25,031 bases of DNA from a virus, in the IMG/VR virus record IMGVR_UViG_3300016457_000870, positions 1 to 25,031 of that record; one strand, written 5' to 3'. Positions 1 through 25,031 of the stretch are shown here, one piece after another; the stretch's first letter is position 1, and the number at the start of each line of letters is the position of its first letter. The notes beneath the pieces are model-generated. The model was not told where the DNA came from and did not search any database. It saw nothing but the letters and a program-made list of their open reading frames with translations. A program made the translations under genes and the position numbers.

Positions 1-45
1 CTATATTGTTGACAGGAATATGTTTGTGAGATATGGCATGCAATG

Positions 46-243
46 TTAGATGTGAATATCGCTATCTACGAGTTCCGAGATTTTCAACACTATATCCCCC
101 GGAGGAGTCGTGCTCCCGGTTTCGTATTTTGCGATATTGTATCTATTGGTACCAATCCTTTTGGCTAATTGCGCCTGCGTCAGGCGCAAAGCCATACGAG
201 AATCTTTTACAAAGTTAGCCGTTTTTTTCCGTTTGGTAATCAT
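46..243 (-). CDS. Small XRE-family repressor (Cro/CI-like HTH)
   Basis: A 65-residue protein that is essentially one helix-turn-helix domain. Residues about 21-43 read as a typical XRE helix 2-turn-recognition helix, with TQAQLAKRIG followed by YNIAKYETG. There is no C-terminal cleavage or oligomerisation domain, so it resembles Cro or a minimal CI rather than a LexA-type repressor. It is divergent from the early operon and faces the operator/promoter region at 250-600, so it probably sets the lysis-lysogeny or early-gene switch. The ATG at 243-241 lies only 8 bases from a good -10 element with no ribosome binding site between, so the message is probably leaderless. The family call is firm; the regulatory role is inferred from position. 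Confidence 0.8.
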   Translation of the reverse strand: MITKRKKTANFVKDSRMALRLTQAQLAKRIGTNRYNIAKYETGSTTPPGDIVLKISELVDSDIHI

Positions 244-251
244 GGGCGCAC

Positions 252-279
252 ATTACAACCTTTTTCATGCGCTTGTCAA
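252..279 (-). promoter_or_regulatory. Leftward promoter of the repressor
   Basis: On the minus strand a perfect TTGACA (-35, plus-strand 274-279) is followed after 16 bases by TGTAAT (-10, plus-strand 252-257). The expected transcription start is about 1-2 bases before the repressor ATG at 243. The -35 lies inside the palindromic operator at 271-281, so bound repressor would block it. Confidence 0.65.
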
Positions 280-283
280 GCAC
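269..283. promoter_or_regulatory. Operator candidate, left copy
   Basis: The 15-mer GCGCTTGTCAAGCAC recurs as its exact reverse complement at 559-573. Its core GCTTG-T-CAAGC (271-281) is itself a palindrome with 5-bp arms. Both copies overlap a -35 box, as expected for a phage repressor operator. The cognate repressor is probably the XRE protein at 46-243 (inference). Confidence 0.6.
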
Positions 284-325
284 AAAAAAGGTGGGCAATC
301 AAAAAAAACATTTAAGGAGGTGACT

Positions 326-501
326 TATGGAAAAGAACACTTTGTTGGTTTCGGTATGCGTGACTACTCCCACAGATAAATCAGTGGGCTTTCTTGCTGG
401 ATGATCGTAAATTATTAAAGATTAACCAAGAAGATGTGGCGGGGGTCCTGGGAATAAAAAGGACAATAGCAACTAAAATTTTTAAAGAACTCAACCTTTA
501 G
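326..501 (+). pseudogene. Small HTH-like gene, apparently frameshifted
   Basis: A strong ribosome site (AAGGAGGTGACT) precedes the ATG at 326, but that frame stops after 25 codons. From about 364 to 501 the -1 frame is open and encodes a plausible winged-helix segment: an INQEDVAGVLGIKRTIATKI stretch, with a VAGVLGI helix and a likely recognition helix, ending directly before a strong terminator. The simplest reading is one gene of about 58 codons split by a one-base change between about 365 and 400. A programmed -1 shift, or an independent start at the TTG at 394, is also possible. It lies between the two operators, where a Cro- or CII-like regulator would be expected. Confidence 0.4.
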
Positions 502-505
502 ATTT

Positions 506-541
506 AAAAAACCCCGAGGCTTAATCGTTCAGGGGTTTTTT
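506..541. terminator. Bidirectional Rho-independent terminator
   Basis: AAAAAACCCC (506-515) pairs with GGGGTTTTTT (532-541); a further GA/TC pairing lies inside the loop side. The U-tract on either strand makes it work both ways. It closes the short HTH-like unit and insulates it from the promoter at 563. Confidence 0.8.
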
Positions 542-558
542 GTGCATAAACAAAAAAA

Positions 559-573
559 GTGCTTGACAAGCGC
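559..573. promoter_or_regulatory. Operator candidate, right copy
   Basis: GTGCTTGACAAGCGC, the exact reverse complement of 269-283. The core palindrome GCTTG-A-CAAGC at 561-571 contains the TTGACA -35 of the rightward promoter, so repressor binding would exclude RNA polymerase. Confidence 0.6.
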
Positions 574-591
574 AAATGGAAGCGCCATAAA
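563..591 (+). promoter_or_regulatory. Rightward early promoter
   Basis: TTGACA (563-568), a 17-base spacer, then CATAAA (586-591). It lies about 30 bases upstream of the first early gene (ATG at 621), whose ribosome site is GGGAGGAG. It probably drives the whole early operon through recT, since no other terminator is seen before about 6900. Confidence 0.7.
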
Positions 592-620
592 GGAACAAAA
601 AGAAAGGGAGGAGAAAATTT

Positions 621-992
621 ATGGAAAAGGAAAACGTTGAATTGTCGTTGGCAAACCTTAAAGACGGGGCCGCAATCGAAATGTTCGATACAGTTCTCAA
701 AAACGATCTGATGCCGAACATCCAGGACCCGAACACGGAGCATAAACCGGAAAGGGAAATTACCCTAAGGGTTAAATTCAAGCCGGACGAAGATCGTTTT
801 TTGAACATTGTTGGGATTGAATGCTGGCCCAGCAAATTGGCGAAACGCAAAATGATTACTACACAGGTCGCCATGGACGTGGATCGGGACGGGGCCATTA
901 TTGCGAAAGAGGTCATCCCGGCCCAAAGATCTTTTATTAATGAACTTGAAACGAAGGTGGAAAAGGTTATGCCCATCAGAAAGGAGAAATAA
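621..992 (+). CDS. Conserved phage early protein (replication terminator-like)
   Basis: A 123-residue soluble protein and the first gene of the rightward operon, with a good Shine-Dalgarno site 8-14 bases before the ATG. The pattern (an N-terminal segment around LKDGAAIEMFD, a middle NIQDPNTEHKPEREITL, then alternating beta-like strands) matches phage proteins commonly annotated 'replication terminator protein', often found just before the family encoded by the next gene. That name is historical and I know of no demonstrated function. It ends four bases before the next start codon, so the two are probably cotranscribed and translationally coupled. Confidence 0.6.
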   Translation: MEKENVELSLANLKDGAAIEMFDTVLKNDLMPNIQDPNTEHKPEREITLRVKFKPDEDRFLNIVGIECWPSKLAKRKMITTQVAMDVDRDGAIIAKEVIPAQRSFINELETKVEKVMPIRKEK

Positions 993-995
993 ATT

Positions 996-1706
996 ATGTT
1001 GAAAGAATTCGTTGAAAAAATTACCGCGCTGGCCGCCCCGAACTACAAAGACCTCGAAGATGGTCGAGTTTATTCGGATAAACACTTAACCCTTATCACA
1101 GAACCTGAACCGGAACCCATCCAAACGCACAACCTGTCCAGCCTTATCGAGTATATCAGAGAGGCCCTTGATGACTCACCGGGACAAATCATCAATATCG
1201 TAAGCCCAACTTTAGTTACGCTTCTCTCCGAACTTAACGCCCTTCAACAGCGGAAAACGTATATGGAAATTTCTTATAAGATGCCTGCCTTTCCGTTTGG
1301 GCAGTATCTTTCGCTTGATATATTTATTATAGGCTTACAGTCAAAATTCGAGGATACCCCCACTCGCGCTGAAATCCTGAAAATTATTGGCAATGTGAAG
1401 TCTGAAAATGTTGTCACAATGAAAGATGATGGAGTCTCTCAGAAAGTGGAAGTGGCTACCGGGGCCGCGAATGTGGATAATAAAATCATACCGAACCCCG
1501 TTACTTTAATTCCTTACCGGACTTTCCCCGATGTAGAGCAGCCCGAGAGTCACTTCATACTTCGTATGTCTTCCGCCAATGGTCTCACCTGTGCTCTTTT
1601 TGAGGCGGACGGGGAGCAGTGGAAGGTTGCTACTATGGCGAATATCAAAAAATGGCTGGAAGAGGAGCTCAAGGACACCTTAAATTCTCCGACTATTTTA
1701 GCATAA
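996..1706 (+). CDS. Conserved phage protein of unknown function
   Basis: A 236-residue protein starting 3 bases after the previous stop, with AAAGGAGAAAT as ribosome site. I recognise the layout from many prophages, where it follows the replication-terminator-like gene. Landmarks are a YSDKHL motif near residue 26-31, a central segment around LKIIGNVK, a DDGVSQKVEV motif, and a C-terminal FRTF-EVEQPES-like stretch followed by CALFEADGEQWK. No catalytic motif, membrane segment or signal peptide is visible. The C-terminal helix is rich in Glu and Lys. Function unknown; a role in early replication or recombination is suggested only by position. Confidence 0.65.
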   Translation: MLKEFVEKITALAAPNYKDLEDGRVYSDKHLTLITEPEPEPIQTHNLSSLIEYIREALDDSPGQIINIVSPTLVTLLSELNALQQRKTYMEISYKMPAFPFGQYLSLDIFIIGLQSKFEDTPTRAEILKIIGNVKSENVVTMKDDGVSQKVEVATGAANVDNKIIPNPVTLIPYRTFPDVEQPESHFILRMSSANGLTCALFEADGEQWKVATMANIKKWLEEELKDTLNSPTILA

Positions 1707-1720
1707 GTGGTTTTTGCATA

Positions 1721-1825
1721 GTGGGGTATGGTACGGTGGGGTGGGGTTGGGTCAGGTCCGGTGGGGTGCGGTTTGGTAGGGTGAGGTGAGGTGTGGTTTG
1801 GTGAGGTGGGGTATGGTGAGGTAGG
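1721..1825 (+). repeat. Pentamer array 1, GTNNG x 21
   Basis: Twenty-one consecutive 5-base units without one register slip. Every unit has GT at positions 1-2 and G at position 5, while positions 3-4 vary (GG, AT, AC, TG, CA, CC, GC, TT, AG, GA, GT). It fills most of the gap between two early genes. A normal leader with its own ribosome site (GGGAGGA, about 1862-1868) follows. Units are diverse, so simple slippage copying does not explain it. Confidence 0.9.
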
Positions 1826-1877
1826 GCAAACAACCCCAAAAACATTAAACATCTAACACACGGGAGGATACAAAAAA

Positions 1878-2486
1878 ATGGAAGAGCTAAAAGTCAAACT
1901 AATAGGGACAGCCCCCTTGTTGACTCACAACAATCGAGGTGCGAACCCTCTTGGTGCATATGCTCAGGCAATGAAGCCTCTTACATCAAAAAGGAATAAA
2001 ACAGATGTAGATTACGGGGAGATTGCACGGCTTGAATGGGAAGCAGGGCTTTACTTAGATAATGGCGTAGTAGTATTGCCTGCAAGATGTCTGGAAAAAA
2101 CCTTTTTGCTTGGTGCTCGAAAAGCAAAAAACGGGAAGAAGTATGAGTCCGGGGCTATGGTTAAGGAAGATTTCTGCGAACTTAGTTATAAAGGAACCCG
2201 GATAAAGGTAACAGAAACTGGTGAAATTCCGAACCCTGATCTTGATAAATATTATGACAAATTCTGTCATCAGGCGATGGTTAGGGTCGGCACTAATCAG
2301 GTGCTTAGGACACGACCGATTTTCTATGATTGGAGCTTGGACGTTACGGTCTCTTATAATGAAAGTCAAATTGATGAAAGATCTTTGTTCAAGTGCCTGA
2401 AAGATTCAGGAAGGTTGGTAGGTCTTTGCGAGCAGAGGCCACGGCTTGGGAGTTTTGAAGTGAAAAAAATTGAGGAAAGCGAGTGA
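1878..2486 (+). CDS. Conserved phage protein with a PLLTHNN N-terminus
   Basis: A 202-residue protein preceded by GGGAGGA. It opens with a beta strand and a PLLTHNN motif, followed by a K-R-K-T-D...E-I-A-R-L-E segment, an RTRPIFYDW motif at about residues 145-153, and a C-terminal LVGLCEQRPRLGSFEV. I recall this arrangement in a widespread family of unannotated phage proteins next to recombination genes. The glycine-containing C-terminal strand loosely recalls RAMP/Cas7-like folds, but that is speculation. No catalytic residues can be named. Its TGA stop lies in the first unit of pentamer array 2. Confidence 0.6.
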   Translation: MEELKVKLIGTAPLLTHNNRGANPLGAYAQAMKPLTSKRNKTDVDYGEIARLEWEAGLYLDNGVVVLPARCLEKTFLLGARKAKNGKKYESGAMVKEDFCELSYKGTRIKVTETGEIPNPDLDKYYDKFCHQAMVRVGTNQVLRTRPIFYDWSLDVTVSYNESQIDERSLFKCLKDSGRLVGLCEQRPRLGSFEVKKIEESE

Positions 2487-2567
2487 GGCGTGGTGTGGTG
2501 AGGTGGGGTGAGGTAGGGTGAGGTGCGGTGAGGTAAGGTGGGGTGAGGTGTGGTTTGGTGAGGTGGG
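2483..2567 (+). repeat. Pentamer array 2, GTNNG x 17
   Basis: Seventeen 5-base units, sixteen fitting GTNNG and one deviating (GCGTG at 2488-2492). GTGAG is the commonest unit, so GAGGTG, a good anti-16S match, recurs through the array. The stop codon of the preceding gene is inside the first unit (gTGAg). Downstream a normal leader with TGGGAGGAC precedes the next ATG at 2600. Confidence 0.85.
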
Positions 2568-2599
2568 GTAATTAACACATCTATTGGGAGGACAGTTTT

Positions 2600-3118
2600 A
2601 TGGGCGAAACAGTAATTAAGCATTATCCAGGGTGGGCACATGCTTTGGATGTTATTGTCGAGAGAGTGGGCAAGCAAGGCCATGGGATCTTTTTCAGCCA
2701 TGAGGAATTGAAAAAGCTTATGGAGATCAAAGAGCCCAAGACTATTGAAGACTATAAACAGAACAGTCTTGAATACATGAATAGCGTTGATCATCTTCGC
2801 AAGGAACTTCTTCAAAATCATCAAATGTGGCTGGATAACAAAAGGGGCGATGGATATATAATTTTACATCCCGATGATCAGGTATCGAAAGTACCAAAGG
2901 ATTTAATTGCAAAAGCATCTGCTGTAATGGGACAGGCAGTAAATGTGCTAACCAACGTAAGGGCGGAGCTTTTGAGTTTGGAAGCGGGAGCAACCAGGTT
3001 GCGAAATTTCCAGAGGGTTGCCTTCCTGCAACGATCTTTTAGAAAGAGAAAAATACCACAATTAAAAAATCCACCCCATAAGCTTAAGGCTTTGGCTGAA
3101 GGGGGAAAGGTTAAGTGA
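2600..3118 (+). CDS. Phage early protein, possible winged-helix C-terminal region
   Basis: A 172-residue basic protein with ribosome site GGGAGGA. Residues about 65-95 (RKELLQNHQMWLDN then GYIILHP) look like the helix plus beta-hairpin found in several phage DNA-binding or replication-associated proteins, where a W-L-x-N-x-R-G-x-G-Y motif recurs. The C-terminus is lysine- and arginine-rich. I do not recognise a named family with confidence. It lies between two pentamer arrays; its TGA stop (3116-3118) is within the first unit of array 3. Confidence 0.55.
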   Translation: MGETVIKHYPGWAHALDVIVERVGKQGHGIFFSHEELKKLMEIKEPKTIEDYKQNSLEYMNSVDHLRKELLQNHQMWLDNKRGDGYIILHPDDQVSKVPKDLIAKASAVMGQAVNVLTNVRAELLSLEAGATRLRNFQRVAFLQRSFRKRKIPQLKNPPHKLKALAEGGKVK

Positions 3119-3264
3119 GTTGAGGTGCGGTGAGGTAAGTTCTGGCCTGGTCGGGTGAGGTGTGGTGGGGTCAGGTACGGTAGGGTTTGGTAAGGTCGGG
3201 TATGGTTGGGTCTGGTGCGGTCAGGTCTGGTAAGGTAGGGTCAGGTTGGGCGAGGTAGGGTATG
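3115..3264 (+). repeat. Pentamer array 3, GTNNG x 30
   Basis: Thirty 5-base units cover the whole intergenic space. About 26 fit GTNNG exactly; the exceptions (TTGAG, TTCTG, GCCTG, GCGAG) keep the 5-base register. The TGA stop of the upstream gene is in the first unit and the ATG of the downstream gene is in the last (gtATG). The array therefore also supplies the only leader and ribosome-binding sequence for the next gene. Confidence 0.85.
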
Positions 3265-3450
3265 GAAATACAAGAAAAAATATTGTGCTCATTTTGCGGA
3301 AAAAGTTTGGACGAAGTTGAATTTTTAATAAAAGGCCCTGGCGTTTATATTTGTGATGAATGCGTAGCTGTCTGCCAAATGCTTGTAAAATGGGAGCGGG
3401 AAGCAAGGGAAAGGAAGCCGTTTAAAATCAAAAAAGAAGAGCAAGCCTAA
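3262..3450 (+). CDS. Stand-alone ClpX-type C4 zinc-finger protein
   Basis: A 62-residue protein matching the N-terminal zinc-binding domain of ClpX: C9-x2-C12, an 18-residue loop with the typical [13 protein letters not shown] pattern, and C31-x2-C34. In ClpX this domain dimerises and docks substrates and adaptors such as SspB; the AAA+ motor is absent here. A phage copy could compete for ClpX adaptors or substrates, or serve as a small zinc module for another partner (inference). The C-terminus is highly charged (K/R/E). The start codon lies in the last unit of pentamer array 3 and there is no conventional leader. Confidence 0.75.
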
Positions 3451-3591
3451 TTTAAAGGAAAGGAGGCTGAAATGACTGGAGCGAGCCACAAATATTGAGA
3501 AACCCACATCGAATGAGCGTGCCAGGTGACAAGAGAAAACCATAACTAGAGAGCGAATTAAAAAAATCAAACAGGAAAGGAGGTGAAACCC
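3451..3591 (+). other. Leader region with minimal ORFs
   Basis: This 140-base gap has two strong ribosome sites. GGAAAGGAGGCTGAA precedes an ATG at about 3472 that opens only an 8-codon ORF (MTGASHKY), and AGGAAAGGAGGTGAAACCC precedes the KTSC gene. A short leader peptide or remnant is possible. No stable hairpin is obvious. Confidence 0.3.
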
Positions 3592-3825
3592 ATGATTAAT
3601 TTAAGGCCAGTAGAAAGCAGCATGATCAGTCATATAGGCTATGACGAGGAGGACAGGGTGCTCAGGGTCAGGTTCTCAAAAGGCGCAGAATATGACTATG
3701 CAGATGTACCCAAGACCGCGCATGATGCGCTCATGAAGGCACCGTCAATCGGTTCACATTTCCATAAACATGTAAGAAATGCTTATACGGCAAGGAAACA
3801 TGGCATCGCCAAGAAAGCAAAGTGA
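3592..3825 (+). CDS. KTSC-domain protein
   Basis: A 77-residue protein with the KTSC-domain pattern: V-x-S-S near the N-terminus, IGYD, L-R-V-x-F, a G-x-x-Y-x-Y strand, then V-P and a terminal helix with A-x-S-x-G-x-x-F. The ATG at 3592 is chosen because AGGAAAGGAGGTG sits 6-8 bases before it; a GTG at 3583 lies inside that ribosome site. KTSC domains are common in phages, often beside nucleases or recombination proteins, and their biochemical role is not established. The gene overlaps the exonuclease gene by 26 bases. Confidence 0.75.
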   Translation: MINLRPVESSMISHIGYDEEDRVLRVRFSKGAEYDYADVPKTAHDALMKAPSIGSHFHKHVRNAYTARKHGIAKKAK

Positions 3826-4372
3826 ATATCCCAGTGTAACGGAGGTCTTATCGCCCTATTCGGGGTACGACACCATTCCTCCGTGGCATCTGGAGAAAGC
3901 AGCGGAGCGCGGAACGATTGTCCATGCCCATTGCGCGGCCATTGCATTGGGGCAGTGGACGCCTACTCCGAAAGAAGAATACCGGGGGTATATCCAGAGC
4001 GCCAGGCTATGGTTTGACGCATTTGTGGATGAGATCCTGTTGGTTGAGGAAGAGTTGATGGATCCAGAACTTTGTTATTGCGGACATCCTGATCTTATTG
4101 TGCGTTCTCAAAAGTTGGGGGGGGTTATTCTGCCTGACTTTAAAACGCCGGTCAATGTTCATCGTAAAATATGGGGGGCTCAGTTAACTGCATATGAAAA
4201 CCTGGCAAGAAAGGATTTTCGGTTTACGCTTCCACCGATTAATCGATTAGGGAGTCTCCGCCTAAATAAAGACGGGGCGATGGCAAAGTTTGACGAGTTC
4301 ACCGAAAACAGGGTTGCATGTTGGGCTGCGTTTTATGGCGCTTTGATGGCGCACAGGTTTTTTATTGGATAG
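3800..4372 (+). CDS. PD-(D/E)XK phage exonuclease (RecB/RecE-like)
   Basis: A 190-residue protein with the ordered motifs of a RecB-type nuclease: ERGTIVH (H42), a glutamate-rich strand near 84-86, GHPDLI (D98), the catalytic strand LPDFKT (D113, K115), and QLTAY (Q128, Y132). It is expected to resect double-stranded ends 5'-3' to give the 3' single strand on which the RecT protein at 5413 acts. The ATG at 3800 is preferred (AAGGAA just upstream); an in-frame ATG at 3779 would add seven residues. It is slightly short for the family but has all motifs. Confidence 0.8.
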   Translation: MASPRKQSEYPSVTEVLSPYSGYDTIPPWHLEKAAERGTIVHAHCAAIALGQWTPTPKEEYRGYIQSARLWFDAFVDEILLVEEELMDPELCYCGHPDLIVRSQKLGGVILPDFKTPVNVHRKIWGAQLTAYENLARKDFRFTLPPINRLGSLRLNKDGAMAKFDEFTENRVACWAAFYGALMAHRFFIG

Positions 4373-4397
4373 CGATGAAGGGAGGATAAACAAGAAC

Positions 4398-4583
4398 GTG
4401 CCCTACATAGTATGTAAACGAAAAAAGAACAAGCCAAGGATAAGTGCTTTAGTTTGCATGGAAAGATGTCGATTCAAAAAAACCTGTCCCGAATATCTCG
4501 AATTTCTTAATGCTACCAAAGACAAGGAGGATGAAAATGGCCACAAAGGACTCTTTATGGAAAGGAAAACAAAAGAGATTTAA
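4398..4583 (+). CDS. Small Cys-rich phage protein
   Basis: About 61 residues if the GTG at 4398 is used (GGGAGGA lies 11 bases upstream). An in-frame TTG at 4365, overlapping the exonuclease stop, would give 72. Four cysteines in the first half (C, then C-x3-C and TCPEY) suggest a small metal-binding module, possibly an iron-sulfur or zinc site associated with the nuclease (inference). The second half is lysine- and glutamate-rich. Function unknown. Confidence 0.5.
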   Translation: MPYIVCKRKKNKPRISALVCMERCRFKKTCPEYLEFLNATKDKEDENGHKGLFMERKTKEI

Positions 4584-4653
4584 GAAGGGGGCATGCATAA
4601 GGAGCCTTGCAATGCTTTTGGAACAGCTCAATAAAGCAATTTCAAATAAATAA
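4537..4653 (+). CDS. 38-residue basic protein overlapping the previous gene
   Basis: It starts at an ATG (4537) with an excellent ribosome site (CAAGGAGGATGAAA) and overlaps the end of the preceding gene by 47 bases in another frame. The product is basic (WKGKQKRFKKG near the N-terminus) and ends in an amphipathic helix (SLAMLLEQLNKAI). Tight spacing to the next gene (16 bases, with its own AAGGAGG) supports real translation. Function unknown. Confidence 0.5.
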   Translation: MATKDSLWKGKQKRFKKGACIRSLAMLLEQLNKAISNK

Positions 4654-4668
4654 TTTAAGGAGGATTTA

Positions 4669-5388
4669 ATGGCATTTGCATTTAAAGCATCAAAAGAAGA
4701 GATTCCGCCTGGCAGGATCGAACAGGCCCCAGCCTTGCAGATCCAGGTAAAGCCTTTCGATTTTAACGCAGCCAAAAAAGAGTTTGAACCATACCGTAAG
4801 CAGATTGAGCAGATGAAAAAGCAGGCTCTTGCTTTCGAAATTACGGATAGCAGTAGCAATGAACAAGCTATTGCTATGATGGGGCAGGCCAGAATAATAT
4901 CAAAGAAGGTAACGGGGCTGAAGAACGCAAAGCTAAAGCCACACAATGAATTTCGCACTAAACTTATTGCGTTTGCTAAAGCATTTTCCACCCCGTTAGA
5001 GGACATTGTATCAAACCTCAAACAAAAAACTGAAAACTACAGCTACCAGGAAATAGTGAAAAAAAGGAAGGAGGAAAAAGAAGAGAAGGAGGCAGCGGAG
5101 AAGCGGCAGAAAGAATTGGATAAAATAGCGGCCAAGGCCGGTGTTGAAAGTATTAAGCTTCCCGAAGTACCTGTTGATCAGGGGAAAAAGCTTCAAACCC
5201 GGACGGAAACCGGTTCATCTTTGAGTGTCTCTCTCGAATGGACAGGGACCGTTACGAACCCGAAACTGGTGCCAAGAGAATATTGTTTGCCCGATCAAAA
5301 GAAGATTGATGAAGCGGTTAAAGCGGGGGCCCGGAAGATCCCGGGAGTGGATATTAAAGAGGTTCCGAAATCAAGATTACGCGCATAG
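4669..5388 (+). CDS. Coiled-coil phage protein of the recombination module
   Basis: A 239-residue protein starting after TTTAAGGAGGAT. Residues about 30-165 are predicted by eye to be long helices and coiled coil, ending in a run of alternating Glu/Lys/Arg, with a helix pair around MGQARIISKKVTGLKNAKLK. The C-terminal 60 residues carry a motif (VPREY, then PDQKKIDEAVKAGARKIPGV) that I recall in many phage proteins encoded immediately before recT. It is probably a partner or regulator of the exonuclease/annealing machinery; a nuclease-inhibitor role like Gam is possible but unsupported by specific residues. Confidence 0.6.
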   Translation: MAFAFKASKEEIPPGRIEQAPALQIQVKPFDFNAAKKEFEPYRKQIEQMKKQALAFEITDSSSNEQAIAMMGQARIISKKVTGLKNAKLKPHNEFRTKLIAFAKAFSTPLEDIVSNLKQKTENYSYQEIVKKRKEEKEEKEAAEKRQKELDKIAAKAGVESIKLPEVPVDQGKKLQTRTETGSSLSVSLEWTGTVTNPKLVPREYCLPDQKKIDEAVKAGARKIPGVDIKEVPKSRLRA

Positions 5389-5412
5389 CGCACAACAAAA
5401 GGAGAAAACAAA

Positions 5413-6882
5413 ATGGCGAATGAAATGGTTGTCAGGGAAAAGGCACTGTCTTTAAGGGACTTTCTTTCCAACAAAGATAGGATAAAATCGTTTGAGGCAG
5501 TTTTGCCGGCATGGTTAAGCGTAGACCGATTTTTAAAAGTGGTCTTTTCGAGCGCATTGAGAAATCCCAAAATACTGGATTGCACAAAGGAAAGCATTTT
5601 AAATGCGGTAATGGGTTGCGCGACCCTTGGGCTCGAACCAATTCTTGGGAGAGCATATCTGATCCCTTACAACAACAATAAACAGATAAATGGTAGGTGG
5701 CAGAAGGTTTTGGAATGCCAATTTCAACCAGGATATCAGGGACTGATCGACCTTGCGAGAAGATCGAATACTATATCAGACGTTAGAGCCTATAACGTGT
5801 ATCAAAATGATGAGTTCGATCTCTCATTCGGCATGACCCCGGACATTCACCATAGGCCGTGGTATATGGTCCCTGAAAAAGCGGGAGAGGGTCCGGGTGA
5901 CATTTTTGGAGCCTATTGTGTGTGGATACTTAAGGACGGGACAAAGCATCCTGAATTCATGCACATTATGGATATCCACAAGCGGCGGGATAGGTCCCAA
6001 GCCTATCAAAATGACATGAAGTATAAGACTACTAACTCCCCGTGGCTTCAATGGCCAGAGGATATGAACTTAAAAACCGTTATAAAACACTCCTCCAAGA
6101 TGGTCCCGGCTTCCATAGAATTCATGCAAGCGGTATCCTATGATAATGATGCACAGATGGGTAGGGTAGCCTTCGACGGTTTCTTGTCTGGTGGTATGGG
6201 CACAGCTGGTCCTCATGACAACGAGGAGGCCCTTGATAAAATTCTCACAGAAAAGGGTATTGAAAAAGAAAGGGCCGATAAGTTTTTTGAATTACTTGTT
6301 GGAAAATATGGTTCGCCCAAAGAAGATATTGTATCCAGCGCCATTGATGATCCGGAAAGTTTTTTCGTTGAATACAAAAAATGGGAAGCCGTTGCCTACA
6401 AGAAAGCGCTTAAAGATACAATAGGCCAGTTGAAGACAACGGGCCTTACAGCATGGGAGCGAAAGAACCACAACGAGATAGAAGCATTGTCCGAAGAGGA
6501 CAAAGGCTTTTTCATCGACAAGTGGCGCCGGACCATCAAGGCAGATTATTATGCGGAGGGGCAGCCAGGATATAAAGCCCCTCAATCTCAAGCCGGTGGG
6601 GAAGGGGGAGGAGAAACGACTGAGGATAAAAAAGAGGATAGTAGAGAAGACGCCAAGGGTCAGGGCCAACAGCCCCCTCCTGAAAATGATCGTTCGGCCA
6701 AGCTTAAGGTTGAGTTCAGGAAGGCCATGTTGATTTATAGGGATAATGAAGATGAGGGAATCGGTTCAGCAAAGTTCTATCAAGTCCTGAGAAGCGCAGG
6801 CTTTCAGGAGATCGAGGATGTCCCCGAGAACGAATTCAACAATATACTGCAGGCTATGGAGGACGCACGATACACTGCTTAA
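5413..6882 (+). CDS. recT: RecT-family single-strand annealing protein with a long C-terminal extension
   Basis: Residues about 30-270 show the RecT pattern: NPK-L-CTKESI, MGCATLGLEP, GRAYLIPY, then FQPGYQGLIDLARRS (about residues 104-118), followed by VY-NDEFD and a conserved C-terminal part ending near SYDNDAQ. RecT binds single-stranded DNA and anneals homologous strands, working with the exonuclease encoded at 3800. Typical RecT proteins are about 270-330 residues; this one is 489. The extra part has a helical region, a Gly/Glu/Asp/Gln-rich linker (about 395-425) and a separate C-terminal domain of about 60 residues. It is the last early gene before the cassette array. Confidence 0.9.
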   Translation: MANEMVVREKALSLRDFLSNKDRIKSFEAVLPAWLSVDRFLKVVFSSALRNPKILDCTKESILNAVMGCATLGLEPILGRAYLIPYNNNKQINGRWQKVLECQFQPGYQGLIDLARRSNTISDVRAYNVYQNDEFDLSFGMTPDIHHRPWYMVPEKAGEGPGDIFGAYCVWILKDGTKHPEFMHIMDIHKRRDRSQAYQNDMKYKTTNSPWLQWPEDMNLKTVIKHSSKMVPASIEFMQAVSYDNDAQMGRVAFDGFLSGGMGTAGPHDNEEALDKILTEKGIEKERADKFFELLVGKYGSPKEDIVSSAIDDPESFFVEYKKWEAVAYKKALKDTIGQLKTTGLTAWERKNHNEIEALSEEDKGFFIDKWRRTIKADYYAEGQPGYKAPQSQAGGEGGGETTEDKKEDSREDAKGQGQQPPPENDRSAKLKVEFRKAMLIYRDNEDEGIGSAKFYQVLRSAGFQEIEDVPENEFNNILQAMEDARYTA

Positions 6883-7017
6883 CTTGTTTTTGCCAACACA
6901 TTGTCTGCGACTCCTTACATGGGCGCCCGGCCCGTCCTGGAACCCAAACCCTGGCCTCTCGCAGACAATTTTTCATGGTAGAGACCATGGGTAAGGCCGG
7001 TTTCCATCTATTCAACT
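6883..7017 (+). other. Junction between the phage early operon and the cassette array
   Basis: A gene-free stretch of 135 bases. It holds the long stem-loop at 6901-6973 and a second small hairpin (CATGGT, 4-base loop, ACCATG; 6974-6989). It ends at the first core site GTTCGTT (7018). Nothing recognisable as an integrase gene or a standard attI is present, though an attI-like recombination point must have existed at 7018. Confidence 0.5.
6901..6973 (+). terminator. Large stem-loop with U-tract, possible terminator of the early operon
   Basis: TTGTCTGCGA (6901-6910) pairs perfectly with TCGCAGACAA (6959-6968); A6900-T6969 can extend the stem. The 48-base loop is GC-rich and can fold further (GGGCGCCC palindrome at 6921-6928). 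Five Ts follow (6969-6973). The layout fits an elaborate Rho-independent terminator 20 bases after recT, but the loop is unusually long, so another structured element is possible. Confidence 0.45.
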
Positions 7018-7043
7018 GTTCGTTTTCTTAGGAGACAAATTGA

Positions 7044-7190
7044 ATGTCGAAAATAAAAATAAAGCCGTGGGTTTGTGAAATTTGTGCAGAAGCTTTTGAT
7101 GCTGAAGTAGATCTGCTTGCACACCAGTTTAACAGTTCGTGCGAAAAAGAAATTTTAGAACGAGAACACGATGAAAACGAACAAGGCTGA
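7044..7190 (+). CDS. Cassette 1: 48-residue zinc-finger protein
   Basis: Starts at ATG 7044 after TTAGGAGACAAATTGA. The protein has one finger-like motif: C11-x2-C14, 12 residues, H27-x5-C33, with the hydrophobic positions of a classical CCHC/C2H2 finger (F18, L24/L25). The C-terminus is acidic. The last codons and the TGA stop lie in the attC site, as is usual for cassette genes. Single fingers of this kind can bind nucleic acid or protein; no target can be deduced. Too short for most gene callers. Confidence 0.65.
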   Translation: MSKIKIKPWVCEICAEAFDAEVDLLAHQFNSSCEKEILEREHDENEQG

Positions 7191-7235
7191 TCCAGCCGAC
7201 CACAAAATCCGTGGCGGCTGATACACACGTTGGGG
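7176..7235 (+). other. attC site of cassette 1
   Basis: R'' AACGAAC (7176-7182), complementary to the cassette-1 start GTTCGTT (7018-7024, extending to 10 bp). The stem CAGCCG(a)CCAC pairs with GTGGCGGCTG, with one unpaired A. R' is GTTGGGG (7229-7235). Confidence 0.85.
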
Positions 7236-7241
7236 GGAAAT

Positions 7242-7436
7242 ATGAAATATAATATTGGGGATATAGTAGAGGATGATGAAGGGAATAGTGGTCATATAGT
7301 AATAAATTGGGATGAAGGGCCAAGCCCCATTGAAGAGTGTGCGGCTCATTCAGGTATAGTTGTAGTGGGTAAATGGCCTAATGTCTCCCCTAACCAGTCA
7401 CTTGAGCCGACTCGAAAAGACGAGCGGCTCAGCTAA
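7242..7436 (+). CDS. Cassette 2: small acidic protein
   Basis: 64 residues from the ATG at 7242, with GGGGGGAAAT just upstream as ribosome site. The N-terminal half (KYNIGDIVEDDEGNSGHIV) looks like a small beta-barrel of the kind starting with a 'GDIV' strand. The last dozen residues (SLEPTRKDERLS) are encoded by the attC site, typical of integron cassettes. No family recognised. Confidence 0.55.
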   Translation: MKYNIGDIVEDDEGNSGHIVINWDEGPSPIEECAAHSGIVVVGKWPNVSPNQSLEPTRKDERLS

Positions 7437-7447
7437 TCGTATTAGCC
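7388..7447 (+). other. attC site of cassette 2, with altered R' core
   Basis: R'' CCCTAAC (7388-7394) pairs with the cassette start GTTGGGG through one G-T wobble. The stem GAGCCG(a)CTCG pairs with CGAGCGGCTC. The expected right core GTTAGC reads GTATTAGC (7439-7446), as if two bases had been inserted, which may inactivate this junction. Confidence 0.75.
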
Positions 7448-7460
7448 AGAAAGGGAAAAA

Positions 7461-7682
7461 ATGATCGCTTACCATGAAGAACAGGAAGTATCGCACATAT
7501 CATTGGTGGCCATTGAAGATGATAATGGTGAAATTGTTGGCCGGTTTCGCTTTGGCTATGACCCGGATCGTTTTGAAGGGCGCGGTGAATTTGGGGAACT
7601 GATAGTTAGTGATGAAACCCAACGCGCTGAAATTGAGGAGGCTACATCTTACCTCCTCGATTGGCGATCATGGATGCGCTAA
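7461..7682 (+). CDS. Cassette 3: acidic 73-residue protein
   Basis: Starts at ATG 7461 after AGAAAGGGAAAAA. It is strongly acidic with alternating beta-like segments (HISLVAIEDDNGEIVGRFRF) and a C-terminal helix (AEIEEATSYLLDW). The TAA stop is in the R'' box of its attC. I do not recognise the family. Confidence 0.55.
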   Translation: MIAYHEEQEVSHISLVAIEDDNGEIVGRFRFGYDPDRFEGRGEFGELIVSDETQRAEIEEATSYLLDWRSWMR

Positions 7683-7735
7683 CAAGCGGGTCGAGCGGAC
7701 GCTGAAAAACGCGCCGCTCACCCTTAACGTTATGC
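7677..7735 (+). other. attC site of cassette 3
   Basis: R'' CGCTAAC (7677-7683). The stem GAGCGG(a)CGC pairs with GCGCCGCTC around an 8-base loop. R' is GTTATGC (7729-7735). Confidence 0.85.
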
Positions 7736-7878
7736 CCTTGAAGGGGGCGGGGTGTGAGGTAGCGCTGCTGAAGAGCATCCGACAGTGTGTTTGTAATAAA
7801 TGGAATTACCGTGTCGCAAACGTCGATTTCATGGAAGGAAACATACTGTTCCGGGTTAAAGACCCGGCGTCACCTTGA
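7732..7878 (+). CDS. Cassette 4: 48-residue protein starting in the core site
   Basis: The ATG at 7732 is bases 4-6 of the core GTTATGC, so in the excised cassette the gene starts at its third base and has no leader of its own. The product is basic with Cys residues at 8, 19 and 21 and ends in PASP just before the attC. No family recognised. Translation would depend on upstream sequence (the preceding attC has no clear Shine-Dalgarno) or on leaderless initiation. Confidence 0.45.
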   Translation: MPLKGAGCEVALLKSIRQCVCNKWNYRVANVDFMEGNILFRVKDPASP

Positions 7879-7881
7879 GGG

Positions 7882-7940
7882 GCATAACAAGCCAATCCAG
7901 CCGACCCGAAAAAGCAGGGCGGCTGATTAGGGCGTTAGGA
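7882..7940 (+). other. attC site of cassette 4
   Basis: R'' GCATAAC (7882-7888) is the exact complement of the cassette start GTTATGC, and pairing extends to 9 bp. The stem CAGCCG(a)CCC pairs with GGGCGGCTG. R' is GTTAGGA (7934-7940), which also forms the ribosome site of the next cassette gene. Confidence 0.9.
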
Positions 7941-7948
7941 GGCAAATT

Positions 7949-8302
7949 ATGGATGTTGAAATTGTATCAACTCCAAGCTCAAAACGTTACGCATATGCCG
8001 TGATAGTAGGATGGTGGCCCGAACGGTCTCTGAAGGCAAAAGGATATCGCAGTGGAAGCACTTTATATATTCGCCAAGCTACGAAACGTGAGCTTGTAGA
8101 ATTGCAAGAAGCTATGCGCTGTATATCGTACACGTACGCAGATTGGTCATCGTTGGTCGCTGACGAACTCTTATACGGCATAGATGCTAATGCATGCGTG
8201 AGTCAATGGTTATATGGAGGTGTATTGCCATACGAACCAGCTAACCAAGCACTGGACTCTGAGCGGGAAAAAGCTGGCTTGAATTCGGAAAGCCCGAAAT
8301 AA
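7949..8302 (+). CDS. Cassette 5: 117-residue protein of unknown function
   Basis: The largest cassette gene, with TTAGGAGGCAAATT as ribosome site, in which the R' core supplies the AGGAGG. The sequence is mixed alpha/beta with many Tyr and Trp (YAYAVIVGWWPERS near residue 15, SYTYADWSSLVADELLYG near 85). The final 20 residues are probably encoded by the attC region. No known family recognised. Confidence 0.6.
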   Translation: MDVEIVSTPSSKRYAYAVIVGWWPERSLKAKGYRSGSTLYIRQATKRELVELQEAMRCISYTYADWSSLVADELLYGIDANACVSQWLYGGVLPYEPANQALDSEREKAGLNSESPK

Positions 8303-8344
8303 CTCAAAATTCTGAGCGCCGATAGGTCAGCTAAATCGTTATCT
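8239..8344 (+). other. Probable long or degenerate attC of cassette 5
   Basis: R'' candidate AGCTAAC (8239-8245) pairs over 5 of 7 bases with the cassette start GTTAGGA. R' is GTTATCT (8338-8344). The flanking CTGGACTCTGAGCG and CGCCGATAGGTCAG can pair imperfectly. At about 106 bp it is nearly twice the length of its neighbours and overlaps the end of the cassette-5 gene. Confidence 0.5.
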
Positions 8345-8363
8345 AATTAAGGAAGACATTGAT

Positions 8364-8609
8364 ATGAAAATAATACGTAATACATATCCCATACACGAAA
8401 ACTGCCCTCATGCAGAGGTAGGGGATATAGTAGAATGGGAGCTCTCAAAAGGGGCGTACCGATTAGTTCGTGAAAAAGATGGTGCTCATCTTTTTGCAAT
8501 AGCACCTGTTAATTCCGAGGGCAGATTATACTCAAATAAAAAATTTCCACAATTAACAGGCATAATTGCACAAGTGAAATCAAAGGGATGGGTAATGGAA
8601 ATTAGATAA
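8364..8609 (+). CDS. Cassette 6: 81-residue protein
   Basis: ATG 8364, with AAGGAAGAC upstream. The product has an N-terminal NTYPIHENCPHAEVGDIVEW segment and a 'GDIV' strand like cassette 2, then alternating beta strands (YRLVR, HLFAIAP, IIAQVKSKGWVMEI), suggesting a small beta-barrel. The TAA stop falls in the R'' box. No named family. Confidence 0.55.
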   Translation: MKIIRNTYPIHENCPHAEVGDIVEWELSKGAYRLVREKDGAHLFAIAPVNSEGRLYSNKKFPQLTGIIAQVKSKGWVMEIR

Positions 8610-8661
8610 TCAGCAAATCCAGCCGGCCAAGTAACCTTGGCGGCTGATTGAAATGTTAGTC
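8604..8661 (+). other. attC site of cassette 6
   Basis: R'' AGATAAT (8604-8610) pairs with the cassette start GTTATCT except the terminal base. The stem CAGCCG(g)CCAAG pairs with CTTGGCGGCTG. R' is GTTAGTC (8655-8661), which is also the 5' end of the RNA cassette. Confidence 0.85.
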
Positions 8662-8824
8662 TTTTGTTGTGCATATAGGAGGCTTCTTCAGGGTGCCGCT
8701 GGGGAAACCCCACCGAAAGGTGACGGACGGACTGACCACACCAGGTCACGAGCACGTCGGAGGGAAAGCATAAAACGAAGGCGTCGGGTCACGCCAATCC
8801 TATATGCACAGTAAAGGACTAACA
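8654..8824 (+). ncRNA. Cassette 7: structured RNA candidate with no ORF
   Basis: The cassette ends pair in a 27-bp helix (8654-8680 with 8798-8824): 24 Watson-Crick pairs and 3 G-U wobbles. The inner 12 bp, GTGCATATAGGA with its complement, are perfect. Inside are GGG-GAAA-CCC (8701-8710), CACC-GAAA-GGTG (8711-8722), TGACC-ACACCA-GGTCA (8733-8748) and GGCGT-CGGGTC-ACGCC (8780-8795). GTGC (8693-8696) can pair with GCAC (8752-8755) to enclose the first three as a multibranch junction. No credible reading frame exists. It does not match tRNA, hammerhead or attC patterns I know. Sense strand and function are unknown; plus is assumed from the array direction. Confidence 0.6.
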
Positions 8825-8876
8825 AGCTCAATCCAGCCGACTCTAAAAAGTAGAGCGGCTGATTAGGGCGTTATGT
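8817..8876 (+). other. attC site of cassette 7
   Basis: R'' GACTAAC (8817-8823) is the exact complement of the cassette start GTTAGTC. The stem CAGCCG(a)CTCT pairs with AGAGCGGCTG. R' is GTTATGT (8870-8876). Confidence 0.9.
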
Positions 8877-9070
8877 GCTTGATGGGGGGGTGGCAAATGC
8901 CGTACTGGCAAATGTCGGACTGGGGAACGACAAACTTACAAGAAAACCGGTCACTGTTGTTTGGGAGTCCTGTACCTGGGAACAAGATGCGGTCGCGCCG
9001 CTATTACCTTGCCCCTCACCATGAAGCACATAAGGGCTATCCAGCCGGCCTCGGTAACTTTGGCGGCTGA
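8873..9070 (+). CDS. Cassette 8: Trp-rich 65-residue ORF, doubtful
   Basis: The ATG at 8873 is inside the core GTTATGT, as in cassette 4, and no ribosome site precedes it. The N-terminus is unusual (MGGWQMPYWQMSDWG) and the last dozen residues are read from the attC stem. It is the only sizeable ORF in this 209-base cassette, but composition does not strongly support coding; the cassette might instead be non-coding. Confidence 0.35.
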   Translation: MCLMGGWQMPYWQMSDWGTTNLQENRSLLFGSPVPGNKMRSRRYYLAPHHEAHKGYPAGLGNFGG

Positions 9071-9085
9071 TCAGCTACGTTATGC
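9028..9085 (+). other. attC site of cassette 8
   Basis: R'' ACATAAG (9028-9034) pairs with the cassette start GTTATGT except one terminal base; pairing extends to AAGC outside. The stem CAGCCG(g)CC pairs with GGCGGCTG, with a weaker inner part. R' is GTTATGC (9079-9085). Confidence 0.8.
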
Positions 9086-9160
9086 TTTGGAGGAAGATGG
9101 TTGAAATACACGTAATGAATGAAACACGGCATTAAAAAGTTGGCGAAATAGGAGGTTATT

Positions 9161-9370
9161 TTGGGAACAAAATTGACCGAGATTGAAATTCTTAAAGAAG
9201 CATTACGGACTGCAATATTGAACACAAATAGAGTAAGTGACAGATGTATTGACTATGATCCAGCCGGATCAACTTACGAGATTGATTGGACAAACGAAGT
9301 CAAAGAATGGGCAAAATTGTGTGACTTAGACTTAGAGAAACATGACCCTGTTTTACATAGACGCATATGA
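9161..9370 (+). CDS. Cassette 9a: 69-residue acidic helical protein
   Basis: A TTG start at 9161 is supported by TAGGAGG six bases upstream. The product is helical and acidic (TEIEILKEALRTAILNTN at the N-terminus, EVKEWAKLCDLDLEKHDP at the C-terminus). About 80 bases of cassette leader precede it without another ORF. After its stop (9370) comes a 116-base gap with no recognisable attC, so it may share a cassette with the next gene or follow a lost site. Function unknown. Confidence 0.5.
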   Translation: MGTKLTEIEILKEALRTAILNTNRVSDRCIDYDPAGSTYEIDWTNEVKEWAKLCDLDLEKHDPVLHRRI

Positions 9371-9486
9371 CCAACCAGCGAGGTGAGCAAATGGAAAACA
9401 CATGGCCTGAAGGAAGGAGGCATGTGATGTGTCAGTAACAATTTATAATCAAAAAGGGAAAGGCCATTTGGGAGGTAGAGGTAATT

Positions 9487-9735
9487 ATGAGAAAAGAATT
9501 AGATATAAAAAATAGGCTTGAGGCGGAAAGTTTGAACTTATCAACAAGAGCTGTACTTTATGAATGTGCTGGTGATTATGAGCGTGGTTGGGTCGCTGCG
9601 TTAAAGTGGGTGCTGGTTGACAACGGCACCTCCGAACAAGCCGTTCAAACGGAGTACTGTCCCCATTGTGGTGGGCATCTGTCTCACGGTAAATGTTGGG
9701 ACTGTATTGGCGATGGTTCTAATCGCACCGCTTAA
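9487..9735 (+). CDS. Cassette 9b: small zinc-ribbon protein
   Basis: ATG 9487, with GGGAGGTAGAGGTAATT upstream. Of 82 residues, the C-terminal part carries C58-x2-C61, eight residues, C70-x2-C73, a compact zinc ribbon. The N-terminal half is helical (ELDIKNRLEAESLNL). The TAA stop lies in the right half of the attC. Zinc ribbons usually bind nucleic acid or protein; no partner is evident. Confidence 0.55.
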   Translation: MRKELDIKNRLEAESLNLSTRAVLYECAGDYERGWVAALKWVLVDNGTSEQAVQTEYCPHCGGHLSHGKCWDCIGDGSNRTA

Positions 9736-9749
9736 CTAAATCGTTATGC
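9629..9749 (+). other. Degenerate attC of cassette 9
   Basis: Only the right end is clear: CTTAACTAAATC followed by R' GTTATGC (9743-9749), similar to the right ends of attC5 and attC11. A left half may start near CCGAACAAGCCG (about 9629), which would make it long and within the zinc-ribbon gene. R'' complementarity to the cassette start is not evident. Confidence 0.35.
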
Positions 9750-9771
9750 AACAACCAGAAAGGAGCACACA

Positions 9772-10005
9772 ATGAAGTATAAGATTGAATATTTGAACTG
9801 TGGGAAAGCGTCAAGAAGTTGGATAATCGAAATCCAGGCACGATTCCCAACCAAGCGCCAATGTACTTGGGAAACGGCAGCATGGAACAGCGAAGGCTTG
9901 TGTCTCGGGCAGTCTCTTATCTGGTCCATTATTAAATTCTGGTGGATAGTGCGCAAGAAAATCAAGGCCCGCCAGGAATTGCCGGGAGAATTTGAACTGG
10001 CATAA
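9772..10005 (+). CDS. Cassette 10: basic, Trp-rich 77-residue protein
   Basis: ATG 9772 after AGAAAGGAGCACACA. The product begins with beta-like strands (KYKIEYLNCG, SWIIEIQARFP) and has a hydrophobic, Trp-rich segment (LIWSIIKFWWIVRKKI) that could be a membrane-associated helix followed by positive charges. The TAA is part of the R'' box GCATAAC. Unknown family. Confidence 0.55.
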   Translation: MKYKIEYLNCGKASRSWIIEIQARFPTKRQCTWETAAWNSEGLCLGQSLIWSIIKFWWIVRKKIKARQELPGEFELA

Positions 10006-10066
10006 CCAATCAATAAACCAGACAGGCGCATAAAGCCGCGCCTGCTGGTTATTTTAACCGTTGCTA
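10000..10066 (+). other. attC site of cassette 10
   Basis: R'' GCATAAC (10000-10006) is the exact complement of the cassette start GTTATGC. The stem AATA(a)ACCAG(a)CAGGCGC pairs with GCGCCTGCTGGTTATT. R' is most likely GTTGCTA (10060-10066); a second GTT core-like site lies at 10074. Confidence 0.85.
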
Positions 10067-10099
10067 ATCAACTGTTATAATGCTTGAGGAATTTAAATT

Positions 10100-10306
10100 A
10101 TGGGTTGGTCAAAATCAGATTATAAAGGAAAGGTTTGCTGGGAACAAAATGGGCAACGAGTGTTTGATACGGCAGATATTGAAAAATTAGAAAACTCCTT
10201 GTTGAGCCCACCATTATTTGAATATAATATTGGCAGAGGTATAAGATGTGTTCTTTTTCTTTTGGGTGTTTTTATAGGAGCAATAATAGGCATCGCATTA
10301 CAATAA
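10100..10306 (+). CDS. Cassette 11: small tail-anchored membrane protein
   Basis: ATG 10100 after GAGGAATTTAAATT. Of 68 residues, the first two-thirds are polar (WSKSDYKGKVCWEQNGQ); residues about 51-67 form one strong transmembrane helix (VLFLLGVFIGAIIGIAL) at the very end, so the topology is probably N-in with a C-terminal anchor. Function unknown. Confidence 0.6.
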   Translation: MGWSKSDYKGKVCWEQNGQRVFDTADIEKLENSLLSPPLFEYNIGRGIRCVLFLLGVFIGAIIGIALQ

Positions 10307-10310
10307 GTCA

Positions 10311-10350
10311 TTGCAAGCGGAAAACCGCCTGCTTAACTTAACCGTTATTA
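10311..10350 (+). other. Truncated attC of cassette 11
   Basis: R''-like TTGCAAG (10311-10317) pairs with the cassette start GTTGCTA at 5 of 7 positions. A short GCGG-aaaa-CCGC stem follows, then CTTAACTTAACC and R' GTTATTA (10344-10350). At about 40 bp it is shorter than usual attC sites. Confidence 0.45.
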
Positions 10351-10370
10351 TCTAAGGGAGGACCCAAATT

Positions 10371-10553
10371 ATGGGATTTTTTGGTAAAATATTACAAGAG
10401 ACGATAGACGTTGCAACAACTCCTATTGATGTCATCAAAGATGTTGCAACGATTGGCGGATATCTTACTGATGAGGATGAGCCATACACAGTACAAAAAG
10501 CAAAGAAATTAGCAAAAAGATTTGAGGAAATTTACGAGTCTTTAGACGAATAA
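10371..10553 (+). CDS. Cassette 12: 60-residue helical protein
   Basis: ATG 10371 with AAGGGAGGACCC upstream. An N-terminal amphipathic helix (FFGKILQETIDVATTPIDVI) could associate with membrane, followed by an acidic turn (DEDEP) and a charged helix (KKLAKRFEEIYESL). No known family. It is the last gene of the recognisable array. Confidence 0.55.
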   Translation: MGFFGKILQETIDVATTPIDVIKDVATIGGYLTDEDEPYTVQKAKKLAKRFEEIYESLDE

Positions 10554-10554
10554 A

Positions 10555-10600
10555 GAATGCCGCTTAACCAAAGCCATGCATTCGGACGGGCAGATTTGCT
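10555..10600 (+). other. Half attC at the right end of the array
   Basis: CCGCTTAACCAAAGCC followed by ATGCATTCGGACGGG resembles the left half of many attC sites (R''-L''). No L' or GTT core follows, so the site seems truncated. GAATGC (10555-10560) and GCATTC (10578-10583) also form a 6-bp inverted repeat. This probably marks the array's right boundary. Confidence 0.4.
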
Positions 10601-10637
10601 AAGAAAATTGCTTGAATTTAAAAAGAGGAAGTGAAAC

Positions 10638-10790
10638 TTGGATAAATTTTTAGAGTTTCGAGAATTTGTGAAGTCAAAGCCTGATTCAGACTTTGCACAA
10701 GAATTCGTGCTTGACCTTGTGAATGAAGTAATCAAGCTAAAAATCCTCCATGAAGGCTTGATAGATCCATTTGACGAAGCCAATGACTAA
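10638..10790 (+). CDS. 50-residue acidic protein after the array
   Basis: A TTG start at 10638 follows AGAGGAAGTGAAAC. The protein is helical and acidic (DKFLEFREFVKSKPDSDFAQEF, ending in PFDEAND). No attC follows, so it may be a phage gene or a captured gene that lost its site. It ends 26 bases before the convergent lysis genes; no terminator hairpin is visible in that gap. Confidence 0.45.
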   Translation: MDKFLEFREFVKSKPDSDFAQEFVLDLVNEVIKLKILHEGLIDPFDEAND

Positions 10791-10816
10791 AACCAGGCAG
10801 TCCATAAGAGTACCGA

Positions 10817-10978
10817 CTAACCCTTCTTCCGCCCCATAGCTATTCCTGCCAGCACATATAAGGCTTTCTCGATTACTCCACTTGCTTCTGAAGTAAGTGG
10901 CGCCAATATAGCTATTATGCAGATTGAAAATACTGCCACAATTACCAAGTCCTTGTCATCATAGTCTGTAAGTTTCAT
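10817..10978 (-). CDS. Small membrane protein, holin-like candidate
   Basis: 53 residues from ATG 10978. The N-terminus is acidic (KLTDYDDKDL), a hydrophobic helix spans about residues 11-27 (LVIVAVFSICIIAILAP), a second weaker hydrophobic stretch lies around 35-48, and the end is GRKKG. Size, two possible helices and a charged tail fit a small holin. It starts one base from the stop of the phospholipase-like gene, within the lysis region. Identity is inferred from position and topology only. Confidence 0.5.
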   Translation of the reverse strand: MKLTDYDDKDLVIVAVFSICIIAILAPLTSEASGVIEKALYVLAGIAMGRKKG

Positions 10979-10979
10979 G

Positions 10980-11351
10980 TCAATCCTCGTTACCAAAAGA
11001 GCTGTCCCCGCCCCTACTAACTGCTATGTAATAAGTTATGGCACGGTACAAAGCTGGTTCATCAAAAAGGTTATCCTCTTTCTCTACGATTGAAATCATG
11101 TTAAACAGGAATAGCCTGTCAGCAAATATCTTATCTTCCCGGTCTCCCCCTATTTCATACATGAAGTCATGCACTTGGCAGGCTTTAACCACATTCTGCC
11201 CCCATAAGGTGTCAGGGACTAACCAGTCCCCTATTTTCCCAGGACCTCAACCGTATTCATCAAGGCGCTCCTGCGGAAGAAGAAAGAAAGAAGGTGGGGC
11301 TAATATCTCCCCGAACTGCTCTAACTTAACCAATCTGCTAATGAAATCCAT
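10980..11351 (-). CDS. Prokaryotic phospholipase A2-like protein with in-frame TGA
   Basis: From ATG 11351 (AGAGGGA upstream) the frame runs 123 residues if the TGA at codon 35 (11247-11249) is read through. Downstream of the TGA is a GPGKIGDWLVPDT segment, then C58-Q-V-H61-D62-F-M-Y, the histidine-aspartate signature of phage and bacterial phospholipase A2-like proteins, and a helix with the second half of the fold. In relatives that I recall, the codon at the TGA position is the Cys of a Y/N-G-C-G-P-G motif. So this is a nonsense mutation, a sequencing error, or a UGA decoded as selenocysteine. If the TGA is a true stop, translation could restart at a GTG at 11192. Confidence 0.65.
11214..11249 (-). 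other. UGA codon with SECIS-like hairpin
   Basis: On the minus strand the TGA (11249-11247) is followed after 15 bases by GGGGAC (11231-11226), loop TGGTTA, GTCCCT (11219-11214): a 6-bp stem including one G-U pair, with G at the second loop position about 22 bases after the TGA. These values are within the published bacterial SECIS model (upper stem 4-16 bp, G among the first two loop bases, loop 16-37 nt from UGA). A hairpin this small can occur by chance. Confidence 0.35.
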
Positions 11352-11355
11352 TTGT

Positions 11356-11554
11356 TCATCCCTCTAAGAAATGCAGGGTGAGCTTAACTTCCTCTCCTTT
11401 TATGATAGGGTTGATTCCCCTTCTCATCTGACTCCTGATACCTGAATCCTGCGGTGTCGTATCAGGACGTGCCCAGGATTAGATTTGGCCAAGCGGGAGC
11501 AGTCATCTGTTAATCCCTGCATTATTCTATTCTTAAATAAGTTGTTTCTATGTA
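11356..11554 (-). other. Gap with two tiny overlapping ORFs
   Basis: This stretch holds only a 23-codon ORF (11427-11356; begins MRRGINPIIKGEE) and a 32-codon ORF (11522-11424; begins MQGLTDDCSRLAK). They are linked by an ATGA stop/start overlap, and the first also overlaps an ATG near 11357 by ATGA. Such coupling hints at real translation, but no ribosome site is convincing and no family is recognised. Confidence 0.3.
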
Positions 11555-11848
11555 TTATTTCGGGTCATACTCCACATGAAAAATGTCTCGTTCATCATCA
11601 TATTCTACTACGTCAAAACCCTTTCCAACAGCATTCTTAATAAACTCTTTAAGCATTCCCTGCCTCTTAAAATCGAAGGCTTTCCCGTCGTAATGAAAAC
11701 TCCCAGGGCTATGATTCCCTTCCATTAGCGAAGTAACAAAGAAATCTAAATTATGACTGAAATATAATTTAGCTACATGCCCAAAAGCTTTACGGGTATG
11801 TTGGCTTAGTCTTCCCTTCACTCCCTGTTTTATCCATACCGTGTTCAT
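11555..11848 (-). CDS. M15-type peptidase, probable endolysin
   Basis: 97 residues from ATG 11848 (GGAGGAACTACTTG upstream). It carries the zinc-peptidase pattern of the M15 family: an SPGS-x-HYDGKAFDF segment with zinc ligands H52 and D59, and a C-terminal DIFHVEYDP with H91, the usual 'H-x-H-x-E-Y' region. One of the two usual histidines of that strand is replaced (I-F-H instead of H-x-H). Members cleave peptidoglycan cross-links (L-Ala-D-Glu or D-Ala-D-Ala type). No signal peptide, so it would need a holin. Overlaps the next gene upstream by 59 bases. Confidence 0.65.
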   Translation of the reverse strand: MNTVWIKQGVKGRLSQHTRKAFGHVAKLYFSHNLDFFVTSLMEGNHSPGSFHYDGKAFDFKRQGMLKEFIKNAVGKGFDVVEYDDERDIFHVEYDPK

Positions 11849-11996
11849 CAAGTAGTTCCTCCGAATAGGCTGTAACGGCTGTCTCTATCAATCTAAGGTA
11901 TTGCCTGACCTCCCTCATGCAACCCTCTATTGCGGTCGTTGCGTTTCTAACAGCATGCCATAGATACTTCAAATCCTTCAATTCCTGCTCTGTCAT
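11790..11996 (-). CDS. Small phage protein upstream of the peptidase
   Basis: 68 residues, helical (TEQELKDLKYLWHAVRNATTAIEGCMREV), ending in a basic tail. Its ATG overlaps the stop of the preceding gene (ATGA), and its 3' end overlaps the peptidase gene by 59 bases, so it is embedded in the lysis operon. No family recognised; a spanin or antiholin role cannot be supported, as there is no lipobox or membrane helix. Confidence 0.5.
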   Translation of the reverse strand: MTEQELKDLKYLWHAVRNATTAIEGCMREVRQYLRLIETAVTAYSEELLDEHGMDKTGSEGKTKPTYP

Positions 11997-12310
11997 TCCG
12001 GCACCTCAGCATTTACGCTCCTGGCGATATTAATCATCAGCTTCCGTTGATAAACTTGTTCCACTTTGACATCAGCTAATTTCTCGGCAAGATTATTAGA
12101 TATAACCTCACACATTTCCTTGTCTGTCTTCTTATCCCATAACTCCGAAATGGCTTCTTTGCTTTCGTCGCTTGACAGCTTAGTCCTGCTGTTACCGTTC
12201 TTTTTTGAGTTGGGCAACAAAAACCTTTTAATCCCCATAGCACCACCTCCAATAACTACAAGCGCTCCTATCCCGAAATTGACTATCTCCGCTGTTGTCA
12301 TAGATTCCAT
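11993..12310 (-). CDS. Membrane-anchored phage protein, possibly lysis-related
   Basis: 105 residues from ATG 12310 (TTGGAGATGTAAA upstream). One transmembrane helix lies near the N-terminus (residues about 10-30, VNFGIGALVVIGGGAMGI), then a short linker and a mostly helical, charged C-terminal domain. The layout resembles small single-pass phage proteins (Rz-like or holin-like) next to endolysins. ATGA overlap with the next gene. Role inferred from topology and neighbours. Confidence 0.5.
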   Translation of the reverse strand: MESMTTAEIVNFGIGALVVIGGGAMGIKRFLLPNSKKNGNSRTKLSSDESKEAISELWDKKTDKEMCEVISNNLAEKLADVKVEQVYQRKLMINIARSVNAEVPE

Positions 12311-12352
12311 TTTACATCTCCAAGTTAGAGTTAGGTTGCTTCAATTATTGCT

Positions 12353-12934
12353 TTAAAAATCGGATCCATATTTCCGGCTAAGTGGCAGGTTATCGTAATA
12401 CGATGTCATTTCGTGTTTCAGGGTGCCTATGGTTTCCGGCAGTTTGTTTTTCAAACGCTCAAGCTGATATATTCCTTTAATATCGGGGATAAGATCATCC
12501 ATTAATTTAGCCGCTTCCGCATCGTCTGTTTTAGTAGCCAGAATCAACAGACAGAGCAGTTTATACGCATCAGCCAACTGGTCCTGTGGATCTCCGATTT
12601 CTTTTTTAAGTTTTGCCCTGAGTCGATTCTTGTTTAACAGGGCTTCCTCGTTTGCCACGTCTTCAGAGGTCTTGAGGCGTATAGTCCCATTTTCGTTAAT
12701 CAATGATTTGCGGTCCCGGTAGGACATTGCAATAAGCTGGGCACCCGGTACTTTGATAGCATGCAGGGTCATATCCGGCGCAACCCAGATTTCAGCAAGG
12801 TCGGCTAAATCAACCAGCTTTTTTCCATCCCACCGAAGGCGTTCAAGACCAACGCCTTTAGGGAGAGAGCCAATTTCGGTATCTCCATTTGGGGTAATGT
12901 TTGTTATTATGTCGTCTTGGATTATTGCTTTCAT
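12353..12934 (-). CDS. Phage protein downstream of the tail fibre (possible fibre-associated)
   Basis: 193 residues. The N-terminal 80 residues are beta-rich (KAIIQDDIITNITPNG, then a W-containing strand), and the C-terminal part is helical and charged. The gene starts 4 bases after the stop of the fibre gene with only an A-run before the ATG and no Shine-Dalgarno, so it is probably translated by coupling. Position suggests a fibre-assembly or tail-associated protein; I do not recognise a named family. Confidence 0.45.
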   Translation of the reverse strand: MKAIIQDDIITNITPNGDTEIGSLPKGVGLERLRWDGKKLVDLADLAEIWVAPDMTLHAIKVPGAQLIAMSYRDRKSLINENGTIRLKTSEDVANEEALLNKNRLRAKLKKEIGDPQDQLADAYKLLCLLILATKTDDAEAAKLMDDLIPDIKGIYQLERLKNKLPETIGTLKHEMTSYYDNLPLSRKYGSDF

Positions 12935-12938
12935 TTTT

Positions 12939-13733
12939 TTAGGCTTGCTTGTAGACTATTGTATAGCCCTTCATGTGTGCGCCACCTCTGCCAATCTCCT
13001 CTTTCAGTTGAATCGCCATTGTGTACCAACCGCTTTTTGCCGACACATTAAGAATGGACTCAGATGTCCAGGCATATGAACTTTCGTGCACATCAACGGT
13101 AGAACTATTGCTCCCACCAATAACAAATCTCGCATAGACTCGATATCCAGGTGTCTCAGAGACAAGGTTTGCTACCATAGCTAAAACTTCTGCATTCGCA
13201 GGGATATAGATTCTGTGGTTTAATACAGTGACCCAGTCTGTTCCTGTCATACTCACCACTGGACTTGCATCTGACGCCGATACCAAATTAACGGAATAAG
13301 ACTCAATATTTCCAAGGTCATGTGAAATCGAACCTATTGCAGAATCAAGGGCTCCTGCCTTATTATCCAAACCTTTCAGATGCGCCGAAAGGTCGTTCAC
13401 GTCAGAAGTTTCCGCCACATCAGTCGGCGTATAATTTGACGGATTCCAGTCAATATCAATTTTATCCCCATCAAGGTATGCACCGTCCGTAAAGTCCTGT
13501 CCACAGGGCTTATCGTTCGCAAGATCCCATATAGATAACCATGCTGAATTTGCTTCGTTCCGAACTTTCAGGATATGATTTGTCGTATCAACCCAAAGCT
13601 GTCCAGCTACTATATTTGCTGGAGCTGAGGTTCCCTTAAATGTCGATTTGAGCACGGCAAAGTTATCCTTTATCTGCTGCAAGTCGGTTGCTGCTACATG
13701 CCCTCCGCCATAAGTGTCATCATCCCATGCCAT
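12939..13733 (-). CDS. Tail fibre / receptor-binding protein candidate
   Basis: 264 residues, ATG 13733 with AGGGGGAAT upstream. The N-terminus (AWDDDTYGGGHVAATDLQQI) and the following G-Q-L-W-V-D-T-T segment with V-R-N-E are typical of phage tail-fibre N-terminal regions. Then come a helical neck (residues about 110-145) and a beta-rich C-terminal domain (about 165-264) that could be a receptor-binding head. It directly follows the tip protein gene. The overall fibre assignment is reasonable; receptor unknown. Confidence 0.6.
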   Translation of the reverse strand: MAWDDDTYGGGHVAATDLQQIKDNFAVLKSTFKGTSAPANIVAGQLWVDTTNHILKVRNEANSAWLSIWDLANDKPCGQDFTDGAYLDGDKIDIDWNPSNYTPTDVAETSDVNDLSAHLKGLDNKAGALDSAIGSISHDLGNIESYSVNLVSASDASPVVSMTGTDWVTVLNHRIYIPANAEVLAMVANLVSETPGYRVYARFVIGGSNSSTVDVHESSYAWTSESILNVSAKSGWYTMAIQLKEEIGRGGAHMKGYTIVYKQA

Positions 13734-13743
13734 TTTATTCCCC

Positions 13744-16182
13744 CTACTGACAAAATTTTAAAGTGAAGTTCTCCACCAAAGCATTTACATTTATATTTGG
13801 ATCTGTAATTGTTATTTCCATCTGAAAATATCGCCCGGTTGCGATTGCAGATAATATTTCCAATTTTCTCACTTCACTTGTCGGTGGACTCGTATCCCCA
13901 TATTTCAGTTTCATGGCAACTGAAGGACCAGCGCTCAACGTAAATATCTCATTCCAGGTCTTTGTGCTTGCGCCGCCCTGATCCCAGGTTGTAGGACTTG
14001 GAAGCTGATCATCCCATGTGGTGCCGGCACCGGTTACCGCAATATCAGCAGAACAATAAATCAAATACCTGCCGCTTGTTCCCCGGTCATAAATTGGAGA
14101 GGTATATGTCCCGACCAGGACATCGGCGGTATGAGAGCATTTCAAATAATCATCGCTTAAATATGTTGTGTGCTCTGTATTGTCATGGGTTCCCACCCCA
14201 TTATAATCGCAAGTTTCCGTGTTCTGCACAGTCCAGCCATCTGGCGGATCAATCATTGTTACTGCCTTTGATCTGGGGGTATCACCATACTCCCCGTTGT
14301 TACACAGGGTATTTGCTATAAAAGTGTGATTTCCCGGTTTCACTCCATACAATGAAAAATTTGGAGCTCTCAAAGCCGCTAAAAATATTGCGCCTGCCCA
14401 GGAAGTACCAAGACGGAACTCATAAAGTTCAACATCTGTATCACTTACTTTAGCGGAATAAAGATTTATTGTATTGGAATTTACAATCGCCTCCAGAGAA
14501 CCCAAAGAATCCGGTGCACTCGTATATCCCTTCACCATATTATGCAATTTGATATCGTTTACATCTGCCTGTTTTGTTCCCCATATGGACACGACTTTGA
14601 GCCTGACATAATAATCCTGACCCTCCTCCACATTTTCTATGGCAAAATCCGTGTTCACATTATAGAGATACTCATAATCTATATTATCATATGAAAGATA
14701 AACCTCCACATGATCAAACCAGGCATAAGTAGAGGGGACATCGAAAGTAATATTTAGCCTGGTGAAAGTTCTCAATCTATAATTATAGGTTTCTTCCGTC
14801 ATACTTGCATTTTCCACAGCAGGCGGTTCATCTGTTGGATCAGGCAGGGAACAAGCGTAAACGCCTTCAATAGCCGTATCATAATCGTCATCATATAAAT
14901 CCAGGCTCTCATAAGACATGACTAATTCAATCAAACCATCCGGCAATATATTAGCATCCTGCACTCTCATCAACTGTGAGGATATGGAAAGGGCGGAGTA
15001 ATTCAAAGTAATAATATCATGAGGTTCTAATTTCAGAGCATCGTCCCGAAAGCGGCCTGAAATTGTACGATCTAATCGTAACCGCTCTAAATTATATGTC
15101 CCTAAATTTGCCGCCATTTCTCTGTCAGTGCAACCTAACAAATCCAATTGCCTGACTACTCCGGTATCGTCTCCTATCATTAAATCGTCAGTGACAAATC
15201 CTTTTTCTTTGTCAATCAATCTAACCCTCATGCCGTCCGGCTTTTTAAACTTAGACGGCTGGGAAATGGAGATTGCGGCCCTGCCCTGGACATCCTGGAC
15301 TATATGCTCATCATCTAAAGTCATACAGGAGCTTTCGTAATTCAGGTCTGCATATCTCAGATAATATTTACCGTCAAACCAGACCAATGTTCCGCGGAAG
15401 TGGGCCATTATATTGTTTATCGTGTCGATAGCGGCCTCATCTTTCGTTACAACCAGATTCAATGTCCAGCCCTTTGTGTCGCAATAATTAGCTGCCGCCG
15501 TCCATGAGGTTATATCCAGTTTTGCGGAATTTATCCCCATTCCGTATCTGTTATTGGTAATGTAGTCGTATAAAGCCAGGACCGGATTATCAGACCATGC
15601 TGTTGAACTATCTCTAAAATCAAACAGCTTGCGCCCCTTGAGCTCGACCTGCCGACTCGGCATATTCTGGAAATAATCCATATTATACTTTAACCTAAAA
15701 ACAATATAACAGGTATATCTCAGGGGATCAGTCCATTCGGCCAAAGCGGCATGAAGAGTGGCATCGACCGCTTGGTTTGACGCACCATTATGAAATGCAT
15801 ACCAAACTTTATTTCCAAATTCTTTTTCAAGCTTATCGCCCAACCATACTTGGTCATTTCCGCCAGCAGTGTTTATACTGTCACATTCTCCTTCGCTCAA
15901 GGTCTGCACAATCCAAAGATATTTATTATCCTCTCCAGATGTACCCAGATAGACATCATTCCCGCCAACTTTTTGCGTACCATAAACTACACGTATCGGC
16001 TCCTGCGTTGACCTTGTGTTAAGCTTCAGGCCTTGGTCTTTAGCCTGATCAAGGGGGGAAGTATCCGGGGCATCCGGTCTGTTAAGCATGCCATAGGCAG
16101 TTGAAACAACGGATACCGCAACCGCAATATATGCCCCGTAAGCCTTAGCGAATCCCGCTACAGCTGCTATTGCCGTGCCCAT
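13744..16182 (-). CDS. Tail tip / host-specificity protein (gpJ or GTA-gp15 type)
   Basis: 812 residues from ATG 16182; GGGGGAAATAAA precedes it, and longer starts overlap the NlpC/P60 gene. A hydrophobic N-terminal stretch (about residues 5-32) is followed by a region with P-x-R-V-V-Y-G-T-x-K-V-G-G that is characteristic of tip proteins, then a large beta-rich hub section, fibronectin-III-like strands (about 500-570), and a C-terminal domain. It is the fourth member of the distal-tail/hub/peptidase/tip series and would form the central tip contacting the host surface. Confidence 0.75.
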   Translation of the reverse strand: MGTAIAAVAGFAKAYGAYIAVAVSVVSTAYGMLNRPDAPDTSPLDQAKDQGLKLNTRSTQEPIRVVYGTQKVGGNDVYLGTSGEDNKYLWIVQTLSEGECDSINTAGGNDQVWLGDKLEKEFGNKVWYAFHNGASNQAVDATLHAALAEWTDPLRYTCYIVFRLKYNMDYFQNMPSRQVELKGRKLFDFRDSSTAWSDNPVLALYDYITNNRYGMGINSAKLDITSWTAAANYCDTKGWTLNLVVTKDEAAIDTINNIMAHFRGTLVWFDGKYYLRYADLNYESSCMTLDDEHIVQDVQGRAAISISQPSKFKKPDGMRVRLIDKEKGFVTDDLMIGDDTGVVRQLDLLGCTDREMAANLGTYNLERLRLDRTISGRFRDDALKLEPHDIITLNYSALSISSQLMRVQDANILPDGLIELVMSYESLDLYDDDYDTAIEGVYACSLPDPTDEPPAVENASMTEETYNYRLRTFTRLNITFDVPSTYAWFDHVEVYLSYDNIDYEYLYNVNTDFAIENVEEGQDYYVRLKVVSIWGTKQADVNDIKLHNMVKGYTSAPDSLGSLEAIVNSNTINLYSAKVSDTDVELYEFRLGTSWAGAIFLAALRAPNFSLYGVKPGNHTFIANTLCNNGEYGDTPRSKAVTMIDPPDGWTVQNTETCDYNGVGTHDNTEHTTYLSDDYLKCSHTADVLVGTYTSPIYDRGTSGRYLIYCSADIAVTGAGTTWDDQLPSPTTWDQGGASTKTWNEIFTLSAGPSVAMKLKYGDTSPPTSEVRKLEILSAIATGRYFQMEITITDPNINVNALVENFTLKFCQ

Positions 16183-16183
16183 T

Positions 16184-16651
16184 TTATTTCCCCCACCTGT
16201 ATGCCTGCTTGATAGTGTATGCCTGTAAACTGGCCAGGGCAACTCCCGCATCGGTAAATGCAGAAAGCACCTTATCCCCGCCGGCATGAATTCCAATTGT
16301 CAATTCGCCCGTTTCCTTGTTTTTCAAAATGAGGAGATCACCGGTAAATGCAAACTTCGGTTTTATCTTTTCTCCTAAACTTGCTAAAAATCTAAACAAT
16401 GTGGCCTTTGCCCTCGGCTTATTCGTGTTCCATAAGGCAGAATATGTCTCTCTTGTAATTCCCTCGAATACATCCGGCACAGGAAGATTTCGTTTTTTTG
16501 CTACATCTAAGAGAAGGCTTACACAATCATATCCATTAGAGAATGAGCCATTACCCAAAGAATATTTGGCACCTACCAGGCCAGACGTCATCTCCGCCAT
16601 TCTCAATTTTTTCTTTTGCGTTTTCATACTGCCCTGTTTTTCCCCCACCAT
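16184..16651 (-). CDS. NlpC/P60-like tail peptidase
   Basis: 155 residues from ATG 16651 (an internal ATG at 16627 is also possible). The catalytic Cys lies in NGYDCVSLLLDV (C43) and the His in GIHAGGDKVLSAF (H122), the order and spacing of NlpC/P60 peptidases found at tail tips (lambda gpK, GTA gp14). Such enzymes cut peptidoglycan peptides during genome entry. It overlaps the upstream gene by 28 bases and ends one base from the tip gene start. Confidence 0.75.
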   Translation of the reverse strand: MVGEKQGSMKTQKKKLRMAEMTSGLVGAKYSLGNGSFSNGYDCVSLLLDVAKKRNLPVPDVFEGITRETYSALWNTNKPRAKATLFRFLASLGEKIKPKFAFTGDLLILKNKETGELTIGIHAGGDKVLSAFTDAGVALASLQAYTIKQAYRWGK

Positions 16652-17253
16652 ATTTCCCTGTCAACAATCGATGGTAGCCACCTGAACCCACCAAAATTAT
16701 TTGTATTGCTCAAGGCCGCGCATCTTGCGTAGGACCTGTCGCACCAGGTCTCCCCGCCCGAATATCCGCACTCCGCGCCCTTAAAGACCTTCCACCTGCA
16801 TGATGCAGAATGTTTTGCCAAAGTCTTTTGAGACCAGCGGTTAAAAATACTCGAAACCGTAAGGCTTAGCTTCTCTTCCGTAAGCCCCCACCCATTTATA
16901 AACCCCTCAAAAAGAGTCTGCGGTGAAGCAATAACCGCATAATCAGAATCAAGCACGGCTAATTTAAGGCTGACGTCGCTGCCCTGGGGAATTCCGCCTA
17001 CGAAAGCGGAAGTAAGTTCGTCGTCAAGGTTATCTATCTCCAATTTTACCTGATCAATGACCTTGTTCAGGCTGTATTGTATGGGCTGGCTCTTAAAACC
17101 TCTTGGGTTGAACAAATTATCCCCTATCGCAATGGGCACATCGCAATCCGTATAACGATAATGAGTGCCATCTATTTCCATATCGATGAGTTTGAAGGGC
17201 CTCAACTCTTCGGCTTCCAGTTGAGCCATTATATTGGAATCAATATCACGCAT
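16624..17253 (-). CDS. Tail hub protein (DUF2163 / gpL-like)
   Basis: 209 residues. The N-terminal 130 residues are beta-rich (IDGTHYRYTDCDVPIAIG). The C-terminal part has four conserved cysteines (C152, C162, C171, C178) in the order C-x9-C-x8-C-x6-C followed by NNFGGFRWLP, the pattern of lambda gpL and GTA gp13 proteins, in which the cysteines hold an iron-sulfur cluster. It is expected to form the hub between distal tail and tip. It overlaps the distal tail gene by 8 bases and the peptidase gene by 28. Confidence 0.8.
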   Translation of the reverse strand: MRDIDSNIMAQLEAEELRPFKLIDMEIDGTHYRYTDCDVPIAIGDNLFNPRGFKSQPIQYSLNKVIDQVKLEIDNLDDELTSAFVGGIPQGSDVSLKLAVLDSDYAVIASPQTLFEGFINGWGLTEEKLSLTVSSIFNRWSQKTLAKHSASCRWKVFKGAECGYSGGETWCDRSYARCAALSNTNNFGGFRWLPSIVDREIWWGKNRAV

Positions 17254-17857
17254 TTAACAACCCTTTAATCTTTAATCCAGAAGTTATCAGTTTGTTGTAA
17301 AAATTATTGTAGCTCATTTTGTCTTCTTCAAATCGGCCATGGATTTTCAAATACCCGGTAAAATCAGCGGTAATTCGCTCCCCACTAACTGGTGCGGAAT
17401 AAAAGTTGATCTTATCCGCGCCGTCCGCTCCCGCCTCCCCGCTAAAATTATAGTCCACTCCTTCAGATTGAGTGACCCCATCAACTTTCACTGTAACGTC
17501 CGAGCCTGTCTTACAGGGTAAATTAAAATCAACAGTTGTGCTGTCCCCCGTTCCGACATATTCGCCCTGGTAACTATCCACCTCCATATACTCGGCCAGG
17601 GTAGTATCCATAAATAAATTGAACGCTTCGAATGCTCCCCCCCGATCTATATGGAACTGCCATAAGATTCTGGCGTCCGCTATCGGGATTTTCTCAAAAT
17701 TCAGAGAAATATCCCTGGTCGGATATAATCGCTTCTGCTTTCGTTGCTCTTGCCCAAGGTCTTCGAAATTCGTGATTAACGTTTTACCGCTAATAAGATC
17801 CACATCAATGTTACTTGGAGCACCTGCCGGCGTTAAAGTGTTTGGGAATTTTGCCAT
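17246..17857 (-). CDS. Distal tail protein (DUF2460 type)
   Basis: 203 residues. An N-terminal basic motif (RKQKRLYPTRDISLNFEKIP) and an F-H-x-x-R-G-G-A-F-E-A-F-N-L-F segment match the DUF2460 family of distal tail proteins (GTA gp12). There is a beta-rich insert (about residues 95-165) with G-T-G-D-S-T-T-V-D-F and G-V-T-Q, probably a carbohydrate-binding-like domain. It starts one base after the tape-measure stop, in the expected order. Confidence 0.75.
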   Translation of the reverse strand: MAKFPNTLTPAGAPSNIDVDLISGKTLITNFEDLGQEQRKQKRLYPTRDISLNFEKIPIADARILWQFHIDRGGAFEAFNLFMDTTLAEYMEVDSYQGEYVGTGDSTTVDFNLPCKTGSDVTVKVDGVTQSEGVDYNFSGEAGADGADKINFYSAPVSGERITADFTGYLKIHGRFEEDKMSYNNFYNKLITSGLKIKGLLNA

Positions 17858-17858
17858 G

Positions 17859-20800
17859 TTATATCACGCTCCTTATTGTATCCCTTAACTGCCCGCCCTG
17901 TTGTAGCCCTTCAATTACGGGGCCAATAATCGCACTTGGGTTTCTATGCGCCATTTCAATAAAGGATTGTGCATCGTTTGCGAATATATTGATTATGGGG
18001 CTTCCCTGTTTTTCTTCTCCGCCCCCTTCAGATTTAACGCCGAGGTTCCCGCCCGGAAGACGTGTCAGGGGCATAACGGCCTCTGGTCCCGCCTCTCCCA
18101 TGACCCCCGCGCCTCGTGCCATGGGAAATAGTGTGGCCCGGTCTATTACTCCATTAACGAAAGCATTTCCCTTTGCATGAAATACGGGATCAATTATGCG
18201 AAAGTTATCCGGGTTTATTCCGCCACCGAATGTCCCTGGTGCAGCGGCTGTTCCACCGCCACCACCAAATGCCCCGGCAATCGACCCTGCAACAGAGAGT
18301 ACGCCGGAGAGAATACTGCTGCCTTCGGATTTGCCACCCCCGGCTTGCAGAGCGTTAAGGATCGTCTGTTTCAAGATTAGCTTTGTTAGCCATTCCAACG
18401 TGCTTCTGCCAAAAGCGATAAAAGCTTCCTTGGCGCTTTTGGTCCCGTCAATGAATTCCCACATAGCATTGGTTATGCCTGTTGCGAATCTATCTTCAAT
18501 CTCACTCCCTATCTTTTGAAAAACATCACCAAAGGTTTTACCTTCTTCCCTTGCCTTTTTAAGGCTGTGTAAAAACCTGTCTAAAGGACCCTTTGTTTCT
18601 GCTTCCCTATCTTCAAATTCCACTTCCGTAATTCCACCACGGTCCATAAGAATCTTCAGCTTTGAGAGATATTCGTCGGCGGATATAAGCTTCCGGTCAT
18701 AGGCTTCCCTGGCGACCTTTACGTCGTATTTCGCTTTTTTGTCGTAATAATTTTCCATTTCCTGGAGAGATATAATTTCATTTTCATGCATCGCCTCCAT
18801 AATCATGGTATATTCATCGGAATATTTATTGGTTATTGCCAGCCGGTCTTTCAGTGCCTTGGTTAATATTTTTTTGTTTTCATCCTGCAAGTCCTTCTCT
18901 GCCTGGGCGATCTTGTTACTAAGCTCTTTGACCTCGACAAGCCTTTCCCCTGTTTCGGTCTGTGCTTCAAGCACTTGTTTCCGTTGCTTGAGATGCTCTA
19001 TTTCCAGCTTAATGGCTGCTATCTTCTGTCCGGCGATCTCTAACGCCTTGACATCCAGGTCCTCACCTTTCTCCTTCAAATCGGTTATCTTCCTCAGTGC
19101 ATCCTCTATATGCTTCTGCGCATCCTCCTGTTTCCTGGCGAGACTTTCCTGAAAGTCCTCAAGGAATTCTTCCTCTTTAATCTTTACTGCAACATCAATT
19201 TCAGGGCTTTTGCCTTTGCCCATCTTCTCCATGCTGTCTTTAAAACTGTTTATTCCGGACTGAAAAGATTTGAATTTGGAAAGAAAATCAATTTTATCGA
19301 AGGGTGCCAGACTATCGAAAAATTTCTGGATAGAAGGCGTCATAGTCTCGACAACCTTAAAGGTCTCAGTAATGTCAAGGCCGGTTTTTTTGATTTCTGA
19401 GGAAAAACTTTTCAAACGATCTTTTATTTTATCCGGGAGTTTATCAAACATGGATAAAACGTCATCCATTGGCATCCCGGACTTGGCCATCCTACGCAAG
19501 TCCAGTATGGTGCTCTGGATCGTAGCTTCGATCTTGGTAGCAATTTCTTCAACTTCTTTTTTTTGACGTTGGAATTCTCCCTCCATAAATTTAGCTCTTG
19601 AATGTTTTTGTTCTTCAGTTAAGCCTATGACATACGTGAGCTCCTTCCTTGCATTTTGCCACGCTTCAAATCCCTTAATCTGACTTTCATATTGCTTAGT
19701 AAAATCCTTGAGTTTTTCTATCTCCTGCTCAATGTTATCCCGCACCCGGGCATTAGTGACCTCTTTTATCGCCGCGGCCAGCTCTTTGTATGATGCGGTC
19801 GTAAGATCTATTTTATCCGCAAGCTCAGGATGGTCCTTAAGGAGCCGTTTAATGACGGATGAATACTCCAAAGCTATAACGGTGGTATCCTTATTTTCCT
19901 CCTGGGCCTTCTCCATTCGCTCATTGAGGTTTTTAAGCGCACCTTCATAAACCTCAAGAGAACTGATTATCCTGTTATTCTCGACAATCAGTTGCTCGCT
20001 TTTTTCAATAGCCCGCTCTGTTGCACCGGAAAAGTAATTTATGGTTGTTACGACTGCCCCGACTGCAGCAGCTATTGCGAGGAAGGGATGTGCTTTGATA
20101 AGTGTTGAAAAAATTGAAAAAGTTGCCGCCGATGCGCCCATCTGGCGTGTGAGTATCCCGAATACCGTGATAAGGTTGTGAAGGGAGAGATAAAGCCCGG
20201 TTCCGGAAATCAAGGGGATCAGGATGCTAATGGCCTTTATTGTGCCATAGATGGCCATGGTCCAGGCCGTGAACTGAATGACAAGCTGTCCCCCGACCGT
20301 CTTAGCCAAAGAAGCCGCCGCATCCGCAACCGCTCTCATTAAATCAATAATGGCGCCTAATGCCCCTGCAACTCCCGCTTCACCGAAAGCAAGTGCCACC
20401 AGTTTCGCCCGGTCTACCAGGTTCTTCAATTTAACTCCAAGACCTTCGGCCTGTTTGGCGGCCATGTCCTCTGCCGTACCGACCTCATAGACCCTTTTCA
20501 GTGCCGTTTGAAAGTCCCCGGCCATGAAAGACTTGACAAGAACGGCAGCAGCCTGCGCCCCACGAAGCCCGAATAACGAGTAGGCTTTACCCATATCAAC
20601 GGTACCCTTCGTATGGTCCCAAATAGTCGGGATTAAATTCTTCAGGGCTGTCTCATATCCAACTAACCGCGGGTTTACGTCTTTAACGTCAATGCCATAT
20701 GACTTGAACGCATCTCTGAGCTTTGACGTAGGGGCCATGAGCCGGGCAAGGACCTGACGCAGGCCGGTGCCTATTGTGCTGGCCCTCATTCCATTGTTCG

Positions 20801-21611
20801 CCAAGACCATCATACTTGCCGCAGTCTGTTCAATTGAAAGACCGGTCTGGGCCGCGGCCGCAGCAACGAAGTTGAATGAGATACGCAGCTTGTCAATGGT
20901 GAGTTTAGATTTATTGATAGCATTGGCCATGACATCGGCCACCCTGCCTGCCTCGATGGCATCAAGGCCGAATGCACGGAGGGTAGTGGTCATGAGGTCC
21001 GTGGTGAGCTGCATACTCGAAAGTGTACCCGTAGCCAGGTCCGCCGTAGCCTGCATGGCATTCATGGCCTCTTCAGCGCTCAATCCGGCCTGGGTGAGCA
21101 GGACCATACCCTCAGCCACTTCAACCGTGGAGAATTTGGTAGTACGGGCAATCTCTTCGATTGTGTCGCGCATGGCCGCAATCTGGGCGTCTGTCGCGCC
21201 ACTGATAGCCTGAAGGTTTTTCAGGGCCTGGTCGAAATCGATGATTTCACTGATTCCCGCTCGAAGGGCACTGATTACAGTGTAAATAGCTGTAGCCGCA
21301 ATTCCGTAACTTGCTGTTACTTTGGCGGCCGCGGCAATTCGGTTAAAGCCCCCCTGGACTTTAGCGATTTGTTTAGTAAAATTCGTATAGTCACTACTCG
21401 TTTTTTTGATGGCTGCCCGATGTTTATTGAGAGCTGTATTATCCTTGCCAAGCGACTGGGCTAAACCGCCACCACGGGCTTTATTGGCAAGCTTGGATTG
21501 TAGGTTGCCAAGCTCGGTTACTATCGAGCGGACCTGTCCAACCGCCCGCCTGAATGATTGATCAAGCCGACCGGTAAATATGGTCCCGAGACTCATTTCA
21601 CGGTTTGGCAT
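17859..21611 (-). CDS. Tape measure protein (TP901 family)
   Basis: 1250 residues, the largest gene. Residues about 110-330 contain the TP901 core: DFDQALKNLQAISGA, IARTTKFS, AEGMVLLTQAGLSAEEAMNAM, and the repeated ATADLATG/TLRAFGL pattern. A hydrophobic region (about 430-530) probably includes the membrane segment used for DNA entry. Long coiled coil occupies about 560-1000, and a glycine-rich C-terminus ends with a short helical tail. At about 1.5 Å per residue a tail of roughly 180 nm is implied (family rule of thumb). The N-terminal ATG at 21611 is accepted. Confidence 0.9.
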   Translation of the reverse strand: MPNREMSLGTIFTGRLDQSFRRAVGQVRSIVTELGNLQSKLANKARGGGLAQSLGKDNTALNKHRAAIKKTSSDYTNFTKQIAKVQGGFNRIAAAAKVTASYGIAATAIYTVISALRAGISEIIDFDQALKNLQAISGATDAQIAAMRDTIEEIARTTKFSTVEVAEGMVLLTQAGLSAEEAMNAMQATADLATGTLSSMQLTTDLMTTTLRAFGLDAIEAGRVADVMANAINKSKLTIDKLRISFNFVAAAAAQTGLSIEQTAASMMVLANNGMRASTIGTGLRQVLARLMAPTSKLRDAFKSYGIDVKDVNPRLVGYETALKNLIPTIWDHTKGTVDMGKAYSLFGLRGAQAAAVLVKSFMAGDFQTALKRVYEVGTAEDMAAKQAEGLGVKLKNLVDRAKLVALAFGEAGVAGALGAIIDLMRAVADAAASLAKTVGGQLVIQFTAWTMAIYGTIKAISILIPLISGTGLYLSLHNLITVFGILTRQMGASAATFSIFSTLIKAHPFLAIAAAVGAVVTTINYFSGATERAIEKSEQLIVENNRIISSLEVYEGALKNLNERMEKAQEENKDTTVIALEYSSVIKRLLKDHPELADKIDLTTASYKELAAAIKEVTNARVRDNIEQEIEKLKDFTKQYESQIKGFEAWQNARKELTYVIGLTEEQKHSRAKFMEGEFQRQKKEVEEIATKIEATIQSTILDLRRMAKSGMPMDDVLSMFDKLPDKIKDRLKSFSSEIKKTGLDITETFKVVETMTPSIQKFFDSLAPFDKIDFLSKFKSFQSGINSFKDSMEKMGKGKSPEIDVAVKIKEEEFLEDFQESLARKQEDAQKHIEDALRKITDLKEKGEDLDVKALEIAGQKIAAIKLEIEHLKQRKQVLEAQTETGERLVEVKELSNKIAQAEKDLQDENKKILTKALKDRLAITNKYSDEYTMIMEAMHENEIISLQEMENYYDKKAKYDVKVAREAYDRKLISADEYLSKLKILMDRGGITEVEFEDREAETKGPLDRFLHSLKKAREEGKTFGDVFQKIGSEIEDRFATGITNAMWEFIDGTKSAKEAFIAFGRSTLEWLTKLILKQTILNALQAGGGKSEGSSILSGVLSVAGSIAGAFGGGGGTAAAPGTFGGGINPDNFRIIDPVFHAKGNAFVNGVIDRATLFPMARGAGVMGEAGPEAVMPLTRLPGGNLGVKSEGGGEEKQGSPIINIFANDAQSFIEMAHRNPSAIIGPVIEGLQQGGQLRDTIRSVI

Positions 21612-21616
21612 TTAAT

Positions 21617-21886
21617 TTATGTCCCCCTCGTCGGCATAGCCGTCTGTGCCCATGGTTTGAATTTTTTAATCAACTTTGCTGTCTCAGCCTTCCGCTCTTC
21701 CGGTGTCATTTTTGCATATTCATCAGGATGCTTGAAAATCACGTCGTCATCGTCAGCTTTACCATCGAAGTTACTTGCTTCCCCACCATCAATCTTGGCA
21801 CCGTGTATGGCGGCAAGGAACTTATATCTTTGAAACTCTTCCTTTTCAGACGCGTCGAATAATGCCAATAGCTGCCGATATGTTAA
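21617..21886 (-). CDS. Tail assembly chaperone, frameshift extension (gpT-like)
   Basis: Not an independent gene: the frame is open from the slippery site and continues the chaperone as G-L-T-Y-R-Q-L-L, then a helical domain (LFDASEKEEFQRYKFLAAIHGAKI) and a charged tail ending in a basic helix. A TTG at 21868 could serve as an internal start but lacks a ribosome site. As in lambda gpGT, the fused product probably recruits tail tube subunits around the tape measure. Confidence 0.7.
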   Translation of the reverse strand, partial: LTYRQLLALFDASEKEEFQRYKFLAAIHGAKIDGGEASNFDGKADDDDVIFKHPDEYAKMTPEERKAETAKLIKKFKPWAQTAMPTRGT

Positions 21887-22410
21887 CCCCCCGTCTTTGA
21901 AACTTTTTCTGTAGATATCTTCGAGTCTGCATTGAGGATATCTTCTGAGGACTGCTGCAACGACCTCCCCGAGAGCAACTCCTGGATCACCGGATTTTTT
22001 TCGAGAAGGTCTTCTACTTTTTTTAAAAGTACCGCGTAGTTCATCTCGTAAATGATCTGTGCAATCTCAAAAGCCTGCTCATTGGTTATATCCTCAAGAA
22101 TCGATTTTCTTTTCCGCCAAACGCAAAAGCGGGACAGAAAAGCGGTGTTTCCCCCCAGGGCCTCTTTTGTATCTTTCACAACCAAGTCCAGGACCCAGGA
22201 TATGTTTTTCTGAAGAATGCCGAGGATACTTGCGATAAATGCCTTATCATCGCTATTCCCTTTCAAATTCGAGAATGCCTGCACCCCGGCATTGATCAAA
22301 TCTGAAAGCTTGAATTGGTCTGCAATAGAGATAGGGAGTATCTCAATCATCCTCAGTTCACGTTTACCTATCTCGACTTTCTTCCGTTGCGGATTAAGTT
22401 TGTCGGTCAT
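21883..22410 (-). CDS. Tail assembly chaperone (gpG-like)
   Basis: 175 residues, helical, starting at ATG 22410. It precedes the tape measure and follows the tail tube gene, the standard position of gpG. A -1 frameshift at its end gives the G-T fusion. No signature specific enough for a named family, but position, size and frameshift agree. Confidence 0.75.
   Translation of the reverse strand: MTDKLNPQRKKVEIGKRELRMIEILPISIADQFKLSDLINAGVQAFSNLKGNSDDKAFIASILGILQKNISWVLDLVVKDTKEALGGNTAFLSRFCVWRKRKSILEDITNEQAFEIAQIIYEMNYAVLLKKVEDLLEKNPVIQELLSGRSLQQSSEDILNADSKISTEKVSKTGG
21886..21892 (-). other. Programmed -1 frameshift site GGGGGGT
   Basis: In the minus-strand frame the codons are ACG GGG GGT TAA. 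Slipping back one base at G GGG GGT puts Gly-tRNAs on GGG GGG and continues with TTA ACA TAT. The downstream frame is open for a further 89 codons with chaperone-like sequence, as in lambda G/GT. Confidence 0.65.
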
Positions 22411-22432
22411 TCGGGTTCCTCCGTTGTGTTAC

Positions 22433-22455
22433 CCCGGGCAATTGTAATGCCCGGG
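22433..22455. other. Stable hairpin between tail tube and chaperone genes
   Basis: CCCGGGCA (22433-22440) pairs perfectly with TGCCCGGG (22448-22455) around a 7-base loop, in the 61-base gap between the two genes. There is no U-tract on the minus strand, so it is more likely an attenuating or RNA-stabilising hairpin than a full terminator. Confidence 0.5.
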
Positions 22456-22471
22456 AGATAAAGGGTTAAAA

Positions 22472-23062
22472 TCACGAAGCATCGTAAAATGCTATTCGAC
22501 CAATCGGCATATCATCCCAAACAGCATTTCCACCACTGATACCAGAGTCCGCTCTTTTTGCGGTAATCACGATTGGAGACGCAATGCCTTCTTCTTTCTG
22601 AAAGCCTAAATCTGCATCCCCCGTAACTTGAGAACGCGGGAAGATCGCATCCATGGTGTAGTCGGTATTGGGGAACGAATAATGCAGCTCAGTTCGCAGA
22701 AAAACCGGGCTGGATAATGCCCCGAGTTTAATCTCACCGGAATGAGCTAAAGCATAATCCCCCGATGTGGGATCGATTCCCCAGACAAGTGCAAGGTTAT
22801 ACGGGGAAAGTTCTTCGAAGTTTCCTTCAACACGAGCACCCTCGCGTACCGCAATGATGTGATCCTCTAAAAGAGGAAAACCCGATTCATGCGTCCAATA
22901 CTCCCTGGATCCGATAAACTTACTGTCTGTAAGGGAACCAATCGAATCACTATCGGTCAATACATTGTGGATTGACCCGATATTGTCCGCCGAATTCCCC
23001 ACCCTGAACTGTGCCAGCCCCAACGCAAGCGAGCTGGTATCCTTCGTTGTTGGTCCGGCCAT
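22472..23062 (-). CDS. Major tail (tube) protein
   Basis: 196 residues with a strong ribosome site (AAGGAGGTGGTTC). Beta-rich and acidic, with G-D-x-x-L-A-H and strand patterns typical of tube proteins (LVWGIDPTSGDYAL, PVFLRTELHYSFPNTDY, DAIFPRSQVTG). Its position before the chaperone and tape measure, and its excellent Shine-Dalgarno, fit a highly expressed tube subunit. The gap of 121 bases upstream carries no other gene. Confidence 0.75.
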   Translation of the reverse strand: MAGPTTKDTSSLALGLAQFRVGNSADNIGSIHNVLTDSDSIGSLTDSKFIGSREYWTHESGFPLLEDHIIAVREGARVEGNFEELSPYNLALVWGIDPTSGDYALAHSGEIKLGALSSPVFLRTELHYSFPNTDYTMDAIFPRSQVTGDADLGFQKEEGIASPIVITAKRADSGISGGNAVWDDMPIGRIAFYDAS

Positions 23063-23183
23063 AATGAACCACCTCCTTATAAATAAAATAGGTTTATGGA
23101 TTTTTTATTCGGATGAAATCGATTGGTTGGGGACTGAGAGGTATCACATATTCAAAGGGCCCGTTGCGACCCTAAATAAACAA

Positions 23184-23432
23184 TTAAGATTGCTGAAATG
23201 TCGGATGTAGTTCTGTCCAGTGATCACAATCTTTCGCAAAGCACCGGATTGAAACAGAGCCATGGATTATCAACTCAAGAGAGGGTTTGGGTTGATTTGA
23301 GTTGGACTCCATAATAACCCGCCCATCCCTGTCTTTAATGCGGCCAAAGCGCAGGTGGTATTCGCCATTTCCTACCTGTACGATTAAATTCTTACCACAC
23401 TTCTCGCATTTAATGAAGTTTTTTTCTCGCAT
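23184..23432 (-). CDS. Com-like zinc-finger protein
   Basis: 82 residues from ATG 23432, beginning one base after the stop of the preceding gene. C9-x2-C12 and C64-x4-C69 flank a basic beta-rich core; the KCEKCGKNLI and IRCFAKDCDHW motifs resemble phage Mu Com and related small proteins. Mu Com activates translation of mom, a DNA modification gene, but no mom-like gene is in the window. The long spacer between the Cys pairs is unlike Mu Com, so it could be a different zinc ribbon. Confidence 0.5.
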   Translation of the reverse strand: MREKNFIKCEKCGKNLIVQVGNGEYHLRFGRIKDRDGRVIMESNSNQPKPSLELIIHGSVSIRCFAKDCDHWTELHPTFQQS

Positions 23433-23433
23433 A

Positions 23434-23877
23434 TTAAAACTTTGCACCCCACTTGAGGACCATCGGAATGATGATATATTTAGACCCATCCGGGGCCCTC
23501 AACACCCCTGACTCCGGATCGAAATAAACGGACATATACCCGACTATTACCCAGGGACTGACCCCGCAATTATAAAGGGGAATCCGTGATGTTTCGGTTA
23601 GATATCCAAGGACTGTATCCTTCAATGCAAATAGCAACGTTCCCTCAGGATCACTTCTGGTACAGCAAAAAACTCTGGGCATTCGTTTAAAAACAGAACC
23701 TTTCAGAAGCGTGCCATCGTCAACTGCAACCCATTGCGCCGAACTGCTATCCGGAGGAGCCGTCCAGTCCCTGTCGAATATTACGGTTATTCCTTCGCCG
23801 ATCTTAATATTGTCGATAAAGAACTTCTTCAAAGATTTTTGGTAATTAACTTCTTTAGCCGTCTGATCGAGGGCCAT
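23434..23877 (-). CDS. Tail terminator-like protein
   Basis: 147 residues; ATG 23877 with GAGGATTTAAAA upstream. Mixed alpha/beta with K-K-F-F-I-D-N-I and several beta strands (VIFDRDWTAP, VFCCTRSDPEGT), and a C-terminal IIIPMVLKWGAKF. Position between the tail-completion protein and the tube protein is where tail terminators (lambda gpU, HK97 gp11-like) sit. Function is inferred mostly from synteny. Confidence 0.55.
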   Translation of the reverse strand: MALDQTAKEVNYQKSLKKFFIDNIKIGEGITVIFDRDWTAPPDSSSAQWVAVDDGTLLKGSVFKRMPRVFCCTRSDPEGTLLFALKDTVLGYLTETSRIPLYNCGVSPWVIVGYMSVYFDPESGVLRAPDGSKYIIIPMVLKWGAKF

Positions 23878-24079
23878 TTTTTAAATCCTCGCAAATTTTG
23901 GAGATCATAGGATAATGTTCTTCAACAAAATACCTGTTAGTCTCCGCTTCTTCCGGATCTTTCATGTTGGCCTTGATTTCACACATCTCATAAGCCTTTC
24001 TTAGCTTTTCCAGTTCATCAAGGCTGTACTCAATGGTGACGTAAATGCCTTTAGGCCTGATTTGAAGGACTTCAGCCAT
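23855..24079 (-). CDS. Small acidic head-tail region protein
   Basis: 74 residues from ATG 24079, with AGGGGGTGGGCATAAA upstream; a longer frame to 24154 overlaps the previous gene and is less likely. Beta strand (RPKGIYVTIEYS) then long charged helices. It overlaps the terminator-like gene by 23 bases. No family recognised. Confidence 0.55.
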   Translation of the reverse strand: MAEVLQIRPKGIYVTIEYSLDELEKLRKAYEMCEIKANMKDPEEAETNRYFVEEHYPMISKICEDLKNGPRSDG

Positions 24080-24080
24080 T

Positions 24081-24655
24081 TTATGCCCACCCCCTCTTGA
24101 TTTCGTGCAGGGCTTGCTCGCCCCTTTTCTCCCAGTCATTCTTCGCATATTCATCCTGAGTAGGCTTGAACATGGGCCTTAATTTTTCGGCCTTCTTGCC
24201 ATACATGGCAATTGATTTTGGCGGACCTTTATCCCCAGAACCAAACCAGGATTTGCCGCCTTTATCATAGATTCCGGAAGGTATTCCGGCCATCCAATCT
24301 CTTCCGATTCCTCCCTTTGAGAAAGGAAAGGTACGAATGTTCCTAACGAGGTCTCCCCCTAAAATCCAATAAGGGCCGGGGAAGTATTTTGCCTTCCATG
24401 CAGCATACTGTATGTTGTAGGCAGGATATGTCCCAAACCTGCGGCCGGACAAATGTTTCCAATTTGTTTATGGGAAAGCTCTATGGCACAAAGCCGCTGC
24501 ATCTCATCTTCAATCCAATAGCTGGCCCGTGTGGTTACCTTTTGAATAGCCCTGTTCCATCGCCTGTAATCCGTAACAGATATTCGGATTCCCATGCCCT
24601 GAACCACATTCGAGGCAAACTTTAAAAGATATTCTGCAAGCGCTGCATTGTTCAT
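24081..24655 (-). pseudogene. Tail completion / HK97 gp10-type protein split by a frameshift
   Basis: From ATG 24655 (ATGA overlap with the previous gene) the frame reads ALAEYLLKFASNVVQGM, a Y-R-R-W-N-R helix and IELSHKQIG, then runs into an unrelated tail ending at 24359. In the -1 frame, from about 24467, the sequence continues as NWKHLSGRRFGTYPAY..YAAWKAKYF and LVRNIRTF, which fits the 'W-x-x-L-S..G-x-L..S/N-I' pattern of virion morphogenesis / gp10-type proteins. Together they give about 190 residues, the expected size. A one-base deletion, assembly error or programmed shift would explain it. The second frame has only a TTG start (24452) without a ribosome site. Confidence 0.55.
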
Positions 24656-25031
24656 CCTTCGATCCACCCGTTAAGAATATGTTCGTGTTTCCACCTGCCA
24701 GGATCCGCGGGAATCAACCCTTCCGGTTTCAAGATAACATGCGACCGGAAGATCCTCGGGGCCCGGAAGTACCGGAAGCCCTTCTCTGCCTCGGGATCCC
24801 GCACCCGCTTATGTAAAACAAAGCAATCAATCTGCTCATTATTAAGCATGGTTGGAAGAGCCTTAGCCAGATCCCGGTTTATTGCTTCATTGTCATACAG
24901 AAATGCGAACCATGAAGCATAATGCGTTCCCACTAAGTAAAGCTGTGAAGCTCGGATTTGTGTCACCTGGACTGGTACAGTGTTGACCGAGGCCGCGGCA
25001 CGTTTTGCGCCGGCAGGTTCACCGTCTCCAG
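24652..25031 (-). CDS. Head-tail joining or tail-region protein, partial
   Basis: Open to the right edge of the window. The visible 125 residues include an A/G-rich segment (AKRAAASVNTVPVQVTQI), a Y-L-V-G-T-H-Y-A-S-W-F-A-F-L segment, mixed alpha/beta with a PRIFRSHVILKP strand, and a C-terminal HILNGWIEG. The real start lies outside; the GTG at 24966 is internal. It ends in ATGA overlap with the completion-type gene. Function unclear. Confidence 0.5.
   Translation of the reverse strand, partial: GDGEPAGAKRAAASVNTVPVQVTQIRASQLYLVGTHYASWFAFLYDNEAINRDLAKALPTMLNNEQIDCFVLHKRVRDPEAEKGFRYFRAPRIFRSHVILKPEGLIPADPGRWKHEHILNGWIEG

What the first reader, a model, noticed from the sequence alone, without database searches (positions are those of the whole stretch)
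1721..1825. Pentamer array 1: 21 in-register GTNNG units with two free central bases
Fixed GT..G with variable centre cannot result from simple slippage, which yields identical units. A 5-bp period is half a helical turn, so the fixed bases alternate faces of the helix; the array is also G-rich on one strand. It may be a protein-binding track, a recombination or packaging substrate for a single-strand binding protein such as RecT, or an RNA element between cistrons.
Basis: seen in the sequence. Interest (0 to 1): 0.72.

Follow-up and report, generated by a model that had tools for sequence, protein, structure and literature searches.

The report
Phage RNA-guided (VIPR) guide array
The odd five-letter repeat is one of three guide-RNA arrays flanking a small Cas7-like gene in a phage, a member of the recently described VIPR systems, which phages appear to use to switch off competing phages by RNA-guided DNA recognition.

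Summary
In detail: 21 in-register GTNNG (better written GGYNN) units lie exactly at 1721-1825; shuffles give none. Two more arrays (about 2487-2571 and 3119-3263) follow on the same strand, and the three flank two genes. Gene 1878-2486 encodes a RAMP protein, a full-length homologue of 'SUSP1 Vipr' in PDB 36pp (E 3e-23; profile 7.5e-44) with a Csm3/Cas7-like predicted fold. Gene 2600-3118 is a profile-level homologue of the gene beside vipr in phage SUSP1, taken to be vap1. A 2026 preprint (PMC13142463) describes this kind of system: VIPR, a Vipr protein plus vrRNAs of alternating GGY/NN whose NN bases pair with DNA under a 1-nt-skip rule. My survey supports the link independently: 46 of 66 virus loci with diverse GGTNN arrays carry vipr against 1/53 and 2/55 controls, 45/46 on the same strand; 48/80 vipr loci have arrays on the coding strand, none on the other. 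No target was found. Verdict: new member of a known kind, with arrays (21, 17, about 29 units) longer than the published 9-16.

The parts
1721..1829 (+). vrRNA array 1 (the finding): 21 GTNNG / GGTNN units upstream of vipr
   Evidence: Direct reading
1878..2486 (+). vipr gene: 202-aa single-domain RAMP protein (phrog_4652)
   Evidence: PDB 36pp SUSP1 Vipr, phmmer E 3e-23 and profile E 7.5e-44; AF2 pLDDT 96; Csm3/Cas7 folds
2487..2571 (+). vrRNA array 2: 17 GGYNN units, starting directly after the vipr stop codon
2600..3118 (+). vap1-like accessory gene (172 aa, phrog_5926)
   Evidence: Profile of its homologues finds only the gene next to vipr in SUSP1 (E 7.8e-30); homologues next to vipr in the closest relatives
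3119..3263 (+). vrRNA array 3: 28-29 units, mostly GGTNN with one GTT and two GGC; last unit overlaps the start codon of the next ORF

Best explanation
The array is a guide RNA (vrRNA) of a phage-encoded VIPR system. The strand carrying GGTNN is transcribed with the vipr-vap operon. Vipr, a single-domain RAMP protein, is expected to polymerise along the RNA, each subunit holding one fixed GGU and presenting two variable bases. The NN dinucleotides pair with double-stranded DNA two bases at a time with one target base skipped between pairs. The bound complex would block transcription of the target, most likely a competing phage, prophage or satellite; the Vap1-like protein would strengthen it. 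Shown here: the arrays, their strand and layout, the GGY constraint with free NN, the identity and predicted fold of Vipr, and the vap homology. Inferred from the published SUSP1 and P. fulva systems: RNA expression and processing, filament assembly, 1-nt-skip pairing and repression. Unknown: the targets of these three arrays.
For: Vipr identity by sequence and fold; vap homology; array-vipr association 46/66 against 1/53 and 2/55 in controls, 45/46 same strand; 48/80 vipr loci with arrays on the coding strand, 0/80 on the other; conserved array-vipr-array-vap-array layout in closest relatives; GGY at 97% with free NN; guide content differs between near-identical viruses; NN dinucleotide skews (AT>TA, GC>CG) fit copied coding DNA (suggestive only); description of VIPR in PMC13142463.
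Against: No natural target found in IMG/VR with four 8-unit seeds. Arrays of 21, 17 and about 29 units exceed the published 9-16. No structured, conserved 3' tail was demonstrated. No expression data. 20 of 66 array loci lack a detected vipr in the fragment held, though in most the array lies at the fragment's edge.
Confidence: 0.92

Rival explanations
1. The arrays bind Vipr only to regulate the vipr-vap operon itself (an RNA operator or decoy) and do not guide it to DNA.
For: Arrays lie within the operon, abut stop codons and run into a start codon; no target found.
Against: An operator would not need hypervariable NN that turns over between near-identical viruses, nor series of up to a dozen or more arrays per genome. 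The published homologous system guides DNA binding.
Confidence: 0.05
2. The array is a DNA or ssDNA track for RecT or another recombination or packaging protein.
For: A RecT gene lies about 3.6 kb downstream; G-rich strand.
Against: The dominant shared gene family next to such arrays is vipr, with fixed orientation.
Confidence: 0.02
3. A tandem repeat that expanded by slippage or unequal recombination and then drifted neutrally.
For: Arrays 1 and 2 share a 28-bp block, so duplication or recombination does occur.
Against: Drift would strike GGY as often as NN, yet GGY is 97% conserved at its third base in arrays chosen for GG only. Slippage arrays in genomes look different: 3 of 124 arrays diverse against 143 of 231 in viruses; mirror control 4 of 69.
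Confidence: 0.01

Closest known systems
VIPR system of Escherichia phage SUSP1 (PMC13142463; PDB 36pp; KT454805)
   Same: Homologous Vipr (32% identity over the full length), homologous vap gene directly downstream (profile E 7.8e-30), GGY/NN arrays upstream and downstream on the coding strand
   Different: Window arrays are longer (21, 17, about 29 units against 9-16 published), lie directly between the genes and not only outside them, use nearly only GGT, and have no demonstrated structured tail; targets unknown
Class 1 CRISPR effectors (Csm3/Cas7 backbone)
   Same: RAMP fold; protein subunits repeat along a guide RNA (established knowledge)
   Different: No CRISPR array with foreign contiguous spacers; three of five guide bases fixed; a single RAMP gene
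TRAP (trp RNA-binding attenuation protein) RNA targets, (G/U)AG-N2-3 repeats
   Same: Pentamer-like RNA repeat with three fixed and two free bases bound by repeated subunits (from own knowledge)
   Different: Different fold, ring of fixed size, regulatory and not guide-like; considered only before Vipr was identified

Membership tests
VIPR system | Vipr, a small single-domain RAMP protein | tested here: met
   PDB 36pp match E 3e-23, profile 7.5e-44; RAMP fold
VIPR system | vrRNA of tandem YNNGG (GGY/NN) repeats in intergenic regions around vipr | tested here: met
   Three arrays flanking vipr and vap on the coding strand; GGY 97% in relatives
VIPR system | 9-16 repeats per vrRNA | tested here: inconclusive
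   Tracts have 21, 17 and about 29 units, but transcript ends are unknown; the paper mentions staggered overlapping vrRNAs; 44 of 247 surveyed stretches exceed 16
VIPR system | Invariable, structured 3' tail after the repeats | tested here: inconclusive
   Similar 3' ends in relatives, but no Rfam match and no fold better than shuffles
VIPR system | NN dinucleotides recognise DNA under the 1-nt-skip rule | tested here: inconclusive
   No natural target found; binding cannot be tested here
VIPR system | vrRNA is expressed and co-purifies with Vipr | not testable with these tools
   Needs small-RNA sequencing
Type II VIPR (vap1 type) | vap1-like gene next to vipr | tested here: met
   Gene 2600-3118; profile of homologues finds the gene beside vipr in SUSP1. 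That this gene is the paper's vap1 is inferred from position
Type II VIPR (vap1 type) | Vipr phylogeny within the type II clade | not tested
   No tree against the published reference set was built
CRISPR-Cas class 1 | CRISPR array with contiguous foreign-derived spacers and a set of cas genes | tested here: not met
   No direct-repeat/spacer array among the window's tandem repeats and no cas family among the early-region genes scanned; GGYNN arrays instead

The most novel reading that the evidence does not exclude
A VIPR variant with extra-long arrays: tracts of 17 to about 29 units that abut stop codons and run into the next start codon would be cut out of the vipr-vap mRNA itself and act as overlapping or unusually long guides, so that guide supply is tied to expression of the operon.
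Probability: 0.25. Interest if true: 0.55.

Novelty: new member of a known kind. Interest (0 to 1): 0.45.

Why it matters
VIPR is a newly described kind of RNA-guided DNA recognition with a gapped code, proposed to precede CRISPR. This window adds a metagenomic phage with a complete, compact system. The survey shows from sequence alone, without using the preprint, that GGYNN arrays and vipr belong together across many virus genomes, that their orientation is fixed, and that guide content turns over between nearly identical phages. It also shows array lengths beyond the published range.

Tried and rejected
RecT or ssDNA-binding track: the shared neighbour is vipr, not recT. Neutral slippage: GGY constraint and virus-specific diversity. 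Coding function: the arrays abut stop codons, a 5-base period is out of step with codons, and antisense ORFs such as 1550-1852 (-) are by-products of the repeat. Known structured RNA: no Rfam match; array RNA folds no better than shuffles. Targets: 8-unit, 1-nt-skip seeds (two from array 1, three from array 3) in IMG/VR gave matches that stop at the seed; array 2 was only compared with the loci held, where a 7-unit match in relative L298/L083 is within chance. Peptides decoded from NN as codon positions 1-2 gave nothing significant in PHROGs, Pfam or phages. All arrays against 2 Mb of held loci showed no preferred skip length, as expected if the targets are absent there. The host of the virus was not determined.

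Full report
What was checked. The 21 GTNNG units are present exactly as described at 1721-1825. A six-unit GGTNN pattern gives 41 overlapping matches, all on the + strand in three clusters, and none in 100 shuffles. The clusters are array 1 (1721-1829), array 2 (2487-2571) and array 3 (about 3119-3263). The window is a 25,031-base virus record, with a RecT gene and other phage genes downstream.

Finding relatives. In 57 of these loci the NN bases are diverse (143 of 231 arrays), while only 3 of 124 arrays from a scan of bacterial and archaeal genomes are. The mirror pattern TGGNN gave 67 stretches with 4 diverse arrays. So free-NN GGTNN arrays are concentrated in viruses. In several genomes they come in series, separated by a genome-specific longer repeat (L104, L032, L105, L067, L113, L037, L133, L099).

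The partner gene. All-against-all comparison of the neighbouring proteins gave one dominant family in 47 of 71 loci, the family of window gene 1878-2486. With a profile, 46 of 66 diverse-array loci hold it, against 1 of 53 loci with low-diversity GGTNN arrays and 2 of 55 mirror-control loci; in 45 of 46 it lies on the strand that reads GGT. The profile was built from members of these loci, so the first figure leans upwards, but the control figures do not. In most loci without it the array lies at the edge of the fetched fragment. Starting from the gene instead, 48 of 80 vipr loci carry strict arrays on the coding strand, none on the other strand, and 3 arrays appear in the reversed control. 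Several of the closest relatives repeat the window's layout: array, vipr, array, vap, array.

What the protein is. Pfam has no model for it, and PHROGs lists it as unknown (phrog_4652). The PDB sequence search identifies it: 36pp, 'SUSP1 Vipr protein', E 3e-23 over nearly the whole length and 7.5e-44 with the family profile. The AF2 model (pLDDT 96) matches Csm3/Cas7 backbone subunits of type III and type VII CRISPR complexes. The phiSUSP1 record holds the homologous gene (32% identity), a second gene directly downstream, and GGY/NN arrays around both. A profile from homologues of window gene 2600-3118 finds that second gene at E 7.8e-30 and no other in 50 kb of SUSP1, although the pair itself shows no direct BLASTP similarity.

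Literature. The only paper found is the preprint PMC13142463 (bioRxiv 2026.04.26.720920). It reports VIPR systems: a small RAMP protein, vap accessory genes, and vrRNAs of 9-16 YNNGG repeats with a 3' tail. The NN bases recognise double-stranded DNA with one skipped base between dinucleotides, usually the codon wobble position. Targets are mostly satellites and prophages, and the effect is transcriptional repression. The window fits this description. The preprint's data were not re-examined here.

Tests of mechanism possible here. The third base of the fixed triplet is a pyrimidine in 97% of units when only GG was required, matching GGY. Near-identical viruses differ in guide content: L282 and L284 are 99.6% identical over 5.2 kb but differ by whole units in array 1, and L283 has different guides between the same flanks; L104 and L032 (about 90% identical) share flanks and repeat but not guides. 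In 250 independent arrays AT exceeds TA (174:112) and GC exceeds CG (165:104), the skew of codon positions 1-2 read on both strands and not of the other two phases. This is suggestive of coding targets, but general genome bias contributes.

What failed. No natural target of the arrays was found: five eight-unit seeds under the 1-nt-skip rule, two from array 1 and three from array 3, gave matches in IMG/VR that do not extend beyond the seed. Peptides decoded from the NN dinucleotides gave nothing. No structured tail was demonstrated. The host is unknown.

Differences from the published systems. The window's arrays have 21, 17 and about 29 units; 44 of 247 array stretches examined exceed 16, so long arrays are not unique to it. 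Array 2 starts directly after the vipr stop codon, array 3 after the vap stop codon, and the last unit of array 3 overlaps the next start codon, with no promoter-like match next to the arrays. Guides may therefore be processed from the operon mRNA, or overlap within an array; this is inference.

Conclusion. The finding is very probably a guide-RNA array of a VIPR system, a new member of a known kind. Membership is strongly supported by the protein, the arrays and the layout; function in this phage is inferred from SUSP1 and P. fulva.

Noticed in passing
window 1785-1812 and 2542-2569: Arrays 1 and 2 share an identical 28-bp stretch of five units and more (GA GT TT GA GG), a sign of copying between arrays or of a constant 3' part.
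   Followed up: partly
window 3262-3450: A 62-aa ORF with a ClpX-type C4 zinc finger whose start codon lies in the last unit of array 3.
   Followed up: no
L105 2600-12930: One virus contig carries more than 20 GGTNN array stretches, one of 47 units, many separated by a 28-bp repeat.
   Followed up: no
L113 1-600: GGTNN arrays alternate with a hairpin-forming repeat of about 45 bases, very like a CRISPR layout; no Rfam match, so not a hammerhead by that test.
   Followed up: partly
L059 6589-7380: The one case where vipr lies on the strand opposite to the array (array just upstream, divergent).
   Followed up: no
INPHARED records NC_042322 (Mycobacterium phage LittleE), MH271318 (Gordonia phage Trine), NC_074658 (Pseudomonas phage Medea1): Cultured phages with vipr homologues annotated as hypothetical (129 records in all); possible laboratory models beyond SUSP1.
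   Followed up: no
L066, L135, L138, L141 and others without vipr: Diverse GGTNN arrays without a detected vipr, some not at a fragment edge; divergent Vipr types or orphan guide arrays.
   Followed up: no
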